From Clytia hemisphaerica (lineage: Eukaryota > Cnidaria > Hydrozoa > Leptothecata > Clytiidae): a DNA stretch of 64,000 nt. Below the pieces are notes generated by a model. It searched no databases. It saw only the letters and a list, made by a program, of their open reading frames with translations, and was not told the origin of the DNA. The DNA is taken from assembly GCA_902728285.1 (NCBI GenBank), contig CACVBU010000359.1, positions 3,324,386 to 3,388,385 on the forward strand. The letters are read 5' to 3'. Of the stretch, positions 1 to 64,000 are shown piece after piece. A program made the position numbers and the translations under genes. Numbering within the stretch: position 1 is the stretch's first letter; each line of letters opens with the position of its first letter.

Positions 1-83
1 GAAAGGAAGCTCTGGCAGATAGTGTAGGGAAATATTTCGCTTATTGACTTATCATGGTTATTTTATTTTCATATTTTTGTTAG

Positions 84-362
84 ATAACAAGCTGGAATTC
101 ATCGACAAGAACATGTCACAATTTGTCGTCTATCCATACGGTGATACAGCAATTCTATATTGCAATGCGACCAGTACTTCACCTATCCGATATAGATGGT
201 ACAAAAACGGTAGAAAGCTGAGTGGTAGAAGTTCATCTTTAATAACCAATCAACCCTATTTGATTTTCAAAGGTCTGGTTTTAACAGATACGGCAACATA
301 CAGATGTAAGGCGAAAATAAAAGGAATGAAAATTGAACATGACTTTAAACTGATTGTCCAAG
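84..362 (+). CDS. Ig-domain exon 1 of an Ig/TLDc gene
   Basis: This exon encodes one immunoglobulin-fold domain of a probable cell-surface or secreted protein. The first Cys lies in ILYCNA, the core Trp in YRWYKNG, and the second Cys in the DTATYRCKAK motif, which is a complete C2/I-type pattern. The exon is bounded by an acceptor (TTTTTGTTAG, ending at 83) and a donor (CAAG/GTATTG, GT at 363). It starts and ends in phase 1, as is usual for Ig-domain exons. The same phase is kept by the later exons at 572, 3713, 4289, 5168 and 5672, so they read as one gene. No signal peptide or start is visible, so the gene begins before the window. Confidence 0.75.
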
Positions 363-571
363 GTATTGTTTTTACATTGAACCCTTTAAGTGCCAATATA
401 GGATAAACACAACATGCGTCATTTAAGAATCAACGCACATTGACCATTCCATCCTGCCAAAATTTGCCATCCTAATCTTTTGCCCAACTTTTTTTAACCC
501 TTTTAAAAAGGTAATGTTAAGACTCGGGCTAGTGAAAAGTCGCACGTAAAAGAACAATACATTGCCTTTAG

Positions 572-960
572 AAAAAGTGGTGAAAGGACCATACATTGAC
601 AAAAATGAAGGAAATTATGAAACCATTCTCACTGGCTCTAATGCTTCTTTACCATGCGATGAAATCAGAAGCAGCACTCTACCCGATTTCCGATGGTTGC
701 GATGGAACGGGGCTGTCAATCTTACCATTTTGAATAAAATTGCTCAACCAGGAAACGGAATCAAAATTACAGAACTTGAATCAATGGTTGAAATCGTACC
801 AGCAGACAGATATCGGCAAGTATCCAAGAGCAAAAATGGTCATAGAGTTCATGGCGTGGAACTTATGTTTCCCAAAGTGACGGTAGCCGATCGTGGGTTT
901 TACACGTGCTTAGTGCTCAACCATATTGGATACGATTATAAAACAACAAAACTCCATTAA
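572..960 (+). CDS. Ig-domain exon 2, ending in a stop, no donor visible
   Basis: The exon follows an acceptor ending at 571 and continues in phase from exon 1 (Q-E-K-V-V-K-G). It encodes an Ig domain longer than its neighbours. Visible features are ASLPC, the double-Trp segment FRWLRW, and ADRGFYTCLVLN; the end resembles the third Ig domain of FGF-receptor-like proteins. The frame runs into TAA at 958-960, and I see no phase-1 GT donor before it. A retroelement starts only about 40 bp further on. The exon may be the end of a short soluble isoform, or its donor may have been lost with the insertion. The Ig call is strong; its use in the full transcript is uncertain. Confidence 0.65.
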
Positions 961-999
961 GAATTAGTGAATAAGTTGTTCTTATAGATCAAAAAACAA

Positions 1000-2706
1000 C
1001 AAAAGGGTGTGGTGGTGGAAAGAAAATCCTCCTCAACTAAATGGGGGTGAGCCACCACACCTACACACGCAACAACGAATGAAGTGAAGACAATCGACAT
1101 TCAAGCTGAGTGGTCAATCCAAGAGGCTGTACTCCTCGCGAATCCAATTGGATTACCGGATACGGTGGGATTTGGCAATCAACACTCGTAGCACCCCATA
1201 GCCTCACAAGCATGGTTGCTAAAAAGCTTATGAAGAACATTTGCTTCATTTCGCAGAATGTACGTGGAATCAAATCTGCCTCGAGACTCGAAGAGTTGTT
1301 CAACTCGCTATCATTACGTAGAAATGTTTGGGGTATGTGTCTTCAGGAAACATGGAGATTCGGACATGAGACTCTTGACTGTGACAAGTTCAAACTAATA
1401 ACAAACGGACTTGAAAAAACAAACGATGCGTGTAATCGTGGCTCGCAAGGAGTCGGCATTGTATTAAACCACGAAGGAATATCCGCATGGAAAGCAGCAG
1501 GATACGAAAAGCATATCGATTATGGTGCTCGAATTATTGCTATAAGACTTTGTGTTAAAGACAAACACAAAAGAGACGTTTGTTTATTTCTTGTATCAGC
1601 GTACGCTCCTGTCGGAATGTTCTGCCACTCCTTGTGTATTCATGACCAAAAATGATGCTCAAATGACAGGTAGATCGTTCAAAGCACGTGGAGAACCAAT
1701 TTCGTTGCTTGATTCAGAATATGCAGATGATACTGCAGTCGTATTCGATAATCGTCATGATGCTGTTGTTGAGACGCAATCACTAGTTCACCACTTTTCT
1801 CGCTTTGGTACAGAAATCCACACCGGAGTAACAGAGCCTCGTCAAAGCTCAAAAACGGAATTGCTCTTCTGTGCCAAGGCACCTTCTCTTTACGAATCGC
1901 GAGAAGATTACGATAAAGCTGATTTCTCTGACATCATTTTAACCAATAACCGATACATCCCAATCGTTAGCCAGTTCGCATATTTAGGAAGTATCATTAC
2001 AACAAATGGTACGGATGACCTCGAGATTGAAACACGTATTCGTAAAGCGGGAAATGCGTTCGGCGCACTGAGAAAATCGATTTTCAGCTCCTGTAGTGTC
2101 GATTATGTCACAAAGGGAAAAGTTTATTCTTCTTTTGTTTTACCCATACTCTTGTATGGTGCTGAATGTTGGTGTGTTACAGAAAAGTTATTTAAGTTAT
2201 TATCGAGATTTCATCATCAATGTGTTCGTGTTATGTGCCACACCAATCGCTTTCGGGCTTGGCAGGAAAGGCTTACGTTGTTATCTATGTTCGAAAAGTT
2301 ATCTTTAAAATCGATTGATTTGTATGTTGTAAAAAAGCAATTACAATGGGCTGGTCATGTAATGCGTATGTCGTGGGAAAGGTTACCGAGAAAAATGATA
2401 TCTTGTTGGGTTCGATCTAAAAGGCCCAGAGGTTGTCCAAAGTTTACATATGGTAGATCTATTTCTAAATGTTTGAAAAAAGCTGGTATTGATAAATGTA
2501 ATTGGTATGTGATTGCCTCTGATAGACTGAGATGGTGGAAGTTGATTAACAATATTTCGTAGATTTTTATTTTAATAGCAGTCATTTATTCTTTAGTTAT
2601 TTATTTTCATTATTTATTTTTATAGTTTATGTAGTATATTGTGCAGTGATCTCTGACTTAGGTTAGGGCCTATTCCCATTTTTGGGAAGGTGTATGTCTT
2701 GTCTTG
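1000..2706 (+). mobile_element. Internally deleted non-LTR retrotransposon (APE-type LINE)
   Basis: The 5' part (frame from about 1194 to 1620) encodes the start of an apurinic-type endonuclease: SQNVRG near the N terminus, LQETW with the catalytic Glu, and VSAYAPVG. The next frame (about 1650-2562) holds only the C-terminal half of a reverse transcriptase: the YADD box (EYADDTAV), a YLGSIITTNG segment, and the region after it with LLYGAECW. The rest of the endonuclease and the fingers of the RT are missing, so about half of the protein was deleted near 1620-1650. The 3' end is a short TGTCT repeat (2695-2710). A 10-bp stem (1006-1015 with 1052-1061) lies in the 5' leader. It interrupts the Ig gene. 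Confidence 0.75.
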
Positions 2707-2710
2707 TCTT

Positions 2711-3018
2711 ATAAAACAACATATCTGAGCGTGGAGAATGCAAGTAAGTTGATCATATTCAATGGAATGATTGTTAATACATATTAATTTTTAAACGCTC
2801 CTAAAGATCCTTGAAATCAACTTCTGGCTGATTTTTTGACAATGCCTTTCATTTTAATAACCAAACCTTAACAAACAAAGGTTTGACGAGAAGTTTCACG
2901 GGACAGTATAAAAAAAGACAAATATAAGCTGTTATATTTTCAAAATTTCTATGACACTAATTGTTCTACGAATTTGAAAAACTTTGTTGTGTGACATATT
3001 TTGTGTCCACCCTGTATA
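2711..3018. other. Intronic gap after the LINE, no gene seen
   Basis: Between the LINE tail and the next MITE there is AT-rich sequence without coding signal. The last bases before the MITE (TCCACCCTGTA) are themselves complementary to the MITE end, so an older copy end may be present. Confidence 0.4.
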
Positions 3019-3020
3019 TA

Positions 3021-3145
3021 CAGGGTGTCCCGGAAAAAAAGTATCGAGTCGTACCACTTCTATAGAAAGAAAGTTCTTGTGTGTGTTTCACTAAATTTGC
3101 AATGTTTATCAAAGTTTCTCGATACTTTTTTTTCGGGACACCCTG
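3021..3145. mobile_element. Tc1/mariner-type MITE
   Basis: A 125-bp element with nearly perfect inverted repeats of about 28 bp that begin CAGGGTGTCCCGG and end CCGGGACACCCTG in mirror. TA dinucleotides flank both ends (3019-3020 and 3146-3147), the target duplication expected for Tc1/mariner relatives. It has no coding capacity. Confidence 0.8.
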
Positions 3146-3434
3146 TAGTAGGAAGTTTGAAGTTTTTTTTGGGTAGAAGGTTGTTTAAATTTTTAAATCT
3201 CGCTATAGAATTGAGTGTGATTTTTGAAATACAAAATATATTTTCAGAATTTCAGATAATACTTTATTATTCCGAAAACATTAGTTCCATTTATATTGAG
3301 ATGGAAAAATCGTCTGAGAGGAATGGTTTGTAAAATGTAATCTGTGGAAGAGATCCTATTTATTGAAACATGAATGGAAAGTACCCTCCTACATTATGCT
3401 CATTTTTCAATTTGCTCATCTCAGACAAACTAAT

Positions 3435-3658
3435 ACACCCCTGTCTCACAGCCCCGTTGGAACATTTTCCTCAAATGGGGATAAAAATTCTTATCGAAAT
3501 TCAAATGGGGATATAAATTCTATTGTTCCAAAGTTAAAGAATCCAGTGGGGATGGTTTTGGAGTGCAGTTTTTAAACATTGATTTTCAAATATTGATGAA
3601 ATCACAGTCAATTTCCCAGTCGGGCTTGGATCCCAGCGGGTCTGTGACACAGGGGTGT
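3435..3658. mobile_element. MITE family A, copy 1 (6-bp TSD ACTAAT)
   Basis: A 224-bp element with inverted ends, ACACCCCTGTCTCACAG at the left and CTGTGACACAGGGGTGT at the right. The 6-bp direct repeat ACTAAT flanks it at 3429-3434 and 3659-3664. A second, diverged copy lies at 23928-24230 with its own 6-bp repeat. The inside has several AAATGGGGAT-like segments but no gene. Confidence 0.75.
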
Positions 3659-3712
3659 ACTAATTGTCAGGGGTGTAATAATGTTTTCATCTTTTTATTT
3701 CGTCTTTCTCAG

Positions 3713-3952
3713 TCAAACCTGTGATCCAACGGATTCGATCAAAAGTCTTCATTGCACAATCAGGCACCGATTTCAATTTCCCAGAATGCAAGGTTCTTTT
3801 CCAATCAAAACCACCTGTTAAAATAACCTGGGAAAAGTTATTCAGCACAATAACCAATGAACGACATGTTATTCGTGGAAATAGAGTGATGGTAAAAAAA
3901 GTGCAACATTCAGATGCTGGATATTATACTTGTATTGCAAGAAATTCTGCTG
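3713..3952 (+). CDS. Ig-domain exon 3
   Basis: The acceptor is TCTTTCTCAG ending at 3712. The translation KPVIQRIRSKVFIAQSGT leads into a compact Ig domain with FPECK, ITWEK and SDAGYYTCIARNSAG. A good donor (GCTG/GTAAAT, GT at 3953) gives a phase-1 end and joins in frame to the exon at 4289 (NSAG-EDQ). If that donor is skipped, the frame stops eleven bases later at TAA (3970-3972), which would give another short isoform, as in exon 2. I prefer the spliced reading because phase and domain end agree. Confidence 0.72.
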
Positions 3953-3984
3953 GTAAATCTTTATATGTTTAAAACGCTGCTGTC

Positions 3985-4092
3985 CTGTTTCCAGTGGGAA
4001 AATCCAGGCGCATTCCCCTACCTTGGGGTAGATAACTGTAAAAAAGGGAACCTCGGGGTCACGCTGAACTGCGGTCGCTAGCTTACTTACTT
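3985..4092 (+). repeat. 3' end of a SINE with CTTA tail
   Basis: The stretch holds CCCTACC..GGGTAGATA, then ..CTGCGGTCGC, then CTTACTTACTTA. It matches in order the 3' part of the tRNA-derived SINE on the minus strand at 22672-22932. Only the tail part is present here, so this copy is 5' truncated. Confidence 0.6.
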
Positions 4093-4288
4093 ATCCTTAG
4101 CGTAAAAACTATCGGTATTAAATTTTGTGATTCAAAAATGTTGTTTTGGTATTATCTTTCAGAGTTCTACTTTTCTTTTGATTTTGAAACCAACTAGTTA
4201 TAAATTTCCAGCCTCAGAACAGATTTTCATTCAATGTAACATTTTTTATGAATTTTTTTTCTATTTTAATTGGTTTATTTACTTTTAG

Positions 4289-4591
4289 GCGAGGACCAAG
4301 TCAAAATACTGTTGAGAGTTTGGCCTTTAGTGATGAACAAAACATCAGCGGAAATCATAACTCGCCTCAGAAATGAAACGGTTGAAATCTTTTGTTCTGC
4401 ATACGGTCACACGCAAAATATGACCGGAACAATCGTTAGAATGGGTGTGCCAGTTCCAAGCGCTGTTGAACGCAAGAAAGATAATTTGTTTTTGGTGAAA
4501 GCTCAAGTTAATGAAGATGGAACTTATGTTTGTACTATAACAAATGGAAATGAGAAAGTTCAAAGTGCAAGCTTCGTTGAAAAATTCCATT
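4289..4591 (+). CDS. Ig-domain exon 4
   Basis: The exon lies between an acceptor (TTTACTTTTAG ending at 4288) and a strong donor (CATT/GTAAGTG, GT at 4592). Start and end are phase 1. It encodes GEDQVKILLRVWP and then an Ig domain with VEIFCSAYG and NEDGTYVCTITNG. The middle Trp normally packed against the disulfide is not obvious, so this domain may be a degenerate or V-frame-like variant. It splices in frame into the TLDc-like exons (KFH-L-KSVILN). Confidence 0.72.
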
Positions 4592-4619
4592 GTAAGTGTT
4601 TCTTTATTCAGGCATAGCA

Positions 4620-5167
4620 TATTTGGATTTAATGTTTGATGAAGTAATTCTTTCAGGCTGGTGTATTAAAAAAATTGTCCCTTTTTTAGTTAGTTCACAA
4701 AGTGTACTATGCACTATATCATAAGCATTCGAGGCTCAAAAATTCATTTTGCTAAGCATAATGAGGCTCACAAATATTTACCCTATGCTTATAAAAAATG
4801 GAAGGAGAGGAGGAAAGAGGTGAACCGTCCCTTAGCACAGGGAATAGACTCAAACTTAACTTAGGGTTCACAGCGCTAAAAAATGCTAAAATAAACTAGC
4901 AAGAAAACATTACAAGGAAATGATAAACTAAATATAATTATGAATAACATGATTAACAATAACACGATTCAAAGCTTTCCCATACTATACCTATACCATT
5001 CACACTTTAGCATTCCAACTTTAAAAAAAAAACAAAAAAAAAAAACGTGTAGATATTATTAATTTTAAATTCAAAGACATAATCTTTAAGACTTTAGGTT
5101 TAATTTTGGGTGATCAAAAATTGCGATAAAATGAATAAACTTTGAAATATCTTTTCATTCTTCTCAG
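4620..5167. other. Intron between Ig exon 4 and the TLDc-like exons
   Basis: AT-rich intron with an A-run near 5021-5045 and a purine-rich GGAGAGGAGGAAAGAGG stretch near 4801. No other feature is recognised. Confidence 0.4.
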
Positions 5168-5446
5168 TAAAATCGGTGATTTTAAATTCAACATCAATTG
5201 AGCATCTCGGCAAATGGTTGAAAGAATCCAAACAATTGGGACGTTACAAAGCATGCTGGGATACAAACACTTATGTTCCAAACATCAACTCTGGAGGAAT
5301 GTTTTTTACTAAGAAATATTGTGGTGGAAAGAAAAACACGATTACTCTTATACAAATCCGAGATAAATGGGTTTCGTATTATCGAACCCCGAATCGGGAT
5401 TGGGACACAACTCTTGGTGGATTCACAGAAATTGCTTGGACTCAGG
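5168..5446 (+). CDS. TLDc-like domain, first half (exon 5)
   Basis: The exon runs from an acceptor (TTCTCAG ending at 5167) to a strong donor (CAGG/GTAAGT, GT at 5447), again phase 1. The sequence follows the pattern of a TLDc domain: KACWDTNTY, then KKNTITLIQI, then a WDTTLGGFTEIAWTQ block like the GGYT..W core. It has extra cysteines (ACWD, KYCGG), as suits a secreted or extracellular version. Intracellular TLDc proteins such as OXR1 and NCOA7 relatives lack Ig domains. Ig plus TLDc therefore points to an extracellular, invertebrate-type protein. The call rests on motif order only. Confidence 0.6.
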
Positions 5447-5671
5447 GTAAGTATTAAAATACTTAAATGCTAGGAGTTTTCCGTGTCGATTTCTACGGGG
5501 CTTAAGTTACTAATTGTAAAAAGTCTACGTAACTACCACACATTACAGAAAGCACAAAATTAAAATGTTGATCGAGTCATTGATTCGAAATGTTTGCTGA
5601 AGATACCAATTTCATGTCAATTAGATATTCTTTTCAAAGTTACTAATATACTCCTTTTAATTTCTTTGCAG

Positions 5672-5955
5672 GTACAAAGGCAAACAGTACCAAAACGTTT
5701 ATGTTTGAATTTAACCCTCCAAAGAAATACACGCCGCGTTTCGGTGGAAAAAATGCGATTTGTGGTTACGGAAGTGGCCCATGTTTTGGTAACAAGAATC
5801 TTTATACAGCCGGATTTCCTCCGTACGCGTATGGTTCACGAGGCAACATCTGGAAGATAAGAGGAGTATGGTATAGCAGGGCCGTCTTTGATATATTAAA
5901 ATTTAATTTTGCGCAAGGTTATCCTCGAAGAATGGAAGTGTTTTATAGACTTTGA
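5672..5955 (+). CDS. TLDc-like domain, second half and C terminus (exon 6)
   Basis: The acceptor TTTCTTTGCAG ends at 5671. The split Gly codon gives WTQ-G-TKANSTKTFMFEFN, matching the aFlFsL strand of TLDc. It is followed by AICGYGSGPCFGNKNLYTAG, which resembles the yGPtFG.gDL block. The protein ends VFYRL with TGA at 5953-5955, and AATAAA follows at 5958-5963, so a very short 3' UTR is expected. This is the last exon of the Ig/TLDc gene. No transmembrane segment is seen after the Ig domains, so the product is probably secreted. Confidence 0.65.
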
Positions 5956-5975
5956 AGAATAAAAGCAGTGATAAA

Positions 5976-6640
5976 AACTAACCTTTTTTGTAGTATTTTA
6001 GTGGGAAGTTGATATTTCAAATTAATCAAGAAAAAAATTAAATAAGAGTTATTAATGTTAATTGTTTTTTTTTCTGGTAATATTTTTTCAGTGAAGTTAA
6101 AGAATTTTCGTTCTTTCTTGATATTTTCAGTAGCGCGGGGTGGGCGGGGGGGGGGGGGGGGGGCTCTTTTTATCTTCATGTGTTTACGCACCGACTAGGG
6201 CGAGAGGGAACATTCGATTTTCCAATGAAAAAGTTTTTTATATTAGCCCAGGGATTAGGTCGCTTGGGACGCATCTTGAGCTCAGTCAGTAGGGTTTGTT
6301 TGTTTTTTTACTGTTTTTTTTCTTTTCTTTTCTTACCCAGTTACCCTCAGAACAACGTGTTTATGTTTAGGGTATCTTGTATTACTATTTTCAGGTATTT
6401 CGAGCATCATCAAAAATGCATTTTTGGGATTCCTCACTAGGCTAGGTTTAGGCTACTCTTCAGTCAACAGTCACACTGATGATAAGGAATTAATCTCTAC
6501 CTACTGACTCACCATAGCCATTGTTAAGCTCTGGGGCTCTGGGTACGAGATTAAGTGGTGGTCCAAAAGTAAATAAATTTCCTTGACCAGAATCTCCAAT
6601 TATGGAAATCTTTTTTATTTATTTACAGACCACTTTCCAG
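5976..6640. other. Intergenic stretch with a poly-G run
   Basis: It contains a run of about 20 G after GGGGTGGGCG (6137-6163) and pyrimidine-rich tracts. No exon of SMG9 or of the Ig gene could be recognised here. Confidence 0.4.
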
Positions 6641-6900
6641 AATTGGAAAATTTACAGATCAGATTTGAAATTTGACTTTACCATTTTTAACGAATGAAAA
6701 ATTTAATTTTACCGAATGAAAATTTAATTTTTTCGAATGACTTTTTATTTCTCCGAATGAAAATTTAATTTTGCCGATTATTTTTTGATTATACCGAATG
6801 AAAATTTCATTTCATCAAATGACTTTTGATTTTTTGACGCAAGAATTTCGTTGATCGAATATTGCCGGAATATTGCTACCAAAAACCAACCATACTCAGA
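6640..6900. repeat. Degenerate tandem repeat of a GAATGAAAATTTAATTTT unit
   Basis: Units of about 25-30 bp built on (C)GAATGAAAATTTAATTTT recur with decay from about 6690 to 6830. The stretch starts near TTTACAGACCA and ends with GGAATATTGCTACCAAAAA. The same two landmarks occur in the same order at 33850-34060, so this is probably a dispersed element. The right end leads directly into an SMG9 exon. Confidence 0.5.
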
Positions 6901-6963
6901 ACATTCTATTCTCTACTTTCAGACACTGTTTCTGAAAGTTTCTCTTTGTTCTTCGATTTGAAG

Positions 6964-7032
6964 TTTGTTGAAATCGAGTGAGATGTTGAAGCCTTCTACA
7001 TTCTCACACAACAGTGCACAAGACGGATCCAA
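6964..7032 (+). CDS. SMG9: SMG9 exon (LKPS region)
   Basis: The exon translates as LLKSSEMLKPSTFSHNSAQDGS. This matches the EMLKPSTPS region of SMG9, a subunit of the SMG1 kinase complex that phosphorylates UPF1 in nonsense-mediated mRNA decay. The likely acceptor is TTCTTCGATTTGAAG (AG at 6962-6963), the donor is TCCAA/GTAAGT (GT at 7033), and the phase-2 end joins in frame to 8024. No earlier SMG9 exon (the P-loop-like core and its VVVQDW region) is recognised between this exon and the end of the preceding gene at 5955. The 5' part is therefore missing or lies elsewhere. Confidence 0.7.
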
Positions 7033-7251
7033 GTAAGTTCTGTGTTGTCTTTCTATGATTGTGACAGTCCCTTCAATACGAGTAAGATTAGATCATTTAA
7101 ATGCCAGCTAGGACTGAATTTTCGAAAGCTCTTTTTAACTAGCAGATTGAACGAAGGACAAAGGAATAAATTCCACCTCGAGAAATTTAGAACACTTTAA
7201 ATTACTGGCAATAATCTCGTGGTTGATTGAAATTCGATTGACGTTTTTGCT

Positions 7252-7345
7252 TACGTTAATTTGTAATTCCCCGCGAACTTGTAATTTCCCTCCTAGCTTT
7301 TGTAATTTCCCTTCTAGATTTTGTAATTTCCCGCAAAAGTGAAAT
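7252..7345. repeat. Short tandem repeat, about 20-bp unit
   Basis: About four units on the pattern TTTGTAATTTCCCTTCTAGA lie inside the SMG9 intron. The rest of this intron (7033-8023) shows no other feature. Confidence 0.6.
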
Positions 7346-8023
7346 TTTCATCGTTTGGAAACTCATCACTTTTTTCGAAGTTCTTACTAACTTCGAAGGC
7401 TTAAGTAAATGGAATACTATCCAATTAAAACTCGATTCGCGTTTCAATGACTTTTTTGAGACCTCTTTTTAAAGTTTCAGATTGATTTCCAGTGTTAAAT
7501 TGACGTCTTTCAGAATTGTTAGAATTTCAATCAAAACCATGAGATTAACCAGGAATTCTATGCTTGTTTTCGTGAAATTCTGGGTAAATTACCCTCGATC
7601 AAATTTCGAAATGTTTTAAATTTCCCGAGTACAACAATTTTCCAAAAATTTCAAAATTGACCTCGGGAAATATATCCCGAATTTCCCTCGCAACCATGAG
7701 ATTACTAGTACAAAATATTATATGAATGCATTAATTAACTTTGACTACGATTCAGTTTGAGGAGGCTTTTAAAAGAGATACCTAGGCTGTCCTGGGGCTG
7801 TCCTAGGTTGACCAGGGGGTGGCCAGTTTAACTATTTTCTCATTCAGTCAAATGTCTAAAATATTTGCTCAATTCAAGTACCGTTTAAAAATATCAATTT
7901 GTGCAGAGAAAAATGGTCCCGAGAAGACCAAATTAGGGTGGAAATTTATAGATAGCCTGTTGTACCAATTCTCAAGATTGGAATGGTGGTATGTAAAAAA
8001 CATTATTTTTCATTTTTATTCAG

Positions 8024-8067
8024 CAACAATTCGGATGACCTGAACAATGAATTCTACCCTGATCTTG
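8024..8067 (+). CDS. SMG9: SMG9 exon (short)
   Basis: A 44-bp exon between an acceptor (TTTTTATTCAG) and a donor (CTTG/GTAAGT). It translates NNSDDLNNEFYPDL and joins in frame on both sides (SN-N-NSDD and DL-VFVY). The FYPDL-VF junction corresponds to the YYPHLVF segment of animal SMG9. Confidence 0.7.
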
Positions 8068-8209
8068 GTAAGTTGTCCGTCCGCCCGCCCGTTCGCTCTT
8101 CTGTTCGTTTCATCGTCGCATACTTTTGTCAAATGAAAAATGAAATTGTATTAAATTTAAAAATTTCGACGTAACGAAGAACTATTACTATTTCTCATTT
8201 ACATTTCAG

Positions 8210-8317
8210 TGTTTGTCTACACGTCATGTGACACGCGGTCTTTCGAATATGACGTCATCAAATCCACCTGTCAGGTCACGTGGAAGTTGTTTGAAAATTC
8301 ACGCCTTCATTTCCGTG
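8210..8317 (+). CDS. SMG9: SMG9 exon
   Basis: The acceptor ACATTTCAG ends at 8209 and the donor is CGTG/GTGAGT (GT at 8318). It translates VFVYTSCDTRSFEYDVIKST and on through CQVTWKLFENSRLHFR, placed where other animals have the VFLQNKA...LRYKG stretch. Two long frames overlapping here are not the right ones; this frame is the only one that joins both neighbours. Confidence 0.7.
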
Positions 8318-8450
8318 GTGAGTTTTGAACGGGTTTTTTTGGTTTTTAGTTGCTCGAAGGTTTTTCCACTCATCGAGTCGCCGACAAATAGTTTCAAGAA
8401 AAAGTTTATTCCCTGGTTAAAGTTTTTTTCCTGTACATTGTTTCTTACAG

Positions 8451-8700
8451 GTGGTCCTTCCATATTTCGTGCACCACTATTGAGCTTACACGAAGCACCG
8501 ACATTGATGGAAGGATTGGATGACGTCAATCTTTACTTCATTCCTTCGCTCTTATCATCAAAAGATGAGGAAGATTACGAAAACCAGTTGACGTATCAAG
8601 GCTTCCCTTCCTCCCAAACAATCATCTCACTACTCCGCCAACAACTCTCCGCCCTTCCTCGAACGCCCTTCACGCATCACGTGCTTTCGGAGAAAAACTG
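8451..8700 (+). CDS. SMG9: SMG9 exon
   Basis: The acceptor TTTCTTACAG ends at 8450 and the donor is AACTG/GTAAAC. The exon reads GGPSIFRAPLLSL, then DDVNLYFIPSLL (compare VNLFLVPFM in vertebrate SMG9), then an acidic linker, QTIISLLRQQLSAL, and SEKN at the end. The LR..L and HxxLSEKNW parts match the conserved C-terminal block of the family. Confidence 0.78.
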
Positions 8701-9140
8701 GTAAACACACTCTCTAATCACTTTTCTACGAACTAAAGTGGACAGAGCTTCTACTATAGAAGACCTTCGTTACCCTTAAAATTGGAGGAATGCGTACATA
8801 TACGCGTTTCAAAATAGGTCAAAATACAAGACTTATAGCCCTAGCTCTTGACCACTTTATTTAGAAGGGCAAAACCGAAGACTTTTAGAGCGATTATGAA
8901 ATATTTCAATAAAAAAAGAAAAAAGCAAAATCAATTTTTTCAAAACAGAGTTGATGATTGTATAAAGGTGGACACTTCTAGATAACAAATCGAGGAAATT
9001 TCTTAACAAGTTAAAGATTAAATCAGAGACACCGACTGTGTTTGATTATAATAAACTAAATAAGACACCTTTGATCGTGTAATCCAATCTTTGCTGTTAT
9101 TTATCGCTGTTGTTGATCGTTGGATTTTCTTCTTTGGTAG

Positions 9141-9318
9141 GTTTCATTACGCAGCTCGCACGTGGGAAGCGGTGAAAAAGTCCAACCTCATCGCCGAATA
9201 CCATATTGACCAATTAAAATCCTTTCTTGTTTTTGTATATATCGTCTACTTTTTGTTCGACTGTCGAAAAAGTTGGAAAACTGAATTTATTATTTTCCTT
9301 GTATACTGTTCCATGTAA
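9141..9318 (+). CDS. SMG9: SMG9 last exon with an unusual C-terminal tail
   Basis: The acceptor TTCTTTGGTAG ends at 9140. The join gives EKN-W-FHYAARTWEAVKKS, the signature end of SMG9, whose known proteins stop shortly after an AEY motif. Here the frame runs on past LIAEYH for about 40 residues that are very hydrophobic (FLVFVYIVYFLF) before TAA at 9316-9318. Either the tail is real, or a further splice or an assembly change near 9205 removes it. I regard the SMG9 call as firm and the tail as doubtful. Confidence 0.75.
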
Positions 9319-9352
9319 TGTACCAGCATCTTATGTAGGATTTGAAGCAATA

Positions 9353-9515
9353 CAGTACTCGAACCTTCATAACTCAAATGTCTTTTAACTCAAACAAGTT
9401 TTGTGGTCCCTTAAGTTAACAATGCCTTATAAGCCTTACTCCATAACTCGACATTTCCTAAACTCAAACAAATTTTGTGTTCCCCGTGTGTGCTGGAGTT
9501 ATAGAGACTACACTG
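9353..9515. mobile_element. pogo/Tigger-like MITE
   Basis: A 163-bp element begins CAGTACTCGAACC and ends ACTACACTG, with inner ends CATAACTC and GAGTTATAG in mirror. TA flanks both ends (9351-9352, 9516-9517). The CAGT start with a TA target is the usual pogo/Tigger pattern. It carries two copies of ACTCAAACAA(G/A)TTTTGTG. Confidence 0.7.
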
Positions 9516-9517
9516 TA

Positions 9518-10396
9518 TTTTTTACGTAAATTGAATCGGCTGCGATTCATCCAATACTATAATGGACCAAGCACCTCGTACGTGGCCATGTTAACATATG
9601 CTTTCAAGAAACCATGAAATTCCTCATTCGAAAAGCTGAATAAAATTTTCCTCGTAGTTAAGGGCTAGTTCTTAGAGCTCATTGCCATGGAAACTATGAG
9701 AGAAGTCACGCGAATAAAGCCCGATAAAGCTTTTCATGACCATTTTCATGTAAAATAAAATCTATTGCGCCAGCATGAAATCAATGTTCCAAGCTACTTA
9801 ATAAAATTGCTAAATACAACATATAATCACTCTATGTTTTCATTTTAAACTGAATGTCGTTCTTTGTCAAATTAGCCCATAGCTTAGCCATAGTAAAAAT
9901 TTGGAGATTTGATATTTCACAGAAAAGTGCTAGCAAGGGGTATTTCGGGTCGCATATCTTCCGAAGGACTTTTCCGTTTGCTTTGAAATTTGACTACCTT
10001 CTTAACCTCAGATTGAACTACCAGTGGTGTAAAAATGAAGGTTATAACATAAGTAGAAAAAAGCTTAATTTTTGTAATCGCAAATTTAACCGCTAAAAAT
10101 CGCGAATTTCTCAACCAAAAATACATTCAAATATAGCGCTTTTGATCCTCTAAAACAAGCAAAAAAAAATTTCGCAATTATATTTGACTATCAAAAATTA
10201 CAGGCATTCTTGTTTCCACTGACAATTATATTTGGATAGACTTTAGATTATGCATTCGTGCTCGTTGTAAAGATAATAATAATGTAAACATCTTACGAAA
10301 AAACATCTCAAATGATGAAAACGACAATCAAAAGCAAAAACAAAAAACATAAGCAAAACAACCCTGTGTTTGCCTAAAATGATCTCATGGAAAATA
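9518..10396. other. Non-coding stretch
   Basis: AT-rich sequence with no exon-like frame bounded by splice signals. Overlapping short frames near 9850-10130 on both strands have no family resemblance. Confidence 0.4.
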
Positions 10397-10870
10397 GTTT
10401 TCTGTATTCAGGAGGAAATTGTTTCTTCTTACTTTAGAATGTAAACTGTTTCTTGTACTTTTGAAGGAAAATATTTCCTGTATATCAGAAGGAAGGTGTT
10501 TCTTTTTACTTTAGAATGTAAACTATTTCTTGTATTTTTGAAGGAAAATATTTCCTGTATATCAGAAGGAAGGTGTTTCTTTTTACTTTAGAATGTAAAT
10601 TGTTTCTTGTATTTTTGAAGGAAAATATTTCCTGTATATCAGAAGGAAGGTGTTTCTTTTTACTTTAGAATGTAAATTGTTTCTTGTATTTTTGAAGGAA
10701 AATATTTCCTGTACATCAGAAGGAAGGTGTTTTTTTTACTTTAGAAGGTAAACTGTTTATTGTATTTTTGAAGGAAAATATATTCTGTATTCAGAAGGAA
10801 GGTGTTTTTTTTTTTACTTTAGAATGTAAATTGTTTCTTGTATTTTTGAAGGAAAATCGTTTGCTGTAAA
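10397..10870. repeat. Minisatellite, 76-77 bp unit, about six copies
   Basis: Each unit contains GTTTCTTTTTACTTTAGAA, then TGTATTTTTGAAGGAAAATA, then TTTCCTGTATATCAGAAGGA. The middle copies are nearly identical and the outer ones decay. Weaker relatives of the AGGAAAAT/TTTTTGAA parts continue to about 11190. Confidence 0.85.
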
Positions 10871-11379
10871 TTGGGAGGAAAACGAACTCTGTATTCGGGG
10901 ATGAGAAATACATCTTATTATTTTGGGAGGTACATAACTCGTTCTCTGGTTTTCTCTGTATTCCCAGGCAAAATTGCACTTTTTTTATAAAAAAAACTAT
11001 TTTCTATTTTCTGTGATTTGCAAACAGGAGGAAAGTCGTTCTTTGTAAGGAAAATTGTCTTTAAAGACAGTTTTCAAAAAAAAAGCTGTTCTTTTATTTT
11101 TGAATGACAATCGTTATTCTCTGTATTTTGAAAGGAAAATTGTGTTTTGTAGTTCTGAAGACAAATCGTTTTATGTCTTATTTTTCTCGTGAGCATGAAC
11201 TTTCGCGAATTGCCCTCTCAAGAATTTTCAAAGACATTTAATACTGCGAAAAGGGCTAAAAATGCTCGCGAAAGTTTGTACGCCTAAAGTAGTAGGAAAT
11301 TTCAGTACACTCATCATATATCATCTAATTTCATGCTTCTTATTTTCCATTTAAAGCTTATTTTATGGACGAGCATTCA

Positions 11380-11990
11380 CTTATATTGACAACACACACA
11401 ATATTTGCGTCGTTAGTTCTACTGTTACCACATTACGTTATTATTTCTGTTGGAAAAACTGAATACGTTATTTCCTGGCTCCTGCGTGGCAATATTGCCT
11501 CGTTATTGTTACCAAGGGATTATTATAGACACTGGAAAACAACTCGCTGATTTTTGCCAATTTCTCTTGTTCAAGCCTTGCTCGCAGTAATGACATTATT
11601 GTTCACCCTCCTTCCACCATTAAATGATTTTTCGTAGTATTTTTATTGCAGCTCCTCATTATGGAGCACTTATCCAATTCCCAAAAGAGACTTTAAGTTT
11701 TCCTACGAGATTCAAACTCAGCTAGTTAATTGCAAATGATATGTCGTTAGGACGTTTTATATTGCAAGAAAGATGCAAAAACATGCTATGTATAAGAAAT
11801 TTAATATTGACACCAGAGCTTTCTATAGGGCCCCTCTATTCTTCAACCTTCAAAACACCACCGTGCCACCACGTTCCACCAAAAGATTTTCATACCACAG
11901 TGGACTCACGTCTAATATATGTCAATCTCAGCTCTTCTCGGAGACATATAAGAAATATATTCCCAATTCAAAATTTCGTTTCATTATAAG
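11380..11990 (+). repeat. Dispersed repeat B, copy 1
   Basis: The stretch is similar over several hundred bases to the reverse strand at 45060-45560. Shared blocks are CAGTAATGACATTATTGTTC, ATGATATGTCGTTA.GACGTTT, ACATGCTATGTATAAGAAAT and GTCAATC.(C)AGCTCTTC. Blocks keep the same order in both copies. It has no intact gene and no recognised ends, so its class is unknown. Confidence 0.65.
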
Positions 11991-12083
11991 CATTCTGTTT
12001 GATTTTACTCGTCTCATGATGTCTTTCTCACACCAGATTTCATAAATGTACCCGCTTGGAATACTAGCATTTATTTTCAAACT

Positions 12084-12114
12084 TTTCGCCAGCAAAAGTA
12101 CGAATAGATACACA
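12084..12114 (+). repeat. 31-bp direct repeat, left copy
   Basis: The 31 bases at 12084-12114 recur without change at 15665-15695 and bracket the LINE and a following tandem array. They look like a long target-site duplication. The sequence core is TTTCGCCAGCAAAAGTACGA. Confidence 0.8.
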
Positions 12115-12259
12115 CCTATCCGTCACCCGGCGTCGCACCCGACGAGTAGAGTGTTGTTTAACACATCAAAAGACCTTCGGATAGTGAAGGAGGGTAATGA
12201 GATTGAATTCTAAGCTCAAAGTACGAAGTATTACCACTTATCACTGATCGAAGCTAAAA

Positions 12260-15067
12260 AAAATCACATACCACTGATACCTCTAGTACTCTTATTGATA
12301 ACATCTTTACGTCTCCCTTTCCCTGCTCTTCTTTCTCTGGAAATCTTACAGTTGCTATATCTGACCATCTTCCACAATTTCTAATTTTGAATACTGACTG
12401 TGACTCTAAGTGCAAACCTGAACTTCCTTTACGTCGAGATTGGTCTAGATTTGACGAGGCTAGTTTCAAAGAAGAATTTGATAGCGTCAATTGGAATGGT
12501 CTTCTTGAAATTGAAAAGGGAAATGTTGACTCATCTTTTGATTCTTTTTTGACTCGTTTTACTTCTTTGTATGATAAGCATGTTCCTTTGAAACAGTTGA
12601 CCAGACGTCAAGCTAACCTTCTACTCAAACCTTGGATCACCAAAGGTATTCTCGTCTCTATGAACATCAGAGATAGCCTTAAAACCGACTATTTGAAAGT
12701 CCCTGATTCTTCATCCGATCTTAAGAATTTTCTTCGTGACAGATTTAAATTTTATCGAAATCGCATTGTTTCTTATCCGTGCGAGTAAAAAACTCCATTA
12801 TTCTCGTTACTTTTTTCAAAACTCAGGCAATCTTCGACAATTATGGCAAGGCGTCAGAGAGATTATAGCTTCTCCTTCTTCTTCAAGCTCTATTTCTCTT
12901 AACATCAATGATTCCCTATCTTCGAATCCTGAAGAAGTTTCTGAAGCTTTTAACGATTTCTTTTCAACCATTGCAGGTAAAATACGATCAAAAATTCCCT
13001 TCACACGTCATCATTTTTCAGAATGGCTGAAGAATGACAATCGAAATACCGACTACTTTCTCATTGCTCCTGCTTCTAATCTTGAACTCTCAAAAGCTCT
13101 TATTTCTCTCAGTGAAAACAAGGCTACAGGTCCGAATAGCATCCCTTATCGAATCATTTCTTCCAATTTGGACACCCTTTCTTCGATCTTTACTCGTATT
13201 GTAAATCTCTCTTTCTTTACTGGTGTCTTTCCAAGTCAGCTGAAGGAAGCGAAAGTTATTCCTGTTTTCAAAAACAAAGGTTCTCCATTCGATGCTGAGA
13301 ACTACAGGCCGATTTCTCTTCTTTCTAATATTGACAAAATCTTCCAAAAACTTATGCATAAACGACTGATGAACTTTCTCGACCAATCAAATACAATCTA
13401 CCCATTACAATTCGGATTCCGATCAAATCATTCAACTGAAACAGCCCTCCTTTACTCCATCAACCAAATTTCAAGTGTTCTAGATAAAGGTAAGTATGGA
13501 TGCTCAATTTTTATCGATTTACAAAAGGCATTTGATACCGTTGATCACTCTATTTTACTGTCAAAGCTAGATTTTTATGGGGTTCGTGGGAAAGCTCTTG
13601 AATGGTTTCGATCATTTCTTTTTGAAAGATCACAGTTTGTTTCAGTATCTGGTAAAAACTCTTCTTCTAAACACATGCAACATGGTGTCCCCCAAGGTTC
13701 TGTTTTAGGCCCTCTACTCTTTCTCCTTTATGTTAATGATCTTCATATTGCTCTTCGCTATTCTCTTGTCAGTTTGTTTGCTGATGATACTATGCTCTTT
13801 TTTGCGAATGAATCTTTGAAACCGATCGCCAAACAAGCTAATATTGATCTGAAGCTTCTTATGAATTGGCTCAAAGCTAATAAAATCTCTATAAATGCTA
13901 GTAAAACCGAGCTCTTATTATTTCGTCCAATACGTAAGAAGATCGATTACGACTTGAAAATTAAAATCAACGGGCATCGGCTCAGACCAAGCAAAGTTGT
14001 AAAATACCTTGGGTGTATATTGATGAACATCTGAACTGGAAACACCACATCGATTTTGTCTGTAATAAACTAAAGAGAGCTAATGGAGCTCTGAGTAAAC
14101 TTCGGCATTATGTCGACAAGAAAACATTAACTTCATTGTATTTTTCTCTTTTTCAATGTCACATATCTTATGCAGCGCAAATCTGGGGGCAACGCCAGAC
14201 CATCCACGCCCGCCGAATTCTTATTCTTCAAAAACAAGCTCTTAGAATCATGTCTTTTTCTGACTTCCGTGCTCATTCTTTTCCTCTCTTTTTGCAGTTT
14301 AAACTTCTTTCATTTTTTGATTTTGTTAAATACCTTAACATTCTCTTTATTTTTAAACTTTTGAATCGAAAATTACCTCTTCCTCTCATACAAACTCTTG
14401 AGTACAAACGTTTAAATGATACAGACCGTCATGAAGTAATCCGTTGTAAGTCTGGACTTTTAAAAATACCTGAAGTAAAAACAGTGACTTATGGTAACTA
14501 TTCAATTTTATACCAATCCATCTTGGTTTGGAATGAAATTCAAGATTTCGTTACTTTCGATGATTCGTCTACACTAGCATTGGATCGTCTTAAAGATTTA
14601 AGTAAATTATATTTCCTTTCCTCGTACACTTGATTTGTTTTTGTTTTTGTTTTTTTATTTTTTTTTATTTTTTTTTAATTTTTATTTTATTTATTTTTTT
14701 TTCCCCCTCTCTTTTTCGAGTTTGATTTTAAATTTCAATAGGTTCTTCTTTTTTTATTTTAGTTTTTATTTTATTTTATTTTTTTTTATTTTAGTTTTTA
14801 TTTATTTTTTTTTTTTTTTTTTTTTTTTTATTTTTATTTTATTTTTTTTTATTTTATTTTTTTCCAATTTTTCGAAAATTATTTTATAAAAAATTTTTAT
14901 TTCACTTTGTTACTAGTAAGACCTTAGCAACTTTATTTTTCTTAGCTTTTCTTGTAATTATATCGTGCGGCCACCTCCTTAGTTTAGCTTTATGTCTATG
15001 AGTGTGGTCGCTCGTCTCGCTTTTTAGGACAAATAAATTACTTACTTACTTACTTACTTACTTACTA
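12260..15067 (+). mobile_element. CR1-like non-LTR retrotransposon, 5' truncated, frameshifted
   Basis: Three overlapping frames make one decayed polyprotein. Frame one (about 12266-12788) starts in the last part of the APE endonuclease (STLIDNIFTS, then ISDHLPQF). Frame two (about 12790-14034) holds the reverse transcriptase: NYRPISLLS, FGFRSNHSTETAL, IFIDLQKAFDTVDH, GVPQGSVLGPLLF, and the FADDTMLF catalytic box. Frame three (14013-14633) has the thumb and C terminus. Two frameshifts (near 12785 and 14020) break it. A T-rich tract fills 14633-14900, and the 3' end is an (ACTT)n tail at 15040-15067. Motifs fit the CR1/L2/Jockey group. It is probably dead. Confidence 0.85.
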
Positions 15068-15664
15068 CATGTTTTGTGACGTCATTTGCGCCATAAGTGA
15101 CGTCATCGAAAGGGTAATAAACTTTTCACTTCACTGAAAGTATTTCTTCATTGACTCAAAAGATTCTCTTGATGATTTCCGATCCAATGAGGGGTCAACC
15201 ATTGCTTAAATCCTTCTCAAACTCAAGATATTTTATTTTTCTGTTTTTGATGACGTCATCGGACCCAAAAAGCCTCAATTCGAACATAAATATTTTTGAA
15301 AGTCTCTAATTACCCACCCTAACCCCTCCCAACTAATTCCACGTAAAATTTCCGATCAAATGAGGGGTCAGCCATTTTCTAACTCCTATCCAATCTCAAG
15401 ATATCGCATTTTTCCTGTTTTGATGACGTCATCAAGTGAAAGCGCCTAAAATTTAAGCCAAATTTCAAAGTCACACTCAAGCCATATAAACCCTTCCATC
15501 TTATTCTCCATAAAATTCTCGATCCAATGAGGGGTCATCGATCTCCCAACTCCTTTTGAAACTCGAGATATCGCATTTTGAAGTTTTTCCCAAATTTGTG
15601 ACGTCATTGACGTCAAAAATCCATAATGGCCCCCTCACGGCTCACTCACATTAGACTTTTAGTA
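15068..15664. repeat. Tandem array of about 170-bp units with GACGTCA motifs
   Basis: Units start at GATC(C/A)AATGAGGGGTCA (15181, 15353, 15521), giving spacings of 172 and 168 bp; a partial unit precedes them. Each carries TGATGACGTCAT or TGTGACGTCAT, a palindrome identical to a CREB/ATF site. The array lies between the LINE tail and the right copy of the 31-bp direct repeat. Confidence 0.75.
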
Positions 15665-15695
15665 TTTCGCCAGCAAAAGTACGAATAGATACACA
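15665..15695 (+). repeat. 31-bp direct repeat, right copy
   Basis: Identical to 12084-12114. Sequence outside the two copies differs, so the match ends sharply at both sides. Confidence 0.8.
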
Positions 15696-15699
15696 ATAT

Positions 15700-17060
15700 T
15701 GGTGCTCCAAATGAGAGATAACTGGCATTTTTCTTAAATTTTGATCCTACCATCCATTTTCATGCCGTTGGACAAACTCCTAAATACATTATTACCTGTT
15801 AATTCCTGGTTCCTGCACGAAATGCAGAATATTCAATTTACTCTGAGTCATTATATTTCTGGTTGATTGAAATACATAAGTTTCTTTGTGTGATGTATAT
15901 GTTAAGTGACTAGTCAGGGATACTGATACATATTCATTACTCAACTAACAACTAATTTTTTCAAAAAGTTGGATCGTCATAATGTGAAAACTCTGTCAAT
16001 CGGCTCTTTTAGGCGAGGGTAAGTTTCTCGAAAAAAGATGTACGAGATTTTTGATTTTATGATTTTCCTTGTGATTTTTTTGATTTTTTGTGATTTTTTT
16101 TTAATTTTTGTAATTTTTTCGTGATTTTTTGTGATTTATTTTCATGTGATTTTTTAAAAAGGTGGACGTGATTTTTTTCGAGTAATTTTATCCCTCGGTT
16201 TTAGGCGTCGTTGTATACAAAAACACTTAGCTTTATTACCCTACATTACATAGGATTCGTGCATCTATTACATGCTATTTTCTATTTAATTTAAAAGGGG
16301 AAAATGCGCAAATCTGTGCAGATTTCCCTTCGAGAAAGAAGTTGAAAAATATTGATTTCTGTAACCAATCAATTGGCTTGGGAATTAAAGAACAGTAGCG
16401 GTCTGGCCCCAGTGCGCCGAATAAGTATTTTGAAAGGGCACCGAAATTGAATTTGATAATATCCCGGATAATATACTGAAAAAATTATGGAAAAGGTGTG
16501 ATGGGCACCCAAAAAATGAACTTCAAAGTGTTATTTTACGCCAATTCAGTTTTTAAACTCAGTCATGCTGCCTCCCACACCAATAATACACCAAGAAAGG
16601 CTCAATAAAAAAAAGCCATAAAAAGGACGAGTGAATGAATGCTATGAAACGCCTTATTTTCTTTCATTCAAAAAGTTGTATCATCGATTTCAAAACCCCA
16701 AAGCGGCTAGATACACAACTCCTGGACGGGAAATGAAGCCACTTATTTTAAACTAGCCGTCCCGGCATCGACGGGAAGACGACTCTTACCACAATAGTAA
16801 AGCTCGCTTTGCTCAATATGCAAATATGTAAATAATTTCTTGCCCTTCTTGTATTTTCCAACCGTAAATCTTTTAAATCATCTCAACTGATTGTTATGTA
16901 CGGAAAAGCTTACTTTAGTATTTTACAAGAAAAATTACCGTTAACATATTGTTTTATTTTCCAAGGGAATTAGATAAGACACACTTCTTGTATTTTTTAG
17001 GAAAATTGGTCATTAAAATTTCTTATATATTCCAAGGAAAAAGTTACATAAGATGATTTT
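15700..17060. other. Non-coding stretch with TGATTTTTT low-complexity repeats
   Basis: 16040-16200 is built from variants of GTGATTTTTTTGA. The remainder is AT-rich with no gene, RNA or element ends that I can support. Confidence 0.45.
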
Positions 17061-17629
17061 AATTCATGATATTCATGCCGGGGGGGGGGGCACGCGATTT
17101 CGAAACGACGGTATGTGCCGCGCAAAATCTGCTTTTCAAAACCGTACAGTGCAGTTCAATATGGCTGAAAAGGTGGGTTTTCTCTTAATTTACCCAACCC
17201 TTATAGTGTATTATATTTCTCAGCTGTAAATCTGCGTGAAAAAAGAAGCTTGGGAAATTTTCTGAAAAACTGAGAAAAATATTCTTGTCAGTTGTAATTA
17301 TGAGACAATAGAAATGTTTTCAAAAATCCTTTCTTTTTATCAATTATCTTGAATTTGTTCTAGAATTCAACCCTTGCAGTGCATCAATCTCACAGAAACA
17401 CACCCTTACAATGCATTTTGGGATGCTGAAAAACCCAACCCTTAAGCGCGGTACATGACGTAGTCCAGATTATATGAGCGCCCCCCGGGAATATTCATGA
17501 CGTAATGTTTTCTATGTAAATACCCCGGTTTTAGCCAGTAGTGGAAATGTTAAACTAGACCAAAATTTACCACTACTGGCAAAAACTGGGATCTTTCCGT
17601 ATAAAACACTACGTCATGAATATCATGAA
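17061..17629. mobile_element. Fold-back element split by a poly-G MITE
   Basis: Outside the nested element at 17078-17490, the left part (17061-17077 plus 17491-17550) pairs with 17566-17629. Matching blocks are ATTCATGACGTA, ATGTTTT and GCCAGTAGTGG, with mirror CCACTACTGGC and TACGTCATGAAT. The arms are about 65-70 bp with a very short centre (GTTAAACTAGACC). It is a near-complete palindrome without coding capacity. Confidence 0.7.
17078..17490. mobile_element. Poly-G-ended MITE, copy 1 (9-bp TSD ATATTCATG)
   Basis: It begins CCGGGGGGGGGG..GACGGTATGTG and ends CGGTACATGACG..CCCCCCGGG. ATATTCATG flanks it at 17069-17077 and 17491-17499. The inside has several CCCTTACAGTGCA-like boxes (for example CCCTTATAGTGTA, CCCTTGCAGTGCA, CCCTTACAATGCA). 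A second copy is at 20901-21461. An 8-9 bp target repeat with long ends would fit a Mutator- or hAT-type relative. Confidence 0.75.
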
Positions 17630-19009
17630 CAAGAAAATATCTGTAGCAATTCTTTTGCTTCTTTTTGCCAAGATTTTTCAAGAAAGGGTAAAAATGGCAA
17701 AGTTATTTTAAAAGCGAACCGAATATACCACACTCATCGAGTATCTTGTGAGACTATACTTATGCGAGGAGAGGTTCAGCTTCAACAATCGTGGGCGGAC
17801 ATTCAAGGGTCACTTTGAAAGACTTTGAATAGCTTCGAAAATTTGAAAAAATAAGATATTTAAAAAAGAAAAAGAGAAAGAAAATGGGTGTTCACGTTTC
17901 AAAACGCCCTTGAAAATATTTAAAACAGAAAATTAGAAAAATAATTGAAGCAATATTTTCAGGCTTTCTTTCTTTCATCTCAAGTCGCCTAAGGTCGATT
18001 TGTAAATTTTTAAAAATTAAATCAATGAGAGCAAATACTATTTACAATTAAAAAACAACAATTGATTACAAAGTTTTACAATTAATTCTATAGAATGAAA
18101 TATTCTTATCTAAATACCATTTGAATATTCGAATATTTGTCGTATATATACTAAAAAACGTTCATCAGCTTGAAATGAAGAGCAATTTTGAACCATCCAA
18201 TATTTAGTGCCCATATGAGTCTCTTCCGAAAAAGACCGTAAGAACTTTGACAGCCACTTAAGTAATTTAACCTTGATTGTTTCACCCCTTGGAGGTGTCA
18301 AACTTAAACCGTTCAAAAGAATCCTGGGAGCAAAGGTTAAAAAAATGCTTCATCTTTTCACCGAGGCCATTTTTGACAGGGTTTTCCACTAAAAATAGTA
18401 TCTAAATTTCTTCCCTGACTGACTGAACAAAATTTCACCGAGTAAGCGAAAAGAGTCGGATATTTACAAGGAAAATGATCCAATCGAAATTAATAGCGAC
18501 ATGAGTTTTAGCACTGTACTCTTTTTCATATTCAACCAAGGTAATCCAAAGGCGTAAACGTAAGGGCGTTAGAATGGACACGCCACCAAAACTAGTGACG
18601 GTTGACGTAATACTAGTCAAGTTAGTGAAGTGGTAAAAATACATCTAAAAACAAGCCAAAATGAAGGGAGTAATAACGCGTTTGCGTTGCAGAACTGTAG
18701 AGACGGAATGAATAAATAACGTAATCGTAGAAACGGCGTCAAAAACGACAGGTGTAACTTGTCATGCGTGCTGTCATGCTGGGAATCTAGAAATAAAAAT
18801 TTGAAAATTTTGAAGGTTAATTTGCACAACGAAACTTGCTGACTCGAAGAAATGTTTTCTTTAGAGCGGCTAATGAGAATGCTGAAAATCTGATGTGGTG
18901 GAAAAGTTAAAAAACACGGAGCAGTACAATTTTGTTATAAGAACTAGTAAACTTCTTTGAGGTATAACCCCCTTTTCTTACTTCAAGGTCAAATTGAGGT
19001 ATTTTAGGC
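17630..19009. other. Non-coding stretch
   Basis: No feature with two supporting signs is seen. Short minus-strand frames at 18110-18830 have neither splice signals nor family motifs. Confidence 0.35.
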
Positions 19010-19013
19010 TTTA

Positions 19014-19469
19014 CCCTTTAACTGCCCGTCGTTTTCTTTAAGGTCCGATCTATTTGCCGCGGGAAAAAAAAAAGGTTCGACCTATTTGCCACGGGAAAAA
19101 AAGAAGGTTCGACCTATTTGCCCGATGTCGGCATTTGCCGACATGGTCAAAAGGTAGCGATTTTGACTTCATTTTCTGAATAATATATGAAGTATCAGCC
19201 AAGGACTATAATTTTGAGTTGAACATTGTTGAATAGTTATTTTTCAACATAGAAAAGCTTTTAACTAAGATCTTTTTTCATTTCAAACCATCTTATACAA
19301 AATCTTTGTAGAAGTGTTAAATTTTTGGGCAAAGGAATGGAAAGTGCCGATGTCGGCAAATCCCGACATGGGCAAAGAAATCGAAAATGCTCATGTCGGC
19401 AAATCCCGACATGGGCAAAGAAATCGAAAATGCTCATGTCGGCATATGCCGACATGGGCAGTTAAAGGG
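19014..19469. mobile_element. piggyBac-like MITE with internal palindromic repeats
   Basis: A 456-bp element with inverted ends CCCTTTAACTGCCC and GGGCAGTTAAAGGG. TTAA follows the right end (19470-19473) and TTTA precedes the left (19010-19013), one base off the TTAA target of piggyBac elements. Inside, a 43-bp unit containing ATGTCGGCAAATCCCGACAT is repeated about 2.5 times (19355-19458). It ends in the perfect palindrome ATGTCGGCATATGCCGACAT. A related palindrome lies at 19126-19145. Confidence 0.7.
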
Positions 19470-19479
19470 TTAAACGCTA

Positions 19480-20255
19480 TTTTTACTACAGAAGAAGCAA
19501 TTGCATTTATTCGACTAATTGAAGAAGCTTAAATTCCAAAAATCGTTCATTTCTTTACAACCGAGCGTGGATTCATCTCAGTCACATAAAAGTCCGAACT
19601 GTACATCATACTGAATTTCCCTTGGTCTTTTCAGTTCACCAAGAAGCGTTTGGTACAGGCTAACCAAGCCATATTTTCTAACTTTTTTGAATTGATTCAT
19701 TTGCTCAAAAAATTCCGGTATGCAGAAAAATCTAGATGGGTAATTTCACATCAGCTGGAATCCAAGTAAATATTCAAAGAGACTTACGTGGAAATAATTT
19801 GGAATCAATGACGTCATTGGAAACGATGAAACAAACAATGGAAACAATCAATCAATCTGAAAAATAAATATCGAATGAAAAACATTTGAAACACTTGAAC
19901 AATATCATAAGAGACATACGACAAAAATAAAAAAAACGACAATTTCTTTCTTCACCAAAAAATAAATTCATAACAACCTGAGAAAACATTTCACAAACAA
20001 ACATCTATTTGCAAATTTCAACTGTCTCCAAAACATGTCTGCTCCAATGCGATGAAAAATCTCAATTCATCCTTTTCATTCATTCGAACTCCGAAAAGGA
20101 AAAATTTATCCGACTGAAAAATTGAGAATTTCTAAATAACTTTTCACTTCTATTTGAAAAATTAACAAAAAGGTTTCAACACTTCTCGCAATAAAAAAAA
20201 AATTTTCTTATAAAAAATTCAACCCTAAAAATTCATGAAAAAGTTGATATTTTTC
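19480..20255. other. Non-coding stretch 3' of the ankyrin exon
   Basis: It should contain the intron that follows the exon at 20260 (minus strand). No further exon is recognised; the sequence is AT-rich with oligo-A runs. Confidence 0.35.
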
Positions 20256-20259
20256 TTAC

Positions 20260-20731
20260 CAAACCGAACGAAACGATCGAAAGATTTCTTTGGTAACACC
20301 ATCACATTCATCATCTTCATCAGGGCGTTGACCAGCTTTGTTTTTCAGTTCATGATCCGCTCCTTTGGCCAACAACCATCTGATGACGTCATGATTGTTG
20401 AGCTGTGCTGCACGATGCAATGGTGTGTCGTTATCTTCGTCTCTTCCATCGATCAACGTTTCGATTGTTTGTTGATCAAATTGTTCCAAATAACGAACTT
20501 CTCCAACCACACCAACCCAATGAAGAATGTTCGAACCATCATTGTACACGAGTGAAAAATCTTGAGGATAATTCATCAAGTGAACGAAAACGTCGAAACG
20601 ATCTTTCCAAACAGCCAACATGAGAAGTGTCCGATCAAGACCATCACGCAACGAGTTGACGATGTTCGGTTTTTGGCGGAAAATTTCTTCGAATTTCGCG
20701 AATTTCTTTTCGCGCAAAATATTCCAAACAT
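20260..20731 (-). CDS. Ankyrin-repeat exon
   Basis: On the minus strand the exon follows an acceptor (CTTTTTTTCTTCAG) and ends at a donor (GTTTG/GTAAGA). It is a 472-bp internal exon, phase 1 to phase 2. It encodes DVWNILREKKFAKFEEIF and then about four ankyrin units. The clearest are DGLDRTLLMLAVWKDRFDV, GSNILHWVGVVGEVRYLEQF and DNDTPLHRAAQLNNHDVIRW followed by LLAKGADHELKNKAGQRP. The stop just inside the donor would be skipped by splicing. The domain is certain in type, but the protein family cannot be told from one exon. Neighbouring exons were not found on either side. Confidence 0.75.
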
Positions 20732-20900
20732 CTGAAGAAAAAAAGAAGAAATTCAAACTTTTCACGGAATTGAAATGGACAGGTCTAAAACGCCTAATAC
20801 CTACCACTTAATACTTACTACCTAATACTTAATACTGACTATCTAATCCGTTTGGATACTTTACAGACCAGAACTTCCAGGCCCTGGCTCTCCTTCGTGT

Positions 20901-21461
20901 CCCGGGGGGGGGGGGGCACTGGGTTTGCGGACTGACGGTATGTGCGGGCCAAAAATTGGCTTTTAAAATTGCACCCTTACAGTGCAGCAAAAATCAGTGA
21001 AAATCATACCCTTAGAGTGCATTTTCCCCCAAATTTTCGATCCCTTTCGTGCAAAAAATGGTCAAAATTCTAGCATTTTTGGTCAAATATCTAGATTTTT
21101 CAAGAATTTTCTGAAATTTCTACCCTTACAGTGCATCTCTAGTTTTTCCGACCCTAGACTAGTAAACTAGTCGGTTATTACTTATAACCTTATAATAAAA
21201 CTGTCAATCAAATAATGTAAACACTAATTAAATATTCAGCGTGCGTGAGAGAAAAGGAAAATAACCGACTAGAAGCTACTTGAAATTCAGAAAAGAGACG
21301 CAACTTCTATTTGGAGCTTGATTTTTTGTATAATGGGTCTGTTTTCAACGACTAGTTTACTAGTCTATTCCGACCCTTACAGTGCATTTTAAACATATTG
21401 GAAAAGGTACCCTTAGGACCCGCACATACCCGTCGGTCCTTTTGCCCAGCTGCCCCCCGGG
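20901..21461. mobile_element. Poly-G-ended MITE, copy 2 (8-bp TSD CTTCGTGT)
   Basis: Same family as 17078-17490. It starts CCCGGGGGGGGGGGG..GACGGTATGTGCGGGCC, ends GGACCCGCACATACCCGTCGG..CCCCCCGGG, and has four CCCTTACAGTGCA-type boxes. CTTCGTGT is duplicated at 20893-20900 and 21462-21469. It is enlarged by a nested MITE at 21155-21367. Confidence 0.78.
21155..21367. mobile_element. MITE nested in the poly-G MITE (9-bp TSD TTCCGACCC)
   Basis: A 213-bp insertion with inverted ends TAGACTAGTAAACTAGTC and GACTAGTTTACTAGTCTA. TTCCGACCC occurs immediately before (21146-21154) and after (21368-21376). Removing it restores a continuous poly-G MITE, which proves the order of insertion. Confidence 0.82.
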
Positions 21462-21469
21462 CTTCGTGT

Positions 21470-22275
21470 GTTGAAAATTATATTCTAAGAAAATTGGTTT
21501 CGTGGAATGTGTTATCTAAAAGAATATTTAAATATTAAATAAATATTTTCTTCGCCTCATGTAAGTACAAAGCAAAAGGTTATTATCTTTATCTAGTTTT
21601 TCTTCCTTTTACTGCTCTATTATGACTTTGATTTAATTATAAGAACACATGTGCAAAATATCTAAAGTTATTCTTATACGCCCCTGTCTCCTTTATAAAG
21701 ATCCAAATGGTTAAAACGTTATTTTTAAACGTTTTTTGAATTAAATATAGGTCATTTAATTGTATCATTTTGTATTTATATCTGTATCATATCGAGTAAA
21801 GTGTCATACTACTTCTTGAGATTGGTTTGTAGGTCTTTATCATCTCAACTAATTCTTATAAATAAAAGTAATATGAATGAGCAAGCGAAATATTTTTCTC
21901 CTACGAAAAAGGGGTCGTTGTAAAACATGGATTAGCTCCATGGAGTACTCCAATGGAGTACTCCAATGGAGTACCTAATTTAAGGAGTACCCCCTAAAAT
22001 ACCTGTCAGAGCGATGAATATCACAAATTTGATAATCAACCTTTTCACCAGCTGTAAACTTCCAATTTATAGCAATCAAAAGAATTTCTCAAGTAAATTC
22101 AAACGTTTTACTATAAATTCGAGCGTTTGATTTGAATTCAGACGTTCAAATCAAAACAAAATTTTTCCCTGTAGGTTTATTTTAGCATGTACGTTTATTA
22201 TTTCCAATTTCATTTCCGCCTGTACGTTTATTCTGGTCTGTACGTTTATTAGGCACCCGATAGTACGTAAGTACA
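21470..22275. other. Non-coding stretch with short repeats
   Basis: The palindrome GGAGTACTCC recurs around 21945-21975, and TGTACGTTTATT recurs three to four times at 22170-22250. No gene is seen. Confidence 0.5.
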
Positions 22276-22277
22276 AT

Positions 22278-22650
22278 TCTTTCCATAAAATAAACCCAAA
22301 ACCTTGGTGGAACAATGAACTTTGCAAGAAGAAAAAACTCTGAAAACAATGTTCAACGCATGGAAAGAAAAAGGTTTTACCAAAGATACAAAAAATACAG
22401 AATTCAACCGTTACAAATTAGCCCGTAGAGACTTTCGTATCCTAATTAAAACCTGCAAAAACCAAGCAACTGCAGAACACTATGTGAAACTGGATAAAAT
22501 TAAACAATCAAACCCAAAATCCTATTGGAAAAACATACGTCTAGCAAAGGGACAATCACAAAAGCTATATCCGATCAATGGCAAAACATCAAAACAAGAT
22601 ATAAATCAAGCATTCAAAAACCACTTCGACAAACTCTTAAACACGCCATG
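22278..22650 (+). pseudogene. LINE fragment (endonuclease-RT linker)
   Basis: The frame reads NPKPWWNNELCKKKKTLKTM, then KEKGFTKDTKNTEFNRYKLA, then NPKSYWKNIR. This is the pattern found between endonuclease and reverse transcriptase of APE-type LINEs (PWW(N/D)..L, ..R..FR..., ..P..(F/Y)W..). Neither domain is present, so it is a short leftover rather than a gene. Confidence 0.6.
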
Positions 22651-22671
22651 AATTCACCAGATTGACAACAA

Positions 22672-22932
22672 TAAGTAAGTAAGTCTGCGACCGCAGTCGG
22701 AGGCAACCCAAAGGCTCCTCTTTCGATAGCTATCTACCCGAAGGTACGGGAGGGCGCCACTCTTTCTCCCTGGATTTCTCCACTTACCATTGATCCTTCT
22801 CTTAGTTGCTGAGCATCAAGCAGAGAGGCATCAAGTACCATTTTGGGAATCTTTGGTATGACCCGGCTGGGGGTTGAACCCACAACCTTGCGAACCGTAG
22901 CCAGATGCTCTACCACTGAAAAAGGGGCAAGA
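22672..22932 (-). mobile_element. tRNA-derived SINE
   Basis: On the minus strand a pol III A box (TCAGTGGTAGAGC, 22907-22919) and B box (GGTTGTGGGTTCAACCC, 22871-22887) lie at tRNA-like spacing after GCCCCTTTT. A body with CCCTCCCGTACC..GGGTAGATAGC and CTGCGGTCGC follows, and the tail is CTTACTTACTTA at 22672-22683. The 3' part recurs at 3985-4092. The tail repeat equals that of the LINE ending at 15067, which makes that LINE clade the likely mobilising partner. Confidence 0.8.
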
Positions 22933-23039
22933 GCGCCTCGCTCCGAGGGGGAAGAAAAAAAGAGAAAAGGGGAAAGGGGGGGAGGCAAGAAGGAAAAAAA
23001 GAGTGTAAAGCGGGCCTTAGGACCCGCGCGAAATTTTTA

Positions 23040-23920
23040 AAATATGGCTCTATCTACATCTTTCTTATTTTCCAGAAGTTAAGCGGAGTTGGTACAACGA
23101 AGTTCGCGCTATCAATTTGATGAATCCGTTTATCTATTTTTACTTTAGGCTTACTATTACTGAGGCTTGAGACAATAAATTCCTAATTTGGAGGCATCAA
23201 AGTGAAGTTACGCAAGTTAGGCAAACATTGACAGTACATGAAACAGATAAAAATTTGAAGTCGGAAAACGTTAGGCGCAGACGAGAATCGAAATCGCGAT
23301 ATTCTGTTTACGAGAGGAACACTTTACCTCTAAGCTACAAACACTACGCCCTGTACGGACATTCGAAATGTATGATGTTCATTATTCATTCTATGAATAT
23401 ATTGAAAAGAAATACAATTCGAAGGGATTCATTTTAATGCAAAGAAAAGTATATGAACTCGATTGTATATTCAGTTATTTCAGTTAATAATTTCGTGTTA
23501 TGTTATTTTTGGTAATTTTCTCATAAATCTATATATTTGAAGATTTTATATTTATTTATAATCTTCATAGTTACAAAAATGAAAAAAAATTATCTATTTG
23601 AGTATAGAGTAACTTTTGATGCACCAACTAGCTTCCACCTGTTATGATGGGTTGGGTTTGAACCAACTATCTTTAAGTACATTTTTACTCAAAAAAATAC
23701 TATTTCTACCAGCAAATATAATGTAACAAAACAAAACAGTGACTAGCTAATGAAAATCTAATCAAAACTCGTCAACTTTTATTACAAAATGAAAAATTTC
23801 AGCTTTCACTTTGATAAAGAAAGGAAAACCACTTTTCGACTCCATACATACATTTAAGATCGTTAAGTTATATTCATCGCTTAATTTGCTAGTCGTCACT
23901 AAGAACATCATACAAATGAT
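23040..23920. other. Non-coding stretch with tRNA-like remnants
   Basis: Apart from the tRNA-like segment at 23274-23350 and a B-box-like arm near 23650-23680 (GTTGG-loop-CCAAC), nothing is recognised. Confidence 0.4.
23274..23350 (-). tRNA. tRNA-like segment, probably degenerate
   Basis: On the minus strand the ends GGCGTAG and CTGCGCC pair as a 7-bp acceptor with one wobble. There is TAGCTTAGAGGTAAAG like an A box and a T-arm-like GCGAT-TTCGATT-CTCGT next to the 3' acceptor. The total is 77 nt. The part between D arm and T arm is too long and the anticodon stem pairs badly, so I read it as a tRNA pseudogene or SINE head rather than a working tRNA. Confidence 0.3.
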
Positions 23921-23927
23921 GAACATA

Positions 23928-24230
23928 GCAACCCCCTCTCACAGACCCGGTAGGGTTTTTCTGCCTCAGTTGGTGTGCAAATAACGGACTGAAACTCAAC
24001 GGGGATTGGTATTCTCATATTTATTTTGACTGGGAATTTGAATTCCATTGTTTTCGAGACAAAAGAATCAGTGGGGATGAAAAAAATAGTACAATATTTT
24101 GCAGTGAGGAATTGCTTATCTGATTATTTTCAGCGGAGACAGAAAATATAGTATAATTTTCCACTGGGAACGATGTTTTGGCAAATTTTTCCAGTGGCAA
24201 GGGGTCCGCGAGTCTGTGAGAAGGGGGTGT
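23928..24230. mobile_element. MITE family A, copy 2 (6-bp TSD AACATA)
   Basis: A 303-bp element with ends (GCA)ACCCCCTCTCACAGACCCG and CGAGTCTGTGAGAAGGGGGT. AACATA flanks it at 23922-23927 and 24231-24236. Ends and inner GGGGAT-type boxes match the copy at 3435-3658. The two independent insertions fix both the ends and the 6-bp target size. Confidence 0.78.
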
Positions 24231-24236
24231 AACATA

Positions 24237-24920
24237 CAAACATATAAATATATATTTAAATATACCTATGTAAAAATAAAAAAGTTTAAAAACCTTTGAG
24301 AATAAAAAAGTTTAAAAACCTTTGTGAGGGATGCTAAAAATCCAAATCAGGAAAGCAAAAATAATCATCAGTCTTGAATTTGGTCCTAGATTTTAAGCCG
24401 TCCACTAAAAGTACCATGATACTACATACTATACAAAAATATACAGTTAAAAATATAAACATATAGTTAAAAATATAAAAAATAGGTTCTATATAGGGCA
24501 TGATGTAGAGCATATACAAAATAATAAAAAATATATACCACTGTGTGATGTATGTGGGAGAAATAAAAATAAAAGGCAATGGAAACAACCTTTCATGGTT
24601 AAAACCTTATAACCTTGACAATTTGACAGAGAAGAAGTCAACCAACTCACCAAAAAACACCAATGTCAATGTAAAACTTCTTGATTCTTCAATTCAATTT
24701 TTTTGCAAGAAGCCCGACTTAGAGAATTAAAAAGTCTCTCCAATCTTGCAAACATTTGACATGGAAAAGGTGTCTCTTTTGAAAAAATCAATAATCAATA
24801 AAAAGAACGAAAGAACGTCAGATATAATCCGACAAGCAAGCCAACCACGACATATACGTTTCAATTACTCCAAACGTTCATAATGTCGCTAAAAGATTGT
24901 AGTTCGATAAAAATGGGTCC
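24237..24920. other. Non-coding stretch
   Basis: It contains a 27-bp direct duplication built on AATAAAAAAGTTTAAAAACC (24275-24326) and AT-rich sequence around 24410-24540. No gene is seen. Confidence 0.45.
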
Positions 24921-24923
24921 AAG

Positions 24924-26659
24924 TCACTGTTGTTTTGCAGCATTTTCCTTCTCTTTTTGCTCAGCTAGCCATTCACTGTACGGTTGGGACATTGTGTTTG
25001 GACACCATCTTTTTCCTTTGTACCAGCCGTGAGTGCCTTTCACCTGTTGCTTGCACATCTGGCATGTATGAGGCTTACGGGTTTTGGCTGGTTCCGGTGC
25101 AAGGGTCGGTGGTATGTTGGGTCGCAGAGTTGTCGAAGCTGAATTGAAGGGTGATGCCATACGGTGAAACAATGGATGTAGGCTTGGTTGTGAATGGTAA
25201 AGAGGTGACGTTTGTTGGTAAGGGTTTGACTGTGATTGTTGGAAAGGATTTGGTGCTTGATAGATGTTTGGATAAACTGGCGTGGGAAAAGGAACAAATC
25301 GAGGCCGTGGTTGTGCAGAAAATCGAACTTGTGGGATGCTTGGCGGAGCGAAGTATGATGGGATGGACTCTCGTTGTTGTTGTTGTTGTTGTTGAGGTCG
25401 TTGAGTTGGTGGCTTTGATTGGGTTGCAGATTCAGCAGGTCTCTTCCGTTTTCGAAATTTGAGCAATCCGGATCGATTTTGTGGTTCGGGAAACGTTGCC
25501 GGGGGTAGTGAGCTTTCGACAATCTGGTGGCCTGCTGTTTCCGGTAGATTTGAAGAAACAGTCACTTCGCCTGGCGGGTCTCTACCCTGCATTAAATTGA
25601 CGATCGATTCGGCTCTTGCCTTGTCTTTCTCCCAGATTCGTAGCGTGTGCTGGTTTATGCAAAAAAGCGTCATTGATGTTTCTTGATACACGGTGCTGTG
25701 GTAGATTCTCGACCGGATGTTGTTGTACTCTCTCACGATCCGCTGCCATCGTGATTCAAATTCGCATTGCCCGTTGACTGATTTGTTGCTATTCGTGGTG
25801 ATCTCGTTGCAAAGATAGATGCATATCGCCTCAACCAGTCTGCTCTTTGATGGGTAAAAAGCGGGACTCGCACCGGTAAGAAAAGCACGTTTCATCTCCA
25901 CAACTCCAACGTGACTTCCTTCTTTTTTCCTTGCAAACCGACCACGAGCAGGTTTTTTGACGATTGTTTTGTACGTGATGGGGCGTTTGTCGTAATCCTC
26001 CAGTTCATTGAACAAATTCACGATCTCAATTTTCTCTGCATTTGATACACTGATCCCTTTGACTTTTATAAGGGCTTTCGCCAAACGATCAACCTTACGC
26101 CAACCCGGTATTCCTTTGGAATCAGTTGCATCATTATCTCCTGCTTCTGTTAGATCTTGTTTGTCGTTTTCTTCATCCTCCGGAGACGGTGGAAGTTCTT
26201 CCGGGATCTCTGTGTCAGAAGAATCGTCACTTTCCACTCCTGAATCCAAGTTGACTCCATCGTCGATGTTGTTGTCGATATAATCCTCGTCGAACCGTTG
26301 GACACGAACTGCTGACAAGGTTCCTTCAGCTTGGGCTTTATCGAGTGCATCAACTACGTTTTGGCGAAACAGATACTCCATACCAAAGATCTCATCAGAT
26401 AGTTTGGGTGGGGGTCTCTCTTCGTTGAATCTTTCACCATGCACTTCAAGGTGGAGCAGATTGAACTTTTCAACCAACTTAGAGTCAAAGCAACGCATCT
26501 CATCCTTAGTTCCATCGATAGCATTTCTTCTCAAGGTGTTCCACCGAGCAAGTCCATCGAGGAGATATGCTTGAAAGTTGACAGCATTGGCACTAGTGCC
26601 CGGTATAAAGTTGCGTAGATGGTGACTCTCGAACGGGAATTTTATACACAATACCCATG
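24924..26659 (-). CDS. C-terminal exon of a DUF6729-type transposon-derived protein
   Basis: The exon follows an acceptor (TTTCGCTGACTTCAG) and reads WVLCIKFPFESHHLRNFIPG and on for about 578 residues to a TAA. Near the start, NFQAYLLDGLARWN and, later, FGMEYLFRQ match a block I know from large proteins that begin with a DUF6729 domain. A Ser/Asp/Glu-rich stretch follows (about residues 130-165), then a mixed basic helical region, a Gln run (QQQQQQQ), and a Pro/Gln/Ser-rich tail. It ends with a small zinc-binding-like motif (CQMCKQQ..KRWCPN). The frame is long and unbroken. DUF6729 proteins are thought to be TE-related and their activity is unknown. The matching N-terminal region lies upstream at 27567-28060. 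Confidence 0.6.
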
Positions 26660-27040
26660 CTGAAGTCAGCGAAACTCAAGGGGATTAACGCATGGTCAAA
26701 ATTCTTGTAAAGATACAAATAATTTTTAGAAATTCATTTAGTACTCAAAAGAAGCGAATAATGAGTAGAAAAGGTTTAGTCTAGGGTACAAATTTTACGA
26801 AATTCTTTCTACTACTTTTTCGTTCTACTATTGAATTATTTAAATTCTTGTAGATGATCATCCCAAGTCCTGGAAGTCTTGCACTCCAAAGGCTTTCCAT
26901 ATGATAATTTTGAGTTTTATGAAGATTAAGTTTCAACCACTTCATGAAATGTAGAGAAAAAAAAAAAAAACTCGATTATTTTCGAATATTTTGATTATTT
27001 TCGAATATTTTTGACGAACGAAGGAGTTTTGGAAAAACCC
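26660..27040. other. Non-coding stretch between the two DUF6729-type regions
   Basis: AT-rich with an A-run at 26956-26970 and repeated GATTATTTTCGAATATTTT. Expected middle exons are not seen. Confidence 0.4.
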
Positions 27041-27420
27041 TTTCCTCACCAACAGTCAAACAACGATTGAATAATGTGAAAAAATTAACATAGAAAGTCC
27101 CGTTGCTCACCAACATTCAAACAACGGATGAACAACAATGGGGAAAAAACTTTAAATTGCCCGTTGTTCATCGACACCACAAACAACGAGTGAACAACGC
27201 TAAAAATCATTTTAAAAAAGACTGTTGTTCACCGACGCTCGAACAACGGGTGAACGACAGACTTAGAAAAGCTTTGAGAATAACCGTTGTTCACCGACGC
27301 TCAATCAACAGGTGAACGACAGAGGGAAAAAGCTTCGAGACTAGCGTTGTTCACCGACACTCGAACAACGGGTGAACGACAGACTAAGAAAAGCTTTGAG
27401 AAAGGCCGTTGTTCACCAAC
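27041..27420. repeat. Self-complementary satellite, about 61-bp unit
   Basis: Units start at GTTGTTCACCGACGCTCGAA (27224, 27286, 27346, 27408), with more diverged units before. Spacings are 60-62 bp. Inside each unit GTTGTTCACC pairs with GGTGAACGAC, so every monomer can fold into its own hairpin. Confidence 0.8.
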
Positions 27421-27576
27421 ACTAACCCATCGATTTAGTGTTGATTGCAAAAAGTGAACTTTGTATCCGTTGATCATCGACGGGTAACAACGGGCTTTCG
27501 ACGTCTACCGTCGATGAACAACGACTACTAAACAACGCAAATGTCCGGATAATGACGGATAATGGGTTAGCAGTGT
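27416..27576. mobile_element. Probable MITE ending in AACACTAACCCAT
   Basis: The left end AACACTAACCCAT and the right end ATGGGTTAGCAGTGTT are inverted repeats with a small gap. The right end interrupts the DUF6729-type frame at ...CKHC. The inside keeps CGTTG/CAACG motifs like the neighbouring satellite, so satellite and MITE may share an origin. Confidence 0.5.
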
Positions 27577-28060
27577 TTGCAATCGTGCATATAACTGATG
27601 TTCGTCTTCATCCATGCTTCGATATGCACCTCTTTCAGTGAATTGGCGAATGCTGTTGGTGTGTTGCCAAGAGTGCGGGATTTCAAAAATGTGACCACTG
27701 CCTGATCAACTGAATACTTCAGTGTGAGGAGGGCTGGAAATTTCACTCGAATACCAATAGGGAGCTGATCGAGAATTCTTCTGTCCCAAGAATTTGCATG
27801 AACATTACAACTACGACACTCCATGTACTCTGTAGCCAGGTAGTACCAACCAGAAATATCAAGAACCTTCTAATTTTTGGATACAATCCTTTAGAAGTTA
27901 AGCTTTTCCTACAACTAGGGCACAAAAAATCCCAATTGTAAGCACGTCTGGGTACCCAAAGACACAAACGACGACGAAAGTATTGAACAGCTTCTGGTTT
28001 CAACGGAACGGTGCTGTTATTACTTTTGGACTCCTGGCGGCGGGTTGGGTTATACCACAA
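27567..28060 (-). pseudogene. DUF6729-like domain, frameshifted
   Basis: Two frames overlap on the minus strand. The first gives EAVQYFRRRLCLWVPRRAYN, then WDFLCPSCRKSLTSKGLYPK. After a one-base shift near 27872 the second gives VLDISGWYYLATEYMECRSC, then ILDQLPIGIRVKFPALLTLK, then RTLGNTPTAFANSL. The CPSC and CRSC pairs, LTSKGLYP, the LD.sgwYYLa.EY strand and LGN(T/S)PT match what I remember of DUF6729. The frame ends at the MITE boundary (stop at 27567). The gene is broken twice, by the shift and by the insertion. Confidence 0.6.
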
Positions 28061-28064
28061 TCTA

Positions 28065-29120
28065 ACAGGATTCGATAAAACGGATCTCTCCCCTGCCTTT
28101 CATCAAAAACAATACGACGATCCACTGCTGGTCAGCCAGGTTCAGATAATTTCTCCAGCTTTCAGGCATTCTCAAAGCGAAATCTTCATCAGTCTGCATG
28201 TATATAATGCAAAATTATATGAGAGATCATTGAAAGAACTATGTATCCAACATTAACATGACAACACAAAACAACAGTTACTCTTGACAACAAAAATCCT
28301 CAAAACACAATCAAACACAAACTCATGTGCGACTGAGTAACAATCAAGTATCATGGTTACTTGATGAATACACCAAATTAGAAACAAACAAAGCAAATAA
28401 ATATTTTTTGAAGCTATCAGTAATACTTCTGCTACAATTAAACACACTCACACCAGTCTTATGTCCAAAAATAAAAATTTCCAGATTTTCCAGATTTTAA
28501 CCTTTCCAAGCCGCTAACTTTTTTGAAAAAGGCTAAAAAGTTCATCATTTTTTTCTGGAAATTTATTCTTTCAAAGGACATTTTTTGACCATAACAAATA
28601 TGATTCAGGTATCAACTTTGGTATCGTTGGAAAGCTCTTTCTCTCAGCTATAAAAATAGCGGATTTTTTCTCTCTGAATTTCAAGTGGTCGGAGTTATGA
28701 CCAAAAGACTGTGATTGGTAAAATGGACCTTTTCAAGACGTATATATACGCCTTTCGCCTTCTAAGGGTTTAAAATGTCATTAAAGGACAAATCTGATAT
28801 AACAAAAAACTAGTATTTGATATTTCACATAATCCTCATCTTATTAGCTTGCATCATTCAAATAATTTATATTGACGGGAAAAATCTTTGCAAGTAGTTA
28901 AATTTTGTGCTTGCTGGGCAAATTCTACTCATGATATCAAATTGCTACTTTCTTAAAAAAGCACAAGCTCCTCAAAATTTACTTTCTGCAATAATATTTC
29001 TTTAAATGGTTTTTTTTTCCTATAACATCCAAATTAACTAAATCCTAAGAAGGAGATATGCAAGGGGAAGACCTTTTATAAAACAGTCATAAAGATTTCA
29101 TGAATCAAAATAATTAAACT
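28065..29120. other. Non-coding stretch
   Basis: AT-rich; it separates the DUF6729-like region from the mini-exon run. No exon with both splice signals was found. 28440-28760 has the unremarkable GGTATCGTTGGAAAGCTCTT type of repeat-like sequence. Confidence 0.35.
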
Positions 29121-29123
29121 TAC

Positions 29124-29958
29124 ACTTTGGGATTGAAGACCAGTTTGAGTCGTATGTGTCGCTTGACTTTGTTGGAGATTGGCTTGACCCTGTAAAAACA
29201 AATTCTTTGACATAAAGAACCTTTGTAACCTTTTATGTTGTAGTAAAAATATTCCAGTTTCTAAATTTAGCCATCCTTATTACTTTATTTACACGTCACT
29301 AATGCAACAAAATTTCAACTATCAAGATTACAGCAATCGTAAAAAACAGCTACACTTACTCAAAAGACTTACTAAAAATAATTTTGCAAAGTTTGCTTTA
29401 TTGATAGAAAGATCATCAAATAAACAAGATTGTATTCAAATAAAACCATTGAAAACATCATTTATTTTTTTATATTATCTCAAAATAAAACGTACTTGAG
29501 ATAGCTTAATTGGACTTGTCGCTAGTTGATCATGACTTGACAAAGTAGATGATGATGATGTGGAATCAGTTTGACGCTGTAGAAAAATTGAAAATATCTC
29601 AAAATATAAGGAACACAAGCGAAAGTAGAAAGAAAGTTAATGAGAATTTAAGTTAAAATCCTACATAAAATTTCATTAAGACAATTCTTCAGTCCCAAAA
29701 AATAAACCAAACTTACACTGAACGTTTGAGGTACATGTGAGAATGAATGAGTGTCGCTTGGTTTTGAATTGGTTTGACTCTGTAGAGAACAAAATATGTT
29801 TAGGAAAATATGAAGATTAAGAAATATATGAATATATCAAAACAATTGAATGTAAAAAAAAAAAAAACACTTACACCTAACGTGTGAGATACATTCAAAA
29901 GACGTGACGTTGACGTAGACGTTGATGGTTGATTTTTTTGTTGTGAATTGGTTTGACT
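29124..29958 (-). CDS. Run of four duplicated mini-exons, Ser/Thr/Gln-rich
   Basis: In transcript order the exons are 29958-29875 (84 bp), 29779-29717 (63), 29576-29496 (81) and 29189-29124 (66). Each follows a (T)ACAG acceptor and ends at GTAAGT or GTACGT. Every length is a multiple of three and all keep phase 0. They start with the same motif: SQTNSQQ, SQTNSKP, RQTDSTS and GQANLQQ, and continue low-complexity (for example PSTSTSTS). This is tandem exon duplication coding a flexible linker. They may belong to the gene that continues to 24924, since TE proteins often have such linkers, but this is inference. Confidence 0.6.
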
Positions 29959-30159
29959 CTGTAAAAAAGAAATCTATTCAAAATTATAGGTTATTTAAAA
30001 ATATGAGAAAAAGTGAGGAGTAATAACCACAAAAAATTCAGCCAGCAGAAATTAAAATGAGGAAATCAGTTATGTAATTATTGCAAAATCTAAGATTTCA
30101 TAATAAAATAAACAACAAAGTTTTATTTTTCATTCTTTTTGTGGTTGTTGTTTAATTTC

Positions 30160-30414
30160 TTATTTTTTGGAATGACAAAATCGAATTTGAGTTAATTTCA
30201 TACTTTGAGTTGTGATATCCACAAATACAAACATTTTTGTATTAATATACCAATATTTTGGTTTGAAGAATGAGCTGACAACCTTTGACCCTTTCCAATT
30301 CAGCCTTTCGCTCCTTGCTTTTTGGATGAGTTCCAGTGCCAAATCTAAACTTATGATCAGCAAATCTTCAAGTCTCTTCTTCCACTGTGAATTAGACAAT
30401 CCTTCTTTTGGCAT
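30160..30414 (-). CDS. Possible first exon of the mini-exon gene
   Basis: On the minus strand an ATG opens MPKEGLSNSQWKKRLEDLLI, then ALELIQKARSERLNWKG. It looks like an amphipathic helical N terminus and reads naturally up to about 30290. After that the frame turns to unlikely sequence, so a splice is expected near the AAAGG/GTCAAAG step, which is a weak donor. It lies 200-330 bp upstream of the mini-exons on the same strand. The family is unknown. Confidence 0.35.
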   Translation of the reverse strand: MPKEGLSNSQWKKRLEDLLIISLDLALELIQKARSERLNWKGSKVVSSFFKPKYWYINTKMFVFVDITTQSMKLTQIRFCHSKK

Positions 30415-30459
30415 GACTTATAATTATATTGAATTTCCAATATTATTTATACTGTAGCA

Positions 30460-32400
30460 TTGCTAAAAAATGTATGATATATATTAGAAAATGATGTCAT
30501 ACAATCATTTCTAAATCATAATTGGCCAAAATAAACACAATAATTATTTGATGTGTCATGTCCATAATTTCTATGGTTGTTTAGTTACAGAAAGTAATAA
30601 ACTGATCTCGCAGATATTAAATCATTCACTGGAATTAAATAAATAAATGATGGACTTATAACTGATATTAATTTGATATGCCAGACACTCTATAGAATCT
30701 ATTATGGGAAAGATCATATGAGTATTCAATGAGTCAATTATCAATCCCGATAACAGTCAGGGAAATCCCTCAATTGCGGTAGTAATTTTTTACTGCAATT
30801 GCGGTATAAACGTCACTTTTACATTTTTCATGTAGCGCAATTGCAGTATATTCAAGATAATAGAATTCAAGATTCCAGGAGAAAACACGCAATTTTTGTA
30901 CATATGATCATATCTTTTTAATGCACAGAAAAAATATTTTTTCAGTAGATTAGATTCTTTTAATAAAGAAAAGCTTCTTCTCATACAATTTTTTACAGTT
31001 GATGTTTGTTCATCTTTTTCGACCAGCACTATATGTAGCCGTTATAAGCCTTTGTAGGCTAACCACAAATGAAAACTACTGCAACTGCAGTATACCGCAA
31101 TTGAATGACAATTAATTACTCCAGCAGGAATCTTTGTAAATGATAACGTCATATAATTTGTTTTTTACAACACAGCTGTTAACTAGGTAAAAGATCATTT
31201 ATCCCGTTTGTACCGTCATGTTCTTTCATATGACTATTACTTATTGATCCTTACCTTCCAGATCATCAATCCTATAAAGTATATCCGTGTGACCACCTGT
31301 GATACGTAATCGATTGATACAAAATGTAATCCATAAACAATCTACTTATTATAACATCAATTGTAAAATTCATAAACTTGATCCAGGTGCAATGTCAATC
31401 AAACAGTCCGATTACCAAACCAAATCTAACAGTTATCAAACCAAGAAACTTTGGAAAAATGATGATTGTTCGATTGATCTGGCCGATGTTCGATAACGAT
31501 TAGATCATAGTTTGATAGGTTCCACATTCACAAACATTCATTCAAGCACTTAAATGCTCGTCAAACAACATTGAACAGTTTTTTTAATCAATCAAATTAA
31601 TCCAGTAAAAGTTCATACTGTTCGATTCAGTTCGACACCCATCGTTCAATTGTCAATTAAGTTCGATGAGTTTGATGGTTCAATTAAGAAAATCAAAGGT
31701 TGGGTTCACATCCCCTGGCTTGATGAGTAATCAATATCAACAAAATTGGGATCATAAGCTACCTACAGCTGACAGCAGTCTGGCAGTATATGATTACAAA
31801 AATTGAGATGTGAAGCAAGATTACGTATTCATTCATTCAAGCCTCCTAGAGACTTTGACTTGACCAACCAACCAACCCCATGGATTATTTACCAGTAATA
31901 GCTGGTATCAAATGTAACTATCTTGATATTAAAGGAACAACTAGAGAAATCAATCCATTCAAAGAAATTAGGTCTTTAAAATTTAAAAAAAGTTAACCAT
32001 AACTTTGGCTGCTTTATCCAGTGAAAAGTTAGAAAAATGCACCATTAAAGAGCCAAGTATCGATCTAGACATTAAAGGGAACAACAAAGAAGCTTTCAAA
32101 TGTCCAATTTGAAGCAATATCCAAGAATTTGTAGCCAAAAAAAGTTAAAAAAACTGCTCAGTGTGAAAGAAATTTCCAGCGCATTCCTTCGCTTAAGGTA
32201 GCCATTTTGTTTGTTTTGAAAAATTTCTGGCCGTGAAAATGAACCAATCAGAATCAGGCTAGGCGGACCAATCAGATCTGATTAAAATCAGAAAATCAGA
32301 CTTCCTATTGTTAAAAATCAGAAATTGCTATTGTTAAAATCTGATTTCAGGCTGATTTAAACAAAAGAAAATTCTGATTTCTGATTTGAACAATAGACCC
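30460..32400. other. Non-coding region with a MITE
   Basis: Apart from the inverted-repeat element at 30771-31109, I see AT-rich sequence, GTTCGAT-type repeats (31600-31690) and, at 32270-32400, repeats of AAATCAGA/TCTGATTT. Confidence 0.4.
30771..31109. mobile_element. MITE with GCAATTGCGGTA ends
   Basis: The left end is CTCAATTGCGGTA followed by ACTGCAATTGCGGTAT. The right end is ACTGCAACTGCAGTATACC followed by GCAATTGA. Both ends carry the box twice in mirror order. The centre has no coding capacity. The target duplication is unclear. Confidence 0.55.
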
Positions 32401-32403
32401 GGT

Positions 32404-32506
32404 TTGCGAGACACTCTTCTTTAAGAAAGTGGGATTCGAACCCACTAAATGCAAAGTTCCGATGTTTTGAAACCCAACGCCTTATCCACTGCGCCACGGA
32501 TTCATG
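32404..32506 (-). mobile_element. tRNA-related SINE head or tRNA pseudogene
   Basis: The minus strand has GTGGCGCAGTGGATAAGGCG (A box) and GTGGGTTCGAATCCCAC (a perfect T arm with B box), with a long middle part like a class II tRNA. The 3' bases after the T arm do not pair with the 5' end, so no acceptor stem forms. Confidence 0.5.
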
Positions 32507-32509
32507 CCA

Positions 32510-33849
32510 GCATAGCGATTCTGACGGCTATTTATATTGTACAAACTGCAGACCAGACTGTATTAAGAAAAATCACAAAAGAGTGCTTGTTTCGAGCTCC
32601 AACCCTAACCCTAACTGATAAGAACCCAATTCCTAGCCATTCTGATATGTAACTACACCCAAACCACACCCATTTCCAACCCTACCAGGTCGCCTGCAGG
32701 TCCTGACACTATTCCCGCATACCGGATCCGAAAAATAGATACATGTCTTTTGTCTTTATGAAGAAGCCTTCACCAAAACAGTTAGGGTCTTTGAAAAGAT
32801 TATGGGATCTTCTATCTTATCAGCAAATTAAGAAACTCTCACCTGTTGATACAGGTTGATAGAGCTCTGAATTTTTACTTAAAGAAAAATGTCCACAGAA
32901 CGGGTAAACAGATCACTTTGTCAGACAATAACTTCAGCTGTGTTGCTCGATATAAAAGGATTTTATTCCCAAAATTGCAAAGTTAGTAAACAAAGTGCTA
33001 TAAAAGTTTTTCGTCCACCAAACAGGTCACAGACTCTAACCAAGCTGCGCGCAAAATCAATATCCCAAAAAAGTACATCCGGCTTCCCAAAGTTTCCCTT
33101 TGGACCACAATTAAAGTTCGACGAATTTTACTAATCAAACTTTTCAACTTTTCGTAAAATTGTGAGAGTTCGTTTAGGTTCGATCAAGCTGTCAAGTTCG
33201 AGAAGGTTAGATTACATTCGATTAGTTCGATTGAAGACATTCCAACCTAATCGAACTCATCAATTCCAAACTAATCAAACTGCACTTCTAACAAAAATTG
33301 TGAGAGTTCGATAAGGTTCGATGTGGTTCGGCCATCGAACTCTAATTGTTCGATGAGTTCGGATATCAGATAAATGGGTCTGGTTTGGAATGTCAGATAT
33401 CCACAGTGAGCTGCAAAATTTCACAGTCTCAGCAGAGAAAAAAGTTGACTAATTCCTTTGTGGAGCGTTGCACTAAGTCCTTCAGTCAAATAAAGACAGG
33501 AAACCACGATTAATAAACTTTCATGATTCAGATGGAATATCTCAAAAATAGATGAAGAAACTTTTTCACAGGAGCTAAATTCTTAAACTTACAGACACGA
33601 GATGGCAAATAAACTTCTACTGATGGTTTAGTGCGATCAGGAGAACAACAAGTCGACAGATTGAATAGATAACAAGGGAAGCAAACACAATTCATAGTTA
33701 CACACACTTGACATCATCTTCATTTTCCTCAGAGGAGAGAGATTGACCATGTTCATTCCAAAAATGATATTGAAAAAATGTATATTCTGAAGACCAGAGA
33801 ACCAGATTTATGATAAGATTCACAGACGGGGACACGGTTTTAAGCAAAT
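32510..33849. other. Non-coding region with GTTCGAT repeats
   Basis: 33130-33370 is rich in irregular GTTCGAT/ATCGAAC on both strands. The rest has no recognisable gene. Confidence 0.4.
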
Positions 33850-34060
33850 TTACAGACCATATGTGCTCAAGGGTTCCCCGTATGGCCTTTTTTTAACGAA
33901 AGATTTTTTCTCCATCGATGACCTTCTTTTTATTCGTCGAGCACACCCGAAGAACGAGAATAATTCGATGGAGATAAAAATTTTGAGTATATTATCAATA
34001 ATAACTCATAAATATTTTGAAGGAATATTGCTACCAAAAAACTACCATACTCATTGTCAG
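33850..34060. repeat. Dispersed repeat sharing ends with 6640-6900
   Basis: TTTACAGACCA near the start and GGAATATTGCTACCAAAAA near the end are shared with 6640-6900, in the same order and at similar distance. Confidence 0.45.
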
Positions 34061-34138
34061 AGAAAACCTCATGACAAATTTTGACTCTGGGTCAATTTTG
34101 ATTTAGGAAATATTTCACTTTTTGGTACTGCGCAAGCG

Positions 34139-34150
34139 TGCGCATGCGCA
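34139..34150. promoter_or_regulatory. NRF1-like palindrome
   Basis: TGCGCATGCGCA is a perfect match to the NRF1 consensus and stands in a locally CG-richer stretch (34130-34320) of an AT-rich window. It could mark a promoter, but no coding exon is recognised downstream: the frame at 34242-34529 is Cys/Phe/Val-rich and unconvincing. Confidence 0.35.
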
Positions 34151-34576
34151 GGGTAAGAAAATCGGGCTTTTGGAAGAAATCTTTTTTTTAAACAAAGATG
34201 TGTGTTGTGCGGAACGGGAATTCGGCTAATTAGCATCGAATTTGTTCATTTTCTGCTTTTCTTTTCCCTGTGCGGTCGTCCCGTCGCGGCACGTCGAACC
34301 GGGTTCTCGCCCAACTTCTGATTCTGTGTTAGTCAGCTTTTTTTTTTTTTTTCAGTATTTGTGTGAGATGTTGTTTGCTAAAATGTTTGTTTCACTTGTA
34401 GTGTATGTGGGATTGCAGTGTGTCTTTTTGCCCTTGTGTACTGTATTTTGTTGTAGTGTCTGTTATTTGTTTGGAAACTGCTGGTCGGTTCTGTTATGTT
34501 TTCTGAAGGCAACTGAGTGTGGGCCCTGAAATACGTGGAAAGTCAATATGCCAGTCACAAGTCTGGGACTTCGTAC

Positions 34577-34735
34577 TAGTTATCGCATGACTTCGAGTGC
34601 AATACGAGAAATATTTTACGAGTTCCGAGATTTTTCCGTAATATTTTTCCGAGCCTTTAGGCGAGGAAAAATATCGGTAAAATCTCGGAACGAGTAAAAT
34701 ATTTAGTATTGCACGAGAAGTGATGTGATAACTAA
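34577..34735. mobile_element. Fold-back MITE (near-perfect palindrome)
   Basis: Arms of about 75 bp pair over nearly their full length around GAGCCTTTAGGCGAG. Shared blocks are TAGTTATC, GAGTGCAATAC/GTATTGCAC, AAATATTTTAC and CGAGTTCCGAGATTTT. A loop of only a few bases remains. Confidence 0.8.
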
Positions 34736-34739
34736 TTTA

Positions 34740-36225
34740 TTGTCGACTCAAAAAAATTGTCCTCTTTTTGTTTTAAAAATTACTTCCGCCTTCTTCTGCT
34801 TCTGTGTAGATTCGAATGTTTTTATTCGAAAATCTAATTCGAACAAAAACATTCGATAACTTCCCGCTGAAAATATTCACACAAAAACAAAATAGAGAAA
34901 CATTTTTCGATCATTTTCGATCCAGAAGTTTTGTTTTGAAGAGTTGCAGATTTTTCAGAAATGTATTTGAAAGTTTCTAGATTGATAATTCAAAATGCAG
35001 ATGACGTTCAGTATTGTTTCGATAGAGAGGAAACCCTCCATCATTGGATTAGTCAGATTGATAACATTCAGTCTTTTTCTATGTTTTTGTTTCGATGACA
35101 TTGCCATGGGAAAGAATAGCAGAGGAAAGGAAGTCCCACGATGGAAATGCATGCTTGTAATAATGGTTAAAGAACAACATTTTTTCAACAGCAAAACAAT
35201 TTGGATGCTTTCTTGATTATCGTCAAGCTCTAAATGTTTCGAATTTTAGAAGGAAGATGTAATGATTGTTGAGTTGAAAAGTCAAGGACACACGTTGTTG
35301 TCGAGAAGGAGAATTAGGAGAGAACTTTTATAAAAATCACTCCTCATTTGGTTTAATACAAGACATTACACTTTCCTTGTTATGAGAAATTTTATTGGCA
35401 AATATTGAAGAATCTCAAGTTTTTTTGTATGCATTGATAAAAAACTGTTTGGTTATCACACGGACAAATTTGCCAAAAGTTGAAAATATTTGGGTCGTGT
35501 CAAGTAGTTTTATAATTAATTCTTTGTTCATCAGATTTGATTTTAGTGTCTTTTATGGAAGAACTCCAAAGTAAAAGTTAATCTGAACATATTTTTGTTG
35601 CGTTTTTCCCTTTGATTCCCAGCCAAGTCCTGTTTTGTTTTGATTTTTCTCCCGCCGCTTACCCAGTCCCCCAAAGTCAACGCGGTCATATTTCCAGACT
35701 AAAGAAATATGAAATATCGCAAATATCTCGATGCTCTCGACCAATCAAAACGCTGATATTTTTTTGGGTCGGCAATAAGGGTTTGTGTTGTGTGTCTGCA
35801 TGTTTTTTGATATATTTGTGTATTTGTTTTGTGTTTGTCCCCATTTTGTATGTATTCTGATAAGCTTGTATTAATGATTGGACAGAAGTGTGTTTGTCAG
35901 AAATTTTTGCAATTCATTGTTTCTCCAATTTTACTTTTCTTCTATCATCTTCATTTGGATTAGGCTTTTATTTCACATACCACTATTTAAATTCCCTTTG
36001 ACTTTCTGCAAAAATAACAAAAAAATCGTAAATATACATAATTAACAAAAATATTTTTCACTTATTTCGTTTTTGTCAGTTTGATACTTTTCTTTTTCTA
36101 CAATGACAGATATTACATATCTTCGCTATATATATAGTCAAAGAAATATTGAACCTTCATATTCAAAAAGTTTAATAAACAAAAAGAGACAAAACAATAC
36201 CAACTAGAGGACACAACAACGCAAC
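34740..36225. other. Non-coding stretch
   Basis: AT-rich with T-rich tracts; several short frames, none with splice signals or motifs. Confidence 0.35.
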
Positions 36226-36594
36226 TTGCTCAGGATGAATATTCATAAAATGGAAAACAGGTGTGTGATATCAAATGATGGCGAAAGATCTAAACTATTT
36301 GTACATAATTCTGATGGAACAGAAAAACAGAAGTGGGACAATGGTATATTCTTCGGAAGTATCTCAAAAGCAAACATGTACAGCATGATCTTAAACGACG
36401 AAAAGGAAAATACTCAATATGAATCAATTAAACATATTCAAAGAAAACACAAACTCTGTTCTTCAGGTTTCAACCTACGTAGGATTTCGGCCATTTTCGA
36501 AAATATCTTTCCAAATGATGTTAACATTACCCTAATGGAGGTAGGCCTAGCAATGTCGATCAGGCATGACCAAAAATTAATGTGTTTCTTTTGA
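36226..36594 (+). CDS. Hypothetical ORF, 122 residues
   Basis: An uninterrupted frame reads MENRCVISNDGERSKLFVHN, then KQKWDNGIFFGSISKANMYS, then FNLRRISAIFENIF. The composition is protein-like, unlike the AT-rich noise around it. I do not recognise a family. It may be an exon or a piece of an element. No clear splice sites were assigned. Confidence 0.3.
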   Translation: MLRMNIHKMENRCVISNDGERSKLFVHNSDGTEKQKWDNGIFFGSISKANMYSMILNDEKENTQYESIKHIQRKHKLCSSGFNLRRISAIFENIFPNDVNITLMEVGLAMSIRHDQKLMCFF

Positions 36595-36744
36595 ATTATT
36601 AAAACGCACACTAAAGTAGAAAAACTTTCATACTATATATATATTTGCCTAGTACATCAGGATATGCGAGGATGTCCCCTGCCTGGTGTCTAGTGCAGTC
36701 GGCTCCAAAGGAGTCTAGGGTGTTTACACCTTTGTTGATTCATA

Positions 36745-37385
36745 TTTGGACCTACCTCGGAGGTTTTATAAATTAACCGATGTCCGTCGCCGTCCGTTCG
36801 TCCGTCTGTTACCAGCTTTTCTCAGGATTGACTCATTAGTTTTTTCTGACTTTTGGCCCAATGATGCAAAATGGCAATACCCAAAATTATTTTCTAGAAA
36901 AATTTTTCTCCGGCCGAAAATGCCAGAAATATGCCGTAAATCGCCGTTTTTCTGGATTGTCATTCGACTTTTTCCTTATAATTGGTTATATTTTCATTCA
37001 AAAACATGATTACTAGCAATGCCCAACATCACGCATGTTTCAATTTTCAATAAAATTGATTTTTGAAGCCGAAAACATGGAAATCGCTGAAACAACCTAT
37101 TTTTGCCGGAAAGATAGTATTTCTTGAATTTCTCGAGCTGTACTTTATATTTTTTTATGAAATTTTGCACACTGACGCAAAATGACAATAGCTTAAATGT
37201 GCCATCGCGAAAGCGTATGAAAAAAATTTTTCCGAAGCTGGAAAAACCGGTTATTTGGCATTTTTTCGAGATTTTGTCATTCGTTTTCTCGATTTTTATG
37301 CTCAAAGACGCGTATTAGCAATGTCCAAAAATGACCGAGTTCGATTTTTGAGAATTTTTTGGCAGAGATCTTTTGGCAGAAAACC
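36745..37385. repeat. Degenerate direct repeat, about 300-310-bp period
   Basis: Landmarks occur twice in the same order: GCAAAATGGCAATA/GCAAAATGACAATA, ATTTTTCTCCGGCCG/AATTTTTCCGAAGCTGG, and TACTAGCAATGCCCAA/TATTAGCAATGTCCAA. It is preceded by GTCCGTCGCCGTCCGTTCGTCCGTCTGTT. No gene is present. Confidence 0.5.
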
Positions 37386-37489
37386 CATGTTCTGAGCACT
37401 TGCATAAACGTTTGGGCGGAAGAAGCATTCCTCTATCACATTGACTCCTTATTGAATGTCGTTTAAGGCCTATGAACATTCTTTGCCCA

Positions 37490-40319
37490 CCCTCTTTAAC
37501 ACAAACTAGTTAAAGGCGCAATGTAATGACTCACCTTCCTCTTCAGAGAGTAGGCCCAAAGTTTTCTGGTTTTTTTACAAACCTTGGTACATCAAAAGAG
37601 TAAAAATGCATTTTAGGTTTGATATTTTTGTGTGGAAACAATGGGAGATATTTCTTACAGAAGTCTTCACACATTTGGACAACTTTTGACACTTCTTTTG
37701 GTGTCAAAAACGCTTTGCAAACAAAAGATTCCTAGGCTTTGAAAAAATATCGAATATGTCTTCAAATTTTGCCTTTTCTTGAGGATAATCAACTAAAATT
37801 TTGTAAAGGTGTGAATATTTTTCAAGAATTATTTGGCAATGATTTCCCACAAAAATGCTACCATGATTGGCGATCCACTTTCATATCATCCAAGGTTTTA
37901 ATCAAATTTTTTTGAATAGGCCCCATAACTTTGCTTTCTTCTTCCTTTTTAGCATAAGTTCATTCAAAATGTCTTGTTCCTTATTTGCAAGAGAATTGAG
38001 ATCAATATCAAATGTTTCTCTCTTTCTTTGGATGAATTCAACAATGTCCTCAGTCTTGGTCATATTTTGACAAATTAATTAAGAATATTCAGAGATTTCC
38101 TCATAATCACCAACACCACTTTTCACATTTTTCACATTGTATCATCTTCCTATCAAAATCATGAATAGTTACAAGGCATAGTGGGGAATAACAATCATCT
38201 TTCTGCTTGGGTGGTTTTCTTTTTTTTGATGAATCTTTAACATGCTTATTCAGCTTTTGGCGAGACGGATCTTCCTCGACCAAATAGATTCTATCTTCAA
38301 TATTTTTCAAATCAATAATACTCGAAGACAGTGCCATCATTTGTTCTCGATGTGTCAAAAGATCATTAGAAAGTTTTTTAATTTTAAGTGTAAGCTGAGC
38401 TTTGTCATTTTTCTTGACTTTTAAATGAGCACGGTCTTTTTCATATATTTCAATGCAACAATTTTCAAGATCATTAAATAATTCAAGTACAATACCTAAA
38501 CGAATATGTAAAATAGCAGGTACAATATCAGTCACCTATATTAATAGGAAAGATCATACTCCTGATTACAGAATTATGTTGACACCCGCTCTTATTTCTA
38601 TTTCTGTGATTTCTGTCATCAACTACATTTTCCGCAAAATTAAGATTGTGATATATTTCGTCCCTAAGTGCAATTTTGCATTTTTCATCATGTGTTTTTT
38701 TCCCATGATTTTGTAAATGTTCTAAAGTGACAAGGTCAGTAAGCGATGGAAATGTTGCACTTTGACCTTGATGGCCGAGACAAAGGGATAAAAAGTCATA
38801 ATCACCTCCTAAAAAAATTTGAACAGGCTTGCCATTGATCAACCTAAAATCTGGGTCTTGAAGTTTCAATATTTCATTGTGGTAGGTAAACATTTTGGAT
38901 GTGTTCTCGGTGTTATCAGGGGCTTGAAATAAAAGATACGTGTGAACATTATCTCTCATCCAGAATTTTCATCGTTTATTATTTCAAAGTGAAATTTGGT
39001 GCTTGTGCCACCTTTGTCACCACAAAATAAAATCCAAATTTTACCGTCGAACTCATCATTATTGCGAAAATTCTTTATGTTCATGATTTCTGAGTTTATG
39101 AAAGGTATCAATTCTTTGATTTTAACATAAGGTCTCTCTTTGAAAATGTTTTCATCAATTTTTCCAAATTTGAATTTTGTGGTTCCAAACTCTGTGTTAC
39201 TTTCGTTTAGATGGCCTAATAGCTTTTCTTGCTCTTTCCGAATTTTATCTTCAGAATTTTGAAGTAAAGTCCTAAGATCCTAAGATGTGTCTTTTTGTGA
39301 GAAAAATCATTTGGGTAGCTTCAGAGATTGACAATTTTTTTTCCGACTGAATGTTGAGACCAGCCAATTCGACAGCATTTAGTACTCTCTTTTTTTTCAT
39401 GCAAAACATATAAGCAAGAAATCTTTCGGCATCTTTTTCATCATCTGAATTGACAAAGTTGTTCATGATGTCCCAAACTATTGACGCTCTATTCCTTTTT
39501 GTCTTTTTTTTATTTTGTGACTGCTAAAAATTGGTACTTGAACAAAATTAATTTTCTTTTTCTTTTTCCTTTTTTCGCCTAAAAATATATATCCACTTCT
39601 GATCTGAGACTTTTTTTCTTTTTTGTTTCTGTTTTCTACTTTATCGACCCGTTCACCTTCAGATTCTTTGCTTTCACCGCCCACCTCATTAGACAAACTA
39701 CCAGACACATCTGTCATGGTTTTAGCATTTCTTTTTTTCTCTCCCAAATTATTCTTCTGTTTTAGCCTTTTAATTACCCCAACAGTACCAGCATATTTTC
39801 TGTTAAAAGATTTTTTTCTTTATCTATTTTAGAATAAAGTTTTTTTTAACTTTGAGAACTTTTTGGAGGCTGATTTTTCTGAACGTCTCAATTCTATTGT
39901 TTCTGCTTTCAAGTTAATGTTTTCTTTTTCATATGCTTGAGCTTTACTTTCAAAATGAGCTCTATGAGCTTCTAGTTGAGTGCATCTGTTTCGTAAAAAT
40001 TGGCTCTCTATTTTCTCGCTGAAACTTTTTCTGACATCAGGTGGTCTCGTTTTTTTTCCAGAACCTAAATTAGAATTTTGAATTGAGGATATTTTCCTCT
40101 TTATTGACTTCTCGTCAGCACTTGTCCATGCATTAGAGAAGAGAGAATATATTTCAACCTCATATTAAGATATTTACCTTCTTCTCGTTTCCCTCCCAAT
40201 TTTTGATAGAGATGATATACTATACCAACTGTTATTTTTGAGACATCCACGAACGGAAATGCATCAAAGCCATCGACTAGCCAACAGTCTTCATATCCAA
40301 GAGAATCTAATAACAACAT
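37490..40319 (-). pseudogene. Decayed transposase-like gene (GDKGG / GD..FL family)
   Basis: Fragments in minus-strand order are these. 40319-40101 begins MLLLDSLGYED. 39747-39478 is a Lys-rich linker. 39466-39272 ends ISEATQMIFLTKRHILG. About 39250-38960 has ILFCGDKGGTSTKFHFEI. 38959-38528 has VQIFLGGDYDFLSLCLGHQG. 38535-38107 is coiled-coil-like with C..C pairs near the end (IQCEKCEKW). About 37950-37690 has YHGSIFVGNHC. GDKGG, the GDY/LG block and YHG(G)xFxGNH are landmarks, in order, of a multi-copy invertebrate protein family that behaves like a transposase with an RNase-H-type core. Several stops and shifts show it is dead. The second block has lost the usual Cys pair. Confidence 0.6.
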
Positions 40320-40324
40320 TTTGA

Positions 40325-42962
40325 TTATATCATAAAGTCACAATCAGGACAAAAAAGTACTACCAGTTCTTTGACATTTTCAGAAAGAAAGTTGAGAATT
40401 CTAGCGCGTCTTCTGTCAACTGCTCTGCAAGCGGGTTTTCCAAAATGAATAGCCAATCAGAAAATGGCGATTTCCGAACATCCAATCAGGAAGACCGATA
40501 AGTTTGTTTGAGCCAATCATTGTTGTCTCTGGCGGGGAAACCCCCTTAGATAACTGAAAGGAGACCCACGAAATAAAAATTAGAGAAATAAAACCGGGGG
40601 TCAATTACTTAGTTTAAGCTTCATTTCGCTGAAAGAATACAGCTTTAAATACAAAAACTAGAGCTAAAAGTATGTTTAACAATACATTGTTTTTTGTAGA
40701 TCAAAGAAAATTGCGCTTATTATATTTCTAAAAATATAATTTTTCTTCAAAATAAGCCCCCTAAACAGCTATAATCCATGCCACAGATAGCTGGGAAGCA
40801 CAAGAAAATAAAGCCCACTTATTTTATGATAAGTAAACAAGATACTAGGCTACAGTTAAAATTTGAGCGGGAACAGAGCAGTAGTTTTTAGCGAATCGTC
40901 GTTAGAAGTTGTAATATGGCCGACAGCATCTTGTCTATTTATAAATATAAGGCTAGGTTTGGGCACAACTTCTACTTTAATTGTATCAAGGAAGGTTTGA
41001 ATATTCATTTTCTCTTTATTTCATACTGTTTACATTCTTTAATCACTGACAGTGAGCATTTGAAAACAAGTGATTTCTGTCGAGTTTGTAGTCTCACTCG
41101 ATGCCGCCATTATGAATTCTAAAATTGCCGTTTGCTCGACGCGTTTTTTAACGACTTTACTTACCAAATTTTGCTTGCGCCTAACATCTGTGCTCTCTAA
41201 GAGGTAAAAGAATTCGGCTACTCTTGTTGTTTGTTGGTCTGACAGGAGAAAACATTTTATAATTTCATACTATATCTATCTATCCAAAATCATTACTTCT
41301 TGCTAAATAACCAGTTGTGACTTTGGTTTCAAGTTGCGTCACTGGAAAACTTAAACCTGAAAAAAAATTCCAATCAGTAGATAAACAATATCAACTTTTT
41401 GGAGTTACAAGATGATAAATGACATATAATTTCCAAATATTCTTTTATAAAAACTTCAAAGTCATAGCAATTAATACACCAAAAACACCCCAAAGAAGTT
41501 CTTCTTGTATTGTTTTGTAACCAGCTAGGAATATTATAAACTAATAACCAATTCAACTATACTAACTATATACATACTATCTTCTAGAAATTCAAAAACT
41601 ATTGGGTGGTCTCTCATGATAAACCTAAACTATGGCACTGAGGGCATTTGAAAAGTCATTCAGTAAAATCAATCTAAATATTTAAAACACTGGCTGCATC
41701 AAGTGTCTAGTAGAACACATTAGAAAGGGTTGTTTTTGACTAGACTGGAGTAAAAATAAGTCATGTCATGACCATAGAAATTTTGAAAGTATATTATCTG
41801 ATTGTTAGATAAATCAAAAGAAACTGTGTCGCCAAGATTACTTAGTTTATGTCAAGTGTCTCGGTCTTATTTGTTCGATTTTATTTTTACAGACTTTTTA
41901 CAATCAATCATGTTTTGTCCATTTTGTGGAAAAAGGAAACCCCCCTCATGGTAGTTTTGTCTGGCATGTGGTAAAGGTAAGTTTTCCTTTAAATAACTCT
42001 CATCGAATTCAAGTAATGTCATACAGTAATCCTTTTTGACAACAACCTTCTAACAAGAAATCTTTTTAAATAAATTATTATTTTTTCTGAAAGCTCATAA
42101 ATGTCCTAAACAATGTAGTTGTTGAAATCTCATCTGATATGCTGGATAAAAGTAATACCATTAAGACCAAAATTCAAGATTTTCTTGAATAAAAGGTTAG
42201 TGCCATTCTTTGATGGTTTCACGTTCCTTATTCGAGAAATCGTGGGAAATAAGTGGCTTTGCTTTTTCTTGCCTGGGAAAGCTAAGAGATTCTACTCTAG
42301 CCCTTTGGGCTTTACAAACTCAATGGTTAAAACCTTAAAAGGATGTTAAACTAAAAGAATAGAACCCCCCCTTTTTTTTTTTGAATTCTTTGATTCATTG
42401 ATTTTTGTTTCTCTAAAAGTAGGATTTTCTTTTTTGGGGAAATTCCCTTACGTTTTTTTAGGGGAAAAGAGCATTTATCACGATTGGATTGATATTTCTT
42501 TCAGATTTTTTGCACTTGTAAAATGATAGTATTTAATATCTGATGAAGTTTGATGAAATTTGCCCGAAATTTTTTGGGCCAATTTGAAAATTTTTAAAAG
42601 TGTCCGATCAGTGAATATTGGCTTTTCTTTAGGAAAAAAGCTGCTCCCAAACGTTATTACTTTGCAAATGAAATTTAAAGATAAAAAAGATAACAGGAAT
42701 AACTGCAGAACTCGGCTAATAAAAGACATTGATGTTTCAATGCTTGGGATTTGGCTACCCAAAGGGATAATGATGATCCCCCTTTTCACAAAATATGTTA
42801 ATCAAATACAACCTAAAACAAAACAAATTTTTTAAAACAAAAAACAAACAAGTGCGTCGGTGGAAAGGACAGTAAAGAAGTTTGGAACTGCTGAACAGAG
42901 CCATAGAGAAAAGGATGGTAATATGGGGATTTTTGGACTTTGTGTGAAATAAACGAAAAAGC
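40325..42962. other. Non-coding region with weak coding traces
   Basis: A short frame at 40916-41119 starts in a good context (AATATGGCCGAC) but has no known match. At 41909-41972 a possible first exon (FCPFCGK, in-frame TAG, FCLACGKG, then GTAAGT) looks like a zinc ribbon of a dead element. No gene can be supported. Confidence 0.35.
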
Positions 42963-43274
42963 TTATCTGTGAAAATTAATCCCTGCGAAATGCTCCAATT
43001 TCGCGGTAGTTATATTGTCGGTGAAGGTTGTGCTGTCCAACAAAAATTTGTGATTTTGGAACATTTCTAGTTGTTGACGTGTAAGAAGCATAGGCCATTC
43101 TCTAATTTCCTGCTGGTAAAAAAGGAAATTTACCGACCCCCAAAAAACTCTTTTGTGACATGTTTCACACGTGAAAGTCTCAACTGCATCTAGGAAAACA
43201 TTTTCAAATCTTAGGGAATCGGCATCATACCATTGCTTGCATACCTCGCAATTACCATTGTACGCCTTGACCAT
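42963..43274 (-). CDS. Hypothetical zinc-finger-like ORF
   Basis: The minus-strand frame reads MVKAYNGNCEVCKQWYDADS, then VETFTCETCHKRVFWG, then EWPMLLTRQQLEMFQNHKFL. Two CxxC pairs at treble-clef spacing suggest a zinc-binding fold. Decayed transposase-like sequence lies just upstream on the same strand (43600-44000), so it may be the tail of that element. Confidence 0.35.
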   Translation of the reverse strand: MVKAYNGNCEVCKQWYDADSLRFENVFLDAVETFTCETCHKRVFWGSVNFLFYQQEIREWPMLLTRQQLEMFQNHKFLLDSTTFTDNITTAKLEHFAGINFHR

Positions 43275-43284
43275 TACCGTAAAC

Positions 43285-43400
43285 GCCTCGCTTGAATAAG
43301 CACCCCGCTCGAATAAGCGCCCCCTTTTAGTTAAAATAATGTTATAAGCGCCCCTCTTTGAATAAGCACCCCCTCCAGGGAGGGGCGCTTATTCAAATAT
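43285..43400. repeat. GAATAAGCGCCCC repeat with terminal hairpin
   Basis: GAATAAGC(A/G)CCCC occurs three times. 43358-43398 forms a hairpin in which TTTGAATAAGCACCCCCTCC pairs with GAGGGGCGCTTATTCAAA. It resembles one half of a small palindromic MITE. Confidence 0.65.
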
Positions 43401-43599
43401 TGTTATTGATTGAATAAGATATTGAGTAGATACTTGTATCTTAAAAAGAAATTTTTGAGGATCTTTCATTTGTTGTGATCCTTTTTGCTGTCCTACCAGC
43501 TTTGTCTAGTTTTTGACAACCCCCAAACAATCAAATTTTGCTTTTTTTGAGGGTTAATGATGTTGACTAATTCTTCATTGTCGCCAAATGGCGTTAGCT

Positions 43600-44010
43600 T
43601 TCCAGTACCTTTTATAATTGCTTCCCCGAATTCAACAGCCAGCTCACTGGTCTTTGTTCATACTCTTTGATGAAGTTGGACAATGGCAAATCTGTGTCGT
43701 GCTCTGATTTAACATCTTGAAGTAGTTCTCGACAGCGGCATTTGTAGTTTTTTTAATTCAGGTAGGGAAATCTTGGTCCTGATAACAACTTTAGGAAGCC
43801 TCTCCTTTTTGAAGTAGGTCATGAACCTAGGGGCATAGTAGGGATTGTTAGACTCGCTTCCTTCTTCACTCCTCAAACTCAGATTGAGTTTCCAATATCC
43901 AACCCAGTTTCAGCATTATCACCAGAAGTTTCAGCGTCATCATCTGTAAATTCATCTCTTCTCCATCTCTTCATTTTCCTCCTCTTCAATTTTCGAAGAC
44001 TCTTCATAAA
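43600..44010 (-). pseudogene. Fragment of a transposase-like gene
   Basis: Across frameshifts the minus strand gives an acidic segment (EEEENEEMEKR), SNNPYYAPRFMTYFKK, NAAVENYFKML and PLSNFIKEYEQRP. NPYY.P.F..Y followed by NA.VE.YFK is a pattern I know from the end of the catalytic core of an uncharacterised animal transposase-like family. It is too broken to be a gene. Confidence 0.4.
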
Positions 44011-45050
44011 GTATAAACACCTCTGGTGTTTTTGTCCTTTTTGACGCAAATATTAAACTGTAACAACAGTGACTGGTTGAAAGAAACGCCCGGAATGTTT
44101 GAACTTAAAAACATTTATTTATACGAAGGTAATGGTAATGATAACTTGATAGAGGTATTTCCTTGTTATTTTGAAATATTATAGTTTTTTGAGCAAGGGA
44201 AATTTTTCAATTTTCAACTTATGAAATGTCTAAAGATGCCTCAATTTATACCGTTTTAGCACCTCAATTAAAAAACATGAGCTGTTGATACTTGAAATGG
44301 AAATTTTTATACCTAGTAAGGCGATTTGGTCTATAGTTTTGTATTCTAAAACTTCATCAGAAAGATTACCTGATAATCTTTAAAATTTTGCGCCGCTGGT
44401 GTTACTTTACTCTCCATTAAAGATCAATTGCTGAAAAGATGCCCCAAAAATTCAAAAGTTGGCAGGGTTCTTTGTAATTGCGGCGTCGCAGGCAAAATAT
44501 CTTGGTGTAAGAAAGATCAAACAGCATGAAAGAGCTCCTAAAAAGGAGAAAGTTAGTCAGCAAAAACCACAGCGAGCATAAACAAGGTTCGAGCTTTTTG
44601 GCAATCTTTCATTTTCGGTGTGAGCATCTTTAACCCCTGGTGGATGCACAATACTTCTCTTGCTTTAACTTTTCGCAATTCAATGTTGATAGTAGCCAAG
44701 CAAGCTTGACGCTCGCTAATGCTTCTTACTCAATGTCTTAGCATGGATTTATCATAGAACTCTGGATAAACATCAAATAAAACGGTGGAGAGTGAACTAT
44801 TGTCTTTCCATTGTTTTAGAAAACAATCGATGTTCTAGCTTTGTCCGCAAAGGACAACTGTCATGGCGGCTCGAAGGTCCCTGATTTTGAAAAATGATTA
44901 ATAATCCCATTTCTAAAAAGTCCTGTAACTTCTTGTTTTTGTATATTTACCGGATGCAACTTTGAAAATGAAAGTAAGAAAGCTTAACGAATACATTTAT
45001 GAAATTAAATGTGAAAAAAACTTCATCAAACAAGAAAAATTGAGTAAAAA
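44011..45050. other. Non-coding stretch
   Basis: AT-rich. TCATAGAACTCTGGATAAAC (44753-44772) resembles part of dispersed repeat B. Nothing else is recognised. Confidence 0.35.
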
Positions 45051-45059
45051 GCCTAGAAT

Positions 45060-45560
45060 GACGCTGAAAATAAGGTTGGCAATATCTTTCCAATTTTTTC
45101 CTGGGAAGAGCTAGGATTGACATATGTTAAACTGGAGTATCTTGGCTTCCTAGTGATATGAAAATCCTTTGGAGGCACGCGGTGGCACAGTGGTTTTGGC
45201 GAGGTGGATGTTTGAAATTTTCTGGTGTCAACATTCAATTTCTTATACATAGCATGTTTGTCGCATCTTTCTCACAGCTTGAAACGTCATAACGACATAT
45301 CATTAGCAATCAATTTGATGCATTTGACTCTCTTGAGAGATCTTTAAGTCTCATTTGGGAATTGTATAGCTGTGTTTTGATGAAAAATGCAATAAAAAAA
45401 TTTACGAAAAATTATTAGTGAATGGAGGAGGGTGAACAATAATGTCATTACTGCGGACAAGGCTAGAACATGAGAAATCGATGAAAAACCAGCTCGTTGT
45501 GTATCCAGAGTTCTATGATAAATCCATGGTCTTAGGGCATCGAGCGTCGAGTACAACCCA
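45060..45560 (-). repeat. Dispersed repeat B, copy 2
   Basis: The reverse complement matches 11500-11990 in block order. The two copies are diverged, and both lack recognisable ends and coding capacity. Confidence 0.65.
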
Positions 45561-45569
45561 ATTTAAAGG

Positions 45570-46369
45570 GAAAAAGATAATATATTTCGGTAAAATAAAT
45601 TACTTTTTTGCATATTTAAAAATGACTGCCGGAAATGGCGTGAATGTTAAAGAAAATAACTTTTTTGTGTAAAAAATGATTCAGATTTACACTTAGAAGT
45701 GATGTTAAACTCTCCATAAAATGAAACCAAACTTGCCTTTCAAGTTGTTTTTTTACATTATTGTGAAGGAATCAAAGCGAATTCCAGCCGTAATTAAGTC
45801 AATCAAAATGATATTTTCTTAGTGTCTTAGACACGTTTAAAAGATTAATTTCAGCCCAATTTAGTAACAAAATCTTCTTCAAACTTGTTCTCTTTCCCTG
45901 CAATGTTTTGTTGTTAAGGCTATCTTTATGAGTTTGTTTTTAGCTCCCTGGCTTTGCTACTCAAAAGAAAATGAAGACTTTTTCTAATATATTCATTTCA
46001 GTGAGTGAGATCATAGAAAGCAAATGATATATTTTGAAAATTAAATCACGATGAAAAATAGATGGCAAACATTGCACCTTTCCTGGTTTCTACACGATCT
46101 ACACTTTATATATAACCAAGCAAGCTAGCAAGCTCGACATTTTTTGGTGCTTCTTACGATGGATAGAAACCAAGCACTGACTGTGTTAAATTCTTTTAAC
46201 TTAAGCTATCAAAAATAGTATACTGCACCATGTTTCCCTGGTTTCCGTGTGGTACAGTGCCGCGTTAATATATTCTCTGAAAAAAAATTGGATAAAGATA
46301 GAAACCAAAAAAAGAGAAGCATCTCTCAGATAAATCAATTCTGCAGTTGGAAAATGGATAGAAAAGATG
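45570..46369. other. Non-coding stretch
   Basis: No gene, RNA or element end recognised. Confidence 0.3.
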
Positions 46370-46995
46370 TTGTGCGCAGATTTGTAATAAACTTTTCGCA
46401 AATTTGTAATACTTGAGCTGCGCAGAAATGTAATACTTCTCTGCGCAGATTTGTAATTTGGAATTGATATTTTCATTGGTAACCAAATTCTATTCTGTGA
46501 ACAAAATGCATTAAAAAAGACTTTGAAAATAATACCCAAATAAAGTTGTGATTATTGAGCAGATCGAATAAATAATCAATTAATATTTATTTTCTAAGCA
46601 GTGCTTTTATAAGAAATTATCTGGTAATATAAAAATTGTTTATGAATATAGCGCGGACATAATTTTTTATAAGAACTGCTTTTATAAGAAACTAATCAAT
46701 AACTCTTGTCGGAAATGAAAATACTTAAAATAAGCAAAATCCCATATTTGTATTGAAAGAACCGAACGCCGAAAGCCAATTTTCATTAGATTAAAATATA
46801 TTGATTCGTTTCTTATAAAGTTAATGTTCATACAAAAGATATACAACCTTTGTGTGATTTTCTGGTCTTTTTTTCGAAACTTTTCTTCGTGGGAAGCATA
46901 TGCCCTCGAAGTAAAAAACTAAATTACAAATTACAAATCTGCGCAGAGAAGTATTACATTTCTGCGCAGCTCAAGTATTACAAATCTGCGCACAA
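46370..46995. mobile_element. Non-autonomous DNA element with iterated TIRs
   Basis: The left end (46370-46465) and the right end (46918-46995) are inverted copies made of a repeated box TGCGCAGA(T/A)(T/A)TGTAAT. The left has four boxes, one degenerate; the right has three. TTGTGCGCAG starts both ends. The centre is AT-rich and non-coding. Confidence 0.75.
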
Positions 46996-46999
46996 CAAA

Positions 47000-47860
47000 G
47001 AAAAGCAAAAAGTAAGTATTTCTTTTGGTTTCTTTGGGCCTTAAAATTCCACTTACAGCTCTATGTTTTGGCTTGGCAATATCATGTCGAACGTTACCAT
47101 TGAAATTTATCTATTGTAAGCATTTCGCTTTTGCTGTAAAAAAGTTTGTTGTCTCTTTCCCCGAGCCTTCATTTTAAACAAAGTGGTAGTAAAGCACAAA
47201 ATGCGTAGAAAGTTTTTATGACATCCACCAATAAACGTGTCCATTCACTACCAATGCATCTATTCTTATTGTTGGAGAGTATAGGGAGATCATCCCAGCA
47301 AAGAGATATCCCAACTTTGTGACTCGTCTCATCGATTTCTTTCACGCGGAAGTGACTACGAGACACTGTCCAGACGTATGACTTAATCCAGCAACATTCA
47401 AAAAACTTTCTTCCCCTTCTTCAGCTAAATTTCATCAAGCAACTCTTTTGGAGGCACTGCCGCGGGAACAGCTTGTGTGGTTTCGTCTGGTTCATCCCAA
47501 ACCATTTTGGTTTTGAAAATTCGCGAAAATTATACCCTGACAACAATGATGAGTACGAACAAAGGATGATGGATTCCAGGTGATAGGTGGTGAGGTTTTA
47601 CCGACCGGTACAAAATCTGGGGTATATTTCTCCCCCTGCGTGAAATGTTTTGCAAAACTTGTGATGTCTGGTTTACACGGCGCAAGCTATTCGCGCAAAT
47701 CTTTAGAATTGGGTGTTAGATCAAAGCTGCAGAATCAAGCGAACTGGCGCACTTTTCCCGCCCACCAACAAAAATCGCTTTCTAACCAGCTTGTAAGCTA
47801 AATGCTGATAATAACTGGCTTGTTTTGACTTAAGTCGGTTTGGACTTGGTACCGTTTAAG
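47000..47860. other. Non-coding stretch
   Basis: A minus-strand frame at 47169-47366 and a plus-strand frame at 47580-47801 show no known motif. The latter may be decayed piggyBac sequence because the piggyBac C terminus follows. Confidence 0.3.
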
Positions 47861-47869
47861 ACCTTCCTG

Positions 47870-48352
47870 TAAAACTCCCATATTATTTATCGTGCTGTTA
47901 ATCCAGAGTTCAATGGTAAAAAGGCAAACCGAGCACACAGATTATTCAGGCTTAATTTGATTCATCAGATGGTCTAGGCGTTGCTCGATGCCAGCGCAAA
48001 TCCACATGATATTTCCAACGCCGAAAGAAATAGCCATCCAACTGGAAACTATTCAGTTAGATTGCGTGGGAAGCAATTCCGTAAAAGTGTCTATCCAAGA
48101 AAAAATGTATGTTCTGCATGTGCTTATAAACAAATTGATGGCCAAAAAGCTACTAATTATTCAGTTAGATTGCGTGGGAAGCACCTCCGTGAAAGTTTCT
48201 ATCCAAGGAAAAGTGTATGTTCTGCATGTGGTTATAAACAAATTGATGGCAAAAAAGCTACTAATAGGAAGCAGACAACAGACTTTTGCTTTAAGCGTGA
48301 CAAATTTATTTGTAAAGACTGTTTCCAAGACTACCATACAAAAGTCAGTTGA
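47870..48352 (+). pseudogene. piggyBac transposase C-terminal remnant
   Basis: In the plus frame, HIIYRAVNPEFNGKKANRAH and LFRLNLIHQMV* (TAG) match the last part of the piggyBac catalytic region. After the stop the frame continues into the cysteine-rich C-terminal domain: VCSACGYKQIDGKKATN, then CFKRDKFICKDCFQDYH. This is the C..C...C..C..CF..YH pattern that binds the terminal repeats in this family. A 108-bp stretch (36 codons, first unit about 48051-48158, second from 48159) is duplicated in tandem, so the first half of the zinc domain occurs twice. The catalytic Asp residues are absent. Confidence 0.7.
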
Positions 48353-48419
48353 AATAGACGATTTATGCGCTCATTTGAAACTTGTATAACATTTGACGGA
48401 CACAACTTTCTCAAAAATT

Positions 48420-48665
48420 TAAAAAGGTCTTAGTTATATACGTAATTGTGCAATACATGCTGAAGATTCAAGCATTAAACTTGAATTTTGAGGAAGTTAT
48501 GAAGTCTCAAAGTCAAAATTGTCACTTTTCTTTTGTTTTTAGTTCCGCCATTATGAATTTTTGGTGAAATATTTGGAATTTTTTATTTTTCAACTTGTTC
48601 AAAATTTTATTGTCTTTCAGAAAATATATGCTTTTATAAGTCTAAAGTCAATGTATCTCTCACAA
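48420..48665. other. Non-coding spacer
   Basis: AT-rich spacer between the piggyBac and Mutator-like remnants. Confidence 0.3.
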
Positions 48666-49985
48666 TTAATGATTTTCTGACCCAGGGTCCAATTTTTTAA
48701 AATTTCCAAAAATTAACTTCATTTGGGCTGCTGCTATCGGTTTGGTGACTCCTTTTGGTTTCAGAACTGATTTCGGGTTCGTAACTGATTTGGGTTTCCA
48801 GACAGCTTTTTGTTTAGTGGCATACTTTGGTTTTGGTAGGGCATCTGAAGTTGCATTGTTTGAGTATGATCCAGTCAAATAGGAAGTATCTTTCTTTTTT
48901 TTCGATTTACGTATCTGCCGCAAGTCCTGGCGACGGCGAATATATTTCTCGGCTACATTTTTGGCAGCTTGAAGAAGTCTAGTTTTTCTTTCTCTGACAA
49001 GACTCTTTTTAGCAATTTACCCAACATGAATGTGAAACTCTTTAAAGAGTTTGTAACGACCATATGACCTATCATTGAACTGGGATATGGCGTCACAAGC
49101 TCCAAGCGTGAATCGTTGGACACCGCAATAAAGTTTTTTTCGTCAGTAGGTCCACATAACCGAATTGATGGATTTATTGTGGTTTTGTGTCAGCCCCTTT
49201 TTGCAGCTCTCTAGCAAATTTTCATCAGAGAGTCTCTTAAAAATTGGTAGAAGCTCTGCCCTGAAGATATAAGGAATATACTTCTTGTTGATATTTGAAT
49301 TGGTGCCATCGGAAACGTCAGAACCTTTGGAATAATGTTGGTGTTGGTGGTCTAGGGTCTCTCCTTCTGTTCCTAGGATGGAGAAGTAGAATATTGCCCA
49401 GGCAGCATTTTTGATGAAAGCTACATCAGACTTATTATTTCTGATAGCATATCCATAGTACGTTTGGATTCGATCAATTTTGGCGTCCGTTAACCGCCCG
49501 ACGCCACCGACACCTTTGCCATCAGAAAGTTTTGCTTTCGAAGTTGTCATTACTGCTTTGTAGTAGGGCAGTCCCATCCTTTTTTGAATGTAGTGGCCAA
49601 TACAATCTTCTTTGACAATGATCATCCCCAAACTTTTCATAAACAGCATCTTTGACACTTCCAAACGCGCTTGAATCCCCGTCCCCATGTAGTATATTTC
49701 AGATTAGGTTTCTCGATCGAATGTAAAAAATCTCAATGGTACCCTCCACCTCCATTGAACCTGCACTTCCTGTGTGGTTAATACAGCATACCTCCTTGTG
49801 AGCCTCTTTCCACTCATCACTAGCATCTGGATTTGTTTTATATGCATGGCATACGTAATCCAAAACTTTCCCGGTATCAATCGAAATAACGTAAACCAAA
49901 CCGTTCAAGGAATTATGGCATACTATTATGGTCGTAACACTTTTGCCATGAGCCATCAACACTCACTGATGCCTCTAATATCTGT
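48666..49985 (-). pseudogene. Mutator-like transposase pseudogene
   Basis: On the minus strand, shifted frames give VSVDGSWQK (first catalytic Asp region), HNSLNGLVYVISIDTGKVLD, GSAGSMEVEG, IVKEDCIGHYIQKRMG, LSDGKGVGGVGRLTDAKIDR and IQTYYGYAIRNN. NHNKSINSVMW and a C-terminal LYCGVQRFTLGACDAISQFN block, followed by a basic Lys/Pro repeat tail, complete it. These are the landmarks of the Mutator-like transposase domain common in invertebrates. At least three shifts and one stop break the gene. The longest clean piece is 49143-49688. Confidence 0.75.
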
Positions 49986-49999
49986 TCTATTTCCCATGT

Positions 50000-51735
50000 T
50001 TTCGCTTGTGTGTAATCATGGACTTAAAAGTTGAAGTAGTAGCTGAAGTTGAAGTGTCATATTGTTTGAGTGGGGAACAAGTTGGCTCGTTTCCTTGTTT
50101 AGAAATCATTACAGCTGCTTTACTAGAAGCAGTAGAGGTTCTTGTTGTTGTTGGCAGAACCGATTTATTCTAACTCTGAGGTACATCAATGTCGTGAGCG
50201 AAAGTTGTCGAGATGTCATCAGTGTTATTCATCGCGCAGAATTGATGTTGTTTATGTTGACATTTAAAAAGTTCTATCTGGGGGTTTGCACTTTTTGTTT
50301 TTTCTTACTTATTATGTCACAAGTTAATTGCCATCTTTTGATTGGCAGCCGTCTACATTCGTGCGCGATTTGATTGGATGGCGCAACGCTCGATAAAACA
50401 ATAGAAATCAAATATTTTGTGCACGCGTGTTCGAATTGAAACTTCAAGCCTTATAAACAAGAGAGGGATCAAAACTATGATTCGGTTTCCAATATTTATG
50501 CGGAGTCAAGTCTCCCAAGCTTTATCAAAAACAAAAGTCAGGGGAGATTTTTGAAATGAAACGTCGTATAATTATAATTCAAAGATTAATTCTTATTGAT
50601 GTTTTTTTTCTCTGAAATATATCATATACCAGGTATATGCCAGTTAAATGGATGAAATACTCCTTAATGGTAGGCTTTTTTATCAAAACAACTTGATTAC
50701 CAAACAACAAAATAATATAACTGTGAACATTAAAAACACATTAGTGCGTTTTGACGGTGGTCTTTATCAAGTCGAATAATAATACAACTGGATAAAAGAT
50801 ATATATATAACCTGTCGTTTAAGGCTAAATGAAGAAGATATGCTTGCCTAGGCAAAAGAAACAACTTAAAGCTAAGATGTTTTAGAGGCTAGATTGTAGT
50901 TAGAACTCAGAGGCCAGCTTTTTATCTAGAGTGCAAGAGGCTAGTTGTCAGTGTGTCTGTGAATTAAATTGGTAATTAATTTTGTTTCTTTTTTTTTCAT
51001 GTGTCGTTGTAAACACTTCTCCACGCTCGAATTATTATATGTTTAAAAGGTATGTATGAAAATATTCAGCTAATTGTGATATATGTACAGCAATTTTATA
51101 AAAAATAATTAAATTATCAAAATTTCTATGAACATTGAACAAGACTAACAAATATTATGTTACCTTTTTTAGGGAAGAAATTTTCACAGGATTTGATTAC
51201 GCTGTTCACAGCTCAAAATTCAGAAGTTTCGCGGGAATTTAATTTAGCGGTTTAGAGAAATTTTGTTTATAATATGACCTTTTTTGCCCTAGTAGGGGTG
51301 ATTTTCAGAATCTTGAAAATATTTGTGTTTCGTGGATTTGTCAAACAATTTAGCGAAAAACTTTCCCGTGAAAATTTCTTTCCTTAAAGTAACGTAAGTA
51401 ATGATTGGAACCATTCTCTAATTCAATTTAGCAAATTTTAGAATTTAAATGAAAACTATTAATACTTTTTTCTTCAAAAATATAGACATCGATGGTGTTG
51501 AATTTGGCTACGCTTCTTGAGGTATGCTCTTTTTTTCTTTCAAAACCCTCTTCTTCCAGGCATGTCATTCTCTTCTCAACTATCAAAAGATTGACACACC
51601 GTCCTTTCTATCGATTTTTGATTGAAAAACCTTCCTCAAATCATCATTTTTCTTCTCGACACTGTAAAATTTAGTTACAATCAAATGAAAAGTACAGAAA
51701 AATTTAGAGAGTGTGGTTTTAATAAGAAGTTATAA
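50000..51735. other. Non-coding stretch
   Basis: No gene is seen. A plus-strand frame at 50062-50373 is Cys/Ser-rich without motifs and lies upstream of the Mutator-like remnant, possibly in its 5' region. Confidence 0.3.
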
Positions 51736-51741
51736 TTTACA

Positions 51742-52395
51742 TTGGCCAGAGAAGATTCGCAAGGTTCCATATTTTCGCAGAATGTCAGGGACATGCTTAG
51801 CCAAAATATGGATGGAGGGTGTCATAGGATGGTTCCCACTATATCCAAAATCGTTCATTTTCTTGAGCCTACCAATCCACTCGTAGGTCTAAAAATAATT
51901 TTGATTTTATTTCAGGATTGTTTCAATTTTTTCTCACCATCAAATGTATTGGTTACGTAATGAATAATCAATGAATTTAAAGATTATTCACCTTTTGTTG
52001 GAATGTGTCAATTTCTTCCTCTGTCAGTTTTGGTTTAGTGATCATACAGTTCTTCAAAGACCTTGTCGTAAAAGGTAAAAAAACAACATTACAACAATGT
52101 CTCTGCCCTAATTTAGTAACTTACAGTCACCTAACAGTATTATTGAAAGATATTTGATAAGACTTAATAAATAACTATTATTATAAGACGTGTTTAATTT
52201 AATAAAAATCTAAGGTCTGTAGTAGATTCGAGATTTTGGCAAGGACTTAATTTGAAAATCCGCTGAAATTCCTTCCCTTAAGGTAGATGTTTTTACCTTC
52301 CAAAGTAGCCGTGTTGGTAAGACATCTTTCTCAGGGAGCAATTCACTAAAGTATTGTGGCAACTTTCTTAGCATTTTCTTCTTATCTGTTCCCAT
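51742..52395 (-). pseudogene. Fragments of another transposase-like gene
   Basis: On the minus strand, 52395-52210 reads MLRKLPQYFSELLPEKDVLP. About 52070-51980 reads ITKPKLTEEEIDTFQQKV. 51890-51735, after a TTTTTAG acceptor, reads TYEWIGRLKKMNDFGYSGNH and PSIHILAKHVPDILRKYGTL. KPKLT.EEI..FQ..V and P..HIL..HVP..L...G are linked landmarks in invertebrate TE-type proteins. Gaps between the pieces could be introns or decay. No catalytic residues are visible. Confidence 0.5.
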
Positions 52396-52399
52396 TAAA

Positions 52400-52864
52400 C
52401 TTGTTCATTCAAGTTTCTTTGATTTCTTCTCCCTCCAAAATGTCAGCGTGACCCCAATCCTTTTCATCAACTCGATCAGTTTATTTTCCAAGAAGTTGTT
52501 GCCATTTTTCTATGAATAAAGAGATTGTGTTTTATTATTATTGTTTTAAAGAAATAATCAGATGGTTTGAGATATTTAGATTACAGAAAACCTCTTTGGT
52601 CCTTAGTAAATCCTCAAAGTATTTTTGTGTAACAATTTTCCAAAAGATGAATCCCACATGCCAAATATTCCAAACCATCTGATTATGGACCTTCATCTTC
52701 ATCAAGTTACAATTACAGATTATATTTCAGCATTTTCAGATTACCATATTAGTCCAGGCAATATGGGGCATGTACCCCCACCTTGGTGGTGAAAAAGGTT
52801 TGACACTGTTTTTGAGTTCCAACATACCTATATTTTGAGATTCAGGATGGTTTCTGGGCTAACT
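52400..52864. other. Non-coding spacer with a small inverted repeat
   Basis: AATCAGATGGTTTGAGATATTT at 52557-52578 pairs with AAATATTCCAAACCATCTGATT at 52661-52682. Nothing else is seen. Confidence 0.4.
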
Positions 52865-53206
52865 ACAATCCTTCAAGAAATATTTGAGACAAAGGGGAGT
52901 TCCCGGTGTAATTTTGAACACCACAATTGATTTTTAGGCGCCTTAAACTACAGTTGGAAAGTAGAGTTTTAACTCTGAGTTTTAACATGAGACTTAAGAC
53001 TTAGGAGCTTAGGATCTCAGGATTTAAAAGCTCAAATTTGCTCGAATGAGGCTTGGAATATAGCCTAGAAGCCACCAAACACTTCTAAAATCGAAACATT
53101 CAATGGAAGAAAGTGGAAGTGCTTAAATAGCAATTCTCGCCCAAACTTTAAATTCTGAAAAACGTTAAAATACACTAAAATCTCAATATATTTCGTGGGA
53201 GATTGT
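52865..53206 (+). repeat. 342-bp direct repeat, copy 1
   Basis: Runs from ACAATCCTTCAAG to GGGAGATTGT. Nearly identical to 53530-53870, with a handful of one-base differences. Confidence 0.85.
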
Positions 53207-53529
53207 CTGAGAAACTAAAAAATGCCAAATTCTGCTCAGCGGGGGTTCTTATTCCAAGTTTAAAGCAATTTTTCTGGCTCAAAAATCCCCTTTCTTCAAT
53301 TTTAGGGGCTAAAACTCAAAAAAAAGTCAAAATTTCCTGAAATTTTCACGTTTTTGACTTTTCGTAAATTGGACCTTTGCAAAATATTAAATATTTCATA
53401 AAAAAGTGATTTTGGCCAGGAGCAAACCCTTCAAAATGGTCCGAAACATGCTTTAAGACGAATTTTAGAGGTTTTCAGGTAATTTTGGATCCCCCGCAGA
53501 GCAGAAATCAGCATTTTTCAGTTTTTCAG
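53207..53529. repeat. 323-bp spacer with inverted ends
   Basis: It starts CTGAGAAACTAAAAAATGCC..CTCAGCGGGGG and ends CCCCCGCAGAGC..GCATTTTTCAGTTTTTCAG, which are mirror copies of about 40 bp. Including the neighbouring GATTGT/ACAATC, the inverted ends reach into the direct repeats. Confidence 0.8.
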
Positions 53530-53870
53530 ACAATCCTTCAAGAAATATTTGAGACAAAGGGGAGTTCCCGGTGTAATTTTGAACACCACAATTGATTTTT
53601 AGGCGCCTTAAACTACAGTTGGAAAGTAGAGTTTTAACTCTGAGTTTTAACATGAGACTTAAGACTTAGGAGCTTAGGATCTCAGGATTTAAAAGCTCAA
53701 ATTTGCTCGAATGAGGCTTGGAATATAGCCTAGAAGCCACCAAACACTTCTAAAATCGAAACATTCAATGGAAGAAAGTGGAAGTGCTAAAATAGCAATT
53801 CTCGCCCGAACTTTAAATTCTGAAAACGTTAAAATACACTAAAATCTCAATATATTTCGTGGGAGATTGT
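53530..53870 (+). repeat. 342-bp direct repeat, copy 2
   Basis: Second copy; after GATTGT at 53865-53870 the sequence changes to unrelated GTGGCAACCTTGCCGGG. Confidence 0.85.
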
Positions 53871-54328
53871 AGGTGGCAACCTTGCCGGGTAGGGGGTAGA
53901 AGGGGGGTAGGTAGAAGAAATTTCGATCAAACCTAACTCCTGGGGTAGGTCACTAATTTGGTTAATTTCTTCAAAACTACTAACAATATAGTAATGAAAT
54001 TTTATACATAGGTAGCAAAGATATCAAATAATATTCCTGAAAATTTTCAGGTCATTTCCATAAAAAATGTGTATTTTACAGACCAGAATGTGAAATTTTC
54101 TTCCAAAAATCACCTTTTTTGTCCAAAATGGAGCAAAAAAGTTTTTTTTCAGAATTTTTCATCTTCGTGAACCGTACCAAAAGTGCTTTTTCATCAAATG
54201 TAGTGCTCCAGGAGCGATTTGGGAAAGTTTCTTGCATTAAGGAAAATTAGTTGATATTTTACAGACCATTCAATTTCACTGTTATTTTATTATATTTTCA
54301 AAAATAATTATATCTCCTCAGGGCCCTC
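53871..54328. other. Spacer left of the XPG-type element, with two iterons
   Basis: The motif ATTTTACAGACCAGAATGTG occurs at 54070 and a variant at 54252. They continue the series inside the left terminal repeat, so the true end of the element may lie further left than 54329. Confidence 0.5.
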
Positions 54329-54538
54329 AGGCTTGCATTTGTCATGTTAACTAAACCATTAGTTTCAGCCTTCAGGTATTTCATATGATAGTGTAAAATA
54401 TAACTGAAAGCATCTCTACAAGCTTTCAGGATGTCTCAACAACTATTGTCTATTTTACAGACCAGAATGTGCGAAAAATCCTCCAAATTAGATGTTTTCG
54501 TTTTATAAAATAGCCATCTGATAAAAGTTGGTAGAATT
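54329..54538. repeat. Left terminal inverted repeat of the XPG-type element
   Basis: About 210 bp from GGCTTGCATTTGTCAT to the CCATCTGATAAAA region. It pairs with 57425-57617. Shared blocks are CATATGATAGTGTAAAATAT, AACTGAAAGCATCTCTACAA, ATTGTCTATTTTACAGACCA and AAATTAGATGTTTTCG. One copy has a small insertion after GTCAT. Confidence 0.85.
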
Positions 54539-54767
54539 ACTCAAATAATAGCCACTCTAATGAGGGAACTACTGAGTTTGCTTTGAAGGGCCCAACTTAA
54601 TGTGTAATTTACAGACCAGAACGTTTACAAACCTTTATATGATCATTAGATTTGTCTTTTACAAATTCCGATCTGTTTATATTTTTAGAATTATAAATAA
54701 TGAACTGCATAATACACTATGAAAACCGAAATAATTACTCAACAATTAAGAAACTCTCGCAGAGGAA

Positions 54768-57348
54768 CATTGAAAGAATATTGATCTCATTAGAGCGCAA
54801 ACGATGGCCCATACTGCCATCCAGGAGAACGACTGGAAGTCTCTCATGCACTGTTGGAAGGAATTCCTGCCGATGTACTTTATTCTAAACAAACGGAACT
54901 ACGCAAGGTATGATAATCAATAAATTTTCATTAAATGTATCATGAACAAATCAATCAGCCTAACAACAAATTGATGACTAATAGGCTCAATTCTTTTTAT
55001 GAAAAGGAAGGTTTAGGTTACCATCATGATATACTATACTGATTTTGTATTTTTGTGTTAATCTTTGATACACAACAGGTACGGGGCTTATTACTACGAA
55101 AATATGACGAATCTCAAATCAAACTATCCTGGTGCAGAGAACGATTTATCACTAAACGGCATATCCGTTCAAGCGCAAAGTAACTACCCCATAATGACTG
55201 CCGCAGATCAGAGAAGGGAGCAGACAATTAATAGAGATGCCAAAACTACAGGTGAATTTTGAAATGAATTTGAACTGTAAATGTAACATTCTAGAAAAGT
55301 ATCGAAATACCTTTTGCGTTGGCAATACTGAAGGACATGGACTTTTTTTGCTTTATACTAAATAAACCTGTTCAAAATTATAGGTGGAGTCAAAGGATTT
55401 GCGTCCGATCAGATGAACGTACGAAAATGGTGCCTTAATCGCCCTAAGCAAGCGGACGTCATGCGAAGACTTAAAGATCTATGCGGGCTGGATGGAAAAG
55501 ATACACAATACAAACCACTTCGAAAGTCTCAAGTTGCCAAGTCAGAAAAGTACGTTCAGACCGTGACTGGGGTTTTGGATGAAAGGTTCCTGAATCCTCT
55601 TGGTGCTGATACCGACAAAGAAGAATGTGTTTACAACCTGAGTTCTGGCTTGCCGTTCAAAGGAGATGCAGATGATCTACTAAATATTAGAAAAAATGGC
55701 GAGGAGCTGTATAAAGATTTCAGAACACAACGCTTACACTCTAATGAAAAATCGATTCATGCCAGGCTACCGAAACAAAAACTAACATTGTTTAGCCAAA
55801 CGCTAAAAAAAACAAAGACAAAGAAAAGCAATTCATCTGAAGTCATAAAGGCAAACCAAAACATCTTAGGGAAACTTCTAACACTATCATCAATTATGAA
55901 GCAACCAATCGATTTTGAAAAGGCGTTATCATACCCACTTTATGATGTACCACTCAGTTTAGCTTTTCCCGATGGTACAAAGAGGTCAAACCAGAAAAGT
56001 CTCTTGCTCGATATCATCAAGGCAACAATGGAAACTAAAGACAAACTGAAAGCGAAGGAAAAAACGCTGGCAGAAAGAAAGATTACCACTCTCATCGTCG
56101 ATATGATTGCCCACTATCGAGTGATCTCGCAAAACCTCCCAGAGACGTTCGAAGAATGGATCAAAAAATTTCTGAGTACAATCCATAACGACGAGAGGTA
56201 CGAGCGCATTGATATTGTAGCCGACACGTACATCTTTCAGCATCAAATCTGGGGAACGCGCAAAGAGAGGGTCGTCAGACAGAATTTTGATGAAGTCAGT
56301 AAAAGGAAAAGTCCCGAGAGACATTGACAACTTTTTTAAAAATGATGAAAATAAGACACGACTAATCAATATGACATTTGATTACATCAGAGACAATGCT
56401 GAAGAGTGTTTGAAACTCCTAAAGTGTGATAAAGTTGTCATGTCTGGAGATGGTTACTGCAATATTCTAACCAAAACAGAATATATATCTCTAGATGAGC
56501 TTGCTAGTGACCAGGAAGAGGCTGACACTAAAGTCATTCTGCATGCCCTGAGTGTATTGTCCAACAGCCATGACAAAAAAGAATGCGTTTGTATTCGATC
56601 CCCGTCAGGCGACACTGACATCATTGTGATTGCTTTAGGTACAATAGCCGAAAGATCTAGAGTCCTCTTTGACTGTGGACCGTCTCGTCAAAAGACTTGG
56701 CTTGATTCAATAAGAATGCCAACAGATCTGCGCCAGGCATTGATTGGGTTTCATGCGTTAACAGGGAATGACTACGTCTCATCTTTCTTCAGAAAAAGTA
56801 AAGTACTAAAAAACGATAACCTTGCCATTGAGGCCCTTACCAAGCTTGGAGAAGGATGGGACCTAGCTGACGAAACCATAGATGTGTTGGAAAACTACAT
56901 ATGCAAGATATATGGATCTACCAAGAAAACCGTAAACGAGGCTCGCTTTCAACTATTTGAAAGAAAACAGAAGAAAGGAGTAATTGTTGACTTGTCGTTG
57001 ATACCGCCTTGCAGGTCAGCTCTATATCTACAGTTCGAAAGAGCCAACCATGTTGCAAGAATATGGAAGCTTTCCGGTACATCTATAATCGATGCTCCTC
57101 ATCCAGCAGGGCGTGGTTGGGACGTCGATGGGGACATAGAATGGATTAGAGAGATGTTTCCTGATGACATTAGGACTTTACTAATTTCTACACAGCATGA
57201 TAGTGACGGAGAGAGCGACAGCGAAAGTGAAGAACAAGAGGAGTATGGAGAAGAAGAAAGCGATGTTGAAGAATCCGATGACGACGAAAGTGACGAAGAC
57301 GACGATTGTGATGAAAAAAGTGACACGGACGATGAAGCTTTTGAATGA
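54768..57348 (+). CDS. Transposon protein with XPG/FEN-like nuclease domain
   Basis: Three exons are read. 54768-54907 starts after an AG at 54767 (less sure) and has RAQTMAHTAIQENDWKSLMH. 55079-55251 has GAYYYENMTNLKSNYPGAEN and ends TINRDAKTTG. 55384-57348 follows, with GGVKGF at the join. Splice sites GTATGA/ACAACAG and GTGAAT/AATTATAG keep frame. The last part carries three nuclease-like boxes: ASDQEEADTKVILHA, SPSGDTDIIVIAL and FHALTGNDYVSSFF. They correspond to the EAEA, D-x-D and GxDY boxes of XPG/FEN-1 enzymes. A very acidic Ser/Asp/Glu tail ends the protein. One frameshift near 56296-56312 (A/G-rich) separates two long frames. Academ-type transposons are reported to carry an XPG nuclease; this may be related. 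Confidence 0.7.
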
Positions 57349-57424
57349 AATGGACAATAAACTCAAACAGCCCTTAATTTTTATATTGCAGAGCATACGT
57401 AAATTTTCATTTTGATGTTATTCA

Positions 57425-57617
57425 CTATAAATTTTATCAAATCGCTACTTTTAACACGAAAACATCTAATTTGGAGGACTTTTTGCACATTCTGGTCTGT
57501 AAAATAGACAATAATTGTTAAGACATTCTGAAAGCTTGTAGAGATGCTTTCAGTTATATTTTACACTATCATATGAAATATCTGAAGGTCTCTGAAGGCT
57601 AATGACAAATGCAAGCC
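57425..57617. repeat. Right terminal inverted repeat of the XPG-type element
   Basis: Reverse-complement match to 54329-54538. It ends in GACAAATGCAAGCC, directly followed by the Rep unit at 57622. Only one TTTTACAGACCAGAATGTG iteron is present on this side. Confidence 0.85.
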
Positions 57618-57621
57618 ATCT

Positions 57622-57827
57622 ACAATCAGTGCAATAATATATTGGCACCAGCCTCAAAAAAACACTGAATTTACTCACTTCCCTCTCCTAAATCCCCTCC
57701 CCCCTAATTTCAATGGTTGAAGAAGGCAACAGGGCTGCAGACTCAACCATTGAAGCTTGGGGGGAGGGGAAATAAGCTTTAACATCAAAAATCAGTGTTT
57801 ACTGCCAAATATTATTGCACTGATTGT
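57622..57827. repeat. HP1, nested palindrome of Rep unit A
   Basis: Outer arms ACAATCAGTGCAATAATAT (57622-57640) and ATATTATTGCACTGATTGT (57809-57827) pair perfectly. Further in, CACTGA pairs with TCAGTG, and CCCCTCCCCCC pairs with GGGGGGAGGGG. An inner hairpin TTCAATGGTTGA (57709-57720) with TCAACCATTGAA (57743-57754) encloses a 22-nt loop with CTGCAG. The shape, a long arm with an internal stem, recalls terminal hairpins of linear single-stranded DNA replicons. Compared with unit B the leftmost AAATACAG of the arm is missing. Confidence 0.8.
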
Positions 57828-58097
57828 CTGTATTTGAGAAAAAAATTTGAAAAGGGAATTCCCTACTCCTTAGCAAAATAAAATGTAAACAAAAAGATCT
57901 AAACACAATAAAATCAGCTTAAAATAGTAGTAAACTCACAGCAAGCCTCCAGCGCACATGTTTTTGCCGCCATTTTGAATTGAAAAATTTACACATCCAG
58001 TGAATTGAGATTTCCCGATTTTTAAATCCAGTGAAAATGTAAACAAACTTTTTGGCGGGAAATCACAACTTTCGTTTTTAAAAATTTTTAAAACAAG

Positions 58098-59552
58098 ATG
58101 GCTGACGCAGATGTGACTCTTCCCTGTGAACCTAGGGATACTAAACGTACCTATTTATTAACTTACAGCCAAGCTGACTTGGCTAGGGTGCCCACAACTG
58201 ATTGCTTTGCTGAAATTGTTCTTGAGGCATTGGCACAGGGGAAAAGCACTGCAAAGCTTATAAAATGGGCTGCCTGTCGTGAGCCTCATGCTGATGGGGG
58301 AAAACATTTCCACCTCATCATGCATCTTTCAAAACCGAGAAAGTGGTCACCGCTGTTCGATTATATCAAGGATAAATGGGGCTTTAACGTGAACTTTCAG
58401 TATACAACCCAAGGCTATTTGAGAGGTTACAGATATGTTATCAAAGAAAAACTGGTTGAGTGCGTCGTCCACAGTCCCGATCACCCTGACTTGGCCAGTT
58501 GCCGCTCTCCGCAGTCGACTAAAGGATTTGTCACTTCTTCACAGAATGCAAAGCGTCGACGTCTTTCAAAGCAACTGGAGAAAGCCGCACCTGCCCCACC
58601 ACCCGTTACCCCCCACCCACCCACCAATCCTACTACCGCTCACCATGATAAGGAAACCCCACTGCGACCACCGCCAACAACACAATATAAAACACCGCGT
58701 GTTAACAAAGATGACGTTACCCGCTTTATAAAAAGGAACAATTTAAAAACAATCGAAGATTTGTTGGGCGAGGCAAAGAGACGCGAGGTTGAGGGTCTTC
58801 CTGATATTTATAATTTTATTGCTCGTCAAAGCGAAATAATGTTGGAGACTCAAATAAAAATGGTTTGGCGTCTTGAAGGGGCACCCGAGGTTGCAGCGCG
58901 CAAAAAACTTTCAAGGATGGATGTTATTCTAAGTTTCATGGAAAAGCCTTGTGTTGAAGATTGTGATGGCAAGTGGCTGGAGGCAGCCATAGAAATACTG
59001 GACAACAACAACATCAACGTGTTTTCTTTTGCTCAGGCAATGAGGGAATGTCTCATCGTTGGACGTGCAAAATATTTTAACGTTTTTCTTCATGGACCGA
59101 AAAATTGCGGAAAGTCTTTTTTATTGAACCCATTGGAGGACATTTTTAGATGTTTCATGAACCCCACCGAGGGGAAGTATTGCTGGGTCGGTTTGGATGA
59201 TTGCGAGGTTGCTGTGTTACAGGATCTAAGATGGTCACCCAACCTCATCAAATGGAGTGATTTTTTGGTTTTACTCGAGGGACAAACTGTTCACTTGGCT
59301 CGCCCGAAAAATGTCTTTCCAACAGACTTGACTATCCACAAATCAAACAAACTCCCCTTTTTTGCTTCAAGTAAGGCCCCCCTGGTTTTCTTGGACAGTG
59401 ATAACAAGGAAGTCACAAAGGAGACAGAAATGATGGACACCAGATGGAAGATTATTAAATTCACTTATTCAATGCCGGAAGAATCGCTAAGGCGTATTAG
59501 TGAGTGTCCACACTGTTTTAGCGTTTTGTTGACACGCGGAATGGAAGATTAG
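58098..59552 (+). CDS. Rep: HUH endonuclease joined to SF3-type helicase, unit A
   Basis: The product has 484 residues. N-terminal nuclease motifs are in CRESS-type order: YLLTYSQ (residues 19-25), the metal-binding HFH (70-72) and Y113-V-I-K116, whose Tyr should nick and hold DNA. A basic KRRR (152-155) may be a nuclear signal, and a Pro/Thr-rich linker spans about 163-200. The helicase part has Walker A GPKNCGKS (333-340), an Asp near 376 in the B region, and LPFFASSK (419-426) at the motif C position. P-loop and linker recall parvo/papilloma-type SF3 helicases more than CRESS ones. The ATG context (AAGATGGCTG) is good, the frame is intact, and there are no introns. HP1 lies upstream and HP2 just downstream. 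No capsid gene is seen. Confidence 0.8.
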   Translation: MADADVTLPCEPRDTKRTYLLTYSQADLARVPTTDCFAEIVLEALAQGKSTAKLIKWAACREPHADGGKHFHLIMHLSKPRKWSPLFDYIKDKWGFNVNFQYTTQGYLRGYRYVIKEKLVECVVHSPDHPDLASCRSPQSTKGFVTSSQNAKRRRLSKQLEKAAPAPPPVTPHPPTNPTTAHHDKETPLRPPPTTQYKTPRVNKDDVTRFIKRNNLKTIEDLLGEAKRREVEGLPDIYNFIARQSEIMLETQIKMVWRLEGAPEVAARKKLSRMDVILSFMEKPCVEDCDGKWLEAAIEILDNNNINVFSFAQAMRECLIVGRAKYFNVFLHGPKNCGKSFLLNPLEDIFRCFMNPTEGKYCWVGLDDCEVAVLQDLRWSPNLIKWSDFLVLLEGQTVHLARPKNVFPTDLTIHKSNKLPFFASSKAPLVFLDSDNKEVTKETEMMDTRWKIIKFTYSMPEESLRRISECPHCFSVLLTRGMED

Positions 59553-59630
59553 TTGTTTGGAGCGATGAGACTTTAAGTGTTGATATTGGTTTATGAGACT
59601 AACATGTTGTGTTGTTGAAGCCCAGTTTTT

Positions 59631-59905
59631 TAAGGTGCGTAACCAGTGCGTAACCACATGCGTAACCAAGGCAAAACAGGAAATTATGTAGAAAATCAAT
59701 GCGTAACCATGTGTAACCATGCGTAACCATGCGTAACCAACTTTTTTTTTAAAGTAATATATAATATATATTATATATTACTTTTAAAAAAAAAGTGGTG
59801 ACGCATGGTTACGCATGGTTACGCATTGATTTTCTACATAATTTCCTGTTTTGCCTTGGTTACGCATGTGGTTACGCATTGGTTACGCATGACAACTTTT
59901 GATAA
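59631..59905. repeat. HP2, iteron-rich palindrome of unit A
   Basis: Arms of about 135 bp pair around a perfect 34-bp AT palindrome (59751-59784). Each arm has five or six copies of TGCGTAACC (GGTTACGCA on the other arm) plus variants, and a 30-bp spacer (GGCAAAACAGG..ATGTAGAAAATC) without iterons. The left arm has one more iteron than the right. Such iterated boxes next to a Rep gene look like Rep-binding sites. Confidence 0.85.
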
Positions 59906-59959
59906 ATATCTAATATGATACATATTAAACTAGGCTATGTACATTTTATATAGTTGACC

Positions 59960-61111
59960 TTAGTATTTTGTTCTCAGACCTTTCTTTTGAATCACCAATC
60001 TCAATCTTTTGGGCATAGAGTTGATCAGATTGTTTACGGTTTGCACAGGGAACTCCATAAAAGTTTTTTCAATCCTGGTGGTAAACTCATCATAACTTTC
60101 CTTAGTTATGTTTTGATTTTTGGCGTCTTCGGCAAGTTTTTTGCGAATAAGGTGGAACAAGTTCTCAATTATATTCAAATCAGGTGATCTAACGGGAATC
60201 TTCACAAGCCCATAATCTTTACTTTCCCAAGTGTCCCTACACAAGGCGGCGTTTTGTTTTGGACATCCATCCATTAAGAAGGTACGTTGTCCATCCTTGG
60301 CCCCACAGTTGTCAAAAGCTTTGGGAAATTCCTGTCTAATTAAATTTGAAAAGTTTTTACCATTGATGGTCCACGTGTGGGGGTGACACATTACAACACC
60401 TTTTCCATAGGAGACAGCAACAAAGAACTTTGCAACTTTTCCTCCACTCCCCTCTTTCCTTCCTTTTGTCGTTATTTTGAGCCCCTCGTCTGGTCTTCGC
60501 CATGTCATAGATGTTACAGCCCGAGCTTCTCCGGCAGGGTTTGATTTGTGTGAGAAGCCCACACCGTCCAAGTAAAACCATACTTCATTCTGCCAATAAG
60601 ACAACGGTAGACGGATTTTCTCTTTCGCCCATGTAACGCGGAGCTTCTTATCCTTGGCGCTTAGAAGGCCCTTCTTGCGGGACTGCAAATATCTATAATT
60701 GTTCCTGCGTAAGCACCGAGCAATATCCCTTCCATGTATTCCTGCCTGCTGCAATCCAGTCTCTTCCAAAATCTTTCCTGCCGTGAAAGCAGCACCATCA
60801 ACACGGAGCTTCAAGAGCGCTCTGAGGATTATTCGTTCCTTTCGGGCATCCAATTTCTTTGGTCGGCCTGGATTGTTATGTCGGGCATCCATGGAAGCGG
60901 TTGGCTGATCCAATGGTTTCTTTGCATGCCGGCATATTGTTCTCGGTGAAACTTTCAATTTATGAAAACGTTGTATCAGTTCGGGGCAACTTACACCATG
61001 CTCTTGATGGAGGACGGCCAGCTTAATTGAATCTCTTGCCGATATCTTCTGATACGTCTTTTTATAATTTTTCACGTTCATTACGTTAATTTTGTATATG
61101 ATTGTTTTCAA
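59960..61111 (-). CDS. Tc1/mariner-type DD34E transposase
   Basis: The frame of 383 residues is intact. The N terminus has two helix-turn-helix-like regions: DSIKLAVLHQEHGVSCPELI..SPRTICRH, and GRPKKLDARKERIILRALLK with a Tc3-like part after it. The catalytic triad is D182 (VWFYLDGVGF), D281 (TFLMDGCPKQN) and E316 (RSPDLNIIENLF), with 34 residues between the last two. The family cuts and pastes DNA at TA sites. It converges on the Rep gene from the other side of HP2, 55 bp from that palindrome. I find no matched pair of terminal repeats immediately around this gene alone, so it is not a simple solo Tc1 insertion. Confidence 0.85.
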   Translation of the reverse strand: MKTIIYKINVMNVKNYKKTYQKISARDSIKLAVLHQEHGVSCPELIQRFHKLKVSPRTICRHAKKPLDQPTASMDARHNNPGRPKKLDARKERIILRALLKLRVDGAAFTAGKILEETGLQQAGIHGRDIARCLRRNNYRYLQSRKKGLLSAKDKKLRVTWAKEKIRLPLSYWQNEVWFYLDGVGFSHKSNPAGEARAVTSMTWRRPDEGLKITTKGRKEGSGGKVAKFFVAVSYGKGVVMCHPHTWTINGKNFSNLIRQEFPKAFDNCGAKDGQRTFLMDGCPKQNAALCRDTWESKDYGLVKIPVRSPDLNIIENLFHLIRKKLAEDAKNQNITKESYDEFTTRIEKTFMEFPVQTVNNLINSMPKRLRLVIQKKGLRTKY

Positions 61112-61630
61112 CTTTTTATTATCTAAAGATAAACAAATGAGAGTTATAACAGTGAAATGAAAATGTCTATATAATTTTTGCTTCTCATAATTGAATGTTT
61201 CCGCAGTTGCGGCTTTGCCGTAAAATAGTATAACTTTCTTTCATATCACTTTATCGGTTATTTTTTTGGTGTTGAGAAATGTTCTTATAAAAAAAGGATA
61301 AAGTAGTGACAATGTAAACAAAAAAATAATATAACCTTTCACACAGTAAACAAAAAAAATGATTGAGTTGAAAGACAACATAAAATTTGAAAACACAAAT
61401 GATGGTCATGGCCATCAGTGTATTTGTTTCGGTGGCTACCGGTTTGTTTGTTTTTGTGTCTGCCGCTCCACTATTCACCGCAAAAGAACCACCACCCCCC
61501 ATTAGAGTCATCATGGTAATATATATTTAACATCAAGAAGCCCTAAACTTGAAAATTAAAAGCATAAACAAGTCTATGAAAACAATAACAAAAGATTGAA
61601 AAAAGTTCTCAAAAATTTCTAAGTCCAAAA
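61112..61630. other. Upstream region of the transposase in unit A
   Basis: AT-rich. It holds GTTTCCGCAGTTGCGGCTTTGCC (small inverted repeat) and, on the minus strand, a frame 61514-61251 that starts MMTLMGGGGSFAVNSG and becomes hydrophobic. That frame could be an upstream exon or chance. No TIR for the transposase was found here. Confidence 0.35.
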
Positions 61631-61817
61631 AAATACAGACAATCAGTGCAATAATATATTGGCACCAGCCTCAAAAAAACACTGAATTTACTGAATGGTT
61701 GAAGAAGGCAACAGGGCTGCAGACTCAACCATTGAAGCTTGGGGGGAGGGGAAATAAGTTTTAACATCAAAAATCAGTGTTTACTGCCAAATATTATTGC
61801 ACTGATTGTCTGTATTT
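61631..61817. repeat. HP1, nested palindrome of Rep unit B
   Basis: Perfect 27-bp outer arms (61631-61657 and 61791-61817), starting AAATACAGACAATCAGTGC. The inner part keeps the TCAACCATTGAA stem side but lacks about 37 bp (CACTTCCC..CTAATTTCA) found in unit A, so the inner hairpin is shortened on one side. Confidence 0.8.
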
Positions 61818-62079
61818 GAGAAAAAAATTTGAAAAGGGAATTCCCTACTCCTTAGCAAAATAAAATGTAAACAAAAAGATCTAAATACAATAAAATCAGC
61901 TTAAATTAGTAGTAAACTCACAGCAAGCCTCCAGCGCACATGTTTTTGCCGCCATTTTGAATTGAAAAATTTACACATCCAGTGAATTGAGATTTCCCGA
62001 TTTTTAAATCCAGTGAAAATGTAAACAAACTTTTTGGCGGGAAATCACAACTTTCGTTTTTAAAATTTTTTAAAACAAG

Positions 62080-63531
62080 ATGGCTGACGCAGATGTGACT
62101 CTTCCCTGTGAACCTAGGGATACTAAACGTACCTATTTATTAACTTACAGCCAAGCTGACTTGGCTAGGGTGCCCACAACTGATTGCTTTGCTGAAATTG
62201 TTCTTGAGGCATTGGCACAGGGGAAAAGCACTGCAAAGCTTATAAAATGGGCTGCCTGTCGTGAGCCTCATGCTGATGGGGGAAAACATTTCCACCTCAT
62301 CATGCATCTTTCAAAACCGAGAAAGTGGTCACCGCTGTTCGATTATATCAAGGATAAATGGGGCTTTAACGTGAACTTTCAGTATACAACCCAAGGCTAT
62401 TTGAGAGGTTACAGATATGTTATCAAAGAAAAACTGGTTGAGTGCGTCGTCCACAGTCCCGATCACCCTGACTTGGCCAGTTGCCGCTCTCCGCAGTCGA
62501 CTAAAGGATTTGTGACTTCTTCACAGAATGCAAAGCGTCGACGTCTTTCAAAGCAACTGGAGAAAGCCGCACCTGCCCCACCACCTGTTACCCCACCACC
62601 CACCAATCCTACTACCGCTCACCATGATAAGGAAACCCCACTGCGACCACCGCCAACAACACAATATAAAACACCGCGTGTTAACAAAGATGACGTTACC
62701 CGCTTTATAAAAAGGAACAATTTAAAAACAATCGAAGATTTGTTGGGCGAGGCAAAGAGACGTGAGGTTGAGGGTCTTCCTGATATTTATAATTTTATCG
62801 CTCGTCAAAGCGAAATAATGTTGGAGACTCAAATAAAAATGGTTTGGCGTCTTGAAGGGGCACCCGAGGTTGCAGCGCGCAAAAAACTTTCAAGGATGGA
62901 TGTTATTCTAAGTTTCATGGAAAAGCCTTGTGTTGAAGATTGTGATGGCAAGTGGCTGGAGGCAGCCATAGAAATACTGGACAACAACAACATCAACGTG
63001 TTTTCTTTTGCTCAGGCAATGAGGGAATGTCTCATCGTTGGACGTGCAAAATATTTTAACGTTTTTCTTCATGGACCGAAAAATTGCGGAAAGTCTTTTT
63101 TATTGAACCCATTGGAGGACATTTTTAGATGTTTCATGAACCCCACCGAGGGGAAGTATTGCTGGGTCGGTTTGGATGATTGCGAGGTTGCTGTGTTACA
63201 GGATCTAAGATGGTCACCCAACCTCATCAAATGGAGCGATTTTTTGGTTTTACTCGAGGGACAAACTGTTCACTTGGCTCGCCCGAAAAATGTCTTTCCC
63301 ACAGACTTGACTATCCACAAATCAAACAAACTCCCCTTTTTTGCTTCAAGTAAGGCCCCCCTGGTTTTCTTGGACAGTGACAACAAGGAAGTCACAAAGG
63401 AGACAGAAATGATGGACACCAGATGGAAGCTTATTAAATTCACTTATTCAATGCCGGAAGAATCGCTAAGGCGTATTAGTGAGTGTCCACATTGTTTTAG
63501 CGTTTTGTTGACACGCGGAATGGAAGATTAG
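62080..63531 (+). CDS. Rep: HUH endonuclease joined to SF3-type helicase, unit B
   Basis: A copy of 58098-59552 with 483 residues. The proteins differ by one missing His in the Pro-rich linker and by I/L near the end (RWK-I/L-IKF); other changes are silent. All nuclease and helicase motifs are kept. The near absence of amino-acid changes over 1.45 kb points to a recent duplication, and both copies remain open. The spacing to HP1 and HP2 is the same as in unit A. Confidence 0.8.
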   Translation: MADADVTLPCEPRDTKRTYLLTYSQADLARVPTTDCFAEIVLEALAQGKSTAKLIKWAACREPHADGGKHFHLIMHLSKPRKWSPLFDYIKDKWGFNVNFQYTTQGYLRGYRYVIKEKLVECVVHSPDHPDLASCRSPQSTKGFVTSSQNAKRRRLSKQLEKAAPAPPPVTPPPTNPTTAHHDKETPLRPPPTTQYKTPRVNKDDVTRFIKRNNLKTIEDLLGEAKRREVEGLPDIYNFIARQSEIMLETQIKMVWRLEGAPEVAARKKLSRMDVILSFMEKPCVEDCDGKWLEAAIEILDNNNINVFSFAQAMRECLIVGRAKYFNVFLHGPKNCGKSFLLNPLEDIFRCFMNPTEGKYCWVGLDDCEVAVLQDLRWSPNLIKWSDFLVLLEGQTVHLARPKNVFPTDLTIHKSNKLPFFASSKAPLVFLDSDNKEVTKETEMMDTRWKLIKFTYSMPEESLRRISECPHCFSVLLTRGMED

Positions 63532-63610
63532 TTGTTTGGAGCGATGAGACTTGTGTTGATATTGGTTTATGAGACTAACATGTTGTTGTGTTGTTGAAGC
63601 CCAGTTTTTT

Positions 63611-63864
63611 TCATGCGTAACCAATGCGTAACCACATGCGTAACCAAGGCAAAACAGGAAATTGTGTAGAAAATCAATGCGTAACCATGTGTAACCATGC
63701 GTAACCAACTTTTTTTTAAAAGTAATAGATAATATATATTATATATTACTTTTAAAAAAAAAGTGGTGACGCATGGTTACGCATGGTTACGCATTGATTT
63801 TCTACATAATTTCCTGTTTTGCCTTGGTTACGCATGTGGTTACGCATTGGTTACGCATGAAAAT
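63611..63864. repeat. HP2, iteron-rich palindrome of unit B
   Basis: Same design as 59631-59905 with slight length changes: fewer left iterons, and the AT centre begins AAAAGTAATAGATAATATAT. The TGCGTAACC boxes are conserved in both arms. Confidence 0.85.
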
Positions 63865-63927
63865 TTTTGATAAATATCTAATATGATACATATTAAACTA
63901 GGCTATGTACATTTTATATAGTTGACC

Positions 63928-64000
63928 TTAGTATTTTGTTCTCAGACCTTTCTTTTGAATCACCAATCTCAATCTTTTGGGCATAGAGTTGATCAGATTG
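63928..64000 (-). CDS. Tc1/mariner-type transposase, unit B (3' end only)
   Basis: The last 73 bases of the window repeat the 3' end of the transposase gene of unit A, stop codon TAA included, at the same distance from HP2. The gene is cut by the window edge. Confidence 0.8.
   Translation of the reverse strand, partial: NLINSMPKRLRLVIQKKGLRTKY

Follow-up and report, generated by a model that had tools for sequence, protein, structure and literature searches.

A Rep-encoding DD34E transposon with hairpin direct repeats in Clytia hemisphaerica and its possible replication as a circle

In the DNA analysed here, a Rep gene of viral type and a DD34E transposase gene lie side by side together with two palindromes, HP1 and HP2, and the whole arrangement is repeated head to tail. 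The locus raises the question of whether the two genes belong to one mobile element and whether that element uses both enzymes. Cut-and-paste transposons are generally held to multiply only via host repair or passage through replication. A replication initiator of its own beside the integrating enzyme would, if true, give such an element a direct solution to copy gain and explain its arrays. The element would then stand between Tc1-type transposons and Rep-encoding DNA viruses as a living intermediate, and it would illustrate how transposons and small DNA viruses can change into each other.

A four-unit array at the right end of the window

The window, which is the whole 64,000-nucleotide stretch analysed, corresponds to C254:3324386-3388385 in a source genome of 417 Mb and 951 contigs. 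Its boundary cuts across an array of four units, and the contig beyond the window was also read. Each unit has the order HP1, Rep, HP2, transposase. The Rep genes of units 1 to 4 start at 3382483, 3386465, 3390433 and 3394402, and each is followed by a convergent transposase, which in units 3 and 4, beyond the window, lies at C254:3392285 and 3396254. The preliminary description had placed HP1, Rep, HP2 and a convergent transposase twice, head to tail and about 3.98 kb apart, with both Reps open and nearly identical. Both units were located, with HP1, Rep and HP2 twice inside the window and a Rep spacing of 3,982 from unit 1 to unit 2, and the Rep open frames of 484 and 483 residues are 99.6% identical. 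As for the transposases, the first is complete in the window, whereas only the C-terminal codons of the second lie inside, the rest being found on the contig beyond.

The left end of the array is marked by a TA target dinucleotide at 57621..57622, whose partner at the right end is C254:3398336-3398337, and TA is thus present at both outer ends. HP1 of unit 1 (57622..57827, plus strand), the terminal repeat of the element, is a 206-nt imperfect palindrome with the tips ACAATCAGTG/CACTGATTGT and an inner C-rich/G-rich stem. The 484-residue Rep (58098..59552, plus strand) carries the motifs of an HUH nickase (HFH, YVIK) and an SF3 helicase (GPKNCGKS). HP2 (59636..59889), the proposed Rep origin, is a 254-nt palindrome with an AT-rich centre. 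The complete transposase, convergent with Rep (59960..61081, minus strand, with its start taken as the ATG at 61081), has the triad D-98-D-34-E. The HP1 between units 1 and 2 (61639..61810, plus strand) has a 35-nt deletion in its C-rich arm. In unit 2, the 483-residue Rep (62080..63531, plus strand) is identical in DNA to the Reps of units 3 and 4, the HP2 palindrome occupies 63608..63863, and the C-terminal end of the transposase (63928..64000, minus strand) belongs to a gene that runs on (C254:3388316-3389446).

Neighbouring units are separated by one HP1, and the right array end is closed by two HP1 in a row. The outermost HP1s are complete or almost complete and differ from the three internal ones, which all share the 35-nt deletion. 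Units 2, 3 and 4 are identical in all compared pieces (Rep, transposase, tail and the HP1-to-Rep stretches) except for one indel in the HP2 region. Unit 1 matches them fully in transposase and tail but departs from them leftwards from just past HP2, the last difference being at window position 59896. As unit 1 differs only leftwards of the vicinity of HP2, the array is mosaic, its joint lying near HP2. Chance does not account for the repeats: the HP2 arms of 94 nt are 97% complementary and units 2 to 4 are near-identical.

Further features lie around and within the window. At the right array end (C254:3397930-3398336; L032 7531-7937) the two HP1 abut, and the first is without its last bases (ATTGT); the doubled HP1 may have been left by cleavage or by a second insertion. 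Immediately after the array (L032 from about 7938) comes a satellite-like tandem repeat of roughly 175-180 bases. Next to the array on the left, window 54369-57588 is occupied by another element, whose 140-nt inverted ends are 94% complementary. Its open frame at 56221-57345 has no Pfam match, and a second open frame lies at 55362-56327. At 52865-53870 a sequence of about 345 nt is repeated in tandem (99-100% identity, 664-665 nt apart). Other open frames of the window match a reverse transcriptase (12697-14031), an ankyrin-repeat protein (20259-20807) and, weakly, a Mutator-like protein (49146-49703).

Rep and transposase as one inherited unit

Among the merged Rep genes and fragments scored in the 417-Mb genome, 63 of 83 have a convergent transposase within 2.5 kb. 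None has a transposase in the other orientation, and none was detected at the remaining 20. A Rep was not detected at 43 of the 106 transposase genes and fragments scored. As only part of the candidates in this genome were scored (Rep 88/306, transposase 109/316, HP1 40/75), these own-genome counts are lower bounds. The preliminary description had named Rep and transposase always lying apart elsewhere as the observation that would speak against a single element; they lie together at 63 of the 83 Reps scored.

The distances between Rep proteins agree with those between transposases across 17 own-genome and 10 outside pairs (Mantel r 0.875), a set that includes partial transposases (the aligned sequences of C924a, C625 and P0019/P0181 do not fully cover the DDE motifs). 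The highest r among 2,000 permutations was 0.22. In 15 of the 17 aligned own-genome pairs, the Rep is 31-36% identical to that of the window. These results dispose of the earlier alternative, that chance neighbours were copied by segmental duplication. Near-identical tandem units are present, as a duplication would leave them, but many loci have the pair with Reps this divergent and with agreeing distances, and we regard that explanation as refuted.

Relatives were also found in other datasets. Protein searches returned 83 Rep and 119 transposase relatives, and a profile search returned 358 Rep relatives among 8,000 candidates scored, with at least two from the octocoral Paramuricea clavata among the 120 listed. 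Ten outside Rep-transposase combinations share the same source and exactly equal size of the longest contig; matches at shifted sizes averaged 0.78, so that about one of the ten is expected by chance. Nine of these contigs are of 3.9-5.3 kb and one is of 28.7 kb. Judging from the equal contig sizes, Rep and transposase are probably together on most of the ten. Some of the outside data may come from the same or a near host, since P0265, one of the Rep relatives listed, shares 98% identity with the Rep of C625.

Rep and transposase are one inherited unit, probably an autonomous element of about 4 kb. The earlier suggestion that one element carries both enzymes was borne out by the pairing at 63 of 83 Reps, by defined ends and by a TA duplication fitting a DD34E enzyme (both described below). 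The family is abundant and divergent in one genome, includes copies with both genes open and has relatives in other datasets, which makes the idea testable.

The transposase matches DDE_3 and Sleeping Beauty, together with a Tc3-type helix-turn-helix match below cut-off and an IS630 match (3.4e-19) below the curated cut-off. The triad of the window copy is the DD34E trait of Tc1/mariner/IS630 enzymes, and DDE is kept in 24 of the 27 aligned transposases, the remaining three being pieces that do not cover the motifs. Two EukProt transposase relatives, P0123 and P0136 (76-78% identical), have gene numbers three apart (19364 and 19367), which may point to an array in a different species.

Rep is an HUH nickase with one tyrosine fused to an SF3 helicase, a trait of CRESS-DNA viruses. 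Its nickase is geminivirus-like and its helicase AAV/papillomavirus-like. Foldseek matches put the helicase fold close to AAV Rep and B19 NS1, and the Rep profile gave weak but sensible PDB matches, including papillomavirus E1 and geminivirus Rep; a PDB search with a single Rep sequence gave nothing useful. Five Rep relatives (P0080, P0213, P0216, P0258 and P0268) carry the precomputed label PF01057 (Parvo_NS1), which suggests a connection to parvovirus NS1. Several close Rep pairs have a low omega, reflecting little replacement change, but this does not hold for all pairs: omega is 0.69 for C625a/C625h and 0.40 for C625a/C850, and the C924a/C924b Reps differ by one replacement with no silent change.

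These profile matches to papillomavirus E1 and geminivirus Rep would also fit endogenous copies of a small CRESS/RepE1-type virus that gained a transposase, and capsid-bearing RepE1 cressviruses are described from sea anemone and other data in the available text of PMC11071296. Nevertheless, no open reading frame of at least 100 residues besides Rep and transposase was found in unit 1 of the window, and thus no capsid gene was seen there. IMG/VR scans, which may omit records of the window's own genome, gave no relative, and a GTDB scan and PHROGs gave none either. With element ends and a target duplication that are transposon-like, a viral origin of this kind is very improbable.

Hairpin ends, candidate origin and the formation of arrays

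HP1 is an imperfect palindrome, mostly of 165-206 nt, with the tips ACAAT...ATTGT. Its outer stem mostly differs between families. Ten of the 11 HP1s compared have the C-rich/G-rich inner stem (the internal C254 copy has no C-rich arm), and ten, all but that of C303, have CAATG(G)TTG where the stem ends inwards. Left and right HP1 are direct repeats in 12/12 elements, 10/10 by alignment and two more by their tips. In the aligned stretch they are 95-100% identical (10 elements), and global alignment gave 10 substitutions for the C61 pair and 9 for the C839 pair. Some HP1s are no closer to their partner in the same element than to copies elsewhere, a mixed picture where closeness is expected if both came from one template.

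TA is present on both sides of 9 of the 11 full elements, the exceptions being C61 (AA/AA) and C854 (CA/TA). The 11 exclude the one-ended C441, C751 and C866 and also C827, whose right end is followed not by TA but by the stub of a truncated second unit. There, at C827:1783200-1784600 (L049), about 25 bases of a further unit come after the right HP1, and unrelated sequence begins beyond them. Of the solo HP1s, 13 of 17 have TA on both sides, one has CA on both sides and three have unequal flanks, with CTA...TAG as the usual context; L070 was left out of this count as a partial match inside C522. At C839, a derivative that has lost Rep is bounded by HP1 on each side and flanked by TA. With the tips and the C303 HP1 as queries, HP1 was located at both ends of C564 (near 554,000) and of C907, again next to TA, and these two are included in the count. 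At C850 (L019) the palindrome core is present, and no intact HP1 tips were found in the stretch examined.

The preliminary description had proposed mapping the ends by comparing empty and filled sites. Two unoccupied stretches, C806:332774-332971 and C339:544084-544201, have a single TA through the site. Both are paralogous, rather than the same locus in another individual, and were the matches to two of six queried sites; for the second, the alignment is good on the right but short on the left. The terminal repeat HP1 is a hairpin in direct orientation, with outer tips that mark the two ends of the insertion. Most insertions are into TA, commonly within CTAG, and duplicate the dinucleotide, as expected for a Tc1/IS630-type DD34E transposase.

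A palindrome lies between Rep and transposase at 18 of 19 loci, C303 having no clear HP2 palindrome. In the gap of C254 unit 1, the 8-mer GTTACGCA occurs 11 times, both strands counted. The commonest 8-mer of the gap beats all 200 shuffles, in which blocks of two bases were moved, at 15 of 16 loci; copies were counted on both strands, and a palindrome by itself doubles the count. The top 8-mer has at least five copies at 10 of the 16 loci and is weak, with 3-4 copies, at six, one of which is no better than the shuffles. It differs by family: GTTACGCA in C254, GCGTCACC in C827, CAACACGA in C625, CATTTCTC in C854 and GCGTTACC in C491. This is the pattern of iterons that would be read by a family-specific Rep, and the layout makes HP2 a putative Rep origin. 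CRESS-DNA virus origins carry a nonanucleotide such as TAATATTAC. This sequence is in the Rep-transposase gap at C827 and C625 and absent from 14 of the 16 gaps, C254 included; with 2/16 it is probably not an origin motif common to the elements.

The terminal hairpin with its inner stem and a helicase fold close to AAV Rep and B19 NS1 might suggest parvovirus-style rolling-hairpin replication, with HP1 as the telomere. We consider this improbable. HP1 has the same orientation in 12/12 elements, with no flip/flop, no opposite-strand Rep neighbours were found within 10 kb among the 83 Reps scored, and the repeated motifs sit in HP2. The consistently direct HP1 ends argue against hairpin replication and fit circular replication better. 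Of the earlier idea that the element uses both enzymes, the part on the transposase is supported by the ends and the TA target duplication; replication as a circle is probable, and as a hairpin improbable.

Head-to-tail arrays, 15 in number and from several divergent families, hold 44 of the 83 Reps scored. They were counted at unit spacings of 3.0-9.2 kb, and a unit may have been overlooked in two of the gaps (6.5 and 7.1 kb). Both edges of the 16,098-base contig C491 (1-1600 and 14100-16098) are tandem element with no unique flank, and it could be an extrachromosomal or an unplaced chromosomal array. The preliminary description had read head-to-tail copies as the expected trace of rolling-circle products. 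The arrays themselves are there in number, but they are no proof of such products, because unequal crossing-over between direct HP1 repeats also gives head-to-tail arrays.

The layout TA-[HP1 - Rep> - HP2 - <transposase - HP1]-TA is probably that of an autonomous two-enzyme element which replicates as a circle and inserts via HP1. Rep would bind the family-specific HP2 iterons and nick there. Excision or replication would give a circular form with one HP1, which Rep would replicate to head-to-tail concatemers. The transposase would insert monomers or multimers by their HP1 ends, so that the units of an array stay separated by a single HP1, and the same ends could let single HP1s move alone or stay behind as solo copies. 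Somewhat more cautiously, we favor regarding the element as a new class, half transposon and half plasmid, that couples circle replication by Rep to DD34E insertion of monomers and concatemers.

We infer circular replication with unequal crossing-over as a live rival, albeit a considerably less likely one. According to that rival, the element is a Rep-carrying DD34E transposon with no circle, and its arrays and solo HP1s arise by crossing-over, as with LTRs. HP1 is a direct repeat at both element ends, exactly one HP1 lies between the C254 units, and solo HP1s are common. Moreover, C254 units 2-4 are identical except for one indel and unit 1 is a mosaic, as local expansion predicts; the differences of unit 1 up to just past HP2, and those between end and internal HP1s, speak against a single-template array. 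Nevertheless, 44 of 83 scored Reps in 15 arrays appear to be more than repeats of 170-206 nt should yield, and both C491 edges are array. In addition, low Rep omega in several pairs and repeat motifs that differ by Rep family make a replication step probable. The frequency and head-to-tail order of the arrays, together with Rep and iterons, tilt the balance to replication over crossing-over without settling it.

Comparison with known systems

Tc1/mariner/IS630 elements are about 1.3 kb long, with the transposase as sole gene. The present element shares their DD34E triad, TA duplication and matches to the IS630 model (below cut-off) and Sleeping Beauty. It departs from their single-gene layout with a unit of about 4 kb, a replication-type second gene in Rep, hairpin direct terminal repeats and an iteron palindrome. 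Parvovirus terminal hairpins occur in flip/flop orientations. With parvoviruses and AAV the element has in common the SF3 helicase fold and terminal hairpins, here HP1 at both ends; unlike them, it has no flip/flop, no capsid (VP) gene in window unit 1, and TA-duplicating insertion. Helitrons, which have an SF1 Pif1-type helicase and no target duplication, are likewise eukaryotic transposons with an HUH enzyme, whereas the present Rep has an SF3 fold and TA is duplicated.

Among the titles and abstract starts listed from the open-licence literature, which leaves most subscription papers and Repbase outside, no Rep-DD34E element with hairpin direct repeats and arrays was found. Rep-plus-transposase elements appear to be a thinly known kind. 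The present type may nevertheless be in print, as even the Tuber element described below came up only in the main text of an article. A network of HUH replicons in the origins of ssDNA viruses is described in the available part of PMC6668415. The RepE1 cressviruses (PMC11071296; Buck et al. 2024 preprint), with possible endogenous copies in anemones, are likewise CRESS-type with a papillomavirus E1-like replicase. The accessible text gives them capsid genes and mentions no transposase; here there is a transposase, and no capsid gene was seen in window unit 1. By their description, the coral CMITEs (PMC2872659, available text) are similar in that they are short, have inverted repeats around a conserved interior and are able to build tandem arrays, but they are tied to piggyBac-like transposons rather than to a Rep-bearing element.

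Close in kind is the geminivirus-like transposon of the black truffle, Tuber melanosporum, a degenerate Rep-plus-transposase element (PMC3198968, available text; Liu et al. 2011). Both are repeated eukaryotic elements with Rep-like and transposase genes, and the truffle element has inverted ends; the placing of both genes inside one set of ends is also found here. In the Tuber element, Rep and one transposase are interrupted and the other transposase is truncated, whereas the present frames are open. Its ends are 37-bp TIRs with no obvious target duplication, in contrast to hairpin direct repeats with TA duplicated. The available text mentions neither arrays nor an origin palindrome for the Tuber element; the present element has both. 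Going by its description, the Tuber Rep is geminivirus-like, whereas the helicase of the present Rep is E1/AAV-like.
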